From NCBI RefSeq assembly GCF_026410195.1, contig NZ_JAPMLM010000058.1, positions 186,001 through 250,000 on the forward strand: 64,000 nt of DNA, written 5' to 3'. Made by a program: the position numbers and the translations under genes. Of the stretch, positions 1-64,000 are shown in pieces. This DNA is from Xanthomarina sp. F2636L. GTDB taxonomy: Bacteria > Bacteroidota > Bacteroidia > Flavobacteriales > Flavobacteriaceae. Numbering within the stretch: the first letter of the stretch is position 1; the number at the start of each line of letters is the position of its first letter. The notes under the pieces are model-generated. The model ran no database searches and had not been told where the DNA came from. It was given only the letters and a program-made list of their open reading frames with translations.

Positions 1-1133
1 GTGGTATTGATGCTGCTCAAGCAAATGATACCGTATATATTGAGAAAGGCACCTATAAAGAAATTGACGTCCTCGTTAATAAACCTTTGACTATTATCGG
101 GAAAGACTATCCAGTTATTGATGGTGAAATGAAAGGTGAAATTATCACTATAGTTGCAAATAACGTAACAGTTGATGGTTTGTTTATCAAGAATGTAGGA
201 ACAAGTTATACGGCAGATTATGCAGCTATTCGCTTGAAACGTGTTGAGAATTTTGTAATAAAAAACCTAGTTTTAGAAAAGTTGTTTTTCGGTATTTATG
301 TCGAAAAGTCTAAAAACGGAAAAGTATTTCATAACAAAATTATTGGTGATGCTGAAGAAGAGTATAACTCCGGAAATGGTATTCAGCTTTGGTATAGCCA
401 TAATATTCAAATTGAACACAATTTTATACAGCGTGTTCGTGATGGCATTTATCTAGAATTTTCCGATGATTGTATTATTAAAAACAACGTCAGTTCTCAC
501 AACGTTCGCTATGGCTTGCATTTTATGTTCTCAAATGATGATGTTTATCAGGATAATCTGTTCGAAAAAAATGGAGCAGGAGTAGCCGTTATGTTTTCTA
601 AAAAAATAAAAATGTATAATAATATTTTTAGAGAAAACTGGGGGACAGCCTCTTATGGTTTATTGCTTAAGGAAATAAACGATGCCGAAATCATGTACAA
701 TACTTTCGAACAAAATACCATTGGTATTAATACAGAAGGTTCCAACCGGATCCGCTATGAAAACAACAATTTTATAAGTAATGGTTGGGCTGTGAAAGTG
801 CTTGGAGCTTGCTATTCAAACACGTTTAAAGGAAATAATTTTTTATATAATTCTTTTGATATGGCTTATAACAGTAAAGTACATGATAACGAATTTGATG
901 GTAACTATTGGAGCAATTATACAGGATATGATTTGGATAAAGATGGTATAGGTGATGTACCTTATAGACCTGTAAAACTCTTTTCATATATTGTAAATAG
1001 AACACCAGAAACTATTATTTTATTGCGAAGTTTATTTATAGATATAATTGATTTCTCTGAAAAAGTATCACCTGTATTTACACCAGATAATTTACTGGAT
1101 AATAACCCTAAAATTAAAAGAATCACATGGTAA
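1..1133 (+). CDS. nosD: NosD, periplasmic copper-cluster assembly protein (5' end outside the window)
   Basis: NosD is a periplasmic right-handed beta-helix protein needed to mature the copper centres of nitrous oxide reductase, working with the NosFY transporter. The reading frame is open from the first bases of the window (frame starts at base 3), so the start codon lies upstream; the TTG at 87 is internal. The protein shows the repetitive N-rich turns of parallel beta-helix proteins, such as NNVSSHNVRYGLHF and GNYWSNYTGYDLDKDGIGD near the C-terminus. The last is a typical NosD ending. The stop overlaps the nosF start (ATGGTAA), so the two are translationally coupled. The family call rests on this signature and on nosF and nosY following directly. 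Confidence 0.9.
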   Translation, partial: GIDAAQANDTVYIEKGTYKEIDVLVNKPLTIIGKDYPVIDGEMKGEIITIVANNVTVDGLFIKNVGTSYTADYAAIRLKRVENFVIKNLVLEKLFFGIYVEKSKNGKVFHNKIIGDAEEEYNSGNGIQLWYSHNIQIEHNFIQRVRDGIYLEFSDDCIIKNNVSSHNVRYGLHFMFSNDDVYQDNLFEKNGAGVAVMFSKKIKMYNNIFRENWGTASYGLLLKEINDAEIMYNTFEQNTIGINTEGSNRIRYENNNFISNGWAVKVLGACYSNTFKGNNFLYNSFDMAYNSKVHDNEFDGNYWSNYTGYDLDKDGIGDVPYRPVKLFSYIVNRTPETIILLRSLFIDIIDFSEKVSPVFTPDNLLDNNPKIKRITW

Positions 1134-1834
1134 GTGTTGAAAATCTACATAAGAAGTTTGGCAAAAACGAAGTATTAACCGGTCTGGATTTAGAAATCAG
1201 TGAAGGTGGTATTTTTGCCGTATTAGGACCAAATGGTTCTGGTAAAACCACGCTTATAAAATCTATTTTAGGAATGGTTATTCCTGACAAGGGAACCATT
1301 TCTATTCATGGGAAATCCATTAAAAAAGATTCCAATTATAGAAAGCAAATTGATTATCTACCACAAATAGCCAATTTTCCTAGTAACCTAAAGGTAAAAG
1401 AACTCATAAAAATGATTAAAGACTTACGAGGTAATTCTACTAACGAAGCAGAATTAATCGAAATGTTTAAATTAGAACCTTTTATTGATAAAAAACTCGG
1501 GCAGCTTTCTGGAGGAACCAAACAAAAAGTAAACATTCTACTTACCTTTATGTTTGATAGTCCTTTGGTAATATTAGATGAACCCACAACTGGTTTAGAC
1601 CCTATTGCGCTAATTCGTTTAAAGAATCTAATTAAGGCTGAAAAAGCTAAAGGCAAAACACTTTTAATCACCTCGCATATTATGAGTTTTGTGGAAGAAA
1701 TTTCCGATGAAATTGTTTTCCTTTTAGAAGGTAAAATCTATTTTAAAGGTACCATACCTGCGCTTAAAGCACAAACCAGTCAACCCGATTTAGAACACGC
1801 AATCGCGAACATATTAACAGAAAATCATGTTTAA
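1127..1834 (+). CDS. nosF: NosF-type ABC transporter ATP-binding protein
   Basis: This is the ATPase subunit of the NosDFY complex, which is thought to power maturation of nitrous oxide reductase from the cytoplasmic side of the inner membrane. The 235-residue protein has Walker A (GPNGSGKTT, about residue 34), the Q-loop, the signature LSGGTKQKV, Walker B with ILDEPTTGLDP and the switch His in TSHIM. It starts inside the last codons of nosD and overlaps the permease start by 8 bases, as expected for an operon of interacting subunits. ABC ATPases look alike, so the NosF name depends on the flanking nosD and nosY genes. Confidence 0.9.
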   Translation: MVSVENLHKKFGKNEVLTGLDLEISEGGIFAVLGPNGSGKTTLIKSILGMVIPDKGTISIHGKSIKKDSNYRKQIDYLPQIANFPSNLKVKELIKMIKDLRGNSTNEAELIEMFKLEPFIDKKLGQLSGGTKQKVNILLTFMFDSPLVILDEPTTGLDPIALIRLKNLIKAEKAKGKTLLITSHIMSFVEEISDEIVFLLEGKIYFKGTIPALKAQTSQPDLEHAIANILTENHV

Positions 1835-2609
1835 AATATTAAAATATAGTTTTTTCGATCTCATGCGTAGCCGTTGGAGTTACGTCTATTTTGCATTCTA
1901 CTTGTTGTTAGGCATTGTATTATTATTTCTGAATAATGATCTTTCGAAAGCTGTAATAACACTAATGAATGTTATTATTATTTTGGTACCACTTATCGGA
2001 ACCATTTTTGGTGTGATGTATTATTATAATTCCAAAGAGTTTACAGAACTGCTATTAGCACAACCATTAAAACGATCTTCCATATTTTTAGGCCAATATT
2101 TGGGAGTTGCTATTTCGCTTTCTATGAGTTTAATTTTAGGTCTTGGAATTCCATTTGTATTCTATGGTTTGTTTATGTCTAATGCCATTTGGGATTTTAG
2201 CCTATTGCTTATTACAGGTGTTTTTCTAACCCTTATTTTTACAGCATTAGCGTTTAACATTGCTTTATCCAATGAAAATAAAATTAAAGGATTCGGTTAT
2301 GCCATCCTATTGTGGCTATTTCTTGCTGTTATTTATGATGGGTTATTCTTAATGTCATTATTGTTTTTTGAAGATTATCCGCTCGATAAATTGTCATTGA
2401 TCGGAACGGTATTAAATCCGGTAGATTTATCAAGAACGCTTATCTTGTTAAAATTAGATATTTCAGCATTACTAGGGTATACAGGAGCTATTTTCAAGCA
2501 GTTTTTTGGAACAAATTTCGGCCTGATTGTTTCTATAAGTATGCTTTCTGTATGGGTGGTTATGCCTGTTTTGAGAATCATTTTTAAGTCCAAAAAGAAA
2601 GATTTTTAG
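1827..2609 (+). CDS. nosY: NosY-type ABC transporter permease
   Basis: This is the membrane subunit of the NosDFY transporter. The 260 residues contain about six hydrophobic segments, including two early ones at roughly residues 17-35 and 42-65 and a last one near residue 235. Early in the protein the segment SKEFTELLLAQPLKRSSIF resembles the conserved cytoplasmic loop of ABC-2 type permeases. The start overlaps the end of nosF. No nosL follows; the next gene is a universal stress protein after 112 bases. nosZ, if present, must lie upstream of the window. Confidence 0.85.
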   Translation: MFKILKYSFFDLMRSRWSYVYFAFYLLLGIVLLFLNNDLSKAVITLMNVIIILVPLIGTIFGVMYYYNSKEFTELLLAQPLKRSSIFLGQYLGVAISLSMSLILGLGIPFVFYGLFMSNAIWDFSLLLITGVFLTLIFTALAFNIALSNENKIKGFGYAILLWLFLAVIYDGLFLMSLLFFEDYPLDKLSLIGTVLNPVDLSRTLILLKLDISALLGYTGAIFKQFFGTNFGLIVSISMLSVWVVMPVLRIIFKSKKKDF

Positions 2610-2620
2610 TCGATTTTTCG

Positions 2621-2628
2621 TACCTTTG
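2621..2628 (+). promoter_or_regulatory. Bacteroidota -7 box upstream of the universal stress gene
   Basis: TACCTTTG matches the TAnnTTTG -7 element. It lies just after nosY and would give a leader of about 85 bases before the ATG at 2722. No TTG is seen at the usual -33 spacing, and no Fnr-like dyad is found 33 bp upstream, unlike the neighbouring promoter at 3639. Confidence 0.45.
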
Positions 2629-2721
2629 GTTTAAGCCTTTTTTATGTATGGAAAAGCGCTAAAGGATACAATAATAAGTATCATAAAAACCAAATATTAT
2701 AAACACTAAAAACCTATAAAA

Positions 2722-3558
2722 ATGAAAAAAATTATTGTGCCAATAGATTTTTCCGAGCAGTCTGAGTATGCTTTGGAAGCTGCAGTAAAAATGGCTAAAA
2801 ATAATAGTGACACAGAAATTTTAGCTTTACATATGCTTGAAATGTCTAATGCTGTCCTTAATACATCAGACGCAGATCAACAACAAAAGATGATTTTCTT
2901 TTTAAGGCTTGCCGAAAAAAGATTCACTGAATTTCTTGATAAGCCAATTTTTAAAAACGCAACTATTACTCCCATTGTTAAGCATTTTAGGGTGTTTAGC
3001 GAGGTAAATGATGTCGCTAAAGAGCATGGAGCCGATTTAGTTATTATGGGGTCTCAAGGCACGAGTGGTCTTTCTGGAATGTTTATAGGTTCTAATACAG
3101 AAAAAGTAGTAAGACATTCAGATATTCCTGTTTTGGTTTTAAAAGACAGATTCAGTAAAGATATTTTTAATGATGTTGTATATGCTAGCGATTTTTCTTT
3201 AGAATCCATAGATGTATATAAGAGAATATCTAATTTGTTTCAAGAGTTAAACACTAGGCTACATCTACTATATGTTAATTTACCTTCAGATAGATTTAGA
3301 AGCAGTAATGAAATGGAACAAACGGTAAGCGATTTTTTTATGCAAGCCGAAGGAAATATGAAAAAATTAGAAGAAGTAAATTTTGTGTCAGATTACAGTG
3401 TTGAAAAAGGTGTTTTAAATTTTGCTAACAAACTAGGAGCAGACTTGATAGCAGTTTCTACACATGGTAGAACAGGTATAGCACATTTCTTTGAAGGAAG
3501 TATTTCAGAAGATATAGCAAATCATTCAGTGTTACCAGTTATGACATTTAAGAGATAA
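2722..3558 (+). CDS. Tandem-domain universal stress protein
   Basis: This is a cytoplasmic stress protein with two UspA domains in one 278-residue chain. The first domain (about residues 1-147) ends with the ATP-binding pattern GSQGTSGLSGMFIGSNTEKV. The second (about 150-278) has STHGRTGIAHFFEGSISEDI. Both keep the G-x2-G-x9-G-S/T nucleotide-binding signature. The protein begins MKKIIVPIDFSEQS, the usual Usp N-terminus. It sits between nos genes and the copper operon, where usp genes are often found in oxygen-responsive regions. It has its own likely promoter and a strong terminator after it. The partner and ligand are unknown. Confidence 0.93.
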   Translation: MKKIIVPIDFSEQSEYALEAAVKMAKNNSDTEILALHMLEMSNAVLNTSDADQQQKMIFFLRLAEKRFTEFLDKPIFKNATITPIVKHFRVFSEVNDVAKEHGADLVIMGSQGTSGLSGMFIGSNTEKVVRHSDIPVLVLKDRFSKDIFNDVVYASDFSLESIDVYKRISNLFQELNTRLHLLYVNLPSDRFRSSNEMEQTVSDFFMQAEGNMKKLEEVNFVSDYSVEKGVLNFANKLGADLIAVSTHGRTGIAHFFEGSISEDIANHSVLPVMTFKR

Positions 3559-3581
3559 TAATCGATATCAATTATAAAATG

Positions 3582-3616
3582 AAAGAGCTAAAGACTAGAT
3601 TTAGCTCTTTTTTTTT
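3582..3616 (+). terminator. Rho-independent terminator after the universal stress gene
   Basis: AAAGAGCTAAA (3582-3592) pairs with TTTAGCTCTTT (3600-3610) around a 7-base loop, followed by a run of T. It separates the usp transcript from the Fnr-type promoter that follows. Confidence 0.9.
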
Positions 3617-3638
3617 ATATAATAAATAAAAAATTATC

Positions 3639-3681
3639 TGACTTTAATCATGTTTTGTAAAGCCTTACTTGCGTAAATTTG
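3639..3681 (+). promoter_or_regulatory. Fnr-type promoter of the copper-uptake operon
   Basis: The dyad TGAC-TTTA-ATCA (3639-3650, centre 3644.5) resembles an Fnr/Crp site (TGAT-N4-ATCA) with one mismatch. The -7 box TAAATTTG is at 3674-3681 (centre 3677.5). The distance between centres is 33.0 bp, identical to the ccoS and ccoI promoters in this window. A TTG also occurs at 3655-3657. The ATG at 3686 follows the -7 box by only four bases, so the transcript would be leaderless or nearly so. Confidence 0.6.
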
Positions 3682-3685
3682 TCCT

Positions 3686-4081
3686 ATGATTTCAGCAATA
3701 GCTCATAAAATAACAGCGTTTGTACTTGTATTAATATTATTTGCACATAATATTAATACACTTGTTATTGTAGGTGAGTTTCTAGTAAACCAAGATTTCA
3801 TTGCTAAAACATTATGTATCCAGAAAGACGACCAACAAGGTTGTAATGGAAAATGCCATTTAGCAAAACAACTTTCTGATGGGAACCCAGATTCAAACAG
3901 TCAAATTCCTATTCAAGAAAGTAAAAGAATAGCTCTGGATGTGTATTTTGTTTCTAATATTAACTTCATAGATTCACAAATTATAGAATACAAATTACCT
4001 CAAGTATTACTATCTCATAAGTCGCCTAAAATCTCAAAAACATATTTAGAGATCGACACACCTCCACCAATTTTTAGTTAA
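3686..4081 (+). CDS. Small Cys-rich membrane protein of the copper-uptake operon
   Basis: The function is unknown. The 131-residue product has one N-terminal hydrophobic segment (about residues 9-33), which could be a membrane anchor or signal peptide. It is followed by a Cys cluster, CIQKDDQQGCNGKCHL (about residues 44-59). Proteins of this layout are common next to TonB receptors in Bacteroidota. The cluster could bind a metal, and the lipoprotein and the NosA/OprC-like receptor just downstream make copper the natural guess (inference). There is no other Met codon near the N-terminus, so the start at 3686 is the only ATG available. Confidence 0.7.
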   Translation: MISAIAHKITAFVLVLILFAHNINTLVIVGEFLVNQDFIAKTLCIQKDDQQGCNGKCHLAKQLSDGNPDSNSQIPIQESKRIALDVYFVSNINFIDSQIIEYKLPQVLLSHKSPKISKTYLEIDTPPPIFS

Positions 4082-4111
4082 TTTTTTTTATAACATAAAC
4101 TCAATGAGTTT

Positions 4112-4155
4112 TAGCAGTTTCTGGCCTATTAATAATAAGTTAGGCTAATCTGCTA
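4112..4155 (+). promoter_or_regulatory. Two-stem hairpin ahead of the lipoprotein gene
   Basis: TAGCAG (4112-4117) pairs with CTGCTA (4150-4155), and GCCTA (4124-4128) with TAGGC (4141-4145), separated by an internal loop and closed by a 12-base loop. No T-run follows, so it is not a standard terminator. It may stabilise or attenuate the operon mRNA. Confidence 0.4.
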
Positions 4156-4185
4156 CATGAAATTTTAAACTAAAAAATACTAAAA

Positions 4186-5040
4186 ATGAAATTTAAATAT
4201 ATATTACCTATTCTATTTATAGCCTTATTATCAACTGCTTGTTCATCAGATGATGATAATAATGATACCCCTCCAGTAATTAGTGAGGTGGATGGTCTAA
4301 CAAAAATTCAAGACATCGTAAACAATAATCACACCATAGAAATGTGGAGTGAATCTGGACAGTTTAATACAGGTTATAACAATGTAAGCATTAGAATTAA
4401 AGATAACACCAACGACACATTTTTTGAAGATTTCACAATCAATTGGATGCCAGTAATGCAAATGCCAACCATGCAACATTCTTGTCCATATTCTGTAATT
4501 ACTAAAGCGTCAGGTAGAGATACAGTGTATCAAGGAAATGTTATTTTCCAAATGACAAATGCTGATGGATCAGGATGGTCTTTAACCTTCAATTATACTA
4601 TTAATAGTGTAGATTATACGGTAACAGATACCATAGAAGTTATGCAAAACTTCAATCAAAATGTCACTAGTTTTATGGGAAGCGATAATGTAAAATATGT
4701 TTTGGCTTTAATAGAACCTCAGGAGCCAAAAATTGCAACTAACTTATTGAAAGTTGGCTTATATAAAATGGAAAGCATGATGTCTTTTCCAGTGGTAGAA
4801 GATTATACCATAACGCTTGATCCAAGAATGCCAGGAATGGGAAACCACAGTTCTCCAAACAATACAGATTTAACTTATAGAAGTTTCGATGGTATCTATC
4901 AAGGCAATTTATCATTAACTATGACAGGGTACTGGGTTTTAAATTTAAAACTTATGGACGAGATGGATACGGTATTAAAAGGTGAAGCAGTTACAGTAGA
5001 TAATCCACAAAGTAGTCTTTATTTAGAGCTTGAATTTTAA
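4186..5040 (+). CDS. Met-rich lipoprotein with two YtkA-like modules
   Basis: This is a probable envelope lipoprotein of 284 residues with signal peptide and lipobox LSTAC (Cys about residue 19), followed by an acidic SDDDNND tract. The body looks like two copies of one module. The first has WMPVMQMPTMQHSCPY (about 87-102) then YQGNVIFQM; the second has RMPGMGNHSSP (about 211-221) then YQGNLSLTMTGYW. This MxM..H..P plus Y-x-G...M...W pattern resembles YtkA/FixH-like domains, and the Met/His clusters could hold Cu(I). It lies between the Cys-rich protein and the copper TonB receptor, so it may hand over copper (inference). Lipoprotein status is clear; the metal role is not proven. Confidence 0.75.
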   Translation: MKFKYILPILFIALLSTACSSDDDNNDTPPVISEVDGLTKIQDIVNNNHTIEMWSESGQFNTGYNNVSIRIKDNTNDTFFEDFTINWMPVMQMPTMQHSCPYSVITKASGRDTVYQGNVIFQMTNADGSGWSLTFNYTINSVDYTVTDTIEVMQNFNQNVTSFMGSDNVKYVLALIEPQEPKIATNLLKVGLYKMESMMSFPVVEDYTITLDPRMPGMGNHSSPNNTDLTYRSFDGIYQGNLSLTMTGYWVLNLKLMDEMDTVLKGEAVTVDNPQSSLYLELEF

Positions 5041-5062
5041 TATAAACAAGCATATTTAGATA

Positions 5063-5098
5063 TTACAGATAGGTTGTAGATTGACAACCTATCTGTAA
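5063..5098 (+). repeat. Perfect 15-bp inverted repeat between lipoprotein and TonB receptor genes
   Basis: TTACAGATAGGTTGT (5063-5077) is the exact reverse complement of 5084-5098, with a 6-base loop. There is no T-run on either side, so it is unlikely to be a simple terminator. Being intercistronic, it could protect or process the mRNA and set different levels for the lipoprotein and the receptor. Confidence 0.85.
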
Positions 5099-5118
5099 AT
5101 CTCCTAACATTAATTTCC

Positions 5119-7122
5119 ATGGTAAAATATATATTATTTAGTCTTGGCTTTCTCTTTAGTGCAATAACTTTTGCTCAAGAATTAGAAGAAGCTACAGTAG
5201 AAAAAGACACCACACAATTAGAAGAAGTGATTTTAATTGGCGAACGTAAATTAAGTAATTACAGACAGGAAAAAACACTGTCTAGTATTGATGAGTATTT
5301 AGAAAAATCGAACAAAGTATCCATGATTAAACGTGGAAACTACGCTTGGGAACCATCCTTAAACAACATGGATAGCCAAAGATTGGCTGTTACTATAGAT
5401 GGGATGCAAATTTTTGGAGCCTGCACAGACAAAATGGATCCAATAACCTCTTATGTAGATGTTTCCAACCTTGAAAAAGTGAGTATTGGTTCTGGGCAAG
5501 AAGGAACAGAGAATGGTCATTGTGTAGGTGGTGGAATTGATTTACAAATGCCACAATCTAAATTTAATGGTACTGGTTTAAAATCTAGTGTCGACTTAGG
5601 TTACGAAACCAATGGAAATTATAAAATTGCAGGTTTGGAATTAGAGTATGCTGGAAACAGGTTTTATATAAATGCCGACGGTATTTTTAGAAAGTCGGAT
5701 AATTATGATGCAGGTGGAAATAAGGAAGTGTTATATTCTCAATTTCAAAAATATAATGTGTCTATACAAGGAGGATATAAACTTTCAGACAATCATGTAT
5801 TAGATGCTAATATTATTTACGATAAAGCCACAGATGTTGGTTATCCAGCATTACCAATGGATGTGTCATTAGCTGAAGCTTTAATTACATCTTTAACACA
5901 TACGTATAAAAACGATTCCACAAGAATTAAATCTTGGGAATCTAAGTTGTATTTTAATACCATTACGCATATCATGGACGATTCTAAACGCCCAGATGTA
6001 CCAATTAGGATGGATATGCCAGGTTGGAGCGATACTTATGGATTTTATTCTAAAGCTACTTTAAGAGAAAATAAACATAGTCTTTTGGTTAATGTAAACG
6101 GATTTTATAATCGTTCCTTAGCAGAAATGACTATGTATCCAAACGATTCAAATCAACCAGCTATGTTTATGTACACATGGCCAGATATTAAAACGTTGTA
6201 TACAGGAATTTATTTAAAAGATGCTTTTGCTTTGGCTGATGATAAAACCATCTCAGCTTCTACACGTTTTGGATATCATAATAATTCTATTGACAATGAA
6301 GTAGGTTTAGAAAGTTTACAAATATTTTACCCAGAATTAAGCGATTCTAAGAGTCGGTTTTTGATGAGTCTATCAGCAGATTACCAAGTTAAAAAAGAGA
6401 AATATGATGCCACTTTTGGCGTTGGATATGGAGAAAGAGCACCTTCAGTAAGTGAAGGTTATGGTTTCTTCTTGTTTAATAGTTTCGATAATTACGATTA
6501 TATAGGAAACCCAAATTTAGAAAATGAAAAAGCATTAGAAGCTAATGTAGCAGCTAATTATTATGTAGATAAATTTAAGATTGGTTTTGAAACATCCTAT
6601 TTCTATTTAACCGATTATATTATTGGTGAAGTGGATGAGTCTTTAAGTGCAATGACAATTGGAGCTAGCGGTGTTAAGACTTATAATGCCTTATCTCATG
6701 CTAGTATTTTTGATTTTTATGTGAATTCTACTTACGACATTTCAGAGGCATTTTCTATCAATGGAACTGTTGGTTATAATTATGGAAGAGGGAGTAATAG
6801 TGAAAATCTGCCGTTTATAAAACCATTTTCTTATTTAGCTGAAATCAATTATACCAGAGATATGTTTAATGTAGCCTTGCAGTTAGATGGAAACGGCAAT
6901 CAAACAAAATATAGTAGTTATTACGGTGAAAATGAAACAGCTTCATTTGCCATATTAAACTTAAACTTAGGAAATATATTTTATATTAAAAATAATAAGA
7001 TAGTCTTGAAATATGGTCTTGAAAACATTTTAGACACTAATTATTCTACTTATTCCGATTGGAATAATATTCCTAGACAAGGTCGTAATTTTTATATGAA
7101 TCTGTCTTTTGTAATTAATTAA
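5119..7122 (+). CDS. nosA: NosA/OprC-type TonB-dependent copper receptor
   Basis: This is an outer-membrane TonB-dependent receptor of 667 residues with a signal peptide ending AITFAQ. A plug domain follows (about 35-145), then a beta-barrel ending NFYMNLSFVIN. The plug carries GACTDKMDP, giving C102-xxx-M106; the barrel carries THIMDD, giving H284-x-M286. This is the CxxxM/HxM copper site described for Pseudomonas OprC, with nearly the same spacing (182 versus about 180 residues). NosA of Pseudomonas stutzeri, a close relative, supplies copper for nitrous oxide reductase, which fits the nos genes upstream. It is the last gene of the operon from 3686. Copper specificity is inferred from the motif. 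Confidence 0.87.
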   Translation: MVKYILFSLGFLFSAITFAQELEEATVEKDTTQLEEVILIGERKLSNYRQEKTLSSIDEYLEKSNKVSMIKRGNYAWEPSLNNMDSQRLAVTIDGMQIFGACTDKMDPITSYVDVSNLEKVSIGSGQEGTENGHCVGGGIDLQMPQSKFNGTGLKSSVDLGYETNGNYKIAGLELEYAGNRFYINADGIFRKSDNYDAGGNKEVLYSQFQKYNVSIQGGYKLSDNHVLDANIIYDKATDVGYPALPMDVSLAEALITSLTHTYKNDSTRIKSWESKLYFNTITHIMDDSKRPDVPIRMDMPGWSDTYGFYSKATLRENKHSLLVNVNGFYNRSLAEMTMYPNDSNQPAMFMYTWPDIKTLYTGIYLKDAFALADDKTISASTRFGYHNNSIDNEVGLESLQIFYPELSDSKSRFLMSLSADYQVKKEKYDATFGVGYGERAPSVSEGYGFFLFNSFDNYDYIGNPNLENEKALEANVAANYYVDKFKIGFETSYFYLTDYIIGEVDESLSAMTIGASGVKTYNALSHASIFDFYVNSTYDISEAFSINGTVGYNYGRGSNSENLPFIKPFSYLAEINYTRDMFNVALQLDGNGNQTKYSSYYGENETASFAILNLNLGNIFYIKNNKIVLKYGLENILDTNYSTYSDWNNIPRQGRNFYMNLSFVIN

Positions 7123-7141
7123 TCTATTATTAGAGTCTAAA

Positions 7142-7297
7142 TTGGAAAGATATCAAATTTTATTATCTAATGAAAAATATCAAATTCTAGAATTTTACGA
7201 TGAAAGTGAAAAATATGCTTTGTACTATTTAAAGTGGTTTTCGGAATATTTCATGAATCATGTGGGATTAAAAATGACGCTAATCAATAACAAATAA
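7142..7297 (+). pseudogene. Possible gene remnant or tiny ORF in the 7123-7413 gap
   Basis: A frame of 51 codons runs from a TTG at 7142 to TAA at 7295-7297 and encodes a hydrophilic, Tyr-rich peptide (EFYDESEKYALYYLKWF). It has no ATG near its start and the frame is closed upstream at 7112. It could be the tail of a degraded gene. The rest of the gap holds a tract CCCGACAGTCAGTCTGCCTGC-like (from about 7304) and the inverted repeat at 7365-7399. Confidence 0.25.
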
Positions 7298-7364
7298 TTT
7301 TTTTAACCCGACAGTCAGTCTGCCTGCTTTAGATTTTATTTATTAAATTAGTTGTTCTAACTCC

Positions 7365-7399
7365 TAACAAGCCATATACTTATAAGGAGTGGCTTGTTA
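7365..7399 (+). repeat. 10-bp inverted repeat upstream of the DUF6090 gene
   Basis: TAACAAGCCA (7365-7374) is repeated inverted as TGGCTTGTTA (7390-7399) with a 15-base loop. A second, interleaved pair, CTCCT (7361-7365) and AGGAG (7385-7389), allows alternative pairing. It ends 14 bases before the next ATG. Confidence 0.75.
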
Positions 7400-7413
7400 T
7401 TAAAACCAGTAAA

Positions 7414-8025
7414 ATGAGAACACTAAGAAAGTCTTTTGTAAAATATTTTCTGGAATTATTAATTGTTGCTTTTGGAGTATTTTTAGGTATAGAAGTAAGT
7501 GAATATAAGTCCGAAAAAAAAATGAAGGAAAATGTTACTGAATCTCTAAATTTAATAACCAAAGAATTACAATCTAACTCCTTAAGGTTGGAAAAATCTA
7601 TTAATTATCACCAAAATATTAAGGAGGGTTTTGATAGTATTAGAAAAAATATTTCAATAGAAAGTGCTTATTTGCCCTATTTTTCAAATACGGTATTTAG
7701 ACATAATTCTATTCCAAATTGGAATGGACTTGGAGTTCCTGGTATTGAAGACATCGCATTTGAAAGTGCAAAAATTGGTGGGATTTTTCAAGAATTAGAT
7801 ATTGAAAAAATAAAACTAATATCGAATGCATATAAAAAATTACATGCAAATACTGAATTAGGAAGAAGCTTAACTACTAAATTAATAGGATTAGATTCGG
7901 ATACTAAAATTTTAGATGTAATCGGAATTTTTGAATTGCTTACAAATGATGTATTAATGACAGAAAAGCATTTAAAAAAAGATATGGATAAAACTATTAA
8001 CCAACTAATACAGGTCAATAGATAA
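7414..8025 (+). CDS. DUF6090-like membrane-anchored protein
   Basis: The function is unknown. The 203-residue protein starts with a short basic stretch and one transmembrane helix (about residues 10-30, YFLELLIVAFGVFLGIEVSE). A long hydrophilic, mostly helical part follows. The N-terminal pattern R-K...YxxEIxIVxxGVxLG is typical of DUF6090 proteins, which are frequent in Flavobacteriaceae and often appear as isolated or tandem genes. It stands alone between the copper operon and the cbb3 cluster and converges on the latter. The preceding inverted repeat and remnant suggest this small block may have been inserted. Confidence 0.7.
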   Translation: MRTLRKSFVKYFLELLIVAFGVFLGIEVSEYKSEKKMKENVTESLNLITKELQSNSLRLEKSINYHQNIKEGFDSIRKNISIESAYLPYFSNTVFRHNSIPNWNGLGVPGIEDIAFESAKIGGIFQELDIEKIKLISNAYKKLHANTELGRSLTTKLIGLDSDTKILDVIGIFELLTNDVLMTEKHLKKDMDKTINQLIQVNR

Positions 8026-8131
8026 CATATATAATCATTTTTGTAATAGTTTTTCAGATATTTAACTGTGTATCGTAGTCTATTGTATTTTTAAATTTGA
8101 CTAATCCTACATAATAAAAGCAAGATTAAAA

Positions 8132-8150
8132 AATACCTGTTTAGGTTATT
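8132..8150 (-). terminator. Probable terminator of the cco accessory operon
   Basis: On the minus strand AATAACCT pairs with AGGTATT around AAAC, followed by a T-run. The stem overlaps the stop codon of the SafE-like gene. Confidence 0.45.
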
Positions 8151-8850
8151 AATCACAATCTATTTCACCTTCAACCATTTCAACAACAGGAGTAGGAGAG
8201 AGGTAAGGTATACCTAATCCTAAACCGCGAATAATAAATAATAAGCCAATAATAACTACAAAAATGGGAACAGCTTTTTGAATACGTTGTTTGATATTGG
8301 CATTTAGAAATTTCCCTAGATAAATGGCAGTGGTCATTAAAGGAACTGTTCCTAAACCAAATAAAAACATATACAAACTGCCTTGTAGAGCACTTGTGGA
8401 TGCCAGAGATGCAAAAACGGCCATATAAACCAAGCCACAAGGTAAAAAACCATTTAAAAAACCAATAGTTAAAAAGGTGTCTGCCGACTTCTTCTTTAAA
8501 GCTTGTCCTAGACCAGACTTTACTTTAGAAATGAGCTTATAAATGGGTTTTGAGAAATTATATTTATTAAATATTCTTGTAGGTGTTAGAATAACTACAA
8601 TCATTAAAACTCCAATAGCGATGGATAATTGTTGTTGAAAACCAAATAGATATAAACTCTTACCAACAAGTCCAAATACAAGTCCTATAATGCTGTAAGC
8701 TAATAACCTTCCAAAATGATAGGTTGAAATTTGAGCTATTTTCTTAACCGAATTACTTCTGTCTACAGGCAACATAAAGGCAATGGGACCACACATGCCT
8801 ACACAGTGGAAACTTCCTAATAATCCTAATACAAGGGCAGACCAAAGCAT
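8149..8850 (-). CDS. TauE/SafE family membrane protein of the cbb3 cluster
   Basis: This is a polytopic inner-membrane protein of 233 residues with about six transmembrane segments. It begins with the family motif GSFHCVGMCGP (about residues 12-22) and has a second related half with NGFLPCGLVYMA. Proteins of this COG2836-type family are usually the last gene of cbb3 oxidase clusters in Bacteroidota and Epsilonproteobacteria. A role in copper or haem delivery to the oxidase has been proposed, since the Cys/His/Met motif could bind copper. It follows ccoH by 49 bases on the same strand. The exact substrate is not known. Confidence 0.87.
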   Translation of the reverse strand: MLWSALVLGLLGSFHCVGMCGPIAFMLPVDRSNSVKKIAQISTYHFGRLLAYSIIGLVFGLVGKSLYLFGFQQQLSIAIGVLMIVVILTPTRIFNKYNFSKPIYKLISKVKSGLGQALKKKSADTFLTIGFLNGFLPCGLVYMAVFASLASTSALQGSLYMFLFGLGTVPLMTTAIYLGKFLNANIKQRIQKAVPIFVVIIGLLFIIRGLGLGIPYLSPTPVVEMVEGEIDCD

Positions 8851-8899
8851 GATACAATTTTATGTTTTAATTTGAGTTAACGTATAGCTCTTCAGAGGT

Positions 8900-9346
8900 T
8901 TAATACATGATTTCTTTTTTAAACATATAATCAGAATCTTGATATTTCCAATCTACTTTAAGATTCCATCTGCCTTCCAGTAAAACCTTATTCTCTATAA
9001 GCATGGTATTATTGGTAATTGAAATAGGTAATTCAAAATCTAATTTTTTATTAGAAGTTCTGTATAAAAATACTGTTCCAGTAATGTCTTGAGTATCTAA
9101 GTTATCAGGAAAGGATATTAAAATACCATCTTCTGTTTTTTTGAAACTTATATTCTCAATCAAATTCTGTGAGTTTTTCTCTTTGTTTATCTCATCTTGA
9201 AAGCCTAACTCAGCTTTGTAATACTCTTCGATTACTAAATCATGATCGTACGTGCTATCTGTGTTTACTTTTATTATAAAATACATAATAAAGCTAATAA
9301 AGCAAATCATAGCAATTACGATACCTGTTCCCCAATTTATTTTCAT
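8900..9346 (-). CDS. ccoH: CcoH/FixH, cbb3 oxidase assembly protein
   Basis: FixH-family proteins help assemble and stabilise cbb3-type cytochrome c oxidase in the inner membrane. The 148-residue product has one N-terminal transmembrane helix (about residues 6-25), followed by a periplasmic domain with DSTYDHDLVIEEYYKAEL, the FixH signature in which Y-x-x-A precedes the beta-sandwich. The ATG at 9344-9346 is chosen rather than the upstream TTG. It begins MKINWGTGIVIA, as relatives do, and has GCAGGAA nine bases ahead. That ribosome-binding region is buried in a hairpin (9353-9369). It lies between ccoG and the SafE-like gene. Confidence 0.87.
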   Translation of the reverse strand: MKINWGTGIVIAMICFISFIMYFIIKVNTDSTYDHDLVIEEYYKAELGFQDEINKEKNSQNLIENISFKKTEDGILISFPDNLDTQDITGTVFLYRTSNKKLDFELPISITNNTMLIENKVLLEGRWNLKVDWKYQDSDYMFKKEIMY

Positions 9347-9352
9347 ATCTAC

Positions 9353-9406
9353 TTCCTGCAAAGCAGGAATTTCATTTAGTTAATATATTTCCTGTAAAAT
9401 CAGGAA
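9353..9406 (-). promoter_or_regulatory. Twin hairpins covering the ccoH ribosome-binding site
   Basis: On the minus strand TTCCTGC-TTT-GCAGGAA (9369-9353) ends six bases before the ccoH ATG, so the likely Shine-Dalgarno AGGAA is in its 3' arm. A second stem with the same arms, TTCCTG/CAGGAA, lies at 9406-9389. Because the arms are identical, the two hairpins can swap partners. It could be a translation switch or a dispersed repeat. Confidence 0.6.
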
Positions 9407-9480
9407 TCTTTATTTGTTATTTTTTAAAATACTTTCAACTTGTATTTGTCTCCTAAAGGGAGATGTAGCAATGAAGAAAA

Positions 9481-10905
9481 TTAATGATAACTTCTTGGCG
9501 CTAAAAAGTTTACTGTGGTAGTTTCAATTAATTCGTCGCCACTATAAACTTCAATAGTTAGTTTGTTTTTGTCTCCTTCCAATTCTTTTTTATCTATTTC
9601 AATGAACAAAGTGCCTTCGGCCATCCCTTGTTCAGGAACAAAGAAAGTATCAGAATTTGAAACTAACTTTATTTCACCCTTATATTTTTTAAGTCTAAAA
9701 TTTATGTTCTCAACAGGTTTTGTTGTTTTATTAATTAGCTTATAAGTAAATACATTACTAATTATATCACCTTCCTTATGTTCATACAATTGTCCAGGCA
9801 ATCTTAAAACACGTGCTTCAATATCATTTCTTAATGATAGCATACTAAAAAGAACGCCTGTTAAAACTAAAAGAACAGCTATATAGCCTTTCATTCTAGC
9901 AGTTATTTTGAACTTTTCTTTCTTTTCAATTTCATCCTCACTAGCATATCTAATCAAACCTTTAGGCAAGTTGATGCTTTCCATAATATGATCGCATTCA
10001 TCAATACAAGCAGTACAGTTTACACATTCTAATTGAGTACCATTTCTAATGTCTATTCCAGTTGGACAGACATGTACACACTGTAAGCAATCTATACAAT
10101 CTCCATGACCTAAGGCTTCTCTGTCTTCCCCTTTTCTAAATTTCTTCCTGCCGTTTTCTCCTTCTCCTCTTTTATGGTCGTAGGCTACAATTATCGATTT
10201 ATCATCTAAAAGTACACCTTGTAGTCTTCCATAAGGACAAGCTATAATGCATACTTGTTCTCTAAACCAAGAAAAAACAAAATAGAATATTGCTGTAAAA
10301 ATAATTAGAGGGAAAAGTGTTCCTGTATGCTCTAGAGGACCGTCTGATATGTATTGTATAAGTTTATCACTTCCAATTAAATATGCTAAAAACACATTAG
10401 AAATAAGAAAAGAAATGATTATAAAGATGAACCATTTTAAGCTGCGTTTTCTTATTTTTTCTGCATTCCATGGTTGATTATCTAAACGACGTTGTTTATT
10501 TCTATCTCCATCAATCCAATATTCTATTCTACGGAAAACCATTTCCATAAAAATAGTTTGAGGACAAATCCAACCACAAAAAATTCTTCCAAAACTAACT
10601 GTAAATAGAGCTATAAAAATAACCCCAATAATCATGGAGATTACAAATAGATGAAAATCTTGTGGCCAAAATGGAAATCCGAATATATTAAAGCGTCTCT
10701 CTAAAATATTAAATAGTAAAAATTGGTTACCATTAATTTTAATAAATGGAGCAGCAATTAAAAAAAGTAAGAGAACATAGCTAACTATTTTGCGATATTC
10801 ATAATATCTTCCACTTGGTTTTTTAGGATATACCCACGCACGTTTTCCATCTTCAGTTAACGTGCCTATGGTGTCTCTAAACGATTCATTTTCTGGAGTT
10901 TCCAT
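9481..10905 (-). CDS. ccoG: CcoG, cbb3 oxidase maturation cupric reductase (polyferredoxin)
   Basis: CcoG is an inner-membrane iron-sulfur protein that reduces Cu(II) to Cu(I) for cbb3 oxidase assembly. The 474-residue protein has the NapH/CcoG membrane motifs GRIFCGWICPQTIF and CIIACPYGRLQG. It also has two ferredoxin clusters: CIDCLQCVHVCP (about 260-271) and CVNCTACIDECD (about 282-293). A C-terminal beta-sandwich (about 370-474) completes the usual domain set. About five transmembrane helices are visible. It lies downstream of ccoP after a 92-base gap holding a 14-bp inverted repeat, and upstream of ccoH. Confidence 0.95.
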   Translation of the reverse strand: METPENESFRDTIGTLTEDGKRAWVYPKKPSGRYYEYRKIVSYVLLLFLIAAPFIKINGNQFLLFNILERRFNIFGFPFWPQDFHLFVISMIIGVIFIALFTVSFGRIFCGWICPQTIFMEMVFRRIEYWIDGDRNKQRRLDNQPWNAEKIRKRSLKWFIFIIISFLISNVFLAYLIGSDKLIQYISDGPLEHTGTLFPLIIFTAIFYFVFSWFREQVCIIACPYGRLQGVLLDDKSIIVAYDHKRGEGENGRKKFRKGEDREALGHGDCIDCLQCVHVCPTGIDIRNGTQLECVNCTACIDECDHIMESINLPKGLIRYASEDEIEKKEKFKITARMKGYIAVLLVLTGVLFSMLSLRNDIEARVLRLPGQLYEHKEGDIISNVFTYKLINKTTKPVENINFRLKKYKGEIKLVSNSDTFFVPEQGMAEGTLFIEIDKKELEGDKNKLTIEVYSGDELIETTTVNFLAPRSYH

Positions 10906-10922
10906 GACTTTAGATTAAAGAG

Positions 10923-10968
10923 TCAAGAATTAAGACATTTGGTTGGAAGATGTGGTCTTAATTCTTGA
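10923..10968 (-). repeat. 14-bp inverted repeat between ccoP and ccoG
   Basis: TCAAGAATTAAGAC (10923-10936) is exactly repeated inverted as GTCTTAATTCTTGA (10955-10968) with an 18-base loop. No T-run follows directly. It may act as a processing or attenuation hairpin inside the cco operon. The A/G versus T/C composition resembles the tracts at 21901-21979. Confidence 0.85.
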
Positions 10969-10997
10969 TTCTAATGATAATAAATAATAATTATTTT

Positions 10998-11873
10998 TTA
11001 TTCTTTCCAGATATCACCTTCTGCTTCTTTTGGTTTGGCAGGAGTAGTACCTTGGAATTGTAATATGTAACTTGATACTTGGGCAATTTCTGAAGGTTTT
11101 AAACTTTGTTTCCAGGCAATCATCCCTTTTCCATTTCTACCACCTTCAGAAATTGTTTTAAAGACGTTTTTAATACCTCCACCTAAGATCCAATATTCAT
11201 CCGTTAGGTTTGGTCCAATACCACCTCCTCCATCAGCTTGGTGACAAGCAACACAATTAACTTCGTATATGGATTTTCCATTACTTAAATCGGCAGCACT
11301 AGTTAAAAGTTCAACTGTATTGAAATCTACTAAATCTTTAGCTGTTTTTTTGTATTCTTCTAGAGCTATCTTGGCTTCAGCGTATTCGGTTTCTAATTCG
11401 TCGTATTGCGTGTAACCGTCAAATACTTCAAATCTTGCTAAATAAATGACAGCAAAAACTATAGACGCATAGAATCCATAAGTCCACCATGGTGGAAGAT
11501 CGTTATCCAATTCTTTAATACCATCGTAATTGTGATCTAAAACAATTTCGTGTTCTTCGGCCATAGGTTTAGAGCCTAAAGATTTTTTATAAAGAGATTG
11601 AATTTTTTCAATCCATTTAGAAGATTGAGGTTTTTTAGCATCGTATTTTGCTTTTCCTTCTTCATCTAAACTTTGATAAAGAATGTTACCTAAAGAGCTT
11701 ACTATGGCTTCAATGGCAACTAAGAAAAACAGAACAAATACATAAAACATTAGAACCATAGGATACTCTACAAAAGCAGGCATTCTGCCTGAATTAACAA
11801 AGTACTCTACGAGTGCAAAAATAATAAAGAATATAACGGGTACCCTTACCCATGATGGGATTGATTGTCTCAT
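10998..11873 (-). CDS. ccoP: CcoP, cbb3 oxidase cytochrome c subunit, with only one haem motif
   Basis: CcoP transfers electrons to the CcoO subunit of cbb3 oxidase. The 291-residue protein has N-terminal transmembrane helices (about 10-28 and 35-60) and another near 130-147 after a FixP_N-like DNDLPPWWTYGFY segment. One cytochrome c domain follows, with CVACH at 207-211 and a probable axial Met at 251 (NGKGMIAW). Classic CcoP subunits carry two CxxCH motifs; this one has one, and the space for the other is a charged helix. The start overlaps the ccoQ stop (ATGA). The single-haem form seems usual in this group, but that should be checked. Confidence 0.93.
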   Translation of the reverse strand: MRQSIPSWVRVPVIFFIIFALVEYFVNSGRMPAFVEYPMVLMFYVFVLFFLVAIEAIVSSLGNILYQSLDEEGKAKYDAKKPQSSKWIEKIQSLYKKSLGSKPMAEEHEIVLDHNYDGIKELDNDLPPWWTYGFYASIVFAVIYLARFEVFDGYTQYDELETEYAEAKIALEEYKKTAKDLVDFNTVELLTSAADLSNGKSIYEVNCVACHQADGGGGIGPNLTDEYWILGGGIKNVFKTISEGGRNGKGMIAWKQSLKPSEIAQVSSYILQFQGTTPAKPKEAEGDIWKE

Positions 11874-12055
11874 AATATTTGGTCTTTTTGGTTATCTAAT
11901 GGCATATCACTTACTTCTTTGATATAGTCTTTTTTGGCTGTGAAAACCCACCAAAACAATACAACAAAGAAGGTGAAAAATATCAGTAAGGAAATGATAG
12001 GGAAAATCTCAATTCCAGCTATACTATCCATATAATTTTTAGCAAATTTCAACAT
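11870..12055 (-). CDS. ccoQ: CcoQ/FixQ-like small subunit
   Basis: A 61-residue protein with one transmembrane helix (about residues 19-40) and the motif VVLFWWVFTAKKDYI. This matches the FixQ pattern of a membrane segment ending in W..F..K. It is the small stabilising subunit of cbb3 oxidase. It starts 6 bases after the ccoNO stop and its own TGA overlaps the ccoP ATG. The call depends on size, topology and position, which all agree. Confidence 0.85.
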   Translation of the reverse strand: MLKFAKNYMDSIAGIEIFPIISLLIFFTFFVVLFWWVFTAKKDYIKEVSDMPLDNQKDQIL

Positions 12056-12061
12056 GGTTTC

Positions 12062-14251
12062 TTAGTTTATAGTAGTTGTTTCGTCTAAATCTTGAACTTT
12101 AATATCTGTTCCTAATCGTTGTAAATAAGCAATTACAGCTACAATTTCACGATTACGCATTTCAATAAAATCTTCACCACCAGCTTCCTTGTCTGCTTCA
12201 TAGGTTTCAGCAAAATCAGGATCAGAATACAAGTTTTTCTCAATTTGTGTTCCTTGCTCTAACATGTGCAGTTGTGCATTTGCAATATCTTCTTCTGTAT
12301 AAGGAACACCAAGTTTAACCATAGCTTTTAATTTGGTTTCAGTATTCGACTTATCAAGTTCATTCTTTACCAACCATTGATAAGCTGGCATAATAGAACC
12401 TGAAGAGGTGCTTTGTGGATCGTACATGTGGTTTAAGTGCCAGTTGTCTGAATACTTTCCTCCAACACGGTGTAAGTCTGGTCCTGTTCGTTTAGATCCC
12501 CAAAGGAATGGATGATCGTACACATATTCTCCAGCTTTAGAGTATTCTCCATAACGTTCTACTTCACTTCTAAACGGACGAACCATTTGTGAGTGACATC
12601 CAACACAACCTTCACGAATGTAGATATCTCTACCCTCTAATTCTAATGGTGTATATGGTTTCACACTGGTTATAGTTGGAATATTAGATTTTACCATAAT
12701 GGTTGGTACAATTTGAACAATCCCACCTATTAAGATTGCAATAGTTGCATAGATAGTTAGTTTAATAGGCTTACGTTCTAACCAAGTATGCCATCCTTCT
12801 CCAGCAATACGTCTTTTTGAAACATTTTGTAATGCAGGTGCTTCTGCTAATTCATCTGTAACAGCAGAACCTTGTCTAATGGTTTGAATGACGTTATAAA
12901 CCAATACTAACATTCCTATTAAATATAACGTTCCACCAATAGCTCTCATCCAATACATTGGCATAATTTCAGTTACAGTCTCTAAAAAGTTACCATATAC
13001 TAAAGTACCATCTGGATTAAATTGCTTCCACATACTGGCTTGAGTAAAACCAGCTACGTATAAAGGTAAAGCATACATTATAATTCCTAAGGTGCCAATC
13101 CAAAAGTGGAAGTTTGCAAGACTTGTAGAGAATAATTTCGATTTAACTAATCTTGGTACTAACCAATATATCATTCCAAAGGCTAAAAACCCGTTCCAAG
13201 CTAAAGCTCCTACGTGAACGTGTGCAATAATCCAATCTGTAAAGTGACCAATGGCATTTACGTTTTTAAGAGAAAGCATCGGACCTTCAAAGGTTGCCAT
13301 CCCGTATCCAGTAATAGCTACTACCATGAATTTTAAAACAGGATCCGTACGTACCTTATCCCAGGCGCCACGTAGAGTTAATAACCCGTTGATCATCCCT
13401 CCCCAAGAAGGCATTAATAACATAACTGAAAAGGCAACACCTAAGTTTTGAGCCCATTCTGGTAAAGCAGAATATAACAAATGGTGAGGACCAGCCCAAA
13501 TATAAATAAAGATTAACGACCAGAAATGTATAATAGATAGTCTATAGGAATATACAGGTCTATTAGCTGCTTTAGGTACAAAATAATACATTAGACCTAA
13601 AAATGGAGTAGTTAAGAAAAATGCCACTGCATTGTGTCCGTACCACCATTGTACTAAAGCATCTTGAACTCCTGCATAAACTGAATAACTTTTAAAAGCA
13701 CTTACAGGAACTTCTAAACTATTAAAGATATGAAGTACTGCTACAGTAACAAAAGTTGCCAAGTAAAACCAAAGAGCCACATATAAGTGTCGTTGTCTTC
13801 TTCTAATCATAGTACCTATTAAATTGGCACCAAATACTACCCAAACCACTGCAATAGCAATGTCAAAAGGCCATTCTAATTCAGCATATTCTTTAGATGT
13901 AGAAAAACCTAATGGAAGTGTAATTGCAGCACCAACAATAATTAGCTGCCATCCCCAAAAGTTAATTTTACTTAATACATCGCTATACATTCTAGCTTTA
14001 AGCAAACGTTGTGTAGAATAATATACACCTGCAAAAATTGCATTTCCTACAAAGGCAAAAATAACGGCATTTGTATGTAATGGTCTTAAACGTCCAAAAC
14101 TTAACCAGGAAATACCGTCGGTTAAATTTGGGAATAAAAACATAAATGCTAGTAGTAAACCTACTATCATTCCTACAACACCCCAGAGTATGGTTGCGTA
14201 AAGGAAATTTCTAACGATTTTGTTATCGTAATAAAACTGTTGTACTTCCAT
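12062..14251 (-). CDS. ccoNO: Fused CcoN-CcoO, cbb3 oxidase catalytic and haem c subunits
   Basis: This is the catalytic core of the high-affinity cbb3 oxidase, reducing oxygen to water in the inner membrane. Residues 1 to about 480 are CcoN, with 12 or more helices. It shows [20 protein letters not shown], the AGPHHLLY copper/haem segment and [12 protein letters not shown], which carry the histidine ligands. A linker and one more helix (about 495-520) lead into CcoO, with CVGCHSQ at 549-553 and a Met ligand probably in [11 protein letters not shown]. The two subunits are separate genes in Proteobacteria; the fusion is known in Bacteroidota. The gene sits directly after ccoS (9 bases). Confidence 0.97.
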
Positions 14252-14260
14252 AATAGTTAA

Positions 14261-14449
14261 TTAGTCTTTTTTGGTTTTTTTATTTGTTAATTCTGTTTGT
14301 TCTTTTACTAATTCGTCTTCAAAAAGCATTCGTACCGATGGGGTATAGCTATCGTCGAACTGCCCACTCCTTACTGCCAAAATAAAGACAATAAAAAAGA
14401 AAATCGCAACTATAATGCTGATACTTAATAATATATATATAGCACTCAT
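14261..14449 (-). CDS. ccoS: CcoS, cbb3 oxidase maturation protein
   Basis: CcoS is a small inner-membrane protein required for inserting haem and copper into cbb3 oxidase. The 62 residues start MSAIYILLSISIIVAIFFF and contain the family pattern AVRSGQFDD, here with the second half SYTPSVRMLFEDE. It is the first gene of the cco operon and lies behind an Fnr-type promoter (14470-14515), with ccoNO starting 9 bases after its stop. Confidence 0.93.
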   Translation of the reverse strand: MSAIYILLSISIIVAIFFFIVFILAVRSGQFDDSYTPSVRMLFEDELVKEQTELTNKKTKKD

Positions 14450-14469
14450 ACCTACCTAGTGTTATGGTT

Positions 14470-14515
14470 CAAAATTACTTTTGTGACCGTTTTAAAAATA
14501 TGATTTTTATCATAT
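14470..14515 (-). promoter_or_regulatory. Fnr-type promoter of the ccoS-ccoNO-ccoQ-ccoP operon
   Basis: The perfect palindrome ATATGAT-TTTT-ATCATAT (14498-14515) contains the Fnr core TGAT-N4-ATCA, centre 14506.5. On the minus strand the -7 box TAATTTTG is at 14477-14470, centre 14473.5. The separation is 33.0 bp, placing the dyad near -41 from the expected transcription start. That is the position of a class II activator site. Confidence 0.75.
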
Positions 14516-14529
14516 TTGTTAATTTGTAA

Positions 14530-16905
14530 TCATTCTAATCTTCTTCCTAATAAATTAGTTGCAATAGTAGTAAAAACTACAATACTAATGGAACTTAAAG
14601 GCATTAAAATAGCTGCAATTACTGGTGCTAACTGTCCTGTTACTGCAAAATAAAGTCCAATAGTATTATAAAAAAAGGATAATACAAAACTCCATTTTAT
14701 AATTTTTATAGCACTTTTAGATGCCTGAATATAATTAAATAATTGATTAAATTTTGAGGCATCTAAAATAGCATCGCACGCAGGCGAAAACACATTTACG
14801 TTTTCTGAAATAGAAATTCCAACATTACTTTGCGCTAAAGCTCCAGCATCATTTAATCCATCTCCTATCATTAGAACTTTGGCTCCTTCTGTTTGATGAT
14901 ATTTAATGTACTCCAATTTATCGTTTGGTTTTTGATTAAATATTAGCTTTGTCTTCGAAGGTAATAATTTTTTTAGATTTTCTTGCTCTCCTTCATTATC
15001 TCCTGATAAAATAACCAAATCGTAATCTTTTTTCAATTTATTAAAAAGTTTTGACAAACCCTTTCTATAATTGTTGAAAAACGTATATTTTCCTTTATAA
15101 ACATTATTTGTACTTATATGTACTGCTGTATTTAGTACATTAGTATCTGTTGTGTTTCCCACAAAGCTAGCCGAACCAATTTTAATATTATTATTGTTGT
15201 GAGACCCTTCAATACCTTTTCCTAAGTGTTCTTCAAAATGATTTAAAGTAATGATATTATGTTTGTCTAAAATTTGATATAAAGTTCTGCTTAAGGGATG
15301 ATTTGAGCCACGTAGCGTATTTTTTAAAAGTATTTCTTCTGAAGCACTAAGCGCATCACCTTGATAGGTAGCATGACTTTTTTGACTGGTGGTTATGGTT
15401 CCAGTCTTATCGAAAATAATGGTGTTTATTTCTGCTAATTGCTCAACAACTGAAGCGTTTTTTACATAAAACTTCAGTTTACCAAAAATTCGTAATAAGT
15501 TTCCAAATGTAAAAGGGGCAGAGAGCGCAATAGCACAAGGGCAAGCTATAATTAAAACAGCTGTAAAAACGTTTATGGCTTTTGTAGGATCTGCAAACAG
15601 CCAATATGTTGTGGATATAAATGCAATGGCAAGAACAGTAAAAGTGAATTTTTTGCTAATAGCATTGGTCAGCGTTGTAAAACCGTCTTCTTTGTTTTTA
15701 CTAAACACATCGTTACTCCAAAGTTGTGTTAAATAGCTTTGTTCAACAGTTTTTAACACATCCATTTCTATTACACCAGAAGTTTGTTTTCCTCCAGCAA
15801 ATAGTTTATCGCCAGATTTTTTAGAAACCGTTTCAGATTCTCCTGTAACAAAACTATAGTCTATAGATGCATTTCCACTAATTAAAATACCGTCTACAGG
15901 AATTAATTCTTCATTTCTAACAAGTAGTCTATCTCCTTTTTTAATATCGTAAACCTGAATAGGAATTTCTTTACCTTCTTTAGTGATTTTAGTAACTGCA
16001 ATTGGAAAATAAGACTTATAATCTCGTTCAAACGATAAAAAAGCATAGGTTTTTTGCTGAAAAAATTTTCCAAGTAATAGAAAAAATATCAAACCAGTTA
16101 AACTGTCGAAAAATCCAGACCCATAATCGAAAATAATTTCAAAGGTACTTCTTAAAAATAAAACAGCTGCACCTAAAGCGATAGGCACATCGATATTTAA
16201 AATTTTAGAACGAAGACCTTTATAGGCAGAAATAAAATAATCTTGTGCCGAATAAAAAATAACTGGCACAGAAAAAGCAAACATAACCCAACGAAATACG
16301 TGTTTGTATTGTTCTAACCAAAATTCGCCAACTTCAAAATATTCTGGAAACGAAAGAAACATCACGTTTCCAAATGCAAAACCTGCCACCCCTAATTTGT
16401 AAATAAGAGATCTATTTACGTTGTCTTTACCTGTTTTAAAATCGTCTAAACTAATATAAGGTTCATAGCCTATAGCACTCACCAATAAAACAACGTCTTT
16501 TAAAGAGCACGTTTTTGAATTAAAAGTAATCCGTACATTTTTCTTTCCAAAATTAACTTGTGAAGAAGAGATGGCAGGATTCAGTTTGTTGAGGTTTTCT
16601 AATATCCAAATACAAGAACTACAATGTATGTGAGGGATGTATAAGGTAACAATTTGTGTATTGTCATCATTAAACTCAAGCAATTTTTCTATTATATTTT
16701 GCTGTTCTAAAAAATCGTATTTTCCTTGAATTTCTTTAGGTATGGCTCCTGGAGAATTTTGTAAATCGTAATAACAAGTTAAATCGTTTTCAGAGAAAAT
16801 CTCAAAAACGGTCTTACAGCCATTGCAACAGAAAGATTTTTCTTGAAACACAATGGCATGGTTATCACAAGAATCACCACAGTGGAAACATGACTTTTGA
16901 TCCAT
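14530..16905 (-). CDS. ccoI: CcoI, copper-translocating P1B-type ATPase
   Basis: CcoI moves copper out of the cytoplasm for cbb3 oxidase assembly. The 791-residue protein has an N-terminal Cys-rich region (CFHCGDSCDNH, CCNGCKTVF). A degenerate HMA domain follows with CSSC (about 105), then eight transmembrane helices and the copper motif CPC in ACPCAIALS. It also has the phosphorylation motif DKTGT and the hinge GDGLNDAGAL. The ATG at 16903-16905 (MDQKSCFHC) is preferred to the TTG at 16929. It is read from its own Fnr-type promoter, divergent from the regulator gene and upstream of ccoS on the same strand. Confidence 0.95.
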   Translation of the reverse strand: MDQKSCFHCGDSCDNHAIVFQEKSFCCNGCKTVFEIFSENDLTCYYDLQNSPGAIPKEIQGKYDFLEQQNIIEKLLEFNDDNTQIVTLYIPHIHCSSCIWILENLNKLNPAISSSQVNFGKKNVRITFNSKTCSLKDVVLLVSAIGYEPYISLDDFKTGKDNVNRSLIYKLGVAGFAFGNVMFLSFPEYFEVGEFWLEQYKHVFRWVMFAFSVPVIFYSAQDYFISAYKGLRSKILNIDVPIALGAAVLFLRSTFEIIFDYGSGFFDSLTGLIFFLLLGKFFQQKTYAFLSFERDYKSYFPIAVTKITKEGKEIPIQVYDIKKGDRLLVRNEELIPVDGILISGNASIDYSFVTGESETVSKKSGDKLFAGGKQTSGVIEMDVLKTVEQSYLTQLWSNDVFSKNKEDGFTTLTNAISKKFTFTVLAIAFISTTYWLFADPTKAINVFTAVLIIACPCAIALSAPFTFGNLLRIFGKLKFYVKNASVVEQLAEINTIIFDKTGTITTSQKSHATYQGDALSASEEILLKNTLRGSNHPLSRTLYQILDKHNIITLNHFEEHLGKGIEGSHNNNNIKIGSASFVGNTTDTNVLNTAVHISTNNVYKGKYTFFNNYRKGLSKLFNKLKKDYDLVILSGDNEGEQENLKKLLPSKTKLIFNQKPNDKLEYIKYHQTEGAKVLMIGDGLNDAGALAQSNVGISISENVNVFSPACDAILDASKFNQLFNYIQASKSAIKIIKWSFVLSFFYNTIGLYFAVTGQLAPVIAAILMPLSSISIVVFTTIATNLLGRRLE

Positions 16906-16931
16906 AAATAATTTGCTCTTTTTACCCAATA

Positions 16932-16975
16932 CAAAGGTTAAAAGATAGTAAGAATTTAGATATGATATTTGTCAT
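16932..16975 (-). promoter_or_regulatory. Fnr-type promoter of ccoI in the fnr-ccoI divergent region
   Basis: ATGAT-ATTT-GTCAT (16962-16975) is an Fnr-like dyad, centre 16968.5. On the minus strand AACCTTTG (16939-16932, centre 16935.5) matches the -7 box TAnnTTTG except at the first base. The centre distance is 33.0 bp, as in the other two Fnr-type promoters. The site also lies close to the start of the regulator gene at 17012, where it could allow autoregulation. Confidence 0.65.
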
Positions 16976-17011
16976 GTTTTGATTAATTTTACAAAACTTT
17001 AAAAAACAGGT

Positions 17012-17689
17012 ATGAGTAAGTGCAATCAGTGTATAATTAAGGAGTTTAATTCTTTAAAATCGTTATCTAAAGAAGAATTAATGGGCATCTCTGGATGTAA
17101 AACTTCTAAATTTATAAAAAAGGGAGAAATTATTTTTGAAGAAGGAGAAACCTTAAAAGGGGTTTATTGTGTAAAAGATGGCATTTGTAAACTCACTAAA
17201 TTAAGTGCTAACGGAAAAGACCAAATTGTAAAACTTGTTGTAAAAGGAGATTTACTTGGACAACGTTCGTTAATTAGTGACGAAGCTGTAAACCTAAGTG
17301 CAGTAGCCTTAACTAATATGGAAGTATGCTTTATACCTAAAGCAGAAATCTTTGGAAACTTAAAAAACAATTCCGATTTTTCCATGGATATGCTAAAACA
17401 GATGGCTAACGATTTAAAAGAGTCTGATAACGTAGTTGTTAATATGGCTCAAAAATCGGTAAAACAACGTTTAGCTGAAGCCTTAATGTATATACATAAC
17501 AGTTTTGGTCTTGATAATCAAGGATATTTAAATGTTGTACTTTCTAGAGAAGATTACGCAAGCGTAGTTGGAACTGCTACAGAATCTGCAATTAGAGTCT
17601 TATCTCAATTTAAAAAAGAAGGATTAATTTCTACATCTGGAAAACAAATTAAAATTGAAAACATGGAAGGTTTAAAACGTATAGAGTAG
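17012..17689 (+). CDS. fnr: Crp/Fnr family regulator, probable oxygen sensor
   Basis: This is a DNA-binding regulator of 225 residues. The N-terminal cyclic-nucleotide-like sensor domain (about 25-140) is followed by a winged helix (about 150-225). Like FNR it has an N-terminal CxxC (C4, C7), another Cys at C29 and C106 in MEVCFIP, the place of FNR Cys122. These could hold an oxygen-labile iron-sulfur cluster, although the spacing to C29 differs from E. coli. The recognition helix TESAIRVLSQFKKEG keeps the E-x-x-x-R pair that reads TGA half-sites. It is divergent from ccoI and fits the TGAT-N4-ATCA sites found at three promoters here. Confidence 0.9.
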   Translation: MSKCNQCIIKEFNSLKSLSKEELMGISGCKTSKFIKKGEIIFEEGETLKGVYCVKDGICKLTKLSANGKDQIVKLVVKGDLLGQRSLISDEAVNLSAVALTNMEVCFIPKAEIFGNLKNNSDFSMDMLKQMANDLKESDNVVVNMAQKSVKQRLAEALMYIHNSFGLDNQGYLNVVLSREDYASVVGTATESAIRVLSQFKKEGLISTSGKQIKIENMEGLKRIE

Positions 17690-17691
17690 AT

Positions 17692-18264
17692 TTACCAATT
17701 ACCTCTACTTTTAATATTTGCTTCACAAAGTTTTATAATTTCTACAATACGTTTTTGTCTAGTAGCTTCTCTTTTTGCTTGATTTAACCAATACAAATAA
17801 CTTTTTTTATAGGAAGGTGCAAAAGATTGATAGTTTGTAAAAGCCTCTGGGGTTTTATTAAATGCAACTTTCAAATCTTGAGGAATAATTCCTTTTTCAA
17901 CATCATCTAAAGCAGTCCAGGAACCATTTTGTTTTGCTACTTTTATTTTTTTCAATCCACTTTCATGCATTAAATCTGAGGCTAAAAGTTCTTTTATATG
18001 TTTTTTGTTTAAAGCACTCCAAAGACTTTTAGGGTTTCTTGGAGTAAAGTATTGCCGTCTTTTTCCATTACCTAAACTTTTAACTGTAGAATCTATCCAA
18101 CCAAAACACAAAGCTAGTTTAACGGCTTCTTCCCATCTCATACTAGCTTTTTCATGATCTACTTTATATAGAATAATGTAAATGCCTTCAACAGTATCAT
18201 GATTTTGAAACAACCACTCACGCCATTCTCTCTCCGTTTTAAAATATACTTCTTGAAGAGCCAT
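17692..18264 (-). CDS. YdeI/OmdA family protein (bacteriocin-protection type)
   Basis: The 190-residue protein matches the YdeI/OmpD-associated (OmdA) family. It has EWREWLFQNH near the start, then KLALCFGWIDSTVKSL (about 55-70) and FTPRNPKSLWSALNKKHI (about 77-94), which are the family's best conserved segments. The C-terminus RQKRIVEIIKLCEAN is also typical. Members are linked to envelope or bacteriocin tolerance, but the molecular role is not established. The start is 5 bases after the peptidase stop, so it is probably the second gene of that transcript. It ends two bases from the fnr stop (convergent). Confidence 0.88.
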   Translation of the reverse strand: MALQEVYFKTEREWREWLFQNHDTVEGIYIILYKVDHEKASMRWEEAVKLALCFGWIDSTVKSLGNGKRRQYFTPRNPKSLWSALNKKHIKELLASDLMHESGLKKIKVAKQNGSWTALDDVEKGIIPQDLKVAFNKTPEAFTNYQSFAPSYKKSYLYWLNQAKREATRQKRIVEIIKLCEANIKSRGNW

Positions 18265-18269
18265 AGATA

Positions 18270-19910
18270 TTATAAGTTTTTATCTTCTACATAAAAATTT
18301 GGGTCTATTTTTAAATCACTTCCTTCAATAGCCAATGTTTTCCATTCAGCAGTTGGATGTATCCATTGTTCTTTGTTGTCTATACTGACTTTAATTGGCA
18401 TTGCGAATTTCTCAACAATATATATCCATCGGTATTTTAGTTCATTGTCTTCAAAAGTGTATTCAAGCATTGGAATTCTATAATCTCTCAAATACTGATT
18501 GAAAAATGCTTTTAAATCTATTCCTGATTCCTGACTAATGTAATTTTCAATTTGTTCTGTTGTAACCGTTTGATGATAAAATGTCTTGTTTAAACCACGT
18601 AAAATTTGACGCCATTTTTCATCGTCATCAATTAATTGTCTTAAAGTGTGTAACATGTTGGCGCCTTTGTAGTACATGTCCCCAGAACCCTCTTTATTGA
18701 CATTATAAGGACCAATAATTGGACTGTCGTTATTAATATTACTTCTTATGCCAATAACATATTCTGAAGAAGCTTCTTTTCCAAAATAGTAATCCACAAA
18801 TAAACTTTCTGAGTAGGAGGTAAAACTCTCATGAATCCACATGTCTGCAACATCTTTGTAGGTGATGTTGTTCGCAAACCACTCATGCCCAGATTCGTGA
18901 ATAATAATAAAATCAAATTTTAATCCCCAACCAGATCCAGAAACATCTCTTCCTAAATAGCCATTTTTATATTGATTTCCGTAAGTTACTGAGCTTTGGT
19001 GTTCCATACCTAAATAAGGAACTTCAACTAGTTTATAACCATCTTCGTAAAATGGGTAAGGTCCAAACCAATACTCAAAAGCTTTCATCATTTTTGGGGC
19101 TTCTTTAAAATGGTTTTTGGCTCTTACCAAATTATCACGTAACACATAATAGTCCATGTCTAAAGGACCGTTTTCTCCTTCGTAAACTTCAGAGAAATGT
19201 ACATAATCTCCAATGTTTACATTTACACCGTAATTATTTATTGGGTTGCTTACAAACCAATTTGTAGTAACTGTATTATCGCTTTGTTTCTCAGTGCTTG
19301 TCAATCTTCCGTTGGATACATTTGTTAGGTTTTTAGGAACATTTACGCTAATTAACATGCTATCTACTTCGTCGTACATATGGTCTTTATTTGGCCACCA
19401 TACGCTAGCTCCTAAGCCTTGACAAGAGGTTGCTATAAATGGAATCCCATTATTATCTTCTTTCCATGAAAAACCTCCATCCCAAGGTGCACGAATAGCT
19501 TCTTTAGGTATTCCTTCGTAAAATACATCCACAGATTGGATGCTACCTTTTTTTTGCTCTACTTTTAAGGTGATAAAATGAGCATTTCCATCCTGCTTAA
19601 CGTCTAACTCTTCACCGTTTTGAGTGACTTTCGTAATTATTAATGGTTCTTGTAAATCTACTTGCATCAGGTTATGAGGCTTCAGTACTTGATAGTGAAT
19701 GCTGTTTTTTCCAGAAATAGATTTGGTTTCAGGAGAAATTTTTATATCTAAATGGTAATAGGTTAAATCCCACCATTCCCTTTCTGGAGTGATGCTTCCT
19801 CTCAAAGTATCTTGATGAGTGAATACAGATTTTTCTTGAAGCACATCTTGGGATTGACATTGTAATTGAATTCCTAAAATGAAACATGTGACTATGGTGA
19901 AAATTTTCAT
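18270..19910 (-). CDS. Secreted M1 family zinc metallopeptidase
   Basis: This is a probable aminopeptidase-like enzyme exported from the cytoplasm. The 546-residue protein has a signal peptide (MKIFTIVTCFILGIQLQC) that could also be a lipoprotein signal. A beta-rich N-terminal domain and the catalytic domain follow. The catalytic domain shows the zinc motif HESGHEW (HExxH) with the third ligand Glu in HESFTSYSESLF, and the exopeptidase-type loop as GMEHQSS. It is shorter than classical PepN (about 870) and fits the short bacterial M1 group. Substrate unknown. The preceding gap contains the terminator of the acyl-CoA dehydrogenase operon. Confidence 0.92.
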   Translation of the reverse strand: MKIFTIVTCFILGIQLQCQSQDVLQEKSVFTHQDTLRGSITPEREWWDLTYYHLDIKISPETKSISGKNSIHYQVLKPHNLMQVDLQEPLIITKVTQNGEELDVKQDGNAHFITLKVEQKKGSIQSVDVFYEGIPKEAIRAPWDGGFSWKEDNNGIPFIATSCQGLGASVWWPNKDHMYDEVDSMLISVNVPKNLTNVSNGRLTSTEKQSDNTVTTNWFVSNPINNYGVNVNIGDYVHFSEVYEGENGPLDMDYYVLRDNLVRAKNHFKEAPKMMKAFEYWFGPYPFYEDGYKLVEVPYLGMEHQSSVTYGNQYKNGYLGRDVSGSGWGLKFDFIIIHESGHEWFANNITYKDVADMWIHESFTSYSESLFVDYYFGKEASSEYVIGIRSNINNDSPIIGPYNVNKEGSGDMYYKGANMLHTLRQLIDDDEKWRQILRGLNKTFYHQTVTTEQIENYISQESGIDLKAFFNQYLRDYRIPMLEYTFEDNELKYRWIYIVEKFAMPIKVSIDNKEQWIHPTAEWKTLAIEGSDLKIDPNFYVEDKNL

Positions 19911-20030
19911 CTGTTTTGTTTTTCGTAAAATTACAGAAAATAATTATGGATAATGATAGAACCGAACGCTTACAATGTTAATTATATCATAATGAAATTC
20001 TCACTTAAAATTTGAGATAGAAATAAAAGA

Positions 20031-20060
20031 AAAAGCCGTTTCAATTTGAAACGGCTTTTT
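20031..20060 (-). terminator. Terminator of the marR-fad operon
   Basis: GCCGTTTCAA and TTGAAACGGC (20035-20055) form a 9-10 bp stem with a tiny loop. It is flanked by A-runs and T-runs, so it works in both directions. It lies 20 bases after the acyl-CoA dehydrogenase stop. Confidence 0.9.
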
Positions 20061-20079
20061 TACTTCTAACCAAACTTAA

Positions 20080-21888
20080 TTAAAAACAATATTTATTTTC
20101 AGCTTTTACTTTTTCAGCAATAGCTATACGTAAATCTACAATATCAGGGTAGTTTGCATATTTTACAAAACGTTTTAATCCCATTAATAACATACGTTGC
20201 TCATCGCCTTCAGCAAAAGAGATAATACTTTCTTTTCCGTTTTTCTCTACTATAGAAACAGCGTTGTATAAGTATAATTTAGCCATAGCAATTTGTATAG
20301 CTTGTTTGTCTTCTCCAAATCGTTTCGCATTTTTCTCAGCTCTAAGAATAGCTGATTCTGCCATGTAGATTTCAATTAATATATCTGATGCTGCAATTAA
20401 TAATTGTTGGTGCTCTTCTAAATCTGGACCAAACTTTTGAACAGCAGCTCCTGCAACCATTAAGAAAACTTTTTTAAGTTTTGCCACCATTTCTTTTTCT
20501 TCAGCAAATAACTCTGAGTAATCTGGTGTATCAAAAGATGGTATTCCCATGAGTTCTTCTTGAACTTTTTGAGCAGGACCTAATAAATCAACATGACCTT
20601 TCATAGCTTTTTTAACAAGCATACCTACTGAGAGCATTCTGTTAATTTCGTTAGTTCCTTCGTAAATACGTGCAATTCTGGCATCTCTCCAGGCAGCTTC
20701 CATAGGTGTTTCTTCAGAGAACCCCATACCACCAAAAATTTGTATGCCTTCGTCTGCAGCATTTTGAACATCTTCTGAAACAGCTACTTTTAAAATGGAA
20801 CATTCAATAGCATATTCCTCTACACCTTTAAGTTCTGCTTCTTGATGAGAATTTCCAGCTGCTTGACGCATAGCAATTCTATCTTCAATGTTTTTTGAAG
20901 CTCTATAGGTTGCCGATTCGCCAGCATAAGCACTTGCAGCCATTTCAGCTAATTTGTATTTAATAGCTCCAAAATCTGCAATTGGCGTGTTAAATTGTTT
21001 ACGTTCGTTAGCATATTGAACAGCCGTTGTTAAAATGCGTCTTTGAGAGTCTAAACAAGCAGCAGCTAATTTAATACGACCCACGTTAAGAGCATTCATG
21101 GCAATTTTAAATCCTTCACCACGACCCGCTAACATATTTTCTACAGGAACAACAGTATCGTTAAAAAATACTTGACGCGTAGAAGAGGCGCGAATACCTA
21201 ATTTATGTTCTTCTTCTCCTAATGTAATTCCATTAGGGTTTTTTCCATCATATTCTACAATGAAACCAGTAATGTTTTTATCATCTTCTATACGAGCAAA
21301 AACAATCATCAAACTACAGAAACCTGCATTTGAGATCCACATTTTTTGTCCGTTAATTTTATAACTTTTACCGTCTTCAGAAAGGGTGGCAGTTGTTTTT
21401 CCCGAATTTGCATCCGATCCTGCGCCTGGTTCTGTTAAACAATATGCTCCAAACCATTCGCCAGTGGCTAATTTAGGGACATATTTTTTCTTTTGTTCTT
21501 CGGTTCCATATAGAGTAATTGGCATAGTTCCAATTCCTGTGTGAGCTCCAAAAGCTGTACTAAACGAACCGGTACCACTGGATATATAATCGCAGGTTAA
21601 AACTGTTGAAACAAAACCCATTCCTAAGCCATCATAGGCTTCAGGAACTGCCACACCTAAAAACCCAAGCTCTCCAGCTTTACGCATTACCTCTTCAGTT
21701 AACGCATAATCTTTTGCTTCAAATCTAGGTTTATGTGCAATGATTTCACGCTCGTTAAATTCCATAACGGCTTCTTTCATCATCGTTTGTTCTTCTGAAA
21801 AATCTTCAGGAGTAAATACGTCTTCGCATTTTGTTTCTTTTACTAAGAATTGTCCCCCTCTTAGTATGTTTTTTTCTGTTGCTTCCAT
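20080..21888 (-). CDS. Acyl-CoA dehydrogenase with C-terminal extension
   Basis: This FAD enzyme of fatty acid beta-oxidation makes the trans-2-enoyl-CoA. The 602-residue protein has the three acyl-CoA dehydrogenase domains in residues 1 to about 430. The signatures are WFGAYCLTEPGAGSDA, KMWISNAGF, and GMGFSEETPMEAAWRDARI followed by RIYEGTNEINR, whose Glu is the expected catalytic base. An extra helical region of about 170 residues resembles long-chain forms such as VLCAD. It is the last gene of the marR, fadB-like, thiolase operon, separated from the thiolase by a 102-base gap with ATTCTAGAC repeats. Confidence 0.95.
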   Translation of the reverse strand: MEATEKNILRGGQFLVKETKCEDVFTPEDFSEEQTMMKEAVMEFNEREIIAHKPRFEAKDYALTEEVMRKAGELGFLGVAVPEAYDGLGMGFVSTVLTCDYISSGTGSFSTAFGAHTGIGTMPITLYGTEEQKKKYVPKLATGEWFGAYCLTEPGAGSDANSGKTTATLSEDGKSYKINGQKMWISNAGFCSLMIVFARIEDDKNITGFIVEYDGKNPNGITLGEEEHKLGIRASSTRQVFFNDTVVPVENMLAGRGEGFKIAMNALNVGRIKLAAACLDSQRRILTTAVQYANERKQFNTPIADFGAIKYKLAEMAASAYAGESATYRASKNIEDRIAMRQAAGNSHQEAELKGVEEYAIECSILKVAVSEDVQNAADEGIQIFGGMGFSEETPMEAAWRDARIARIYEGTNEINRMLSVGMLVKKAMKGHVDLLGPAQKVQEELMGIPSFDTPDYSELFAEEKEMVAKLKKVFLMVAGAAVQKFGPDLEEHQQLLIAASDILIEIYMAESAILRAEKNAKRFGEDKQAIQIAMAKLYLYNAVSIVEKNGKESIISFAEGDEQRMLLMGLKRFVKYANYPDIVDLRIAIAEKVKAENKYCF

Positions 21889-21900
21889 GTTTTTTTTATG

Positions 21901-21979
21901 ATTCTAGACAGTTAGAAACTAGATTCTAGACTGTATTTGTTTGTTAAATTATTTTTTCTTAAAAGACTATATTCTAGAC
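21901..21979 (-). repeat. Three ATTCTAGAC repeats between thiolase and acyl-CoA dehydrogenase
   Basis: ATTCTAGAC occurs at 21901-21909, 21923-21931 and 21971-21979. The second and third are each followed by a T/G-rich tract (TGTATTTGTTTGTT, TCTGTTTGTTTCT). A stem ACAGT...ACTGT also forms across 21908-21935. It looks like a small dispersed intergenic repeat. Confidence 0.6.
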
Positions 21980-21990
21980 TCTGTTTGTTT

Positions 21991-23181
21991 CTATTTTAAA
22001 AACTCAAATATCCCACAAGCTCCTTGACCTGTTCCAACGCACATGGTTACTGCACCATATTTTCCTACCATATTTCGTTTTCGCATTTCATCGAATAACT
22101 GCACAGAAAGTTTTGCTCCTGTACAACCAAGTGGGTGGCCTAAGGCAATGGCACCTCCGTTCACATTAATAAGGTCTGGATTTAAATTCAATTCACGAAT
22201 TACAGCTAAGGATTGTGAGGCAAAGGCCTCGTTTAATTCTATAAGCTCTAGGTCGTCCTGCTTTAATCCTGCTAATTTTAAGGCTTTAGGAATAGCTTTT
22301 ACTGGGCCAATTCCCATAATTCTTGGTTCAACACCTGCTGCAGCATAATTTACTAAACGTGCAATTGGTTCTAAGCCTAATTCTTTAACCATATCTTCGC
22401 TCATAACCATAACAAAAGCAGCACCATCACTCATTTGAGATGAGTTACCAGCAGTTACACTTCCTCCTGCCGCAAATACAGCTCTTAGTTTTGCCAGTGC
22501 CTCAAGATTTGTTCCTTTTCTAGGACCTTCATCTTTAGTTACTGTATATGTTCGAGTGGCTTTTTTGCCGTTTGCCTCTATATAAGTCTCTTCTACTTCA
22601 ATAGGTACAATTTGATCTTGAAAACGATCTTCAGCTTGAGCTCTTAAAGCTTTCATATGCGAATGGAAAGCAAACTCATCTTGGTCTTCACGAGAAACGT
22701 TGAATTGGTTAGCAACAGCTTCAGCTGTATTTCCCATGCCCCAATAATAATCCTCGTGACCAGATTTTACAATGTCGTAATTTAATTCTGGTTTAAAACC
22801 AGACATAGGTACAGAACTCATACTTTCTGCACCACCAGCAATGATGCAATCCGCCATTCCAGCTTGAATTTTAGCAGATGCCATAGCTATGGTTTCTACT
22901 CCAGAAGAGCAAAATCGATTAACGGTTACTCCAGGAACATCCACGATATCTAATCCCATTAAAGAGATTAATCGCGCCATATTTAATCCTTGAGATCCTT
23001 CTGGCATCGCATTTCCAACGATAACATCGTCAATACGTTTTGGATCTAAATTTGGCAATTCTTTCATCATGTATTTGATGGTTTCTGCTGCCAATTCATC
23101 TGTTCTTTTAAAACGGAACACACCTTTAGGTGCTTTCCCTACGGCTGTTCTGTATGCTTTTACTATATATGCTTGTTTCAT
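21991..23181 (-). CDS. fadA: Acetyl-CoA C-acyltransferase (thiolase)
   Basis: This enzyme cleaves 3-ketoacyl-CoA in the last step of beta-oxidation. The 396-residue thiolase shows NRFCSSGVETIAMA with the acyl-accepting Cys, GGAIALGHPLGCTGAK, and CVGTGQGACGIFEF with the second catalytic Cys at the C-terminus. The ATG at 23179-23181 (MKQAYIVKAYRT) is the natural start; an upstream ATG at 23208 would add nine unusual residues. It follows the fadB-like gene by 55 bases. The operon as a whole provides steps one to four of beta-oxidation. Confidence 0.95.
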   Translation of the reverse strand: MKQAYIVKAYRTAVGKAPKGVFRFKRTDELAAETIKYMMKELPNLDPKRIDDVIVGNAMPEGSQGLNMARLISLMGLDIVDVPGVTVNRFCSSGVETIAMASAKIQAGMADCIIAGGAESMSSVPMSGFKPELNYDIVKSGHEDYYWGMGNTAEAVANQFNVSREDQDEFAFHSHMKALRAQAEDRFQDQIVPIEVEETYIEANGKKATRTYTVTKDEGPRKGTNLEALAKLRAVFAAGGSVTAGNSSQMSDGAAFVMVMSEDMVKELGLEPIARLVNYAAAGVEPRIMGIGPVKAIPKALKLAGLKQDDLELIELNEAFASQSLAVIRELNLNPDLINVNGGAIALGHPLGCTGAKLSVQLFDEMRKRNMVGKYGAVTMCVGTGQGACGIFEFLK

Positions 23182-23195
23182 TTTTTTTTTGATTT

Positions 23196-23240
23196 TTAGA
23201 TTATTCAATTTTTAGACTTCTTGGATTTCTAATAATCTAA
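23196..23240 (-). repeat. 10-bp inverted repeat at the fadB-fadA junction
   Basis: TTAGATTATT (23196-23205) and AATAATCTAA (23231-23240) are exact inverted copies with a 25-base loop. The right arm covers the stop of the fadB-like gene. It is probably an intercistronic mRNA hairpin. Confidence 0.6.
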
Positions 23241-25630
23241 TTACGTAACGGTTTCCCTGTTTTCAACATATGTTGAATACGCTCAAGTGTTTTTCTCTCG
23301 GTACATAATGAAAGAAAAGCTTCCCGTTCTAGATCCAATAAATATTGCTCACTCACTAAGCTTGGTTCAGATAAATCTCCTCCAGCCATTACGTAAGCTA
23401 ATTTGTTAGCTATTTTCTTGTCGTGTTCACTAATGTATTTGCTATCTTCCATAGCATCAGTTCCAACTAAGAACATTCCTAAAGCTTGTTTCCCCAGTAC
23501 TTTTACGTCTGTGCGTTTTACTGGTTGTGTATAGCCGGCATCAGCCATTATTTTAGCATAAGCCTTAGCCATTGCAATTTGTCTGTCTTTATTAACTACC
23601 ACAACATCCTTTCCTTTCTGAAGGATTCCTAAATCGAACGCTTCGTAAGCGGAAGTTGCAACTTTAGCCATTCCGATGGTTAAGAAATATTCTTGTAGGA
23701 TATTTAATTCCACATCTCCTTTTCTAAACGTATCTGAAGCTCTTAAGGCCATTTCTTTAGAACCTCCACCTCCAGGAATCACACCAACACCAAATTCGAC
23801 AAGTCCGATGTAAGTTTCAGCAGCAGCAACTACCATATCTGAATGCATTGAAAGTTCGCAACCACCACCAAGAGACATGCCGTGAGGCGCTGCAACGGTT
23901 GGAATGGAAGAATAACGCATACGCATCATGGTATCTTGGAAATATTTGATAGCCATATTAAGCTCGTCGTATTCTTGTTCGGCAGCCATCATAAAAATCA
24001 TTCCAATATTGGCACCAACAGAAAAGTTTGCGGCTTGATTACCTATAACTAATCCGGCAAAATCTTTTTCGGCTAGATCGATTGCTTTATTTAATCCAGC
24101 TAAAACGTCTCCACCAATAGTGTTCATTTTTGATTGGAATTCGCAGTTTAATATACCATCTCCTAAATCTTCAATAACAACTCCGGAGTTTTTAAAGACC
24201 TCTTTAGATTTTCTGATGTTATCTAAGATGATAAAACTATCTTGACCTGGAATTTTTTCTTGCGATTTTGAAGGGATATTGTAGAAATAAGTGGCTCCTT
24301 CTTTAACAGAATAAAAGGATTTGTTTCCTGAAGCGACCATGTCATTAACCCAAGCATTTGGCTCTAAACCTTCGGCTTTCATTAATTCGATTCCTTTTTC
24401 AACTCCAACAGTATCCCAAATCTGGAAAGGACCATGTTCCCAACCAAAACCAGCTTTCATGGCATCGTCTATTTTATAAAGTTCGTCTGTAATTTCTGGA
24501 ATTCTGTTTGAAACATAAGCAAACATAGCTGCAAAGTTTTTTCTGTAGAATTCTCCAGCTTTATCTTTTCCAGAGACCAAAATTGGAAAGCGATCAACAA
24601 CCTTATCGACTGTTTTTGTTAGTTCCAAAGTGGCAAATCTTGCTGATTTTTTTGCTCTATATTCAAGGGTGTTTAAATCTAAAGTTTTGATTTCTTTCCC
24701 TTCTTTTTTGTAAAAGCCTTGTCCTGTTTTGCTTCCTAACCATTTATTTTCCATCATGGTATTGATGAAACCTGGAAGTTTAAAAAGTTCATGAGCTTCA
24801 TCATTCGGACAGTTTTCATAAATACCGTTGGACACATGTACCAAGGTATCTAACCCAACTACATCAACCGTTCTAAAAGTTGCCGATTTTGGACGACCAA
24901 TTACCGGACCAGTTAATTTATCAACTTCCTCAACCGTTAAATCCATTTCTTTTACTTGATGGAATAAGCTTTGAATTCCGAAGATTCCGATTCTATTTCC
25001 AATAAAAGCAGGGGTGTCTTTAGCAACTACTGAAGTTTTTCCTAAGAATTTCTCACCATATTCACTTAAGAAGTCGAGAACAGATGCATCTGTTTTTGGA
25101 CCAGGAATTATTTCGAATAACTTTAGGTAACGTGCTGGATTGAAAAAGTGTGTCCCACAGAAATGCTTCTGAAAATCTTCACTACGTCCTTCACTCATAA
25201 AATGAATAGGAATTCCCGACGTATTTGAAGTAATTAAGGTACCAGGTGTTCTATATTTTTCAAGTTTTTCGAAGACTTGTTTTTTAATGTCAAGACGTTC
25301 CACAACCACTTCCATAATCCAATCAACATCCTTTACCTTGGCAATATCATCGTCTAAGTTTCCAGTAGTAATTCTCTTGGCAAATGAAGAATGATAAATA
25401 GGAGATGGTTTCGATTTTAAAGAAGCCGTTAATGAATCGTTTACAATTCTATTTCTTACTGCCTTGTCTTCTAAAGTTAAACCTTTAGCTTTTTCGGCAT
25501 CGTTAGGTTCTCTTGGAACTATATCTAGTAATAGCACATCTACGCCAATATTGGCAAAATGACATGCAATTCCAGATCCCATTATGCCAGAACCAATAAT
25601 TGCTATTTTTTTTATACGTCTTGTACTCAT
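23237..25630 (-). CDS. fadB: 3-hydroxyacyl-CoA dehydrogenase / enoyl-CoA hydratase fusion
   Basis: This bifunctional beta-oxidation enzyme is 797 residues long. The NAD-binding dehydrogenase domain is first (GSGIMGSGIACHFA at about 12-25; GTHFFNPARYLKLFEI at about 155-170; FIGNRIG). The hydratase domain is C-terminal (about 480-720; GMSLGGGCELSMHSD and the catalytic-Glu region GLVEFGVGVIPGGGG). In E. coli FadB the order is reversed; the dehydrogenase-first order is usual in Bacteroidota. It follows marR closely (22 bases) and precedes the thiolase. Confidence 0.95.
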   Translation of the reverse strand: MSTRRIKKIAIIGSGIMGSGIACHFANIGVDVLLLDIVPREPNDAEKAKGLTLEDKAVRNRIVNDSLTASLKSKPSPIYHSSFAKRITTGNLDDDIAKVKDVDWIMEVVVERLDIKKQVFEKLEKYRTPGTLITSNTSGIPIHFMSEGRSEDFQKHFCGTHFFNPARYLKLFEIIPGPKTDASVLDFLSEYGEKFLGKTSVVAKDTPAFIGNRIGIFGIQSLFHQVKEMDLTVEEVDKLTGPVIGRPKSATFRTVDVVGLDTLVHVSNGIYENCPNDEAHELFKLPGFINTMMENKWLGSKTGQGFYKKEGKEIKTLDLNTLEYRAKKSARFATLELTKTVDKVVDRFPILVSGKDKAGEFYRKNFAAMFAYVSNRIPEITDELYKIDDAMKAGFGWEHGPFQIWDTVGVEKGIELMKAEGLEPNAWVNDMVASGNKSFYSVKEGATYFYNIPSKSQEKIPGQDSFIILDNIRKSKEVFKNSGVVIEDLGDGILNCEFQSKMNTIGGDVLAGLNKAIDLAEKDFAGLVIGNQAANFSVGANIGMIFMMAAEQEYDELNMAIKYFQDTMMRMRYSSIPTVAAPHGMSLGGGCELSMHSDMVVAAAETYIGLVEFGVGVIPGGGGSKEMALRASDTFRKGDVELNILQEYFLTIGMAKVATSAYEAFDLGILQKGKDVVVVNKDRQIAMAKAYAKIMADAGYTQPVKRTDVKVLGKQALGMFLVGTDAMEDSKYISEHDKKIANKLAYVMAGGDLSEPSLVSEQYLLDLEREAFLSLCTERKTLERIQHMLKTGKPLRN

Positions 25631-25652
25631 TTTATTCTAAATGATTTATCAA

Positions 25653-26111
25653 TTAATATTTTGTGTTGTTTACTTCGTTGGTATAGATTTTTTTGTTCGA
25701 TATCAAATCGTTTATGGTATCTGCTACTTCGTAAAAGGTTATTAACTTATCTATAGGAACATTTTTTCTAATGGCTTCATTGAATTTTAGAACACGATCT
25801 CTCGAGTAGCCTCTTTTTTCTTTTCCAAAATCGGTTAAATAAATAAGGACACCTCTTCCATCTTCAGGATTAGGTTTTCTTTCAATTAAACCACGAGTCT
25901 CCATCGTTTTTAATATTCTAGAAAGGCTTGTAGCTTCCATGCCCATTTTTGGACCTAAAGAGGTTGAAGGAGTTCCTTCTTCCGGGTCTATACTCAATAA
26001 GGTAAAGCCGGTAGCCATTGTGCTCTCAAATTTCGAAGCCTCTTCATTATACATCTTTTGTACTGCTAACCATGTGGTTCTTAGAACATAATCGATGGTT
26101 TTGTCTTTCAT
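25653..26111 (-). CDS. MarR family repressor of the beta-oxidation operon
   Basis: This 152-residue winged-helix regulator has the MarR DNA-binding core GPKMGMEATSLSRILKTMETRGLIERKPNPEDGRG split over helix 2, the recognition helix and the beta-hairpin wing (about residues 55-95). It is the first gene of the fad operon. A perfect 26-bp palindrome lies between its -7 box and the region where -33 would be, so self-repression is likely. The ligand is probably an acyl-CoA, by analogy with other fatty-acid regulators (inference). Confidence 0.9.
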   Translation of the reverse strand: MKDKTIDYVLRTTWLAVQKMYNEEASKFESTMATGFTLLSIDPEEGTPSTSLGPKMGMEATSLSRILKTMETRGLIERKPNPEDGRGVLIYLTDFGKEKRGYSRDRVLKFNEAIRKNVPIDKLITFYEVADTINDLISNKKIYTNEVNNTKY

Positions 26112-26130
26112 GCTTAATGTTTATGAAACT

Positions 26131-26169
26131 CAAAGATAATAAAAATTTATTATGCACGCATAATAAATT
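26131..26169 (-). promoter_or_regulatory. marR promoter with a perfect 26-bp palindromic operator
   Basis: AATTTATTATGC (26144-26155) and GCATAATAAATT (26158-26169) are perfect inverted arms separated by AC. On the minus strand the -7 box TATCTTTG is at 26138-26131, so the palindrome occupies the spacer up to the -33 zone. Binding there would block RNA polymerase. Confidence 0.8.
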
Positions 26170-26191
26170 GAAAAAATAATTATGGAGATAG

Positions 26192-26222
26192 CAAAAAAAA
26201 ACTCCTTAATAATTTAAGGAGT
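26192..26222 (-). terminator. Terminator of the acyl-CoA ligase gene
   Basis: ACTCCTTAA (26201-26209) pairs with TTAAGGAGT (26214-26222). On the minus strand a run of T follows (26200-26193). It stops the acyl-CoA ligase transcript before the marR operator region. Confidence 0.9.
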
Positions 26223-26229
26223 TTAATGT

Positions 26230-27999
26230 TTATGGGCGATAAATTTTTTCGATGAGATCTTTGTAAATTTCTTTAATAATCTTACGTTTCATTTTCATGG
26301 TTGGTGTTAAGTGTCCTCCTTCAATAGTCCAAGCATTTGGAGTTATTTCAAACTTTTTGATTTGTTCCCAATGTCCAAATTTTTCATTGGCTTCGTCAAT
26401 CTCTTCCTGAATACGATCTCTAAGTTTTTGATTAGAAGCAATGTCATTATTAGACTTAAGTGTTATATGGTGTCTTTTAGCCCATTCTTCAACAAATTCA
26501 TAATTGACTTGAATTATAGCAGCTGGCATTTTTTCACCTTCACCAATAACCATAATTTGTTCAATAAATCGAGATTGTTTAAATTGGTTTTCTAATAGGG
26601 CAGGAGCCACGTATTTTCCACCTGAAGTTTTAAACATTTCTTTTTTTCTATCTGTTATTTTTAAGAAACCATCGCTATCAATTTCACCAATGTCTCCTGT
26701 GTGGAAATAATTATCAGTCATGACTTCGGCCGTTTTTTCAGGGTCTTTGTAGTAACCTTTCATGATATTTGGGCCTTTAACTAATATTTCGCCATCTTCG
26801 GCAATTTTAACATCGACATTATCAATAACTTTTCCAACGGTACCAATTCTAAAACCACCTTTTCTTTGATCGTTTACAGAAATTACTGGAGATGTTTCAG
26901 TTAAACCATAGCCTTCCATGATAGGCATTTCGGCAGCAGCAAAAACCCTAGTTAATCTTGGTTGTAATGCAGCACTTCCAGAAACCATTAAGTCTAATTT
27001 TCCACCCAAGCCTTCTTTCCACTTGCTAAAAATAAGTTTTCTGGCTAGTTTTAGTTGTGTTTCGTACCACCAACCGTTTGCTCCATATGGTTCATATTTT
27101 AAACCTAGATCTACAGCCCAAAAGAAAAGTGCTTTTTTAATTCCAGAAAGTTCACTGCCTTTTGCTACTATTTTATCAAATACTTTTTCGTATAATCTAG
27201 GAACGGCAGTCATGACGTGTGGTTGAATCTCTTTAAGATTGTCACTCATTTTTTCAATTGATTCAGCAAAGTAAATTTCTACCCCACAATATTGGTAGAG
27301 ATAAAGTATCATACGTTCAAAAACATGACACACAGGAAGAAAGCTTAAGGATTTTGAATGTCCATAATCAAAAGGGACACGCTTTTCACTATCCAATACG
27401 TTAGAAACAATGTTTTTATGACTTAACATAACACCTTTTGGTCTTCCGGTAGTGCCTGAGGTGTAGATTAAAGTAGCTAAGTCGTCTGTAGTAACAGCTG
27501 CTTTTCTAGCTTCAACTTCACTTTGATTGCTGTTGTCCTTTCCTAACTCTAATACATCTTTCCAGCTTTTTTCATTTGCAACATCATCAAAGGTGTAGAT
27601 AGCTTTTAATTTGGTACTTCCTTTAATAGGGTTTAACTTTTCTAAAATTCCAGCATCTGATACAAAACAATAGGTTGCTTCCGAATGATTTAAGATATAC
27701 TCATAATCTTCTTTAGAAATGGTTGGATAAATTGGTACATTTTGAGCACCAGTTTGTAAAACACCAATATCCATGACATTCCATTCTGTCCTGTTGGTTG
27801 TAGAAATGATTGCAATTTTATCATTTGGTTGTACTCCTAAACGAATTAAACCACGACTAATGGCATTGGCTTGATCGATATATTCTTGAGTTGAAATAGA
27901 TTGCCATTCATCTTGATATTTTGATGTTAAGGCTTTATCTAAATTATAAGTTTCCAACTGATAATATGGAAAATCAAAAAGTCTGGTAATTTGAGTCAT
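26230..27999 (-). CDS. Long-chain acyl-CoA synthetase (AMP-binding)
   Basis: This enzyme activates fatty acids with ATP and CoA to acyl-CoA, feeding the neighbouring beta-oxidation operon. The 589-residue protein has the AMP-binding motif YTSGTTGRPKGVMLSHK, then MEGYGLTETSP, the hinge FHTGDIGEIDSDGFLKITDRKKE and the C-terminal lysine region. It belongs to the FAA1/FadD-like group with an extended insertion. The ATG at 27997-27999 (MTQITRLFDFPYYQ) matches the family start; the TTG at 28026 would only add nine residues. It has its own terminator, so it is a separate transcript from marR-fad. Confidence 0.94.
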   Translation of the reverse strand: MTQITRLFDFPYYQLETYNLDKALTSKYQDEWQSISTQEYIDQANAISRGLIRLGVQPNDKIAIISTTNRTEWNVMDIGVLQTGAQNVPIYPTISKEDYEYILNHSEATYCFVSDAGILEKLNPIKGSTKLKAIYTFDDVANEKSWKDVLELGKDNSNQSEVEARKAAVTTDDLATLIYTSGTTGRPKGVMLSHKNIVSNVLDSEKRVPFDYGHSKSLSFLPVCHVFERMILYLYQYCGVEIYFAESIEKMSDNLKEIQPHVMTAVPRLYEKVFDKIVAKGSELSGIKKALFFWAVDLGLKYEPYGANGWWYETQLKLARKLIFSKWKEGLGGKLDLMVSGSAALQPRLTRVFAAAEMPIMEGYGLTETSPVISVNDQRKGGFRIGTVGKVIDNVDVKIAEDGEILVKGPNIMKGYYKDPEKTAEVMTDNYFHTGDIGEIDSDGFLKITDRKKEMFKTSGGKYVAPALLENQFKQSRFIEQIMVIGEGEKMPAAIIQVNYEFVEEWAKRHHITLKSNNDIASNQKLRDRIQEEIDEANEKFGHWEQIKKFEITPNAWTIEGGHLTPTMKMKRKIIKEIYKDLIEKIYRP

Positions 28000-28067
28000 T
28001 TCTTTATGAAGTTTGAAGTCTTGCAAATTATGAAAATAAAAATGATATTCAAATGACCATATAAAAA

Positions 28068-28094
28068 AAGGAGCTTTTAATTTTAAAGCTCCTT
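28068..28094 (-). terminator. Terminator of purL
   Basis: AAGGAGCTTT (28068-28077) pairs with AAAGCTCCTT (28085-28094). On the minus strand it is followed by a T-run (28067-28063). Confidence 0.85.
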
Positions 28095-28115
28095 GATTTT
28101 TAATGAATTATCTTG

Positions 28116-31100
28116 TTATTTTTTATTTTCAATCCAGTGTTTTGCATTAACAAAAGCTTCTAACCAAGGAGAAACTTCATCTTTTCTACCTTCTGGGTAA
28201 TGAGCCCAATTCCATTGGAAGGTTGAACGCTCAATATGTGGCATAGTAACTAAGTGTCTTCCCGTTTTATCACACATCATAGCTGTATTAAAGTCTGATC
28301 CGTTTGGATTTGCAGGATAACCTTCGTAGCCATATTTGGCAACAATATTATAATTGTTTTCTGACTGAGGTAAACTGAACTTGCCTTCTCCATGAGAAAT
28401 CCAAACACCTAATTTGCAACCTTCTAAGCTAGACAGCATCACTGAATTATTCTTTTGTATTTCTACTGAAGTAAATCCGCTTTCATGTTTTTTCGAATTA
28501 TTATATGTTAATTTTCCATGTGTGTCATGATCTGGATTAACCAATTCTAATTCCATAAAAAGTTGTGCCCCATTACAAATACCTATAGAAAGAGTATCTT
28601 CTCTTTTGAAAAAATTCTTTAAAGCTGTATTGGCCTTTTCGTTGTATAAAAATGCACCAGCCCAACCTTTAGCTGAACCAAGAACATCAGAGTTAGAGAA
28701 ACCTCCAACTGCGCCAATAAATTGAATATCTTCTAAGGTTTCACGACCTGAAATCAAGTCGGTCATATGAACGTCTTTTACATCAAAACCTGCTAAGTAC
28801 ATAGCGTTTGCCATTTCACGTTCAGAATTCGATCCTTTTTCACGTAATATGGCTGCTTTTGGGCGAGATTCTTCGCTTGCAATCTGAATGACATCGTTTA
28901 ATTTTCCTGTAAAATGCTTTGGAAATATATACTGTAACGGCTGATTTTTATAATTGTCAAAACGATCTTGAGCTAAGTCATTAGCCGTTTGCTTTTGATC
29001 AAGTAGGAAGGAAGTTTTATACCAAACATCACGTAATCTTGAAACGGTTAAAGTGAAGACTTCGTTATTATTAATAATACTTAGCACATCACTTTCTTGA
29101 ACGCTTCCAATGTTGAAGAAGTCAATATTTGCATCTTTTAAAACTTGTTCTACAGATGCATCTTTTGCTTGAAAAACAATACCAGAATTTTCAGAGAAAA
29201 GTAGTTTTATTGAATCTTCTTCATTCAATTTTGTTAGGTTTAACTCTGCGCCTAAATTTACATCCGCAAAACACATTTCTAATAGCGTAGTAATTAATCC
29301 TCCGGATGCTACATCATGCCCCGCAACAATTTGATTTGCTTTTATTAAGTCTTGGATGGTATTAAAAACAGTTTTTACATAGCTTGGATTTTTAACATCT
29401 GGTGCTTCATTTCCAATGGCATTTAACGATTGATTAAACGAACTTCCACCTAATTTAAAATCGTCTTGAGAGATATTTATATAGTAGATATCTCCACCAT
29501 TATGCTTTAATACTGGCTCAACAACTTGAGTAATTTCATTGCAATTTGCAGCAGCAGAAATAATGACAGTTCCAGGCGAAATAACATCACCATCTGGATA
29601 TTTTTGCTTCATTGAAAGTGAATCTTTTCCTGTTGGCACGTTGATGCCTAGATCGATGGCAAATTCTGAAACTGCTTGAACAGCCTGGTATAGACGTGCA
29701 TCTTCACCTTCATTTTTACAAGGCCACATCCAGTTTGCAGAAAGTGATACGCTTTTTAAATTATCTTTTAAAGGTGCCCAGATAATGTTGGTAAGAGATT
29801 CTGTAATGGCATTTCTGCTTCCAACTTCAGGGTTTATTAAACCCGAAATAGGTGAGTGTCCAATGGATGTTGCAATACCTTCTTTCCCATTAAAGTCTAA
29901 AGCCATAACACCTACATTATTCAACGGAATTTGTAATGGTCCAGCACATTGTTGTTTAGCTACTTTACCACCAACGCATCTATCTACCTTATTTGTTAAC
30001 CAATCTTTACAAGCAACAGCTTCTAATTGTAACACTTGTTCTAAATAAATGTGAAAATTCTTGGATTTATAACGTGGGTTTTTATAATTTCTTATAACTG
30101 TTTTATCAGTCATAATTGTTTTTGGAGAACTTCCAAACATATCTTCTAAAGCTAAATCCATTGGTTTTTCTCCAGTAGTTTTAGATTCGAAAGTAAAACG
30201 GTTGTTTCCTGTAACATTACCTACAGTGTACATAGGTGAGCGCTCACGTTCAGCAATTTTTTGTAAAGTTTCTATATGTTTTTCTGCAATAACCAACCCC
30301 ATTCGTTCTTGAGATTCGTTTCCAATAATTTCTTTTGCAGAAAGGGTAGGGTCGCCAACAGGTAATTTATCTAAATCAATTTTTCCTCCCGTTTCTTCTA
30401 CCAATTCCGACAGGCAATTTAAATGTCCTCCAGCCCCGTGGTCGTGAATGGAAACAATGAAATTTTCATCACCTTCTACCATCCCACGAACGGCATTTGC
30501 AGCACGTTTCTGCATTTCCGGATTGGAACGTTGAACAGCATTTAATTCGATACCTGAAGCAAATTCTCCAGTGTCTGCCGATGAAACAGCAGCACCACCC
30601 ATTCCAATTCTATAGTTTTCACCACCAAGAATCACGATTTTATCGCCTACTTTTGGTGTGTCTTTTATGGCTTGATCTGCTTTTCCATAACCAATGCCAC
30701 CAGCTTGCATAATGACTTTATCATAACCAAGTTTTCTTGATTTTGCATCACTAGAAGCGGCATTTTCTTCGTGTTCAAATGTTAAAACAGATCCACATAT
30801 AAGCGGTTGACCGAACTTGTTTCCAAAATCGGAAGCACCATTAGAGGCTTTTATTAAAATATCCATAGGAGTTTGGTATAACCAAGGACGCGCTTTCATT
30901 TTTTCTTCCCATGGACGTGTTTTTTCTAACCTGGAGTAAGATGTCATATACACAGCTGTTCCGGCCAAAGGCAAAGAGCCTTTTCCTCCAGCTAATCTAT
31001 CGCGAATTTCACCCCCAGAACCTGTTGCAGCTCCATTAAAAGGTTCGACCGTTGTTGGGAAATTGTGCGTTTCTGCTTTTAAGGAAATAACAGAATCGTA

Positions 31101-31811
31101 ATCTTTTATTTGATAGAAATCGGGTTTATCAGCTGTTTTAGGTGCAAACTGCTGTATGCGTGGTCCTTTTACAAAAGCCACATTATCTTTATAAGCCGAA
31201 ACAATATCGTTAGGATGTTGTTTGGATGTTTCTTTTATTAATTTGAATAAAGATGTTGGCTTTTCTTCACCATCGATTATAAACGTGCCATTAAAGATTT
31301 TATGGCGACAGTGTTCTGAATTGACTTGAGAGAAACCAAATACCTCAGAATCGGTTAAGAGCCTTCCAATTTTTTTAGAAACGTTTTCAAGATATTCTAT
31401 CTCTTCATCATTTAATGCTAAACCTTCTTTTTGATTGTAAGCAGAAATGTCTTCAATATTAAGAATGGCTTCTGGCTGGATATCGATTGTGAAGGATTCT
31501 TGATTTAAGACTTTAAACTTTTCAGAAATCATGGGATCGAAATCTTTGAAATCTTCATTACAGGCATAAAATTCTTCAATACGTAGAATCTCTTTTATAC
31601 CCATATTTTGGGTGATTTCAACAGCATTCGTACTCCATGGTGTTATCATGGCTGCACGTGGACCAACAAAAAAAGCATCCAAAGATGCTTGTTCTATTTT
31701 TGGCTGATTGCCAAATAACCACACCAATTTAGAGATGGTTTCTGTTGATAATTCTTTTGTTGCTTGAACAGCAAAAACTTTACTGTTTTGGTTTCCGAAG
31801 AAATGAATCAT
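28116..31811 (-). CDS. purL: Phosphoribosylformylglycinamidine synthase (large, fused form)
   Basis: This enzyme catalyses the fourth step of purine synthesis, FGAR to FGAM with glutamine and ATP. It is the long single-chain type (about 1230 residues). It has an N-terminal PurS-like part, two AIRS-type synthase halves (SEHCRHKIFNGTF, KAETHNFPTTVEPFNGAATG, HDHGAGGHLNCLSELVEE, PTGKDSLSMKQ) and a C-terminal glutaminase. The glutaminase has SIGICNGAQLF (nucleophile Cys) and the His/Glu pair near MPHIERS. The start at 31809-31811 (MIHFFGNQNSKVFAVQ) is chosen because relatives begin there; an in-frame ATG exists at 31838. Confidence 0.96.
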   Translation of the reverse strand: MIHFFGNQNSKVFAVQATKELSTETISKLVWLFGNQPKIEQASLDAFFVGPRAAMITPWSTNAVEITQNMGIKEILRIEEFYACNEDFKDFDPMISEKFKVLNQESFTIDIQPEAILNIEDISAYNQKEGLALNDEEIEYLENVSKKIGRLLTDSEVFGFSQVNSEHCRHKIFNGTFIIDGEEKPTSLFKLIKETSKQHPNDIVSAYKDNVAFVKGPRIQQFAPKTADKPDFYQIKDYDSVISLKAETHNFPTTVEPFNGAATGSGGEIRDRLAGGKGSLPLAGTAVYMTSYSRLEKTRPWEEKMKARPWLYQTPMDILIKASNGASDFGNKFGQPLICGSVLTFEHEENAASSDAKSRKLGYDKVIMQAGGIGYGKADQAIKDTPKVGDKIVILGGENYRIGMGGAAVSSADTGEFASGIELNAVQRSNPEMQKRAANAVRGMVEGDENFIVSIHDHGAGGHLNCLSELVEETGGKIDLDKLPVGDPTLSAKEIIGNESQERMGLVIAEKHIETLQKIAERERSPMYTVGNVTGNNRFTFESKTTGEKPMDLALEDMFGSSPKTIMTDKTVIRNYKNPRYKSKNFHIYLEQVLQLEAVACKDWLTNKVDRCVGGKVAKQQCAGPLQIPLNNVGVMALDFNGKEGIATSIGHSPISGLINPEVGSRNAITESLTNIIWAPLKDNLKSVSLSANWMWPCKNEGEDARLYQAVQAVSEFAIDLGINVPTGKDSLSMKQKYPDGDVISPGTVIISAAANCNEITQVVEPVLKHNGGDIYYINISQDDFKLGGSSFNQSLNAIGNEAPDVKNPSYVKTVFNTIQDLIKANQIVAGHDVASGGLITTLLEMCFADVNLGAELNLTKLNEEDSIKLLFSENSGIVFQAKDASVEQVLKDANIDFFNIGSVQESDVLSIINNNEVFTLTVSRLRDVWYKTSFLLDQKQTANDLAQDRFDNYKNQPLQYIFPKHFTGKLNDVIQIASEESRPKAAILREKGSNSEREMANAMYLAGFDVKDVHMTDLISGRETLEDIQFIGAVGGFSNSDVLGSAKGWAGAFLYNEKANTALKNFFKREDTLSIGICNGAQLFMELELVNPDHDTHGKLTYNNSKKHESGFTSVEIQKNNSVMLSSLEGCKLGVWISHGEGKFSLPQSENNYNIVAKYGYEGYPANPNGSDFNTAMMCDKTGRHLVTMPHIERSTFQWNWAHYPEGRKDEVSPWLEAFVNAKHWIENKK

Positions 31812-31863
31812 TCTGTATGAGTTATAGTTGCCTTCCATTTGGTAGACAGGTTGTTTAAAAATG

Positions 31864-31871
31864 CAAATTTA
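31864..31871 (-). promoter_or_regulatory. -7 box upstream of purL
   Basis: On the minus strand TAAATTTG (31871-31864) matches TAnnTTTG, about 55 bases before the chosen start. No clear TTG lies at the -33 distance. No PurR or riboswitch-like structure is obvious. Confidence 0.5.
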
Positions 31872-31946
31872 CTTTTTTTAGACGTAATAATTGCTATTTA
31901 AATTATTGAAAATTTAGAGTTATTCACGTCCTTATTAACCATAAAA

Positions 31947-31970
31947 AAAGCGACCTGTTACAGTCGCTTT
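31947..31970 (-). terminator. Terminator of the secreted endonuclease gene
   Basis: AAAGCGAC (31947-31954) pairs with GTCGCTTT (31963-31970) around an 8-base loop, followed on the minus strand by T residues. It lies 6 bases from the stop. Confidence 0.85.
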
Positions 31971-31975
31971 TATGT

Positions 31976-33763
31976 TTAGTTCTTTATTAATTTTCTACTT
32001 ATGATCGAATTACCTTGAGTTAGCTTTAAAATATACATGCCAGAACTTAGGTTGTCTAGTTGGACACTTTGAGACTGTTGTATTGTTTTAGTAAAAACTC
32101 TTTTTCCTAGAATATTAAATATTTCAATTTGAGTAGTATTTGAATGTTTCATTTGAATGTTTAATACATTTTGGATTGGATTAGGATAAATTGAAATACC
32201 ATTTAATTGATAATCTAAAACATTTAAATCTGTATAACAGGTCCAAGACAAATCGTCAAAAACAACTCTATTTGTAGTTGAACTATTTTCGTCGATGACT
32301 ACAGACACATTACCTTCCACATTAATATTTGGAATTGTTGTAGTTTGAACAACATCTTGATCACCATAAGCGATTGTTCCAACAATATTGCCATTTACTT
32401 TTAAGTTAAAAGTTCCAGACGAACCTCCATAAACACGTTTGGTTGTAACGGTAAAACTTCCAATACCACCAGAAGCAGTAGGTGCTGTTAAACTTCCATT
32501 TCTAATAGTAATTGCTCTGTTATTTAATGTTAAATCTGTTCTTGCATCTGAAGCAATCCAAGCACCACCAGCATCACCAGTCCAAGTTCTCACTGAATAT
32601 GAGCCTGAATTTGCAGGAATATTTTCAAACGTTTCAGCTAAACAATTAACCCCAGTCCCATTGCTTGTTGTAGTTTCACAGGCTTGATTACTAAATCCAG
32701 ATTCATTTCCAGCAGCATCTTTTGCTTTAATAGTAAAGCAATAATTAGTTTCTGGTGCTAAACCAGGAACAGTAAATGTTGTATTAGATGAGTTAAAAGA
32801 GTTTGTACCATCTACATATATATCATAGGAAGTAACTGCAATATTGTCTGTAGAAGCAGTCCAAGCTAGATCTATTGTGAAACCTGAAGGATTTGATGCT
32901 ACTAAATTTGTTGGATTACTTGGAACTTCTGTATCTGGTGTTGGGTTCCAAATTAAATTAGCATATCCTGGGTTATCAATAAATGGATTTCTATTTCCTT
33001 GATGAATATACGAAGCGTTATTTCTGTTGATTTCTCTTTGGTTAACAGCATCGTTGTTATGCCAATCTAGAAGTAAATCGATAAACCAGTCTTCATAAAC
33101 TTGATCACTTGTATTATTTAACATGGCATGATTCCAGGAGGCAACTTGGTCTTCATATCTTACAGCAAAATACAATAAGCATCTAGCAATATCTCCTTTA
33201 AATTCGTCTATTGGTTCGAATACTGTTCCTGAATAACCAGAAACGCTGCTAGAACCTCTTTTAGAGCCATTCATGTAAGTTGTGCTTGCCGAATTAGTTT
33301 CGCCAAAAGCTAAACTACCTCTTCCATTGTTAACATAACCATCTGAAGGGATTACTTGATGGATATCTCCAACCATTGGCATGTCACTGCTATATACGCT
33401 TTGTGGCATTAAGTGTTCGCCATTATAACAATCGTTTTCGCTATTATAACTACCACATTTTTCACTTGGACTTGCGTAGTAATCATAATTATATGGATCT
33501 GAGTCTATTGGATTTTCTGAATACATATCCATAACAGAACCATCATTCTCATAGAAATCGTCGATGTCTGTTGCTCTGTAACCAGTAGCTAAACTGAATA
33601 ACTGGTCGTAAGTTTTCGGGCTATGACCAGTTGTAATGATGTTACTTAATTGTGTTTTTAAGGTATAACCAGTTCCCGTAGCAGAATCATAATATCCAGC
33701 TGGAATTTGAGCAAAAGCAAATGTTGAAACTAATAATAATAGTATGGTGTAAAAATGTTTCAT
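31976..33763 (-). CDS. Secreted endonuclease I with fibronectin III and T9SS sorting domain
   Basis: This is an extracellular nuclease of 595 residues. A signal peptide (ends FAFAQ) leads into an endonuclease I domain (about 20-270) with GEHLMPQSVYSSDMPMVGDIHQ and a later NRNPFIDNP. This is the His-metal-finger pattern of the EndA/NucM family. A fibronectin type III module (about 277-365), a beta-sandwich (about 370-510) and a C-terminal type IX sorting domain follow (ISIYPNPIQNVLNI ... GMYILKL ... RKLIKN). It likely releases nutrients from DNA outside the cell. It begins 8 bases after the methyltransferase stop, so both may share a transcript. Confidence 0.95.
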   Translation of the reverse strand: MKHFYTILLLLVSTFAFAQIPAGYYDSATGTGYTLKTQLSNIITTGHSPKTYDQLFSLATGYRATDIDDFYENDGSVMDMYSENPIDSDPYNYDYYASPSEKCGSYNSENDCYNGEHLMPQSVYSSDMPMVGDIHQVIPSDGYVNNGRGSLAFGETNSASTTYMNGSKRGSSSVSGYSGTVFEPIDEFKGDIARCLLYFAVRYEDQVASWNHAMLNNTSDQVYEDWFIDLLLDWHNNDAVNQREINRNNASYIHQGNRNPFIDNPGYANLIWNPTPDTEVPSNPTNLVASNPSGFTIDLAWTASTDNIAVTSYDIYVDGTNSFNSSNTTFTVPGLAPETNYCFTIKAKDAAGNESGFSNQACETTTSNGTGVNCLAETFENIPANSGSYSVRTWTGDAGGAWIASDARTDLTLNNRAITIRNGSLTAPTASGGIGSFTVTTKRVYGGSSGTFNLKVNGNIVGTIAYGDQDVVQTTTIPNINVEGNVSVVIDENSSTTNRVVFDDLSWTCYTDLNVLDYQLNGISIYPNPIQNVLNIQMKHSNTTQIEIFNILGKRVFTKTIQQSQSVQLDNLSSGMYILKLTQGNSIISRKLIKN

Positions 33764-33771
33764 TCGGGTTT

Positions 33772-34986
33772 TTATTTTTTCTTTTCTAATAAGGCCATGT
33801 AGAATCCGTCGAATCCAGTTTTATGAGATAAGACACTTCTATCTTTTACAAAGGTAAAATCTTTTCCCATTTCAGATGTTAAAAAAAGATCTACTTGGTT
33901 TTTATTTTCTGAAGGTAGGATGGAACAAGTTGCATATACAAGTTGTCCTCCAGGTTTTACCATTCTTGAGTATTGTTGAATAATATCTTGTTGAGTTTTT
34001 TTAATCGTCTCAAGAAATTCTGGTTGTAATTTCCACTTCGCATCTGGGTTTCTTCTAAGCACACCTAATCCAGAACATGGTGCGTCTATTAATACGCGAT
34101 CTGCTTTTCCGTAAAGCTTTTTAATAACTTTGGTGGAACTAATATGTCTTGGTTCTATGTTATGAGCGCCATTGCGTTTGGCTCTACGTTTTAGTTCTTT
34201 TAGTTTATTATCGTAGATGTCCATAGCGATAATTTGTCCTTTATTCTCCATTAACGAAGCCAGATGTAAAGCTTTTCCTCCAGCTCCAGCACAAGCATCT
34301 ACAACACGCATACCTGGTTCTACATTTAAAAATTCAGCGACCAATTGCGAAGACGCATCTTGAACTTCAAAATGTCCATTTTGGAAAGCTTCTGTAGTAA
34401 ATACATTAGCACGTTCCTTTAGTTTTAAAGCATTTGGGTAATCTTTTATAAATTCGGTTTCTATGTCTAAATCGAATAACTCTGATTGTAATTTTTCTTT
34501 TGTAGTTTTAAGGGTGTTAACTCTCAATACAACATCAGCTTGCTCGTTAAGAGCTGCTATTTCTTTAGTCCAAATAGCTTTTCCAAGTTCTTTTTCGCCA
34601 ACCTCGTCTAACCAATCTGGAATGGATTCTTTGAATTTTCTAATTTTAGAAAGTTCATCGAAACGTCCTTTAATTTTTCTTGTTGGAGTGTTTTCAAAAT
34701 ATGTCCAATCTGGTAATTTAATACCTCTTAGGGTTGCCCAAACGGCAAATATGCGCCAAATATCATCGCGACTGTATGGTTCTTTTACCTCTGCAATTTC
34801 GGTATACAAGCGCTTCCATCTTACTATTTCATAAGTGGTTTCAGCAACAAAAGCTCGATCTCGAGCTCCCCAACGTTTATCCCTTTTTAATAATTGCTGA
34901 ATGACTTTGTCTGCATATTTCCCTTCATTGAAGATTAATGTTAAACCATCAATAGTTGCAAAACATAAATTTCTGTGTAATCTCAT
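33772..34986 (-). CDS. RsmB/NOP-type RNA cytosine-5 methyltransferase
   Basis: This SAM-dependent enzyme methylates cytosine C5 in RNA, probably 16S rRNA. The 404-residue protein has an N-terminal NusB-like helical part. The methyltransferase core has DACAGAGGKALHLASLM (SAM site), DAPCSGLGVLRRNPDAKW (motif IV with Cys) and YATCSILPSEN (motif VI with the catalytic Cys). The ATG at 34984-34986 (MRLHRNLCFATIDGL) is preferred to the TTG at 35007. The target base is not known from sequence. Confidence 0.92.
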   Translation of the reverse strand: MRLHRNLCFATIDGLTLIFNEGKYADKVIQQLLKRDKRWGARDRAFVAETTYEIVRWKRLYTEIAEVKEPYSRDDIWRIFAVWATLRGIKLPDWTYFENTPTRKIKGRFDELSKIRKFKESIPDWLDEVGEKELGKAIWTKEIAALNEQADVVLRVNTLKTTKEKLQSELFDLDIETEFIKDYPNALKLKERANVFTTEAFQNGHFEVQDASSQLVAEFLNVEPGMRVVDACAGAGGKALHLASLMENKGQIIAMDIYDNKLKELKRRAKRNGAHNIEPRHISSTKVIKKLYGKADRVLIDAPCSGLGVLRRNPDAKWKLQPEFLETIKKTQQDIIQQYSRMVKPGGQLVYATCSILPSENKNQVDLFLTSEMGKDFTFVKDRSVLSHKTGFDGFYMALLEKKK

Positions 34987-35110
34987 TATAATTTTATAAG
35001 CCTGCAAAGTTACGTTAATTGAGATGAATACGCGAATGTTTTTTTATTTGTTAGTTGTTATGGTGATTGTTGTTTAGTTGAATTGAATAAACTACTTTTA
35101 TTTCATTAAT

Positions 35111-35118
35111 TAAATTTG
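35111..35118 (+). promoter_or_regulatory. -7 box directly before the BNR-repeat lipoprotein gene
   Basis: TAAATTTG (35111-35118) matches TAnnTTTG, but only five bases separate it from the ATG at 35124. The transcript would be leaderless or start within the first codons. A second ATG (35127) follows at once. No TTG at a standard -33 distance is seen. Confidence 0.4.
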
Positions 35119-35123
35119 TAGAT

Positions 35124-36170
35124 ATGATGCGTTTTATTGGATTAGTTATAGTTCTTTTAATAATTTCTTGTGATAAAAAAGAAACTTTTACACCAAGAAA
35201 CTTTAATACGGTTGAAGTAGAAACCATATTAGAGGACACCTTGCTAAGTATTCGAGCTATTGAAATTTTAACTGATAAAAGCCTGGTTTTTGCATCAAAT
35301 AATGGGGCTTATGGATTGTATAGCCCAACCAAAAGAAACTGGCAAATATCGAAGCAAGAATCTAATTCAGATTCATTACAGCTAGAATTCAGATCTATAG
35401 CACATACAACTACAGATTTTTTCATGCTAAGTGTAAATAATCCAGCTATGTTATTTAAAACTGGAGAACAAGGACTAATGGATTTAGTTTATTTGGAAGA
35501 GCATCCAAAGGTTTTTTATGATGCTATGGCTTTCTGGAACGACAAGGAAGGGATAGCAATTGGTGATACAACAGAGGATTGCTTAAGTGTTTTAATAACC
35601 AGAGATGGAGGACATATCTGGAATAAACTTTCTTGCGATGTATTACCAAAAGGTATTGAAGGTGAAGGTGCTTTTGCTGCAAGTAATACAAATATTGCCA
35701 TTGTAGGAAATAACACTTGGATTGCGACTACTACTGGAAGAGTTTATTTTTCTAAAGACAAAGGTTTGTCTTGGGATGTTGTGCAAACTCCAATTATTAA
35801 TGGTAAAGAAACAGAAGGTATCTATTCTATTGACTTTTATGACTCTTTGAATGGTTTTGCTATTGGTGGTGATTATACGAATCCAGATGATAATGTTGCT
35901 AATAAAATATTAACCAAAGACGGTGGAAAAACATGGGAATTAGTGGCAGAAGGTCAGGCTCCAGGATATAGAAGTTGTCTACAATATTTTCCAAATAGAG
36001 AAGGGAAGGAGCTGATAGCGGTAGGTTTTAAGGGGATGGATTACAGTAATGATGGAGGTAATACTTGGAAGAATTTAAGTAAAGAAGGGTTTTATACGAT
36101 TCGGTTTTTAAACGATAGCGTAGCATATGCTTCTGGACAAGGTAGGATAAGTAAATTGAATTTTAGGTAA
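35124..36170 (+). CDS. BNR/Asp-box beta-propeller lipoprotein (YCF48-like)
   Basis: This is a probable cell-envelope lipoprotein of 348 residues with lipobox LIISC (Cys about 17). The body is a beta-propeller with at least four Asp-box (S/T-x-D-x-G-x-x-W) turns: TRDGGHIW, SKDKGLSW, TKDGGKTW and SNDGGNTW. This pattern is shared by sialidase-type propellers and by YCF48/HCF136-like assembly factors. No catalytic sialidase residues can be identified, so 'oxidoreductase' or sialidase names would be unsafe. It is a single-gene unit with its own promoter and terminator. Confidence 0.85.
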   Translation: MMRFIGLVIVLLIISCDKKETFTPRNFNTVEVETILEDTLLSIRAIEILTDKSLVFASNNGAYGLYSPTKRNWQISKQESNSDSLQLEFRSIAHTTTDFFMLSVNNPAMLFKTGEQGLMDLVYLEEHPKVFYDAMAFWNDKEGIAIGDTTEDCLSVLITRDGGHIWNKLSCDVLPKGIEGEGAFAASNTNIAIVGNNTWIATTTGRVYFSKDKGLSWDVVQTPIINGKETEGIYSIDFYDSLNGFAIGGDYTNPDDNVANKILTKDGGKTWELVAEGQAPGYRSCLQYFPNREGKELIAVGFKGMDYSNDGGNTWKNLSKEGFYTIRFLNDSVAYASGQGRISKLNFR

Positions 36171-36177
36171 CAAAAAT

Positions 36178-36199
36178 GAAGCCAATTGGCTTCTTTTTT
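36178..36199 (+). terminator. Bidirectional terminator
   Basis: GAAGCC (36178-36183) and GGCTTC (36188-36193) form a short stem with loop AATT, followed by TTTTTT. It sits between two convergent genes (stops at 36170 and 36201). Confidence 0.8.
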
Positions 36200-36200
36200 G

Positions 36201-36644
36201 TTAAGGTTTTTCTTTGCGTTCAGAATGATGTCTTTTTCGGTACTCTTCAAACATCTTTTTATTGAAGTCGTATTCTGCTTGTTTTAATTGTACAATTTTT
36301 TTTGCAGATATTACCTTTTTTAAATCGGTAATTAGATTGTTGTAAATATTATTTCTTCTGTTGTTTAATGCTATCATATCTTCAAGTAAAGCATTAGCTT
36401 CTTTTTCTGATAATTTAGAGTAGTCTTGATTTCCCTTGTCTTTATGTGCTTCATCTTTTAGCTTACTTTTTTCTACTTCATAGACATTATAAATTGGCCA
36501 AAATTTTTCTGCTTCAGCTTTTGTTAAACTTAACTGTTCTGTAATATAAGCAGTTTTAAGGGCCTTAATTTTTTCATGCCTATCTTGTCCAAAAGTATTT
36601 AAACTAATTGAGATTAAAAGAATTAAAATGCTAATATGTTTCAT
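36201..36644 (-). CDS. Periplasmic helical protein linked to ECF sigma factor
   Basis: This is a small exported protein (147 residues, signal peptide ending NTFGQ) that is almost entirely helical and charged. It has LSLTKAEAEKFWPIYNVYE (about 38-56), a motif found in Bacteroidota proteins annotated as sensors for ECF sigma factors. The fold resembles CpxP/Spy-like helical hairpins. It is the third gene of the cluster after sigma factor and anti-sigma-like protein, only 11 bases from the latter. A role in envelope stress sensing is an inference from context. Confidence 0.75.
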   Translation of the reverse strand: MKHISILILLISISLNTFGQDRHEKIKALKTAYITEQLSLTKAEAEKFWPIYNVYEVEKSKLKDEAHKDKGNQDYSKLSEKEANALLEDMIALNNRRNNIYNNLITDLKKVISAKKIVQLKQAEYDFNKKMFEEYRKRHHSERKEKP

Positions 36645-36655
36645 ATAATAATAGA

Positions 36656-37153
36656 TTATTCAGAAATAAAATCTTCTAAATCTGAGGTGTTATATAAATA
36701 ATTTTCGAGGGAAGCATCGCTAATAGACTCTTCTAAAATAAAAGAAGAAATGTCGATGTCATCAATAATTTCTGCTCCCATATTTAGAGTTTCAAATTCT
36801 TGATTAGAAACATAATTCTCTAAAGCTTCGTTTTCAATGGATTCAAACGAAATATTATTATTAAAAATATTGAGATTAAAAAGTAACAAAATAGCAGCAG
36901 CAACACTTGTTATGGCAATGATATTGCGTTTTGTAACTATAGAAATCACATTAGTCTCTTGTTTTTCTGAAATTTGATTAACCATTCTCTCTTCTAGAGA
37001 TTCGAAATAGTTATCAGGTGTTTTAAAAGCCGATTTATTTATCTTTTCGTCCAGATGAATTTGAGACATGATAACATCTTCTAAATTAGAAAAGTAATCT
37101 TCTGGAGTTTTAAATCCAGATTGGTTGATATTATGGAGTTTGTTTTTGTTCAT
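36656..37153 (-). CDS. Probable membrane anti-sigma factor
   Basis: A 165-residue protein with one transmembrane segment (about 83-100, NIIAITSVAAAILLLFNLNIF). The cytoplasmic N-terminal part holds two copies of a short motif: FKTPEDYFSNLEDVIMSQ (about 14-31) and FKTPDNYFESLEERMVNQ (about 43-60). The C-terminal acidic tail would face the periplasm. It lies directly after the sigma factor (33 bases), as anti-sigma factors do. No zinc-binding HxxxCxxC is present, so it is not a ZAS-type anti-sigma. The function is inferred only from position and topology. Confidence 0.65.
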   Translation of the reverse strand: MNKNKLHNINQSGFKTPEDYFSNLEDVIMSQIHLDEKINKSAFKTPDNYFESLEERMVNQISEKQETNVISIVTKRNIIAITSVAAAILLLFNLNIFNNNISFESIENEALENYVSNQEFETLNMGAEIIDDIDISSFILEESISDASLENYLYNTSDLEDFISE

Positions 37154-37186
37154 CTTATTATTTAGACTTCTTTTTATTATAAAGGT

Positions 37187-37729
37187 TTAATTGTTAGTTA
37201 AATAGTCTTCCAGTTTTTTTACTGCAATATGGTAGGAAGCTTTGAGAGCGCCTTCGCTAGTGTCTAAAATGGTAGACATATCTTTATATTTTATGTCTTG
37301 AAAATACCTCATATTAAAAACCAATTGTTGTTTTTCGGGTAGTGTAGCAATTGCTTGTTGTAATTTATGCTGAATTTCGTCTCCTTCAAAATACACATCA
37401 GATTTTAAGTTGTCTATGGCTAATTGTTGCATCTCTTCGTTGGAAATTTGGAGATGTTTGGTCTTTTGTTTTATAAAGGTTAAAGATTCGTTTGTGGCTA
37501 TTCTGTACATCCAGGAATAGAGTTTGCTATCTCCTTTAAAGTTATGAATGTTTTTGTAAATTTTTATGAAGGTGTTTTGAAGCACATCATCTGTGTCGTC
37601 ATGCGATTTAACAATATGACGAATATGCCAATATAAACGTTCTTTATAACCTGTAATTAGTTCTTTAAAAGCAGCGTCTTTATCCTGGTTAGATTGGAGT
37701 TTTTCTAATAATTTAGATTCGTCTATCAC
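37187..37729 (-). CDS. ECF-type RNA polymerase sigma factor
   Basis: A 180-residue sigma-70 family protein of the extracytoplasmic function group. Region 2 spans about 20-95 (DDTDDVLQNTFIKIYKNIHNF ... KLYSWMYRIATNESL). Region 4 spans about 120-175 (LPEKQQLVFNMRYFQDIKYKDMSTILDTSEGALKASYHIA). It drives transcription of an envelope-stress or related regulon; the target promoters are not evident here. It is the first gene of the three-gene cluster. Confidence 0.93.
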   Translation of the reverse strand: MIDESKLLEKLQSNQDKDAAFKELITGYKERLYWHIRHIVKSHDDTDDVLQNTFIKIYKNIHNFKGDSKLYSWMYRIATNESLTFIKQKTKHLQISNEEMQQLAIDNLKSDVYFEGDEIQHKLQQAIATLPEKQQLVFNMRYFQDIKYKDMSTILDTSEGALKASYHIAVKKLEDYLTNN

Positions 37730-37956
37730 CTGATTATTTTAATATTAGACCTTACAAATTAAGGAAAGTTTAATTTAAAAAAACTTCAAAAAGTTAAATA
37801 ATTGTTAACCAATGCTTTAAATTGAAAAACATCGATAAAACGCATTAATGCATCGATTAAGTGTGTTTTTAATTTGTTTAGTAAAAGATTTTGTTTTATG
37901 TTTACATTAACCAACCTACTTAATTTGTTAGTTTTTCCCCAAGTCTAACAATAGCA

Positions 37957-37990
37957 AAAAAGGACAATATGTAACATATTGTCCTTTTTT
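37957..37990 (-). terminator. Terminator of the DUF4199-GT2-PGM-ABC operon
   Basis: AAAAAGGACAATATG (37957-37971) and CATATTGTCCTTTTT (37975-37989) form a long stem with loop TAA, flanked by A- and T-runs, 15 bases after the ABC transporter stop. Confidence 0.92.
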
Positions 37991-38004
37991 ATTTTCTAAT
38001 TAGA

Positions 38005-39834
38005 TTACTCGAAACTTTGCATGTCTACAAGTTTTTTATACATGCCATTTTTGTCTAATAATTCTTGGTGTGCACCTTGTTCTACAATTTCGCCTTTTTG
38101 CATCACGATAATTTCATCAGCATTTTGAATAGTTGATAATCTGTGAGCAATAACAATAGAGGTTCTGTTTTTCATCATATTCTCTAAGGCAATTTGTACT
38201 AAACGCTCACTTTCTGTATCTAATGCAGAGGTGGCTTCGTCTAATATCATAATTGGAGGGTTTTTAAGAACAGCTCTGGCTATACTTAAACGTTGTTTTT
38301 GTCCTCCAGAGAAATTGTTTCCTGCATCCCCAACATTAGTTTCAATTCCTTTTGGTAGTTCCTTTACAAACTCCCAAGCATTTGCAATTTTTAAGGCATC
38401 CATAACATCTTCTTCAGAAGCGTCTGGCTTTCCTATTAAAATATTGTTTTTTATGGTGTCGTTAAATAATATAGAGTCTTGTGTTACTAATCCCATAAGA
38501 TCTCTTAAAGATTTTTTTGTAACATTCTTTGTATCATTTCCATCTATAGTGATACTTCCTTCGTTAATATCGTAAAATCTGGTAACTAGGTTTGCAATAG
38601 TACTTTTTCCAGATCCCGATTGACCAACAAGAGCGATTGTTTTTCCTTTAGGAACTTTTATACTAAAGTTTTTAAGTACTAATTCATTGTCGTATTTGAA
38701 AGAAATATTATTAACAGATAACTCATTTTTAAATCCAACTAATGTTGTGGCATTTGGTATGTCTGCCATATTATCTTCTTCGTGTAAAATTTCGAAAACA
38801 CGATCTGCAGCTGCCATTCCATTTTTAACTCGATATGATGCTTTACTTATAGCTTTTGCTGGAGTTAAAATAGCATAAGATAGTCCCATAAATGCTAAAA
38901 AGTCTGTACCTTCAATTACTTTGTCCACAAGTACAAGTTGCCCTCCGTACCATAATAAAACAGCAATAGTAGTAATCCCTAAGACTTCACTAACAGGTCC
39001 AGCAAGATTGTTTTTAAGGCCAATTTTATTAGATAATTTCAATATTCTATTGGCAGAGTTAGTAAAGGTGTCTTTAAATATATTTTCTGCATTATAACTT
39101 TTTACAATTTTTAATCCAGTTAAAGATTCTTCCACAATTGAAATTAATTTTCCAGATTCTTGCTGTGCTTTTAAGGAATTGCTTTTTAAGCTTTTTCCTA
39201 ATCTAGAAATTAAAAGTCCTGCAATAGGAATAAAAAGTAGTACAAATAGCGTTAATTTCCAGCTAAACGTAAACATAAAAATTAATGAAAATATAATGGT
39301 TGCGGGTTCTCTTACAATAAGTTCTAAAACAATAAAGAAGGAGTTTTGCATTTCATTAATATCTCCTAGAATTCTAGCCATAACATCTCCTTTTTGTCTT
39401 TTTGAATAAAAACTTAAAGGAAGTTGGATAATTTTTTCATACATATCTTTTCTAAGGTTGTTAAGGACCCCATTTTTAAGATACATCATGTGTTGCATGG
39501 ATAAATACCCAAATAGATTTTTAAGTAAAAATGTAGAAATAACTAGGGAAATAACTATCACTAAAGCCATTTGTGCATTTCCATCTTGTAAATAGCTGCT
39601 TACCTTATAATTTAGTAATTGCTCTCCATACGTTTTAATACCTCCAAGCCCACTCCATTCTGGTGCTTCTGTTACAACAGATGTCTTGTCGAATAAAACA
39701 TTTAACATGGGAATAAGAGAAATAAATGCTAGGGCACTAAATAAGGCATACAATAAATTAAAAAAGACATTTAAAAAAACGTGCTTTTTAAACTTCTTAA
39801 TATAAGGCCAAAGTTGATTTATTATTTTCTTCAT
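38005..39834 (-). CDS. MsbA-like ABC exporter (fused membrane and ATPase domains)
   Basis: This is a homodimer-forming ABC exporter of 609 residues. Six transmembrane helices (residues 1 to about 330) precede the nucleotide-binding domain. That domain has Walker A GQSGSGKST (about 400), the signature FSGGQKQR and Walker B MILDEATSALD, with the switch His in VIAHRLST. The family includes lipid A-core flippases (MsbA) and drug exporters. Its ATG abuts the stop of the phosphohexomutase gene, so the two are coupled, and the operon's glycosyltransferase suggests a lipid or glycolipid substrate (inference). Confidence 0.92.
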   Translation of the reverse strand: MKKIINQLWPYIKKFKKHVFLNVFFNLLYALFSALAFISLIPMLNVLFDKTSVVTEAPEWSGLGGIKTYGEQLLNYKVSSYLQDGNAQMALVIVISLVISTFLLKNLFGYLSMQHMMYLKNGVLNNLRKDMYEKIIQLPLSFYSKRQKGDVMARILGDINEMQNSFFIVLELIVREPATIIFSLIFMFTFSWKLTLFVLLFIPIAGLLISRLGKSLKSNSLKAQQESGKLISIVEESLTGLKIVKSYNAENIFKDTFTNSANRILKLSNKIGLKNNLAGPVSEVLGITTIAVLLWYGGQLVLVDKVIEGTDFLAFMGLSYAILTPAKAISKASYRVKNGMAAADRVFEILHEEDNMADIPNATTLVGFKNELSVNNISFKYDNELVLKNFSIKVPKGKTIALVGQSGSGKSTIANLVTRFYDINEGSITIDGNDTKNVTKKSLRDLMGLVTQDSILFNDTIKNNILIGKPDASEEDVMDALKIANAWEFVKELPKGIETNVGDAGNNFSGGQKQRLSIARAVLKNPPIMILDEATSALDTESERLVQIALENMMKNRTSIVIAHRLSTIQNADEIIVMQKGEIVEQGAHQELLDKNGMYKKLVDMQSFE

Positions 39835-41565
39835 TTAATTAAGTTGCATATCTTTAATGATAGCATCAATCTTGGTTTCTAATTTTTGTTCGGTAACTTC
39901 AAAATCTGACACTTTGTCTAGCGTTGTGTTAGCACTAATATAGAATTTAATTTTTGGTTCGGTTCCACTTGGTCGTAAAGCTATTTGGCTACCATCTTCA
40001 GTGTAATAAATCAATACGTTAGATTTTGGAATAGATATAGGTTCTTCTTTTCCAGAAATTGGGTTTTGAGCTATAGAACTTTGATAATCTTCAATTTTAA
40101 TTACTTTGGAATTATTAATAACTGAAAGTGGTTTTTTTCTGAAGTCAATCATCATTTGTTTTATTTCTTCAGCACCTTCAATACCTTTCTTAGTAATAGA
40201 TATTAGGCGTTCTTTATAAAAACCATGTGTTATGTATAATTGAATTAGTTCTTTATAAAAAGAAGATCCTTTGGCTTTAGCTTGAGCAGCAATTTCACAA
40301 GCAAGAAGGGTTGCAGTTACAGCATCTTTATCTCTAACAAAATCGCCAACCATAAATCCAAAACTTTCTTCGCCACCACCAATAAAATCAAGCTTAGGAA
40401 AGTCGTTGATCATTTTTGCAATCCATTTAAACCCGGTCAATCCAATTTTGCACTCTACACCATATGCGTCTGCTAAAACTCTCATCATTGGAGTAGATAC
40501 AATGGTAGATCCTATAAACTCTTTGCCTTTTATTTTTCCTTTAGTTTGCCATTGTTTTAGTAAAAAATCCGTCATCATTAACATGGCTTGGTTTCCGTTA
40601 AGCAAGGTCATGTTTCCGTTAAAATCTCTAACGGCTACACCAACTCGATCGCTATCTGGGTCTGTGCCAATTACAATGTCGCCTTGAACCTTATCAGCTA
40701 ATTCTAAAGCCATTTTTAATGCTTCAGGTTCTTCGGGGTTTGGAGATTTTACGGTTGGAAAATCGCCATTTGGTTCTGCTTGTTCTTCAACTAGATATAC
40801 CTTGTTATATCCAGCTCGTTTTAAAGTTTCAGGAATAATAGTAATAGAAGTTCCGTGTAACGAAGTAAATACAATATTTAAATGGTCTTTAGCTTGCTGA
40901 GGTGTGTTAAAACTTCCGTTTTTAATGGAAGCATTAATAAACACATCATCAACTTCTTTTCCTATATATTGGATTAAAGACTCGTCTGCGTCAAATTTAA
41001 TTTCAGAGTATTCTAGATTGTTTATTTCGTTTATAATTTCAGCATCTTGAGGCGGAACGAGTTGGCCACCATCTTGCCAATATACTTTGTAACCATTATA
41101 TTCAGGGGGGTTATGAGATGCTGTAAGTACGATTCCACAATGACAATTTAAATATTTTAAAGCGAAAGATAATTCTGGTGTTGGACGTAAATCTTCAAAT
41201 AAAAATACTTGAATATTATTAGCAGAAAACACGTTTGCGACCAATTTTGCTAAAGATTTACTATTGTGCCTGCAATCGAAAGCAATTGCCACTTTTATAG
41301 TTTCATTTGGAAAAGATTGATGCAAGTAATTACTTAATCCTTGGGTGTTTTTTCCAAGAGTATATTTGTTGATTCTGTTGGTGCCAATTCCCATAACACC
41401 TCTCATGCCTCCAGTTCCAAACTCTAGATTTTTATAAAAACTCTCATTAAGTTCTTTGGGGTTGGTAGCAATTAAGTTTTTTATATAATCCTGTGTATCT
41501 TTATCGAAAGAGGGTGTTAACCATGTATTTACTCTTTCTAATAATTTAGGTTCAATGTGTATCAT
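39835..41565 (-). CDS. Phosphoglucomutase/phosphomannomutase (phosphohexomutase)
   Basis: This enzyme interconverts hexose 1- and 6-phosphates. The 576-residue protein has the four active-site elements: phosphoserine loop [13 protein letters not shown] (about 145), metal loop DPDSDRVG, sugar loop [12 protein letters not shown] and phosphate loop near [12 protein letters not shown]. The length fits the long PGM2-like group. The ATG at 41563-41565 ([15 protein letters not shown]) is used, since the upstream TTG would add an out-of-place hydrophobic stretch. The stop touches the start codon of the ABC exporter. Confidence 0.93.
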
Positions 41566-41641
41566 GTTCAAAAAAAAATGTGATGCAAAAATAAGGATTT
41601 CAAAAAAGATAAAGTGAAAATACACTTTAAATTATAAAAGA

Positions 41642-42589
41642 CTAAATATTAAGTTCGTCTTTAATTAAATAGCGTTTCTTGTCTTCTTTAGTTCTTAAGA
41701 TGATTTCACCTAAAAAACCAGCTACAAAAAATTGGGTTCCAATAATCATGGTAACTAAGGCTATGTAAAATTGTGGACGTTGTGTAATTAAGCGTCCGTA
41801 GGGGTGTAAATAAAGTTTATCAATACCAAGATAGATAGCAAAAGCAAAGCCAATTGCAAACATAATTACACCTAAAGCACCAAATAAGTGCATGGGTCTC
41901 CTGCCAAAACGCGATAGAAACCAAATGGTAATTAGATCTAAAAAGCCATGAATAAATCGATCCATGCCAAACTTGGTAACACCGTACTTTCTAGCCTGAT
42001 GTTGTACCACTTTTTCTCCAATATTAGTAAAACCAGCGTTTTTTGCCAATACAGGAATGTATCTATGCATTTCGCCATTAACATCTATGTTTTTAACCAC
42101 ATCTTTATGATATGATTTTAGGCCACAATTAAAATCATGAAGCTTAACACCAGAAGTCTTTCGAGCAGCGTAATTAAATAATTTTGAAGGAATATTTTTA
42201 GAAATTACAGAATCGTAACGTTTCTTTTTCCACCCAGAAACCATGTCGTAGTTTTCAGATACAATCATGTTGTAAAGCTCTGGAATTTCTTCAGGATTAT
42301 CTTGAAGATCGGCATCCATAGTTATTATAACGTCTCCTTGAGCTTTTTCAAAACCAGCATGTAAGGCTTGCGATTTTCCAAAATTTCTTAAAAACCGAAT
42401 GCCTTTTACGTTTGTATCTTTTTGAGCTAGTTGTTCAATTGTTTTCCAGGAATGATCTGTGCTTCCATCGTCAATAAAAATAATTTCATAAGAAAAATGA
42501 TTGGATTGCATAACATTTGCAATCCAATCATGTAGTTCTGTTAAAGATTCTTGTTCGTTAAGTAGTGGTATGACTACTGATATATTCAT
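41642..42589 (-). CDS. GT2 family glycosyltransferase (polyprenyl-phosphate type)
   Basis: A 315-residue inverting glycosyltransferase resembling dolichyl/undecaprenyl-phosphate sugar transferases (DPM1-like). The catalytic domain shows FIDDGSTDHSW, the metal-binding MDADLQDNPEEI and the acceptor region FNCGLKSYHKDV. Two C-terminal transmembrane helices (about 235-258 and 270-295) anchor it, as in GtrB/ArnC. It sits between DUF4199 and the phosphohexomutase, so it may use sugar made from that enzyme's product to load an envelope lipid (inference). Confidence 0.92.
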   Translation of the reverse strand: MNISVVIPLLNEQESLTELHDWIANVMQSNHFSYEIIFIDDGSTDHSWKTIEQLAQKDTNVKGIRFLRNFGKSQALHAGFEKAQGDVIITMDADLQDNPEEIPELYNMIVSENYDMVSGWKKKRYDSVISKNIPSKLFNYAARKTSGVKLHDFNCGLKSYHKDVVKNIDVNGEMHRYIPVLAKNAGFTNIGEKVVQHQARKYGVTKFGMDRFIHGFLDLITIWFLSRFGRRPMHLFGALGVIMFAIGFAFAIYLGIDKLYLHPYGRLITQRPQFYIALVTMIIGTQFFVAGFLGEIILRTKEDKKRYLIKDELNI

Positions 42590-42632
42590 ATATATGGTTT
42601 CAAGATTGAAAGCTCAAAAGTAAAGAATTTAT

Positions 42633-43163
42633 TTATGCTTCAGGATCTTCTTTTTTTACAACCAAGGCCACAATAAGTCCAACCACACTAAATCCAATAA
42701 GTTGGAAAGCGATAGATTGTAGAACTTTAGTGATTGCAAACATATTATCTTCTTTTTCCATTTGTTCAACTACCTCTGCAATAGCATCTTCAGGCGCACC
42801 AAAACCACGCATCATTTCTACTTGTGAATCTAATATTTTTTCTTGTAAAAGCGTAGCAGCTTCTGGATCTATAACATTAAAAATAACAAAGCTAACCAGA
42901 GAGCTAATTACTATACCAACAGCTACAGTTATAAAATAAGATGAAAAAGCTCCCTTAAAGTTAATAATTCCATTTAATAATTTCTTAGAGCTCATGGCTG
43001 AAATAATTCCAAAGATAATTACCAAAACCATAAGCGAGATGCCGTACCACCATTTGGTAAACAAATCTAAATTTATTGCGTAAGCAAAAACGGTGAATAG
43101 AGATAAAACGCCACCTAGGTATAAACCATAGTTAATTGAATTCGATTTAATAGAAGTTTCCAT
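42633..43163 (-). CDS. DUF4199 membrane protein
   Basis: Function unknown. The 176-residue protein has four predicted transmembrane helices (about 12-30, 36-52, 72-95 and 145-165) with an acidic loop before the last one (GAPEDAIAEVVEQMEKEDN). This fits DUF4199, a Bacteroidota family often placed next to a GT2 glycosyltransferase, as here (43-base gap). It may support the same membrane process as the transferase. Confidence 0.87.
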   Translation of the reverse strand: METSIKSNSINYGLYLGGVLSLFTVFAYAINLDLFTKWWYGISLMVLVIIFGIISAMSSKKLLNGIINFKGAFSSYFITVAVGIVISSLVSFVIFNVIDPEAATLLQEKILDSQVEMMRGFGAPEDAIAEVVEQMEKEDNMFAITKVLQSIAFQLIGFSVVGLIVALVVKKEDPEA

Positions 43164-43272
43164 ATTAGTTTTAAGTTTATTAATTTTACAGTTAGTTAGT
43201 AAACAAATATAGGAAAACGTTACAGCTTATTTTTGAAAAAAAATAAATCTTATAAAAATTAAATCAAAAGTA

Positions 43273-43302
43273 TTGTTCATTTGTAAAAAATCCTTAAATT
43301 TG
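43273..43302 (+). promoter_or_regulatory. Consensus promoter of rpmE2
   Basis: TTG (43273-43275), 19 bases, then TAAATTTG (43295-43302): an exact match to the Bacteroidota housekeeping promoter, giving a leader of about 30 bases before the ATG at 43339. Confidence 0.85.
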
Positions 43303-43338
43303 CACCTCGAAAATAGAATACAATTAAAGCAATTAGCG

Positions 43339-43590
43339 ATGAAAAAAGGAATACATCCAGAAAATTATAGATTAGTAGCATTTAAAGATATGTCTAATGA
43401 AGACGTGTTTTTAACAAAATCTACTGCTATTACAAATGAAACTCTTGAAGTTGACGGTGTTGAATATCCATTAATAAAAATGGAGATTTCTAGAACGTCT
43501 CATCCATTTTATACTGGTAAATCTAAGTTAATAGATACTGCAGGACGTATCGATAAGTTTAAAAACAAATACGCTAAGTTTAAAAAATAA
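43339..43590 (+). CDS. rpmE2: 50S ribosomal protein L31 type B
   Basis: An 83-residue ribosomal protein of the zinc-free (type B) L31 kind: [20 protein letters not shown] at the start and [18 protein letters not shown] near the end. None of the zinc-binding cysteines of type A is present. The ATG at 43339 is the start; the longer frame from 43273 begins in the promoter's TTG. It has its own promoter and terminator. Confidence 0.97.
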
Positions 43591-43611
43591 ACTTGGTCAC
43601 AACATATTATT

Positions 43612-43645
43612 AAAGCCTTAAGAATTTTCTTTAAGGCTTTTTTTG
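43612..43645 (+). terminator. Terminator of rpmE2
   Basis: AAAGCCTTAA (43612-43621) pairs with TTAAGGCTTT (43631-43640), followed by TTTTTT. Confidence 0.92.
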
Positions 43646-43661
43646 TTTTCTATATTTACGT

Positions 43662-43669
43662 TACTTTTG
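43662..43669 (+). promoter_or_regulatory. -7 box of the alternative glmU gene
   Basis: TACTTTTG (43662-43669) matches TAnnTTTG; a TTG lies at 43643-43645 (spacing 16, slightly short). It would give a leader of about 55 bases. Confidence 0.55.
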
Positions 43670-43728
43670 AATTGACTAATATAGGTTTGTTGTTTGAAAA
43701 AGCGAGAAACTTTAACTTTAACCTTCTC

Positions 43729-44901
43729 ATGAACTATATTCTTTTCGATGGTCCTTCACGCAATAATTTATTGCCTTTTACTTTTACACGTCCAGTTGCA
43801 GATATTAGAATAGGTATTTTAACCATTAGAGAGAAATGGGAAGCTTATTTAGAATTTACTACCACTTCAGTTACAGAAGACTATTTATCTGATAAATTTC
43901 CAATGGTTGAAATGGACGAAAATATTATGATAAACGCGTCTTTTTTACCCAATCAAACTTTGGTGGAAATGATTAAGAATTTAGAAGAAAATCAAGCGAT
44001 TTTCAACAATGAAGATGTGATAGCTTTTTTTACAAAAGATACGCAAGATGATATAGATTTAGATGCTTATGAAGCTATAGAATATGTAGATGATATTTTG
44101 AAAATTGAACATACTTGGGATATTTTTTCTAAAAATGGAGAAGCCATCCAAGAAGACTTCGAGTTACTTACAAATAATAGAAAATCTCAACCTATTCCTT
44201 CGAGTGTCAACACAATTAAAGCTGAATCTATTTTTATAGAAGAAGGTGCTAAAATAGAATTTGCTACTTTAAACGCCACCAACGGTCCTATTTATATTGG
44301 TAAAGATGCTGAAATCATGGAGGGAAGCTTAATTAGAGGCCCTTTTGCACTATGTGAATACTCAACCGTAAAAATGGGTGCTAAAATATATGGGCCAACC
44401 ACCGTTGGACCTCATAGCAAAGTTGGGGGAGAAGTTACCAATTCTGTTATTTTTGGATATTCTAATAAAGGGCATGAAGGGTATTTAGGGAATTCGGTGC
44501 TTGGAGAATGGTGTAACCTTGGAGCAGATACAAATAACTCCAACTTAAAAAACAATTATGCTGAAGTAAGACTTTGGGATTATGAAACCGAAAGTTTTGC
44601 CAAAACTGGATTGCAATTTTGTGGGTTAATGATGGGAGACCACAGTAAATGTGGAATCAATACCATGTTTAATACAGGTACGGTTGTAGGCGTTAGTGCC
44701 AACATTTTTGGAAGTGGGTTTCCAAGAAATTTTATTCCCAGCTTTTCTTGGGGTGGAAGTTCTGGGTTTACAAGCTATCTAACCAAAAAAGCTTTTGAAG
44801 TAGCTAAAGTGGTTATGTCTAGAAGAGATATTGAATTTACAGATGAGGATGCCGCTATTTTAGAGCATGTTTTTGAGGAAACTAAAAAATTTAGACGTTA
44901 A
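43729..44901 (+). CDS. GlmU-like sugar nucleotidyl/acetyl transferase (Bacteroidota type)
   Basis: A 390-residue protein matching the alternative GlmU family of Bacteroidota, expected to form UDP-N-acetylglucosamine for wall and lipid A synthesis. The N-terminal half starts with MNYILFDGPSRNNLLPFTFTRPVAD, a degenerate nucleotidyl-transferase motif. The C-terminal half (about 190-360) is a left-handed beta-helix of hexapeptide repeats (IYIGKDAEIMEGSLIRGP, VTNSVIFGYSNKGHEGYLG). The ATG at 43729 is preferred to the TTG at 43672. The classic GlmU loop GxGTRM is absent. Confidence 0.88.
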   Translation: MNYILFDGPSRNNLLPFTFTRPVADIRIGILTIREKWEAYLEFTTTSVTEDYLSDKFPMVEMDENIMINASFLPNQTLVEMIKNLEENQAIFNNEDVIAFFTKDTQDDIDLDAYEAIEYVDDILKIEHTWDIFSKNGEAIQEDFELLTNNRKSQPIPSSVNTIKAESIFIEEGAKIEFATLNATNGPIYIGKDAEIMEGSLIRGPFALCEYSTVKMGAKIYGPTTVGPHSKVGGEVTNSVIFGYSNKGHEGYLGNSVLGEWCNLGADTNNSNLKNNYAEVRLWDYETESFAKTGLQFCGLMMGDHSKCGINTMFNTGTVVGVSANIFGSGFPRNFIPSFSWGGSSGFTSYLTKKAFEVAKVVMSRRDIEFTDEDAAILEHVFEETKKFRR

Positions 44902-45218
44902 TATATTTAAATATCTAATATTTGTAATTTATTTCCTTTTTTTGAGAAGATTTTTGCGCTTCGTTTCTACATACATATTCAAAACTAGAAAACAAAACTA
45001 TTTCAGCGTTCACAGGTAACTTACTATACAATAAATTACTTTTTGATGCTATTTGACTCTATTTTTTTTGTCAATTTTTATAAAACTGAAAAATTCAATT
45101 TTATATGAGATGCAAAAGCAAAAAGATTATTGTCTATAATTAACACGTAATTTGTTAAATTACTGCGTTTTGTCGGTTTTTGTATTACTTTTGCCGAAAA
45201 TTATTTTTCTACTTCCTA
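44902..45218 (+). other. Gene-free gap between the glmU-like and YhhN genes
   Basis: AT-rich DNA of 317 bases without a convincing ORF. It contains one -7 box, TACTTTTG (45186-45193), which would start the YhhN transcript about 20 bases before its ATG; a TTG at 45170-45172 is only 13 bases upstream, too close for -33. No strong hairpin terminator for the preceding gene was found. Confidence 0.6.
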
Positions 45219-45917
45219 ATGATTCGTTTAAACTTTAAGAACACCAAGCATTTTACTTTGCTATACTTTTTTTTATTAACTCTAGATATTGTTGTTAAGT
45301 TAACGTGTCCAATAGCGTTTAGGTATACCACTAAACCCTTATTAATTCTTGCCTTATTATTATTTTATTTTCAAGAAAGAGAGTTTCAGTCTAAGAAAGA
45401 TCAATTATGGGTGTTTTTAGCTTTAGGCACATTTTTAATAGGAGATTTTTTAATAATTAGTCATATCAATCCCATTTTTTTATGGGCTAGTTTAGTCGCT
45501 TTTACACTTGGAAAAATATTTTTTAGTATCAAATTTATGCATAAAGAAGATTTCAATGTGCTACGATTAATACCTTTTTCCATTATGTTGTTTACCTATA
45601 TTTTTTTACTAGTTGGTACTGTTTACGATGGTTTAGGGTCGTTTTTTACAGGAGCAATTATTAGTTTCTTTTTTACTTTGGTTGTATTTCAGTTTGCTTT
45701 TCTAAGAAAAAGTGTTTTTTCTTTAAAAAGCTATTATTTTGTGTTTATTGGTGTGTTATTATACCTTATAAGCGAAAGCATTATGGCTATTAAAACCTTT
45801 AAACAAGACTTGCCTTTTCAAGAATTTTTTATCATGCTTACTTATGGTAGTGCCTTATACTTTATAGTTATGGGTATTGTTTTTGAAAAAGAAGGGGTGG
45901 AAGTTAGAGCTGATTAA
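45219..45917 (+). CDS. YhhN family membrane protein (lysoplasmalogenase-like)
   Basis: A 232-residue polytopic protein with about eight transmembrane helices. It fits the YhhN/TMEM86 family, some members of which hydrolyse lysoplasmalogen. Conserved spots include TKPLLILALLLFYF early on, GTFLIGDFLII in the middle and ISESIMAIKTF near the end, with Asp and Lys/Ser residues inside the membrane as in the family. The ATG at 45219 is chosen over an upstream TTG. It ends four bases past the stop of the convergent gene. The substrate in this organism is not known. Confidence 0.85.
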   Translation: MIRLNFKNTKHFTLLYFFLLTLDIVVKLTCPIAFRYTTKPLLILALLLFYFQEREFQSKKDQLWVFLALGTFLIGDFLIISHINPIFLWASLVAFTLGKIFFSIKFMHKEDFNVLRLIPFSIMLFTYIFLLVGTVYDGLGSFFTGAIISFFFTLVVFQFAFLRKSVFSLKSYYFVFIGVLLYLISESIMAIKTFKQDLPFQEFFIMLTYGSALYFIVMGIVFEKEGVEVRAD

Positions 45918-47509
45918 AGATCTTTTTTATTTACATATTTTAGGTCTAATAAGTTTATCGGATTAATGCCTAAACCTTCAATAGATTTACCTGTAAATCT
46001 TACTACTTCATCATAAAAAAGAGGTACTATCGGAGTCTGATTCATGACCAAACTGTCCATTCTTAAATATAACTTCTCTCTTTTTAAAGTATTGGTTTCC
46101 ATAAAAGCTTGCTCGTACCACAAATCGAATTGCTCATTTTTAAAATGTGTGTAATTAGGGCCATTTGGCGCAAAATTCTTACTGTAATAAAGAGATAAAT
46201 AATTTTCTGCATCAGGGTAGTCAGCAACCCAACTAGCTCTAAACATGTCTAATTTTCCATTTGCTTTAGCATCTTTTAAGGTGGCTGCAGGAATAACATC
46301 TACGTTTATTTTAAGACCTATTTTTTGTAATTCACGCTGGATAAATTCGCAAAAACTCAAATAATTGCTTGTTGTTGTAATAGTTATTTCCGGCTTATTA
46401 TTTCCGCTCTCTGCTTTAAACTGTTCAATTAGTTGTTTTGCTTTTTTAGGTTGATAAGTAAATCCAATGGTCTCGTTAAAACCAGGCAAACCTTTTGGAA
46501 TAAATCCACCATTGGCAGGAATGCCGATACCGTTTCTAAGATACATCATCATTTTTTGTCTATCGAATCCCAAGTTTACAGCTTTTCTTAATAGAGACGA
46601 TTGAATTTCTGGCATCTTTGAATCCATATAGAAAGCCAGATATTCTGTATTTAGATAAGGACCTCTTATCATATTTACCTCTTCAGAATACAGGTTTCTT
46701 AGTTCTCCTTTTGCCGTTAGTATTTCATCTTTATAAGAGGCATCTAGACCAGAAACATAATCTAAATTCCCTTGAATAAATTGTAAAAACTCACTTTGCT
46801 TATCTGGAAGAAAGGTTATTGCTACAGCTTCTAGATAAGGTAATTTGTTCCCTTTTGTATCCCTTTCAAAATAATTATTGTTTTTTCTAAAAACCAATTT
46901 AATGTTCTCTTCCCATCGTTTAAATTTAAAAGGTCCAGTACCAATGGGGTTAGAGCGAAAATTACCGTTATAATGTTCCACAATTTCTTTTGGAATTACG
47001 GAGCAATATTTCATTGTAAGTAAGCCTAGAAATGCCGGAAAAGGTTGTTTTAATTTAATTTGAAACAGGCTGTCATTAACAGCACGGAAAGAATCTACTT
47101 TATTCAAAACCCAACTCCCTGGCGAAGCAATTTCCTTGTTTATCAGCCTATTAAAGCTGTATTCAAAGTCTAATGCTTTTACTGTTCTTGTAGAGTCTTT
47201 CCCAAACAAATAGTGTTTATGAAAATAAACATCATTTCTCAAGAAAAAGGAATAGGTGAGTGCATCTTCAGAAATCCGCCATTCTTTAGAAATAGATGGT
47301 TGCACATGGAGTTCTTCGTCCATTTGCACCAAGCCATTAAATAATTGGTTTACAGCCCAGATATCTGCATTGTCTTTTGCAAAAGCAGGATCTAAAGAGC
47401 CTATGTTTTTATGTTCGTTGTAGCGAAATACATTTAGATTTTCTTTGTTATTTCTAGTACAGTTAAAGAAAAGTAGAAAAAGTAAGAAAAGTAAAAGTAG
47501 ATTTTTCAT
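45914..47509 (-). CDS. Extracellular solute-binding lipoprotein, family 5 (peptide type)
   Basis: A 531-residue lipoprotein (lipobox LFFNC, Cys about 17) of the SBP family 5, like OppA/DppA. The family signature is visible as YNEHKNIGSLDPAFAKDN at the N-terminus and NPIGTGPFKFKRWEENIKLVF (about 190-210). It would bind peptides or similar ligands in the periplasm. No ABC permease or ATPase gene is next to it, so it is an orphan here and must work with a transporter encoded elsewhere or have another role. It overlaps the YhhN gene by four bases at the stops. Confidence 0.9.
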   Translation of the reverse strand: MKNLLLLFLLFLLFFNCTRNNKENLNVFRYNEHKNIGSLDPAFAKDNADIWAVNQLFNGLVQMDEELHVQPSISKEWRISEDALTYSFFLRNDVYFHKHYLFGKDSTRTVKALDFEYSFNRLINKEIASPGSWVLNKVDSFRAVNDSLFQIKLKQPFPAFLGLLTMKYCSVIPKEIVEHYNGNFRSNPIGTGPFKFKRWEENIKLVFRKNNNYFERDTKGNKLPYLEAVAITFLPDKQSEFLQFIQGNLDYVSGLDASYKDEILTAKGELRNLYSEEVNMIRGPYLNTEYLAFYMDSKMPEIQSSLLRKAVNLGFDRQKMMMYLRNGIGIPANGGFIPKGLPGFNETIGFTYQPKKAKQLIEQFKAESGNNKPEITITTTSNYLSFCEFIQRELQKIGLKINVDVIPAATLKDAKANGKLDMFRASWVADYPDAENYLSLYYSKNFAPNGPNYTHFKNEQFDLWYEQAFMETNTLKREKLYLRMDSLVMNQTPIVPLFYDEVVRFTGKSIEGLGINPINLLDLKYVNKKDL

Positions 47510-47567
47510 TTATAAAATTAAAATACTATATTTATATGTTATTAATCAAATATTAATTTTTAAAATT

Positions 47568-48386
47568 ATGAAAAAAAATTACATTCTATTTTTATTTACT
47601 GCTTTATTTATTCATACAATAAATGCACAAATTACATTAACCCAGAATACAGATAATGTTATTACTGCTTCAAACAGTGTTGCTTGTCCTAGTGGTGATA
47701 ACCAACAAGCTAGGTTGTTTGATTTAGCAAGTTATGGTGTTACTTCTGATTTTGAATTAACTAGTGGTGAGATTGGAGTTCAATCTGTATCAGCTACTTT
47801 CGATGTAACAGTAAATATTTATGATTCTAACGCTTCATTTCCAACAGGATACCCTGGAACTTTATTAGGAAGTCAAGTTGTTACAATTCCTTTAGGTTCT
47901 GATGAGACAATTGTTAGTTACAGTTTCTCTCCACCAATTACAATTCCTGCCACCTCTACACACGTTCTAGTTGAAGTTGCTCAATCTGATACAACTAGTT
48001 GGTTTATTGGAGGAACTGCAGATGAAACTGCCGATTGTTATCTTAAAAGTGCTGCATGTTCAATAACAGATTATACTACTCCAGGATTGATTAGTTTTCC
48101 TGACGCACATTTTTATATCACAGTTTCCGGAAATTTGTTAAGTGTAGAAGAGTATAGCTTGGATAGTGTTTCAATTTTTCCTAACCCTGTAAAGGACGTT
48201 GTAAATATTGAAATGCATAAATCTATTAAAGTGAAAAATGCTAAAATATATTCCATTACAGGACAAGTTGTTTTACAAGTTGAAAATGCTAGAAAACTAG
48301 ATGTGTCTAATCTTAATCCTGGAATTTATTTGTTAAAAGTAGAAACAGATAAAGGAGATATTACTAGAAAAATTATTAAAAGTTAG
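47568..48386 (+). CDS. Secreted protein with T9SS type A sorting domain
   Basis: Function unknown. The 272-residue product has a signal peptide (ends HTINAQ) and a beta-rich central region (about 20-195). The type IX secretion C-terminal domain follows (about 200-272): VSIFPNPVKDVVNIEM ... LNPGIYLLKV ... RKIIKS. The central part has four Cys (CPSGD, DCYLKSAACS) that may form disulfides outside the cell. The ATG at 47568 gives a proper signal peptide; the earlier start would not. It is divergent from the SBP gene (58-base gap). Confidence 0.88.
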   Translation: MKKNYILFLFTALFIHTINAQITLTQNTDNVITASNSVACPSGDNQQARLFDLASYGVTSDFELTSGEIGVQSVSATFDVTVNIYDSNASFPTGYPGTLLGSQVVTIPLGSDETIVSYSFSPPITIPATSTHVLVEVAQSDTTSWFIGGTADETADCYLKSAACSITDYTTPGLISFPDAHFYITVSGNLLSVEEYSLDSVSIFPNPVKDVVNIEMHKSIKVKNAKIYSITGQVVLQVENARKLDVSNLNPGIYLLKVETDKGDITRKIIKS

Positions 48387-48411
48387 AATTATACTTTATT
48401 AAATAATTTAT

Positions 48412-48447
48412 AAAAAGAGCGCTTTATTTATTTAAAGCGCTCTTTTT
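48412..48447 (+). terminator. Terminator after the T9SS cargo gene
   Basis: AAAAAGAGCGCTTTA (48412-48426) pairs with TAAAGCGCTCTTTTT (48433-48447). A -7 box TAATTTTG for mtaB follows at once (48451-48458). Confidence 0.92.
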
Positions 48448-48583
48448 CATTAATTTTGCAACCACAAGCTTTTTATTAAATAAGGTTTGCATAAAAAAAT
48501 ATAAAAAATAACATGACATTTAAATTCTTTTAAAAGTCATTGATTTTCTAACAGTTTCTAATTCAGAAACGTACAAATTGTTT

Positions 48584-49909
48584 ATGAGAAAAAAAGTCGC
48601 ATTTTATACCTTAGGCTGTAAGCTTAATTTTTCGGAAACATCAACTATAGCCAGAAATTTTAATGATGAAGGATTCGATCGCGTCGAGTTTAATGACGCC
48701 GCAGATATATATGTAATTAACACATGCTCAGTTACCGAAAATGCCGATAAGCGTTTTAAAACTATTGTCAAGCAAGCTCAAAAATTAAATCCTGACGCTT
48801 TTGTAGCTGCTATAGGTTGTTATGCCCAATTAAAACCTCAAGAATTAGCAGATATTGATGGTGTAGATTTAGTTTTAGGAGCAACCGAAAAATTTAAAAT
48901 AACAGATTATATTAACGATTTATCTAAAAATGATTTTGGAGAAGTACATTCCTGCGAAATTGAAGAAGCTAATTTTTATGTAGGTAGTTATTCCTTTGGA
49001 GATAGAACTCGAGCTTTTTTAAAAGTTCAAGACGGTTGCGATTATAAATGCACCTATTGTACCATTCCTTTAGCAAGAGGTATTTCAAGAAGTGACACTT
49101 TAGAAAACGTTTTAAAAAATGCCGAAGAGATATCAAAAAAGAATATTAAAGAAATTGTACTTACAGGCGTTAATATTGGCGATTATGGAAAAGGTGAATT
49201 TGGAGATAAAAAGCATGAGCATACCTTCTTAGATCTTGTTAAAGAACTTGATAAAGTTGAAGGTATTGAAAGGTTGCGCATTTCGTCTATAGAACCTAAT
49301 TTGTTAAAAAATGACACCATAGACTTTGTAGCTAAAAGCAAGACGTTTGTTCCACATTTTCATATTCCGTTGCAAAGTGGGAATAATGAAATATTAAAGC
49401 TTATGCGAAGAAGATATATGAAAGAGTTATATGTGGATCGAGTAACTAAAATAAAAGAAGTTATGCCACATGCATGCATTGGGGTAGATGTAATTGTTGG
49501 TTTTCCAGGAGAAACAGACGAGTTTTTTCTAGAAACCTATAATTTTTTAAATGAACTAGATGTTTCTTATTTACATGTTTTTACCTATTCTGAAAGAGAC
49601 AATACTTTAGCAGCAAATATGGAACAAGTGGTGTCTAAAAAGGTGAGAGCCAAAAGAAGTAAAATGCTAAGGGGGTTATCTGCAAAAAAACATCGTGCAT
49701 TTTATGAAAGTCAGCTTGACTCAAAAAGAAAAGTTTTATTTGAAAGTGAAAATAAAGAAGGTTATATTCAAGGGTTTACTGAAAATTATGTAAAAGTAAA
49801 AGCGCCTTGGAATCCAGAATTAGTAAATACCATACACGAGGTTTCTTTATCTGAAATTGGCGATGATGGCCTAGTAAGGCTCGAGTTCTTGAATGAATTA
49901 GTAAGTTAA
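48584..49909 (+). CDS. mtaB: tRNA t6A37 methylthiotransferase MtaB
   Basis: This radical-SAM enzyme converts t6A37 to ms2t6A37 in ANN-decoding tRNAs. The 441-residue protein has the N-terminal UPF0004 domain with three cluster cysteines (TLGCKLN, NTCSVT, GCYAQ). The radical-SAM motif follows: CDYKCTYCTIP (CxxxCxxC, about 155-165). A C-terminal TRAM domain ends the protein. The pattern KLNFSETS and the lack of MiaB features support MtaB. The ATG at 48584 is the most likely start; a TTG lies two codons upstream. Confidence 0.94.
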   Translation: MRKKVAFYTLGCKLNFSETSTIARNFNDEGFDRVEFNDAADIYVINTCSVTENADKRFKTIVKQAQKLNPDAFVAAIGCYAQLKPQELADIDGVDLVLGATEKFKITDYINDLSKNDFGEVHSCEIEEANFYVGSYSFGDRTRAFLKVQDGCDYKCTYCTIPLARGISRSDTLENVLKNAEEISKKNIKEIVLTGVNIGDYGKGEFGDKKHEHTFLDLVKELDKVEGIERLRISSIEPNLLKNDTIDFVAKSKTFVPHFHIPLQSGNNEILKLMRRRYMKELYVDRVTKIKEVMPHACIGVDVIVGFPGETDEFFLETYNFLNELDVSYLHVFTYSERDNTLAANMEQVVSKKVRAKRSKMLRGLSAKKHRAFYESQLDSKRKVLFESENKEGYIQGFTENYVKVKAPWNPELVNTIHEVSLSEIGDDGLVRLEFLNELVS

Positions 49910-49919
49910 ACAAAATAAA

Positions 49920-49955
49920 AAAATCCGAAACTTTTGAAGTTTCGGATTTTTTTTT
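49920..49955 (+). terminator. Terminator of mtaB
   Basis: ATCCGAAACTT (49923-49933) pairs with AAGTTTCGGAT (49937-49947) around TTG, followed by nine T. It also has A-runs on the other side, so it may serve the convergent gene ending at 49974. Confidence 0.93.
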
Positions 49956-49973
49956 CACACTATTAGGTTGATA

Positions 49974-50270
49974 TTATATCCTAACACCAACAGGTAACAT
50001 GCGTTTGTACTTTCTGTTTTTTCTAACAAATTTGGCAATTTCAGGACTTGTAGGCACCACACTTAAGTTGCGCTCTTCAATATCTTTAAAAACGGTTATT
50101 AAAAATTCGTTTTGGAAATTTTCAGAATATATCTCTTCTGGAATAATCAATTTGGTTAAAAAAATCTTTCTTTCTTGTAAAGAGTATTCAATTTTAGCTA
50201 AATAATCATCAATTTTTAATTCATACTGACGTAAAAAGTCATTATCCACAAGTTCAGATGCTTCAATCAT
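49974..50270 (-). CDS. Conserved-looking small protein of unknown function
   Basis: A 98-residue hydrophilic protein without signal or membrane segment. It has a helical, acidic N-terminus (IEASELVDNDFLRQYELKIDDYLAKIEYSL) and a basic C-terminus (FVRKNRKYKRMLPVGVRI). The middle reads as alternating strand and helix (RKIFLTKLIIPEEI). I do not recognise the family. Its single-gene placement with ordinary codon use argues that it is real. Confidence 0.7.
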   Translation of the reverse strand: MIEASELVDNDFLRQYELKIDDYLAKIEYSLQERKIFLTKLIIPEEIYSENFQNEFLITVFKDIEERNLSVVPTSPEIAKFVRKNRKYKRMLPVGVRI

Positions 50271-50390
50271 AATTAGAATGTGTTTTATTTAAAAGGAATT
50301 TATAGGAGTCAGTACTATTTTTCAATAGTTTTGTAATGCAAATTTACGAAAAATAATTGTAATAATGATTTTTAACCTACTTAAAAGCTT

Positions 50391-51065
50391 ATGAGTCAAG
50401 ATATCATACACGTTTATTTTGTTCCTGGAATGGCGGCAGGTCCATCGATTTTTGAGAACATAAAATTACCAGAAAATCAATTTGAAATGCATATGTTAGA
50501 ATGGTTGATACCTTCTAAAAATGAGACAATTGAGCATTATTCTAGACGCATGGTTGAACTTATTAAACACGATAACGTTGTCCTAATTGGAGTCTCTTTT
50601 GGTGGGATCATGGTTCAGGAAATGAGTAAACATTTAACACTAAAAAAACTTATTGTAGTTTCTAGTGTAAAGACAAAGCATGAGTTTTCAAAACGTATGA
50701 AAATAGCCAAAATAACGAAAGCTTATAAAATAATGCCTACCAGTCTAGTAAATAATATAGATGCATTAGCAAAATATACTTTTGGAAATACTATAAAAAA
50801 ACGAGTTGCTTTATATAGAAAATATCTTTCAGTAACCAATAAAGACTATTTAGATTGGGCTATTGAACAAGTTATTTGTTGGGATCAAGATAAACCGAAT
50901 CCTAATGCCATTCATATTCATGGTGAAAACGATATGGTTTTTCCTCATCGCTGTTTAGGCGATTGCATAACGGTAAAAGGAGGGACACATATTATGATTA
51001 TCGATAGGTATAAATGGTTTAATGAAAATTTACCAAAATTAATATTAGATGAAGATTTGGCTTAA
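50391..51065 (+). CDS. Alpha/beta hydrolase
   Basis: A 224-residue soluble hydrolase. The nucleophile elbow is GVSFGG (Ser about residue 67), the acid is likely the Asp in HGENDMVFP (about 186) and the His is in GGTHIMI (about 203). An oxyanion-type VPGMAAGPSIF is near the N-terminus. The lid region is short and basic. The substrate cannot be told. It is followed after 39 bases by the lytic transglycosylase gene. Confidence 0.87.
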   Translation: MSQDIIHVYFVPGMAAGPSIFENIKLPENQFEMHMLEWLIPSKNETIEHYSRRMVELIKHDNVVLIGVSFGGIMVQEMSKHLTLKKLIVVSSVKTKHEFSKRMKIAKITKAYKIMPTSLVNNIDALAKYTFGNTIKKRVALYRKYLSVTNKDYLDWAIEQVICWDQDKPNPNAIHIHGENDMVFPHRCLGDCITVKGGTHIMIIDRYKWFNENLPKLILDEDLA

Positions 51066-51104
51066 AAATTGCAGTAATTTCACTAAATTTATAAAAACTA
51101 TTAT

Positions 51105-52037
51105 ATGATGAAATGGGTTAAAAATATACTGGCTTTCATTGGGTTATCCAGTTTAATGATGATTTTTGTTTTCGCACTTCAAGATGCACCAACAGACGAA
51201 AATTTTGAAAAAAAATTAATAAACGATTATAATGTTTATGCACTTCAAATTCCTGAATATTTAAATTTTGCAGGGGAGGATATTCCATTAGATGATCCAG
51301 ATATACATGAACGAATGGATAGAGAATTATTAGTCAATACCTATTGGCAGTCTAATGGCTTGTTAATGTTTAAAAGGGCTCATAAGTATTTTCCAATTAT
51401 AGAGCCTATTCTAAAGAAACATGGTGTTCCAGACGATTTTAAATACTTGGCAGTTATTGAAAGTGGGTTAGTAAATGTTGTTTCTCCTGCCGGAGCTAGA
51501 GGTGTTTGGCAAATTATGCCAGCAACAGGCAAAGAGTATGGCATGGAAATTAACGGAAATGTGGATGAACGCTATCATTTAGAAAAATCTACAGAAGTAG
51601 CTTGTGAATATTTAAAGAAATCAAAAGAGCAATTAGGCTCTTGGACTTTGGCTGCAGCTGCTTATAATGCTGGTAATTATGGAGTTTCTAGACGTTTAGC
51701 AGAACAAGATGTTACAGATTATTACGATTTATTATTGGGAGAAGAAACAGGTAGATACTTATTTAGAATTGTAGCCTTAAAAGAAATCTTGTCTCATCCA
51801 GATAAATATGGTTTTAACTTTAGAGAAAAAGATTTATATTCTGAAGTACCAACATACAAGGTAGAAGTGGATACTGCTGTTACTGACTTTGCTTCTTTTG
51901 CAAAAGGATTTGGAATAAACTATAAAATTTTAAAAATTCATAACCCTTGGCTACGCGAGCCACATTTAAATAATAAGTCAAGAAAACAATATTTTATTGA
52001 AATCCCCAAAGACGGGTCTTATAAAACAAAATCTTAA
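51105..52037 (+). CDS. Lytic murein transglycosylase (SLT domain)
   Basis: This is an exported peptidoglycan-cleaving enzyme of 310 residues. A signal or anchor helix (about 5-25) precedes a goose-type lysozyme domain (about 100-220), with the catalytic Glu in VIESGLVNVVSPAGARGVWQ, then IMPATGKEYG and AAAYNAGNYGVSRR. These are the three motifs of the MltD/Slt group. The C-terminal part (about 240-310) reads like a degenerate LysM-type wall-binding segment (YKILKIHNPWLREPHL). It is MltD-like but lacks multiple clear LysM repeats. Confidence 0.92.
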   Translation: MMKWVKNILAFIGLSSLMMIFVFALQDAPTDENFEKKLINDYNVYALQIPEYLNFAGEDIPLDDPDIHERMDRELLVNTYWQSNGLLMFKRAHKYFPIIEPILKKHGVPDDFKYLAVIESGLVNVVSPAGARGVWQIMPATGKEYGMEINGNVDERYHLEKSTEVACEYLKKSKEQLGSWTLAAAAYNAGNYGVSRRLAEQDVTDYYDLLLGEETGRYLFRIVALKEILSHPDKYGFNFREKDLYSEVPTYKVEVDTAVTDFASFAKGFGINYKILKIHNPWLREPHLNNKSRKQYFIEIPKDGSYKTKS

Positions 52038-52055
52038 ATTTAAGTACAAAAAAAA

Positions 52056-52090
52056 GCTTAACTTTTTAAAAAAGAGTTAAGCTTTTTTTT
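52056..52090 (+). terminator. Bidirectional terminator
   Basis: GCTTAACT (52056-52063) pairs with AGTTAAGC (52075-52082), with A-runs before and eight T after. It serves both the transglycosylase and the convergent gene. Confidence 0.88.
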
Positions 52091-52107
52091 ATTGAATCAG
52101 ATATCTT

Positions 52108-52680
52108 TTATCTGCGTTTTCCGGCACGTTGCTGTTTGTGTCCGCCAAAGTGTTGATTTGGCATTTGAGCTTTTTTCATATTGTCTTTCATCATCTTAAT
52201 TTGTTCCGTAAGCATATTTCTTTTGTCCAGACTTTGAGCCTCACTTAGAAGAATTTTAGCTTCATTTTTTCTTCGTTTACTAAACGCAATTCCTGCTAAA
52301 TTTAATTTAGCCATAGCTAAATCATGATCCATGGATAGGCCTAATGTAACTGCTTTTTTGAAGTAACGTTCGGCTTCATTCATATTCTCTTGAGACACCA
52401 TAATACCATGTAGAAAATTATAATAGCCTTGTTGCTTTTTCACTAAAGCAGCTTCCGGATTTTTAATTCTATTTAACCATTTTTTTGCTCCGGCAAAATC
52501 TTGTTTACGCAAACGTAAAAAGGCTAAAAGGATAATTTCATTTTTAAAATATAGAAAAATAAAAATTGTAGATAGTAAAAGATACATGATACCGTTACCT
52601 ATAAGTCCTTCTGTAAATTGGTAAATACCAAAGGCAATTATTAATCCGGCAATTATTAATTTAAATACTTTATTGTACAT
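52108..52680 (-). CDS. Membrane protein with TPR-like repeats
   Basis: A 190-residue protein with two transmembrane helices at the N-terminus (about 7-25 and 30-50). A cytoplasmic helical part follows with tetratricopeptide-like repeats (AAKKWLNRI...; NMNEAERYFKKAVTLGLSMDHDLAMAKLNLAGIAF). The tail is very basic (GGHKQQRAGKRR). It may be a scaffold for protein contacts. It overlaps the previous gene by 11 bases, so they form an operon. No specific family name is certain. Confidence 0.78.
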   Translation of the reverse strand: MYNKVFKLIIAGLIIAFGIYQFTEGLIGNGIMYLLLSTIFIFLYFKNEIILLAFLRLRKQDFAGAKKWLNRIKNPEAALVKKQQGYYNFLHGIMVSQENMNEAERYFKKAVTLGLSMDHDLAMAKLNLAGIAFSKRRKNEAKILLSEAQSLDKRNMLTEQIKMMKDNMKKAQMPNQHFGGHKQQRAGKRR

Positions 52681-53566
52681 ATTTATTTGTTTTATAAGTT
52701 GTTTTTGAAATGATTGTTGTTGGTATTTCTAAATCTTCCACTTGGTTTATAACTGTTGTTCCTTTTGTTGTTGAAGTTACTGTTATAAGTTCAGGAAAAC
52801 CAGATTGTTTATTTGCAATAATTTGAGTGTCTTGAGTGCCATTGAGTTTCATTATTTGCGACTCTTGTTCAGAATTTAAGGACACATGACTTTCAGCATT
52901 TAGAACAATTTTTTTGCCTAGTTCCATCAAAGTCCAATTGTTTTTGGCCAATAAATCTCCCGAATAATTGTTTGTCCAATGGTCGTTAACAGAAACTTTT
53001 TTCTTTGGATAGTAATACGTCATTTGTTCAAAACTTCTAGATAGACTTTCATTCCCATATTCTTCTTTTAAAGCCTCTATGGTAAGTTCTCTTGTAAACT
53101 CATCTTTTATACCTGCATTGTCAACCATTTTTTTTATCATGGCTTCTGTTCCAGAAACTTTAAGAATTTTTCCTGTTTTAAGCATTTCAATTTTTAAAAC
53201 AGAATTTGTTAAGCCAGAGAACATTTTCGATTCAAAATCTCCTTCTTTACTCTCCATTTTAGTGTCCACATCCATCAAAATTCCATAAATATTTGATGTT
53301 GTTTGTAATTTAAACCTCATAAATTTAAAATTTATGAGATATGAACTATCAGTTTTTGCCGTTACAATTAAATTAAAATCACATTCTAAATTGTTAGACA
53401 TTTCATGTTTAGAACCATTCATGTCTTGAGTAATTTGTTGTGTCGAAATCTGTGTAACATTCAGATTGTCACCTATGTTAAGGTTGTATTCTAATGTGTT
53501 TTGTGAGAAGACAAGATTAGAAACAACTAGAAAAAATATAGTTATTTTGGCAACAAAAGGGTTCAT
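52670..53566 (-). CDS. DUF6263-like secreted protein
   Basis: Function unknown. The 298-residue protein has a signal peptide (MNPFVAKITIFFLVVSNLVFSQ) and a beta-rich body. The body starts with YNLNIGDNLNVTQISTQQITQDMNG, a pattern seen in DUF6263 proteins, and contains the later SYFEQMTYYYPKK-like stretch before HWTNNYSG. The ATG at 53564-53566 is chosen, because the upstream TTG would put ten polar residues before the signal peptide. It is the first gene of a two-gene operon. Confidence 0.8.
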   Translation of the reverse strand: MNPFVAKITIFFLVVSNLVFSQNTLEYNLNIGDNLNVTQISTQQITQDMNGSKHEMSNNLECDFNLIVTAKTDSSYLINFKFMRFKLQTTSNIYGILMDVDTKMESKEGDFESKMFSGLTNSVLKIEMLKTGKILKVSGTEAMIKKMVDNAGIKDEFTRELTIEALKEEYGNESLSRSFEQMTYYYPKKKVSVNDHWTNNYSGDLLAKNNWTLMELGKKIVLNAESHVSLNSEQESQIMKLNGTQDTQIIANKQSGFPELITVTSTTKGTTVINQVEDLEIPTTIISKTTYKTNKYVQ

Positions 53567-53635
53567 TTTATTAGCTTTGTTTTGGCAATGCAAAGAAACT
53601 AAATTTTTATTGAAAAAATATTTTTAAAATAAGGT

Positions 53636-53665
53636 TTGTCAAATAAAAAAGGGTTTGTATATTTG
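53636..53665 (+). promoter_or_regulatory. Consensus promoter of rpmH
   Basis: TTG (53636-53638), 19 bases, then TATATTTG (53658-53665): the same spacing as the rpmE2 promoter. The leader is about 65 bases. Confidence 0.85.
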
Positions 53666-53736
53666 CGCTCAGTTTTGGATTAAGGCCAAAACATATTATT
53701 TAGATAATATTAAGAAGATTTTTAAAGATATAAGTA

Positions 53737-53898
53737 ATGAGTAAAAGAACATTTCAGCCGTCAAAAAGAAAGAGAAAGAATAAACATGGCTTTAGAGAAA
53801 GAATGGCTTCTGCCAATGGTAGAAAAGTACTAGCTCGTAGAAGAGCAAAAGGTAGAAAGAAAATATCTGTATCTTCTGAAGCAAGACATAAAAAATAA
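53737..53898 (+). CDS. rpmH: 50S ribosomal protein L34
   Basis: A 53-residue, very basic ribosomal protein: [19 protein letters not shown] at the start and [15 protein letters not shown] in the middle, both classic L34 signatures. It is too short for the usual length cut-off but certain by sequence. Own promoter and terminator. The dnaA gene is not next to it here, unlike many bacteria. Confidence 0.98.
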
Positions 53899-53931
53899 TG
53901 ATTAACAATTGTTAATATATTAAAGGTGTTA

Positions 53932-53955
53932 CTTAACGGTAACGCCTTTTTTTAT
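53932..53955 (+). terminator. Terminator of rpmH
   Basis: AAAGGTGTTAC (53932-53942 region) pairs with GTAACGCCTTT, allowing one G-U pair, and is followed by TTTTT. Confidence 0.85.
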
Positions 53956-53968
53956 ATCTACTATTCAC

Positions 53969-53976
53969 TATTTTTG
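53969..53976 (+). promoter_or_regulatory. -7 box of carB
   Basis: TATTTTTG (53969-53976) matches TAnnTTTG, 33 bases before the carB ATG. No good TTG at -33, because the rpmH terminator occupies that zone. Confidence 0.5.
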
Positions 53977-54009
53977 CAAACACAATTATAACAATACATT
54001 ACTAAGAAA

Positions 54010-56862
54010 ATGCCTAAAAATTCAAACCTTAAATCTATTTTAATTATTGGTTCTGGACCAATAGTAATCGGTCAAGCATGTGAATTCGATTATTCTGGAA
54101 CCCAGGCCTTAAGATCCTTAAGAGAGGATGGAATTGAAACTATTTTAATTAATTCCAATCCTGCAACAATCATGACAGATCCTTCTATGGCAGATCATGT
54201 TTATTTGTTGCCTCTTACTACAAAATCACTAATTAAAATACTAAAAGAACATCCACAAATAGATGCTGTTTTACCTACAATGGGAGGGCAAACAGCTTTA
54301 AATTTATGTATTGAAGCAGATGAAAAGGGCATTTGGGAAGATTTTAATGTAGATATAATTGGAGTTGATATAGACGCCATTAATATTACTGAAGATAGAG
54401 AGAAGTTTAGAGAGTTAATGATTAAAATTGGAGTGCCAATGGCACCTCAGGCAACAGCTACTTCTTATTTAAAAGGAAAAGAAATTGCACAGGAATTTGG
54501 CTTTCCATTAGTAATACGTGCATCATTTACGCTTGGAGGGGCAGGAGCTTCTATTGTTTATAAAGAGGAAGAATTTGATGAGTTATTGACTCGAGGTTTA
54601 GAAATTTCTCCAATTCATGAAGTTATGATAGACAAGGCTCTTATTGGTTGGAAAGAGTACGAATTAGAGCTGTTAAGAGATAAAAATGATAATGTCGTAA
54701 TAATCTGTACCATTGAAAATATGGATCCCATGGGAATCCATACTGGAGATTCTATAACGGTTGCTCCAGCAATGACATTAAGTGATAGAACATATCAGAG
54801 AATGAGAGATATGGCCATCCACATGATGCGAAGTATTGGAGATTTTGCAGGAGGATGTAATGTACAGTTTGCTGTTAGTCCAGATGATGAGGAAAATATT
54901 ATTGCTATAGAAATTAATCCAAGAGTTTCTCGTTCTTCGGCTTTAGCTTCTAAAGCTTCTGGTTATCCAATAGCAAAAATTGCTGCAAAATTAGCTATTG
55001 GGTATCATTTAGATGAGTTAGACAATCAGATTACAAAATCTACTTCAGCCTTATTTGAACCGACTTTAGATTATGTGATTGTAAAAATTCCACGTTGGAA
55101 TTTCGATAAATTTGAAGGAAGTGATAGAACATTAGGTCTTCAAATGAAATCTGTAGGAGAAGTTATGGGAATTGGGCGTTCATTTCAAGAGGCACTCCAT
55201 AAAGCAACCCAATCTTTAGAAATTAAACGAAATGGTTTAGGGGCAGATGGTAAAGAATATACAAATTACGACCAGATAATCAGTAAGTTAACTCATGCTA
55301 GTTGGGATCGTGTGTTTGTTATTCACGATGCAATTCAAATGGGGATTCCTTTAAGTAGAATACATGAAATTACAAAAATAGACATGTGGTTCTTAAAGCA
55401 ATATGAAGAATTACACCATCTTGAAAAAGAGATTTCAAATTATTCTATTGAAACATTAGATTACGACTTATTACTTGAAGCAAAACAAAAAGGTTATGGA
55501 GATAGACAAATTGCTCATATGCTTAAATGTTTAGAGAGTCAAGTCTATAAAAAGCGTGAAGAGCTTGGTATTAAACGTGTTTATAAACTGGTTGATACCT
55601 GTGCTGCAGAATTTAAAGCGCAAACACCATATTATTACTCTACATTCGAGAACAATATGGAAACTGCCAATGGGAAACGTTATTCTGATAACGAAAGTGT
55701 TGTTTCAGATAAAAAGAAAATTATTGTTTTAGGTTCTGGCCCAAATAGAATTGGACAAGGAATTGAGTTCGATTATTGTTGTGTTCATGGAGTCCTGGCT
55801 GCTGCAGAGTGCGGTTATGAAACCATCATGATTAATTGTAACCCTGAAACGGTCTCTACAGACTTTGATACAGCAGATAAATTATATTTTGAGCCTGTTT
55901 TTTGGGAACATATCTACGACATTATTAAGCACGAAAAACCAGAGGGTGTTATTGTGCAACTTGGAGGGCAAACAGCTTTAAAGCTTGCCGAAAAGTTAGA
56001 TAGGTACGGAATAAAAATTATTGGAACTACCTATCAATCGCTTGATTTAGCAGAAGATAGAGGTCTTTTTTCAAACTTGCTTAAAGAAAATAATATTCCT
56101 TATCCTCAATTTGATATTGCAACTACTGCAGATGAAGCTGCTGCCATTGCAGATGTTTTAGATTTTCCAATACTCGTTCGACCATCTTATGTTTTAGGAG
56201 GTCAAGGCATGAAGATTGTAATTAATAAGCAAGAATTAGAAGAGCATGTTGTTGATTTATTAAGACAAATGCCTGGAAATAAATTATTATTGGACCATTA
56301 TCTCGATGGAGCTATTGAAGCTGAAGCAGATGCTATCTGCGATGGAGAAAATGTGTACATCATTGGTATTATGGAGCATATTGAACCTTGTGGAATCCAT
56401 TCAGGAGATAGTAATGCAACCTTACCGCCATTTAATTTAGGTGAATTTGTTATGCAACAAATAAAAGATCATACTAAAAAAATTGCCCTTTCATTAAATA
56501 CCGTTGGATTAATCAACATTCAATTTGCTATAAAAGATGATATCGTTTATATTATAGAAGCTAATCCTAGAGCTTCTAGAACGGTGCCATTTATTTCTAA
56601 GGCTTATGGAGAACCTTATGTTAATTATGCTACAAAAGTTATGTTGGGAGAGAAAAAGATAACCGATTTCAACTTTAATCCACAGTTAAAAGGTTATGCC
56701 ATTAAGCAACCCGTTTTCTCTTTTAATAAGTTCCATAATGTGAATAAACAATTAGGTCCAGAAATGAAAAGTACTGGAGAAAGTATTTTATTTATTGATA
56801 GTTTAAAAGACGACGATTTCTATAATTTATACTCCAGACGTAAGATGTATCTAAGTAAATAA
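54010..56862 (+). CDS. carB: Carbamoyl-phosphate synthase large subunit without allosteric domain
   Basis: This enzyme makes carbamoyl phosphate for pyrimidine and arginine synthesis. It has two ATP-grasp halves, each with a GSGP start (IGSGPIVIGQACEFDYSG at about 12; LGSGPNRIGQGIEFDYC at about 576) and GGQTALNL/GGQTALKL loops. At 950 residues it is about 120 shorter than E. coli CarB (1073). It ends just after the second half (LGPEMKSTGES ... RRKMYLSK) and lacks the C-terminal MGS-like domain that binds UMP and ornithine. This short form seems normal in Flavobacteria. carA is not adjacent. Confidence 0.97.
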   Translation: MPKNSNLKSILIIGSGPIVIGQACEFDYSGTQALRSLREDGIETILINSNPATIMTDPSMADHVYLLPLTTKSLIKILKEHPQIDAVLPTMGGQTALNLCIEADEKGIWEDFNVDIIGVDIDAINITEDREKFRELMIKIGVPMAPQATATSYLKGKEIAQEFGFPLVIRASFTLGGAGASIVYKEEEFDELLTRGLEISPIHEVMIDKALIGWKEYELELLRDKNDNVVIICTIENMDPMGIHTGDSITVAPAMTLSDRTYQRMRDMAIHMMRSIGDFAGGCNVQFAVSPDDEENIIAIEINPRVSRSSALASKASGYPIAKIAAKLAIGYHLDELDNQITKSTSALFEPTLDYVIVKIPRWNFDKFEGSDRTLGLQMKSVGEVMGIGRSFQEALHKATQSLEIKRNGLGADGKEYTNYDQIISKLTHASWDRVFVIHDAIQMGIPLSRIHEITKIDMWFLKQYEELHHLEKEISNYSIETLDYDLLLEAKQKGYGDRQIAHMLKCLESQVYKKREELGIKRVYKLVDTCAAEFKAQTPYYYSTFENNMETANGKRYSDNESVVSDKKKIIVLGSGPNRIGQGIEFDYCCVHGVLAAAECGYETIMINCNPETVSTDFDTADKLYFEPVFWEHIYDIIKHEKPEGVIVQLGGQTALKLAEKLDRYGIKIIGTTYQSLDLAEDRGLFSNLLKENNIPYPQFDIATTADEAAAIADVLDFPILVRPSYVLGGQGMKIVINKQELEEHVVDLLRQMPGNKLLLDHYLDGAIEAEADAICDGENVYIIGIMEHIEPCGIHSGDSNATLPPFNLGEFVMQQIKDHTKKIALSLNTVGLINIQFAIKDDIVYIIEANPRASRTVPFISKAYGEPYVNYATKVMLGEKKITDFNFNPQLKGYAIKQPVFSFNKFHNVNKQLGPEMKSTGESILFIDSLKDDDFYNLYSRRKMYLSK

Positions 56863-56935
56863 TAATTTTATTCATAAAAACAGGTCTGTTATTTTGTTAA
56901 TAATTACTACTTTAGCTCAGTAATTAAATTTTTTG

Positions 56936-57460
56936 ATGAGTCTTAAGTGTGTTTTATTGATTGGATGTTTTTTTGCATCTCTTATTGTTTATTCTCAAAA
57001 TGACATTTTTAATGTTGCACGCTCTGGATCTGTAGAAGAGGTTAAAGCTTTAATGGCTATTAATTCTGATACTATTAATTCTGTAAACGATAAAGGGTTT
57101 ATGCCTTTAACTTTAGCCTGCTATAATGGAAATGAAGCTGTTGCTTTGTTTCTAATAAAACAGGTGAAAGATATTAATGGAGACAGTAAGTATGGTACGC
57201 CTTTAATGGCTACTGTTTTTAGAAATCACGTACCATTAACTAAAGTTTTGTTGGAACATGGAGCAAACCCTAATATTTCCGATGTTAATAACACCACACC
57301 TTTACATTACGCAGTTTTAAATAAAAATGAAACTATTATTGCGTTATTAATTGATGCAAAAGCAGATAGCTCTTTAAAAGATAGTCGAGATAAAACAGCT
57401 TTAGATTATGCATTAATGGATTCAAATACCACAATTATTGAACTTTTGGTACAAAAATAA
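56936..57460 (+). CDS. Exported ankyrin-repeat protein
   Basis: A 174-residue protein with signal peptide (ends SLIVYSQ) and about four ankyrin repeats. The clearest are KGFMPLTLACYNGNEAVALFLI (about 57-78), YGTPLMATVFRNHVPLTKVLLEHGANPN and TTPLHYAVLNKNETIIALLIDAKAD. Periplasmic ankyrin proteins of this kind mediate protein contacts; in other bacteria some protect catalases. The partner here is unknown. The ATG at 56936 is used rather than the TTG three bases earlier. It is followed after 5 bases by a T9SS cargo gene. Confidence 0.88.
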   Translation: MSLKCVLLIGCFFASLIVYSQNDIFNVARSGSVEEVKALMAINSDTINSVNDKGFMPLTLACYNGNEAVALFLIKQVKDINGDSKYGTPLMATVFRNHVPLTKVLLEHGANPNISDVNNTTPLHYAVLNKNETIIALLIDAKADSSLKDSRDKTALDYALMDSNTTIIELLVQK

Positions 57461-57465
57461 AATAT

Positions 57466-58239
57466 ATGAAAAAAATTACTTTTTCCCTATTAACTATTTT
57501 AATAACTTCCTTTTCTTATAGTCAAACATATACTACAGGACTTGTAGAATTTATCAATGATGGCGATTATTTTTACTCTGCTCAAATAGATGTTAACCCT
57601 TCACTTGTAACACTAACCCTTAATGGTCCCGATAATAAATATCTGGGCTTAGGATTTGATAATATGAGTATGACTTCCGGAGGAGATGTAGTTATATGGT
57701 TAAATGATGGCACATTTAAACTTACCGATAGATCCTTTTTAGGAATTGGCGCAGAACCCGTTTTAGATGCACAACAAGATTGGACTATAGTTTCCAATAC
57801 GACAACTGATGGTCAAAGGAATATTGTGGCTACAAGGTTGCCAGATACCGGAAATCCAGATGATTATGTTTTTTCTACTACCGCTACTTCTATAGATTTG
57901 GTTTGGTCTTTCGAAGCTAGTTCTACTTATTCATTAGGTTGGCATGGCGATACTAGAGGAGCTACAAGGCAGTCTTTTGTTTTAGGTACCTCTAATTTTA
58001 ATATGCCAGATTTAACTGTTTATCCTAATCCGGGAAAAACACGTTTAAATATTAACTTATCAGTTTTAGATAAAGCGACAACCATTGAAGTATATGACAT
58101 TCTTGGAAATAAAACATATGCTAATACCTTAAATTCTCTAACAAACTCTATTAATGTGTCTAATTGGCATTCTGGGGTATATTTAGTGAGAATTTCTCAA
58201 GATAACCAAGTAGTAACAAAACGTTTTGTAAAACAATAA
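57466..58239 (+). CDS. Secreted DOMON-like protein with T9SS sorting domain
   Basis: A 257-residue secreted protein with signal peptide (ends SFSYSQ). The beta-sandwich domain (about 20-170) has the pattern YLGLGFDNMSMTSGGDVVIWLNDG, then a long gap and YSLGWHGDTRGATRQSF, reminiscent of DOMON haem- or sugar-binding domains (moderately sure). The C-terminal type IX sorting domain (about 180-257) reads DLTVYPNPGKTRLNINL ... SGVYLVRI ... KRFVKQ. It is probably co-transcribed with the ankyrin gene. Confidence 0.87.
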   Translation: MKKITFSLLTILITSFSYSQTYTTGLVEFINDGDYFYSAQIDVNPSLVTLTLNGPDNKYLGLGFDNMSMTSGGDVVIWLNDGTFKLTDRSFLGIGAEPVLDAQQDWTIVSNTTTDGQRNIVATRLPDTGNPDDYVFSTTATSIDLVWSFEASSTYSLGWHGDTRGATRQSFVLGTSNFNMPDLTVYPNPGKTRLNINLSVLDKATTIEVYDILGNKTYANTLNSLTNSINVSNWHSGVYLVRISQDNQVVTKRFVKQ

Positions 58240-58262
58240 AATACTTTTTTAAACGTATATAT

Positions 58263-58292
58263 AAACTATCAATAAATTTGATGGTTTTTTGT
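58263..58292 (+). terminator. Terminator after the T9SS cargo gene
   Basis: AAACTATCAA (58263-58272) pairs with TTGATGGTTT (58278-58287), with one G-U pair, then TTTT. It lies between convergent stops. Confidence 0.65.
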
Positions 58293-58997
58293 TTATATCA
58301 ATTTAAGAAAGAGTATTCCAGTAAGAATGGCAATTCCAAAGCTAATTAGCGTTCCTATTAAAATATATTCGGTTAACTTTCTATGCTTACTTTCTTTTAA
58401 ATCTCCAAACCTAAATACCGACTTTGCTGTTATTAAAAATCCAACAGCTTCCCAATGATCTGAAATTATAAATATAAACACCAACAAGCGCTCTAACATC
58501 CCAATATATCTACCGGCATCTTTTAAAGACTCGTTGCCAGTTGTTAACTTATCAATGTTCCATTTGCTAAAAATAGTCATCATGATTATAGAAACAGGCT
58601 GGGTTAGAAAAAGCACACAGGTAAGAAGCAGTACATTTGTTTCCGTAAAAATGGTCGAGACTTCAAGACTGTTATCTGTAAAGAGGAAGTACGCCACAAA
58701 AATCATGATTATATGAAGCAATTGGTCTAAAAAGAACCATAAACGCTTTGTTTTTTTCTTCTGAAATTTTAGTTTTAAAACATCTATTATAAAGTGAGAA
58801 ATAGTGATAGTTAGAATAATTGGCCATAATGTAATATCCCAAAGCAAGAGTATTAATAAAACAAAATGAATGGCAATATGAATATATAAAGCGGGAGATT
58901 TTAGTTTTAATCTCTCTTTCTGTTTTATCGATTTTTTAGTCTGAAAAACAAAGTCGCCAATTAAATGTGCCAAAAAAAGCTTGATTAAAAGCATCAT
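58293..58997 (-). CDS. DUF3307 membrane protein paired with SatD
   Basis: Function unknown. A 234-residue inner-membrane protein with about six hydrophobic segments. The N-terminus LIKLFLAHLIGDFVFQTKKSI is the DUF3307 signature (an H-L-x-G-D-F motif inside the first helix). A second HFIIDVLKLKF (about 85-95) carries another His-Asp pair, possibly catalytic or metal-binding. It overlaps the SatD gene by 4 bases (ATGA-type coupling), so the two products probably work together. The SatD-DUF3307 pairing is recurrent in Bacteroidota and known in the sat locus type. Confidence 0.82.
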   Translation of the reverse strand: MMLLIKLFLAHLIGDFVFQTKKSIKQKERLKLKSPALYIHIAIHFVLLILLLWDITLWPIILTITISHFIIDVLKLKFQKKKTKRLWFFLDQLLHIIMIFVAYFLFTDNSLEVSTIFTETNVLLLTCVLFLTQPVSIIMMTIFSKWNIDKLTTGNESLKDAGRYIGMLERLLVFIFIISDHWEAVGFLITAKSVFRFGDLKESKHRKLTEYILIGTLISFGIAILTGILFLKLI

Positions 58998-59608
58998 AAT
59001 TCTTCTGTTATTTTTTGTTGATACATCCTGTTCAATTCTAGAATTTCGTCCAAATTAGCTCGTTTTTGTCTTCTGCTAATGGTATTCTGATTAATTCCTA
59101 AAAGTTTACCTAAGTCTTCTTGAATGGCATTAGGATTTTCTAAGCTTAATTTGACAATTTCGGCAGAATTCACCGTCCAGCTATCCATGCTTAATAAAGC
59201 TAATCTAAAATAAAGATTTAGCTCCTTGTTTAACTGTTTGTTAGAGGTTTTTATTTTGAGATTCTGTTTCTCTTTTTTTAAAGTTTCTAAAGTTTCCCCT
59301 GAATGTTGAAATGCTTCACCCTGAGATTCTGTAATCTGTTTTCCAGAATATGTCTTAGATCCAATGCCAATGGCAAGTCTAACATCTAACTCTTTAATAG
59401 TTTTTATGCTAGCTTTAAGATAGATGGCAGCTTCAAAACTTTTATTAATATCCTTTATTTCTATTTGAAAACTATCTCCTCTGTAAATTTCCCATAAAGA
59501 CTTGTCTGCTTCTATAGTGGTCAAGGCAGATTTTAAGGTCTGTAGCCAAAGCTCCGGATTGTTTACACTTCGAGACTTTATGATGTCTCCTGTTATTACA
59601 CTTGTCAT
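58994..59608 (-). CDS. SatD family protein with C-terminal HTH
   Basis: A 204-residue protein of the SatD family. The N-terminal part (about 1-115) begins SVITGDIIKSRS (Asp8) and has YRGDSFQ (Gly44-Asp45) and VRLAIGIGSK. This order of Asp, GD and R-x-x-GIG resembles the palm fold of class III cyclases and GGDEF enzymes (inference). The C-terminus (about 162-182) is a helix-turn-helix: IQEDLGKLLGINQNTISRRQKRA. Three 28-bp-spaced repeats upstream fit autoregulation by this HTH. It is coupled to the DUF3307 gene. Confidence 0.82.
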   Translation of the reverse strand: MTSVITGDIIKSRSVNNPELWLQTLKSALTTIEADKSLWEIYRGDSFQIEIKDINKSFEAAIYLKASIKTIKELDVRLAIGIGSKTYSGKQITESQGEAFQHSGETLETLKKEKQNLKIKTSNKQLNKELNLYFRLALLSMDSWTVNSAEIVKLSLENPNAIQEDLGKLLGINQNTISRRQKRANLDEILELNRMYQQKITEEL

Positions 59609-59634
59609 TTCTTCTAATTAATTGCATTCTAATA

Positions 59635-59711
59635 TTATCACCTTATTACATGATAATATTAATTATCACGTTATTAAAGGATATTGTCAAATATCACCTT
59701 ATTAAGTGATA
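59635..59711 (-). promoter_or_regulatory. Three operator repeats (28-bp period) upstream of satD
   Basis: TATCACCTTATTA (59636), TATCACGTTATTA (59664) and TATCACCTTATTA (59692) are direct repeats with exactly 28-bp spacing; the inverted half-site TGATAA/GTGATA occurs beside the first and third. On the minus strand they read TAATAAGGTGATA toward the satD start at 59608. A -7 box TATATTTG lies upstream at 59747-59740, so the repeats would be in the leader, where a bound protein can block transcription. Confidence 0.8.
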
Positions 59712-59797
59712 ATAAAGATAGTTCGTTTTATGGTAAATGCAAATATATTTTAAAGAAAATTAAATATTTGTTCTTAAAACCAAAGGAATAGAAGTGT

Positions 59798-60343
59798 TTA
59801 TAATTCCACTTTTACCTTATATGGTTCTAGTACATGCAGGTAATCTGTTGCTGAGAAAGTCTTTTGATTAAACTCTTTATGTCTTGAGTTTTTAGTTTTT
59901 ATAAGTTCAATAGCTTTTAAAAAACGTCTAATTTCAACTTGAGTCGTTAAAATTAATCCAGGAACTGAAACAGATTTATTATCATCACTCTTTGCCACCA
60001 TTGTAAAATACGATGAGTTGCAATGCTTAACTTTTCCTGTTATAATATTTTCCGAAATCACGCGAATTCCAACCACCATAGATGTGTTTCCAACGTAATT
60101 TATAGAAGCTTTCATAGTTAATAATTCTCCAATTTCTATAGGATTTAAAAAATCTACCGTATCTACAGAAGCTGTCACACAATAGGCTTCCGAATGTTTG
60201 GATGCGCAAGCAAAAGCAATTTGATCCATTAAATTAAGAAGATACCCTCCATGTATTTTTCCATTAAAATTGGAGTGGGAGGGTTTCATTAATTCAGAAA
60301 TGGAAATTCGGGAATATGCTGCTGGTTTAAAAGTATCTCTCAT
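59798..60343 (-). CDS. Acyl-CoA thioesterase (hotdog fold)
   Basis: This enzyme hydrolyses acyl-CoA to fatty acid and CoA. The 181-residue single-hotdog protein has NFNGKIHGGYLLNLMDQIAF (about 25-45) and ASVDTVDFLNPIEIGELLTMKASINYVGNTSM (about 63-95), the conserved core of the BACH/YciA group; the Asp near residue 41 is the usual catalytic residue. It precedes the satD promoter on the same strand and follows the small gene at 60344 directly (stop at 60344). Confidence 0.92.
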   Translation of the reverse strand: MRDTFKPAAYSRISISELMKPSHSNFNGKIHGGYLLNLMDQIAFACASKHSEAYCVTASVDTVDFLNPIEIGELLTMKASINYVGNTSMVVGIRVISENIITGKVKHCNSSYFTMVAKSDDNKSVSVPGLILTTQVEIRRFLKAIELIKTKNSRHKEFNQKTFSATDYLHVLEPYKVKVEL

Positions 60344-60712
60344 TTAAAAGCGTCTGTTATTACGTTCGGTATCTTCTTCAACTTTGGTTATAAAAAACTT
60401 TGTGTCTCCTAACCAAAATATCTTATTATAACGTTCAAAATAGTGAAGTTTTACGTATTTACCTTGATAATCCTTTAAATTTTGAATGACCTCCTTTTCT
60501 TTGTCTTGTACAGAGAACTCAAACAGTTGTCCTTCCGAAACTCCCTGGCTTATTTCTCCTTCCCAGGTTTTTATTATAACACCTTTGTTGCTAAACTTAA
60601 CTAATTCTCCGGCTCTAATTCCTTTACTATAGGTAGCAAAATAAATAAAGGCAGCATAAGCAGCTAAAACCAATATAAATACGACTAAAAATTTAATAAG
60701 AAATTTTTTCAT
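60344..60712 (-). CDS. Small membrane-anchored protein of unknown function
   Basis: A 122-residue protein with one N-terminal transmembrane helix (about 5-27) and a compact beta-rich outside domain. The domain has YSKGIRAGELVKFSNKGVIIKTWEGE (about 30-54) and FEFSVQDKEKEVIQNL, then YVKLHYFERYNKIFWLGDTKFFI. Relatives in Flavobacteria have carried the old label '6-phosphogluconate dehydrogenase', which nothing in this sequence supports. It directly precedes the thioesterase and follows rmuC by 15 bases, so it is in that transcript. Confidence 0.8.
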   Translation of the reverse strand: MKKFLIKFLVVFILVLAAYAAFIYFATYSKGIRAGELVKFSNKGVIIKTWEGEISQGVSEGQLFEFSVQDKEKEVIQNLKDYQGKYVKLHYFERYNKIFWLGDTKFFITKVEEDTERNNRRF

Positions 60713-60727
60713 AATGTTATCGTTTTT

Positions 60728-62056
60728 CTACTCTTCGTCATCTTGAATTTGAGCACGTTTTATTATAGCTTCCGGAAGTGATTTTTTTGCTTTAGCTCCC
60801 ATTTTTTTTAGTTTTTCAACACGGCCAATAATGTTTCCTCTTCCTTCAACCAATTTATTCATGGCTGCCGAATAATCCGTTTTTGCAGCATCAATTTTTT
60901 TGCCAACCCCGGTTAAATCAATTACCAGGCCTTCAAATTTATCATAAAGTGCCCCAGCTTGTTTGGCAATCTCTAAGGCATTTCTTTGTTGTTTTTCGTT
61001 ATTCCACATGGTATCAACAGTACGTAAAGTAGCTAATAAAGTGGCTGGAGTTACAATAACAATATTTTTCTCAAAAGCTTTATTGTAAAGCGTATTATCT
61101 TCGTTTATAGCCACAGCAAATGCAGGTTCAATAGGTATAAACATCAGGACGAAATCAGGAGATTCTATATCGTATAAATCCTCGTATTTCTTTTCAGAAA
61201 GCTGATCCACATGCCTCTTAATAGAGTTTACATGCGCCTTTAACCACAAAGCTCTTTCGTCATCTTCAGCATTTACCAGGCGTTCGTAATCTGTTAACGA
61301 TACTTTACTATCAATAATCATGCGCTTATTATCTGGCAAGTGTAAAACCACATCTGGAAGTACGCGAGAACCATCTTCGCGGGTAAAGCTTTGTTGTACA
61401 AAATACTCGCGATCTTTTTCTAAGCCTGATTTTTCAAGAACACGTTCTAGCACCAATTCTCCCCAATTTCCTTGCATTTTACTATCGCCTTTTAAAGCTC
61501 TGGTAAGGTTGGTGGCTTCTTTAGTCATTTGCTGATTTAAGTCTTTTAAGCCTAATAATTGCTCTTTTAAAGCAGAATGCATGCTAATGCTTTCCTTTTG
61601 AGTGTCTTCAACTTTCTTTTCAAAAACTTGAATTTTTTCTTGTAGTGGGTTTAATATTTGTTTGATATTTTCTTTATTCTGAAGTGTAAATTTTTCAGAT
61701 TTTTCATCTAAAATCTTTGTAGCTAGAAGTTCAAAATCTTTGCGTAATTGCTCTTGTTGGAGTGCAATTTCTTCATCGCGTTTTAAAAGTTGCTTCTCTA
61801 AATTTTCGTATTCGGTATTGCGTTTGGTTAATTCAGAATTTAATAAGTCTTTCTCGTTGCGAATGTCATTGCGTTCAACTTCAATCTTAGAAATTGTGGT
61901 TTTTAAATCGGTTATAGCTAGGTTTAATTGATTCTGACGTTCTTCGAGTGTGCTTTTTTCACCTTTAGTTTTAAGTTTTGTAAAAGCCATACCAAGATAG
62001 GCACCAATACCACCAGCAATAAGAATGGCTACAATGAGAATAAGGTTATCGGTCAT
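60728..62056 (-). CDS. rmuC: DNA recombination protein RmuC
   Basis: A membrane-anchored nuclease-like protein that limits inversions and rearrangements of DNA. The 442-residue protein has one N-terminal transmembrane helix (about 5-22) and a long coiled coil (about 30-190). The RmuC domain follows (about 195-400), with QGNWGELVLERVLEKSGL and PDVVLHLPDNKRMIIDSKVS, which carries the E/D-x-K nuclease-type motif. It begins 57 bases after the reverse transcriptase stop on the same strand. Confidence 0.95.
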   Translation of the reverse strand: MTDNLILIVAILIAGGIGAYLGMAFTKLKTKGEKSTLEERQNQLNLAITDLKTTISKIEVERNDIRNEKDLLNSELTKRNTEYENLEKQLLKRDEEIALQQEQLRKDFELLATKILDEKSEKFTLQNKENIKQILNPLQEKIQVFEKKVEDTQKESISMHSALKEQLLGLKDLNQQMTKEATNLTRALKGDSKMQGNWGELVLERVLEKSGLEKDREYFVQQSFTREDGSRVLPDVVLHLPDNKRMIIDSKVSLTDYERLVNAEDDERALWLKAHVNSIKRHVDQLSEKKYEDLYDIESPDFVLMFIPIEPAFAVAINEDNTLYNKAFEKNIVIVTPATLLATLRTVDTMWNNEKQQRNALEIAKQAGALYDKFEGLVIDLTGVGKKIDAAKTDYSAAMNKLVEGRGNIIGRVEKLKKMGAKAKKSLPEAIIKRAQIQDDEE

Positions 62057-62113
62057 AATTTTTTATATGTATTAGTGTAAAAGTAAGAAATTATAAGAAC
62101 TATAATTTTTTGA

Positions 62114-63625
62114 TTATAAATCTTTTTTAACATTTGAAAAATCGTACTTCTTCATTGTATTTTGAAGTATTTTCCAATGATTGCGTAATTGTCTTTTTAT
62201 TTCTGGAGCCTCCATTTCATCTGAAGCCCTATAAGCATATCTTAAATAATTACCTCTAAATTTTCTTTCAAAATATTTGGTCTTTGCTTTTCTATTAATA
62301 AAAACTGTTCTTTTTGTAGGGAGCATTCTTGATTTCTCTCCTTTATAACTAAAAAGTCTGTATAACTTTCTTTTAAAAATTGGAGCCTCATCTAAAAGAT
62401 GTTTTTCTTTTATTGTTTCAACTCTTTTATGTTTTCGTTTAACCGTTTGCTTCATTTCTCTATAAAACTTAGCAAGGTTTTTAGATTTAATTAAAGTTTG
62501 ATAACCGTAAAATTCAAAGCCCAAATAGTTTAAAGGAATGTTCTCTTTTAAACTTCTGTCATTTTCGATTTTATAGCATTGTAGCTTTCTTTTGTTGAAC
62601 TTAAATAATGTTCTTTCAGTTTTTTCTATTGATACTTTTAGTTTATTTTCAATAATCTCTTTTTCAACAAAATCTTCCACTAGTTTAATTTGACTTTCAT
62701 CACATAGCATTACTATATCATCAGAATATCTTCTATAAAAAACGTTGTATTTTTGCACTAATTCTTTAACAACTGCTTTATCAAAATCTAGCATGTAGAT
62801 ATTAGCCAAAATAGCACTAATAGGTAGACCTTGTGGAATTCCCATTAACATACCTGATTCATCTTTCTTTTGATTTTTATGAATAATTATGTCAGAGTCA
62901 ATTAAATCTTTTATACTATTAAAAAACGTGTATTTACCTTCTTTTTTTAGTTGAGATAATTCTTTTTCATCGAAATGACAATTTTTAGTTTTCAGATCTT
63001 TCAGTCTTACGTAAGAAAATCTTGTAGTTGCTTTAAATAGATTAAAATGATCTTTTGGTAAGGTTTTGTTACCTAATACTTTTGCCCACGCTAATTTTAG
63101 TTTTTTATGATTAAGACTAGGAAAGAAGTTTTCAATGTCTAAAACTAATGCAACACAATTTTCCCTTCGTTTTATTTCATTAAATACCTCTTTAGCAAAA
63201 TGAACATTGTTTTTAAATTTTAGCTTATCATCAGTTTCAATTTGTCTGTAAGCAGTTATAGAGTTAGAAAGCACAGAGTTTTGTTGTAAGTGTGCTTCGT
63301 ATTGAGGTGTAATAACTTGCTGTGTGTAATAAGAGTAAATATGAGCGTCTATATGTGTTGCATAGAGTATTTCTCTAATTTTTGTATTTGAGACGACCTT
63401 TCCATTTTTATTTTTTTTATGTGATCGCCTTTCGAAACCATTAAAGTCAGATAATTTATAGCGTCTTTGTTTTATTTCTTTAAAAATTAATGGAGAAAAG
63501 GAATGCTGGGAAATTTTTTTTTGATTGGCAACATAGCGTTTTACATTTTTTCTAATAGCCATTGGTGTCTTATTAGTAAAATGGGGATAACCTCTGTCTT
63601 TAAACCAATCTTTTTGTTTTCTCAT
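62114..63625 (-). CDS. Stand-alone reverse transcriptase of the unknown-group/DRT type
   Basis: A 503-residue RNA-directed DNA polymerase. Motif A is VALVLDIENFFPSL (Asp163); motif B is MGIPQGLPISAILANIYMLD (about 261-280); motif C is YRRYSDDIVML (Asp302, Asp303); a later LNYLGFEFYG is motif D/E-like. The QGLPIS wording is that of unknown-group, Abi and defence-associated RTs. Group II introns usually show QGG..SP and retrons QGaptSP. There is no maturase or endonuclease domain; a basic C-terminal region (about 380-503, GNYLRYAYRASDEM) replaces it. The N-terminus WFKDRGYPHF is distinctive. The upstream DNA folds into several hairpins. DRT2-like is the best guess, but the subgroup is not proven. 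Confidence 0.87.
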   Translation of the reverse strand: MRKQKDWFKDRGYPHFTNKTPMAIRKNVKRYVANQKKISQHSFSPLIFKEIKQRRYKLSDFNGFERRSHKKNKNGKVVSNTKIREILYATHIDAHIYSYYTQQVITPQYEAHLQQNSVLSNSITAYRQIETDDKLKFKNNVHFAKEVFNEIKRRENCVALVLDIENFFPSLNHKKLKLAWAKVLGNKTLPKDHFNLFKATTRFSYVRLKDLKTKNCHFDEKELSQLKKEGKYTFFNSIKDLIDSDIIIHKNQKKDESGMLMGIPQGLPISAILANIYMLDFDKAVVKELVQKYNVFYRRYSDDIVMLCDESQIKLVEDFVEKEIIENKLKVSIEKTERTLFKFNKRKLQCYKIENDRSLKENIPLNYLGFEFYGYQTLIKSKNLAKFYREMKQTVKRKHKRVETIKEKHLLDEAPIFKRKLYRLFSYKGEKSRMLPTKRTVFINRKAKTKYFERKFRGNYLRYAYRASDEMEAPEIKRQLRNHWKILQNTMKKYDFSNVKKDL

Positions 63626-63907
63626 ATTAAAATAAAAGTAAGAGAAGTTCTCGCACGTATTTATAACAGAATAAAACTTACACCTTAATAAAGGATTGAA
63701 CCATTAGCCAAATTCTCGACTCACGCTGACCTTGTACGTACCTTTGCAAATAGATGCACAGGTGTTAAATATAATCCTAATAGCAATACAAATGATTGAA
63801 ATAATCAAATACTTCTGGGTGAAGTCCCTAAAGCTTTATAAATTACTTGAATTAATACTTATGTTTCTTTCAATAAACACATATTTATCGATAAATGTTT
63901 GTTTATT
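63626..63907 (-). ncRNA. Putative structured ncRNA upstream of the reverse transcriptase
   Basis: The gene-free DNA in front of the RT contains a series of hairpins read on the minus strand. There is an 18-bp dyad with two mismatches (63872-63907, centre ATCGAT) and ACTTC/GAAGT (63811-63825). TGATT/AATCA (63793-63807) and ACC..TGCA/TGCA..GGT (63740-63763) follow, then CCTT/AAGG (63683-63694). No ribosomal start or real ORF lies on this strand. DRT2 and DRT9 systems have their template ncRNA exactly here. No convincing -7 box was found, so the ends are guesses; the remaining bases to 64000 hold only AT-rich DNA with two weak palindromes (63949-63966, 63980-63995). Confidence 0.4.
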
Positions 63908-64000
63908 TAAAGAAATTTACAACTTTCCTAATCGCCATATTTATTATCCCTTTTAATTAAAAAAGGTCGGATTAAGTGATTGATTTAAAAATCAATACAG

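What the first reader, a model, noticed from the sequence alone, without database searches (positions are those of the whole stretch)
62114..63907. Stand-alone defence-type reverse transcriptase with a hairpin-rich upstream region
Seen: a 503-residue RT with IPQGLPISAILAN and YSDD, without intron maturase or retron motifs, preceded by about 280 gene-free bases with at least five stem-loops, including an 18-bp dyad. Known: DRT2 and DRT9 RTs copy a ncRNA encoded just upstream and give phage defence. Inference: this locus is such a system, maybe a new subtype, since the YSDD motif and the 120-residue basic C-terminus do not let me place it in a named group.
Basis: partly seen in the sequence, partly recalled or inferred. 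Interest (0 to 1): 0.8.

Follow-up and report, generated by a model that had tools for sequence, protein, structure and literature searches.

The report
DRT2 phage-defence enzyme, hidden gene
A bacterium of the Flavobacteriaceae carries a phage-defence enzyme whose neighbouring RNA seems to hold a split gene and promoter that become whole only when the enzyme copies the RNA round and round into DNA; many distant relatives show the same, with a promoter that fits their host.

Summary
The RT (62114-63625, minus) is a DRT2 (UG2) enzyme of a Flavobacteriaceae clade, ~33% identical to KpnDRT2. Upstream lies a structured ncRNA (51 named pairs, strong covariation) that begins ~48 bases past the window end. 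Its hypervariable centre (63738-63920, 183 nt) sits between matching GTA triplets. Antisense and joined end to end, it has no stop codon and forms TTTG-N20-TACCTTTG, a consensus Bacteroidota promoter: a hidden 'neo' gene. In 34 relatives, 31 units are divisible by three and endless (0.44 expected). A scan of all column pairs finds the same in two further, mostly Bacteroidota, DRT2 clades (33/33 and 8/10 rows) and, in eight Kpn-type controls, ends that are mostly ACA. Junction promoters fit the host: Bacteroidota type in clade II, more weakly in I and III; sigma70 in the controls and in a Psychrobacter with a Bacteroidota-type RT (12/12). The RT is not stand-alone: a YodC-like gene accompanies it in 35 of 35 clade loci (one truncated). 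cDNA, Neo and defence are inferred from KpnDRT2, not measured; three of 34 units break the rule. The DRT2 preprint called Neo annotation of divergent clades 'more challenging'. New variant of a known kind.

The parts
62114..63625 (-). DRT2-family (UG2) reverse transcriptase, 503 aa
   Evidence: PADLOC Drt2 PDLC03757 E 2e-136; NCBIfam Drt2 361.8 bits, below its cut-off of 390; PDB 9c0i/9lje E ~1e-55; tree
63636..64000 (-). DRT2 ncRNA (5' handle, template, 3' scaffold); continues to about window-equivalent 64048, past the window end; exact ends inferred
   Evidence: alignment A3 and pair counts
63738..63920 (-). template unit, 183 nt, from GTA-1 (included) to GTA-2 (excluded)
63918..63920 (-). 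GTA-1, 5' end motif of the template (role of ACA-1 in KpnDRT2, inferred)
63735..63737 (-). GTA-2, 3' end motif (role of ACA-2 in KpnDRT2, inferred)
63738..63920 (+). neo proto-gene: 61-codon frame, open across the joined repeat (VPLQIDAQVLNIILIAIQMIEIIKYFWVKSLKLYKLLELILMFLSINTYLSINVCLFKEIY); first in-frame ATG at 63792
63898..63901 (+). -33 box TTTG of the junction promoter (supplied by the preceding repeat)
63739..63746 (+). -7 box TACCTTTG of the junction promoter (supplied by the next repeat), N20 from TTTG
63927..63976 (-). 5' handle: basal stem CTTAATC/GATTAGG enclosing the CCTTTT/AAAAGG hairpin; an upstream hairpin lies at about 63978-63998
   Evidence: helices 2-4
63636..63737 (-). 3' scaffold with helices 5-7 and the 3' strand of the closing stem (63636-63651); the 5' strand is at window-equivalent 64034-64048. 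Helix 7 is weak (60.7% of cells paired)
62061..64000 (.). window part of the inserted cassette (window-equivalent about 62061-64896); missing in a ~96% identical relative

Best explanation
This is a Flavobacteriaceae variant of the DRT2 phage-defence system. The RT binds the ncRNA encoded just upstream and copies its 183-nt template; when the growing cDNA end (complement of GTA-1) reaches the template's 5' end it melts and re-pairs with GTA-2, so copying goes round repeatedly (rolling-circle reverse transcription). In the concatenated, double-stranded product each repeat junction sets a TTTG box from one repeat 20 bp before a TACCTTTG box of the next, making a Bacteroidota housekeeping promoter, followed by a stop-less frame (neo, 61 codons per repeat). 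Its hydrophobic repeat protein would arrest the infected cell. Shown here by sequence: RT family, covarying RNA, matching ends, length divisible by three, endless frame, junction promoter, and their conservation. Inferred from KpnDRT2: RT-RNA binding, the cDNA, phage triggering, second-strand synthesis, Neo translation and toxicity. A YodC-like protein gene, usually divergent, is a constant third part of unknown role, perhaps regulating the RT-RNA complex or Neo.
For: Family. RNA: 51 pairs, 165 two-sided changes against 54.5 shuffled. Frame: 31 of 34 units divisible by three and endless antisense, 2 of 34 endless sense, 0.44 expected; shifting the 3' boundary by 1, 2 or 4 gives 0-2 of 34. Boundaries: of 35,492 column pairs the GTA pair has the most identical ends (26 of 34) and is also endless in 31 of 34. 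Other clades: clade II 32 of 33 identical ends (permuted mean 15.1, max 24), 33 of 33 endless (3.15 expected); clade III 9 of 10 and 8 of 10 rows (0.35 expected), two of the ten rows being one contig. Positive control: the same kind of scan on 8 Kpn-type loci returns mostly ACA ends, units of 99-129 nt, 8 of 8 endless. Promoter: window 10/10, 0 of 200 shuffles; clade II 28 of 33 at 8/10 or better against 0 of 33 in linear context and 2.84 expected; Kpn-type 8 of 8 sigma70 at 10/12 or better; Psychrobacter L029 sigma70 12/12, 0 of 300 shuffles.
Against: No RNA, cDNA or phage data. In clade I the junction promoter is strong in few members (8/10 or better in 10 of 34; 9/10 or better in 4 of 34), and part of the excess is also there in linear context (4 of 34). 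Clade II also scores somewhat for sigma70 (6 of 33 at 10/12 or better; 1.8% of shuffles do), so promoter type is not wholly exclusive. Three of 34 units are not divisible by three (L003, L004, L020), clade III has L034 (167 nt), and L022 has lost the RNA. End triplets differ in 8 of 34, and the match of 26 is within the permutation range (mean 21.6, max 27), because GTA dominates. pN/pS in neo is 0.34-1.24 over 20 pairs, 0.90 and 1.16 for the window's two, so amino-acid constraint is weak. Counts are sequences, not independent events. NCBIfam's Drt2 cut-off is not reached. The N19-20 spacing was set after seeing the window; clade II is the independent test.
Confidence: 0.86

Rival explanations
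1. The antisense frame is an ordinary small protein gene read from the linear chromosome (a 74-codon ORF, 63732-63956 plus), and multiples of three simply reflect that.
For: A linear ORF exists, and long antisense frames exist linearly in the relatives too.
Against: Relative to the end motifs the open frame is 0, 1 or 2 in different relatives, so the conserved 3' flank is entered in all three phases and offers no shared linear start. The distance between the end motifs is itself divisible by three in most rows of all four sets (31 of 34, 33 of 33, 9 of 10, 8 of 8). A promoter forms at the joined ends but not in linear context in clade II: 28 of 33 against 0 of 33.
Confidence: 0.06
2. The ncRNA is copied but the cDNA acts as DNA (as in DRT9), and the open frame is a by-product of composition.
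For: Weak amino-acid constraint; DRT9 is described as close to DRT2 (PMC12483538, passages).
Against: 0.44 endless frames expected against 31 of 34; junction promoters that match the host's sigma factor in clade II, the Kpn-type set and L029.
Confidence: 0.05
3. In this clade the YodC-like partner is the real effector and the RT-RNA part has become a sensor or regulator of it; neo is a relic.
For: The partner is strictly linked (35 of 35 loci, one truncated; same 13 of 397 genomes); clade I junction promoters are weaker than those of clade II.
Against: Neo frames are kept endless in 31 of 34 despite rapid divergence; the Kpn system as described in the passages read is RT plus ncRNA (PMC11100668, PMC12039810).
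Confidence: 0.1

Closest known systems
KpnDRT2 (Klebsiella pneumoniae DRT2; PDB 9c0i, 9lje; PMC11100668, PMC12039810)
   Same: RT family, ncRNA just upstream, template between short motifs, unit divisible by three, endless antisense frame, promoter made only at the repeat junction.
   Different: About 33% RT identity over 495 residues; YSDD not YCDD; 503 not 425 aa; GTA not ACA ends; 183- not 120-nt unit; Bacteroidota not sigma70 promoter; a YodC-like partner and a long stem closing the RNA. KpnDRT2's own DNA was not fetched; its RNA is known to me from the papers only.
PADLOC RTasYodC (RT-associated YodC-like protein, PDLC03806)
   Same: The partner gene matches this model at 8.6e-91, so the association had been catalogued.
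   Different: A paper search for YodC with reverse transcriptase listed 9 papers, none about this by title. Here the gene is tied to one DRT2 clade and was not found in the DNA held around 61 other RT loci.
DRT9 (UG28)
   Same: A DRT that copies an upstream ncRNA repeatedly (PMC12483538, passages).
   Different: Makes poly-dA, argued to have no coding role (PMC12483538, passages); no Drt9 model is among the 25 of 36 PADLOC matches shown for this RT.

Membership tests
DRT2 (UG2) | RT belongs to the Drt2 family | tested here: met
   PADLOC Drt2 E 2e-136 over 3-494; PDB KpnDRT2 1.6e-55 to 3.4e-53
DRT2 (UG2) | Passes NCBIfam Drt2 equivalog cut-off | tested here: inconclusive
   361.8 bits against a cut-off of 390: below the line, yet by far the best of 4 families. 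That the model is tuned to the Kpn side is my inference.
DRT2 (UG2) | Structured ncRNA immediately upstream of the RT | tested here: met
DRT2 (UG2) | Template between two short identical motifs | tested here: met
   GTA/GTA in the window; 26 of 34 relatives identical. The letters ACA are not met here; they vary in the Kpn-type controls too (ACA/ACA in 4 of 8).
DRT2 (UG2) | Unit divisible by three, stop-less antisense frame across the junction | tested here: met
   183 nt, 0 stops in one frame; 31 of 34 relatives
DRT2 (UG2) | Promoter reconstituted at the repeat junction | tested here: met
   window TTTG-N20-TACCTTTG, 10/10, linear order 8/10; in form only, activity untested
DRT2 (UG2) | Rolling-circle cDNA, phage-induced second strand, toxic Neo, phage defence | not testable with these tools
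   needs experiments
Group II intron RT/maturase | Passes the intron maturase model | tested here: not met
   TIGR04416 56.9 bits against a cut-off of 300
Retron | Passes a retron RT model | tested here: not met
   NF038233 (St85 family) 59.3 bits against a cut-off of 235; the only retron model listed
DRT9 (UG28) | Uridine-rich template giving poly-dA | not tested
   No Drt9 model among the 25 of 36 PADLOC matches shown; the template was not scored for U tracts

The most novel reading that the evidence does not exclude
Neo synthesis is general to DRT2, not limited to KpnDRT2-like systems: each DRT2 clade keeps an endless frame but re-invents the end motif (ACA, GTA, ATA/ATT) and fits the junction promoter to its host's sigma factor, with a natural swap to a perfect sigma70 promoter when a Bacteroidota-type system moved into Psychrobacter. 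In Flavobacteriaceae the system has become three-part, with an obligate YodC-like protein that controls the RT-RNA complex or protects against Neo.
Probability: 0.55. Interest if true: 0.78.

Novelty: new variant of a known kind. Interest (0 to 1): 0.66.

Why it matters
The DRT2 preprint reported that Neo annotation in divergent DRT2 clades was 'more challenging' and raised alternative mechanisms (PMC11100668, section 10). The simple scan used here finds neo frames in three mostly Bacteroidota clades and host-matched junction promoters, clearest in clade II, so the same mechanism probably covers them. It gives candidate template ends, promoter boxes and peptides to test in Bacteroidota, a natural experiment on promoter adaptation, and a strictly linked partner protein of unknown function. 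It also offers a way to find hidden genes that exist only after rolling-circle copying.

Tried and rejected
Minimum free energy of the upstream region alone: not significant (z -0.98). Rfam: no match up to E 1 in 58000-64000. Strong protein-level selection on neo: not found, pN/pS 0.34-1.24 in the 20 pairs with 45% or more identity. RNAalifold on the 3' part alone recovered one hairpin, so I named helices by inspection and tested them; because they were drawn from one sequence, slid controls are expected to be lower for that reason too. A possible pseudoknot between the 3' linker and GAACTT was looked at by eye and is not claimed. Fold comparison of the partner family (AlphaFold model of the L006 relative, pLDDT 85.1): no match at E <= 0.001; several weak matches are small beta-barrel ribosomal proteins, so SH3-like is only a lead. 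DUF2158 (YodC) in Pfam is below cut-off (E 0.068). A plain phage origin: the phage and viral collections gave 5 records, at most 38% identity.

Rows dropped: six duplicate loci (L082-L086, L100) and L022 (no RNA) before the 34-sequence tests. Alignment A3 used 31 of the 34 (L004, L016, L020 left out); A1 30 and A2 31 of 34. The search for related loci kept 80 of 110 confirmed relatives. The tree holds 33 of the 35 clade I loci (two are partial). The Kpn-type control used 8 of the 15 loci listed (48% or more identity to KpnDRT2); its ranking was by the sum of identical ends and endless frames and its length limits were 70-200 nt, not 90-260 as, and I matched it to the published ACA sites by letters and unit length, not by KpnDRT2's own DNA. 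In one search endless frames were counted only for pairs with at least 60% of rows divisible by three. The cluster first called clade IV (9 rows) gave no clear pair and is not used as evidence. Promoter windows differ: -7 box within -8 to +4 of the junction, about -14 to +12, -20 to +15 for L029.

Papers: PMC11100668 outline, passages and section 10; PMC12039810 outline, passages and section 9 part 1; PMC12483538, PMC12632851, PMC12596737, PMC8934634, PMC6847099 and PMC9723704 passages only; others as search listings. The final Science version of Tang et al. is not held and no supplements were read, so Bacteroidota Neo predictions may exist there. 'Not found in print' rests. The N19-20 promoter spacing comes from no paper read here.

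Full report
WHAT IS THERE. The reading frame at 62114-63625 (minus) encodes a 503-residue reverse transcriptase with IPQGLPISAILAN and YSDD. Its best PADLOC model is Drt2 (E 2e-136, residues 3-494). NCBIfam's Drt2 model is also best but below its cut-off (361.8 of 390 bits), and the intron and retron models listed score far below theirs. The nearest solved structures are KpnDRT2 (1.6e-55 to 3.4e-53). The genome holds one match. A scan of genome contigs returned 80 loci (of 110 confirmed) and genome searches added more. A maximum-likelihood tree of 93 rows puts the window's RT in a clade whose named members are all Flavobacteriaceae (clade I, 33 rows, support 100). Two other mostly Bacteroidota clades (II, 33 rows, support 100; III, 10 rows, support 88) lie beside it, and KpnDRT2 lies in a separate group with Pseudomonadota, Verrucomicrobiota and others. 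YSDD is the form of these clades (31 of 35, 33 of 33, 10 of 10 rows) and YCDD that of the Kpn-side cluster (9 of 9 rows).

THE RNA. Upstream regions of clade I align at both ends around a hypervariable centre. A conserved -7-like box (TATATTTAC in the window's genome) lies at window-equivalent 64053-64061, and the RNA runs, by inference, from about 64048 to 63636, so its first 48 or so bases are outside the window. On 31 sequences, 51 named pairs in seven helices are formed in 90.9% of cells (79.4% in shuffles), with 165 two-sided changes (54.5 in shuffles, 22-65 when slid) and 0 of 500 shuffles reaching any of the five measures; helix 7 is weak at 60.7%. One helix pairs the very 5' end with the 3' end next to the RT gene, which could mark the processed RNA (inference). 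No Rfam family matches. Folding energy alone is unremarkable.

THE HIDDEN GENE. The centre is bounded by GTA on both sides in the window. Cut from GTA-1 to before GTA-2 (63738-63920) it is 183 nt long, and its antisense has one frame with no stop codon when repeats are joined. Over 34 distinct relatives, the window included, 31 units are divisible by three (171 to 192 nt) and the same 31 are endless. The sense strand gives 2 of 34, dinucleotide shuffles predict 0.44, and moving one boundary by 1, 2 or 4 bases gives 0-2 of 34. To avoid choosing the boundary by eye, I scored all 35,492 column pairs: the GTA pair had the most identical end triplets (26 of 34) and was also endless in 31 of 34; the next five pairs by identity (22-23 of 34) had 3 to 28 rows divisible by three and at most 9 endless where counted. 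L027 (GTC/GTC) and L087 (GTT/GTT) change both ends together, although over all 34 the match is only modestly above permutation (26 against a mean of 21.6, maximum 27).

THE SAME SCAN ELSEWHERE. In clade II (33 rows, RT 29-37% identical to the window's) the best of 31,804 pairs has identical ends in 32 of 33 (ATA/ATA 17, ATT/ATT 14, TTT/TTT 1; permuted mean 15.1, maximum 24) and is endless in 33 of 33 (shuffles 3.15, sense strand 9). In clade III (10 rows, one a duplicate) it is 9 of 10 and 8 of 10 (shuffles 0.35). As a positive control I took 8 Kpn-type loci at 48% or more identity to KpnDRT2: the top pair has ends ACA/ACA in 4 of 8 and identical in 6 of 8, units of 99-129 nt, and 8 of 8 endless, against 1.42 expected. 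The published KpnDRT2 unit is 120 nt between ACA motifs, with 111-, 117- and 129-nt units in homologues (PMC12039810, passages).

THE PROMOTER. Bacteroidota use TTTG/TAnnTTTG (PMC6847099, passages; PMC9723704 for the -7 box, passages); the N19-20 spacing is my choice after seeing the window. Joining repeats of the window places TTTG (63898-63901) 20 bp before TACCTTTG (63739-63746): 10 of 10 consensus positions, 0 of 200 shuffles, against 8 in the linear order. In clade I as a whole the signal is weaker: 8/10 or better in 10 of 34, against 4 linear and 1.27 expected; set mean 7.0 against 6.32 linear and 5.81 shuffled. In clade II it is striking: 28 of 33 at 8/10 or better against 0 of 33 linear and 2.84 expected. 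In clade III without L029 the mean is 8.1 against 6.5 shuffled (9 rows). The Kpn-type controls show sigma70 promoters instead (8 of 8 at 10/12 or better; none at 9/10 for the Bacteroidota type). Clade II also reaches 10/12 for sigma70 in 6 of 33 (1.8% of shuffles do), clade I in 2 of 34 (3.2%), so the split is strong but not complete. L029 is a Psychrobacter (Gammaproteobacteria) carrying a clade III RT. Multiple alignment had misplaced its ends; a free search of its upstream region (18 candidate units) found a 108-nt endless unit with ATAC at both ends whose junction reads TTGACA-N17-TATAAT, 12 of 12, reached in 0 of 300 shuffled sequences. Its tree branch is long and the clade's support is 88.

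NOT STAND-ALONE. A 252-residue gene at window-equivalent 64098-64856 points away from the RT. Relatives lie upstream of the RT in all 41 clade I rows (35 distinct loci; the L022 copy is truncated; orientation flipped in L090-L093), and none was found at E 1e-3 in the DNA held around the 61 other RT loci. Among 397 family genomes the gene occurs in 13 (E 1e-10), the same 13 that have a clade I RT. It matches PADLOC's RTasYodC (8.6e-91), so the association was catalogued; the one paper search on it listed nothing relevant by title. The predicted fold of a relative is mostly strands (pLDDT 85.1) with no confident match.

A COMPACT INSERTION. In the window's genome rmuC and an ABC-transporter gene are 2.8 kb apart. 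In 5 of the 7 other genomes of the genus they are 64-133 bp apart, and in two the gap is 1.9 and 4.0 kb and holds other frames. Against a ~96% identical relative the extra DNA is L103 2062-4897 (window-equivalent 62061-64896) and contains RT, RNA and partner; 102 unaligned bases stand there in the relative. rmuC also lies in the DNA held around 22 of 35 clade I loci, so the site is old or preferred.

HOW IT WORKS. By analogy with KpnDRT2 (PMC11100668, PMC12039810) I infer rolling-circle copying between GTA-1 and GTA-2, second-strand synthesis on infection, transcription from the junction promoter, and a toxic repeat protein. None of these was measured. Neo's amino-acid sequence is weakly constrained (pN/pS 0.34-1.24). 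Exceptions count against a perfect rule: L003 and L004 (181 nt), L020 (172 nt), L034 (167 nt, clade III), and L022, where the RNA and the start of the partner gene are gone while the RT stays open.

NOVELTY. DRT2, its ncRNA and Neo are known. What I have not found in print is the Neo frame and host-type junction promoter in Bacteroidota DRT2; the preprint says annotation of divergent clades was 'more challenging'. I could not read its supplement or final version. I therefore call it a new variant of a known kind.

Noticed in passing
window-equivalent 62061-64896; L124: The DRT2 cassette is a ~2.84-kb insertion between rmuC and an ABC-transporter ATPase gene; five genus relatives have a short empty site and two have other frames there (a hotspot?).
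   Followed up: partly
L022:4900-5040: In a Tenacibaculum relative the ncRNA and the first ~67 residues of the partner gene are missing, while the RT frame is still open.
   Followed up: partly
L029 upstream of 5001: Psychrobacter with a Bacteroidota-type DRT2 whose repeat junction forms a perfect sigma70 promoter; a natural promoter swap.
   Followed up: yes
L078 and L091: A clade II and a clade I DRT2 appear to sit on one 356,116-base contig, i.e. two different DRT2 systems in one genome (inferred from equal contig length).
   Followed up: no
L125, L126: Other cargo (a 575-aa frame; several shorter ones) occupies the same rmuC/ABC site in two genus relatives; could be other defence genes.
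   Followed up: no
phage record CP103976.1 53340-54650; L101: DRT2-like RTs in a Clostridioides phage record and in a viral contig, so some DRT2 relatives may be phage-borne.
   Followed up: no
window 63864-63915 and template of relatives: Many clade I template hairpins end in a self-complementary loop core (ATCGAT, AACGTT, ATTAAT; seen by eye); meaning unknown.
   Followed up: no
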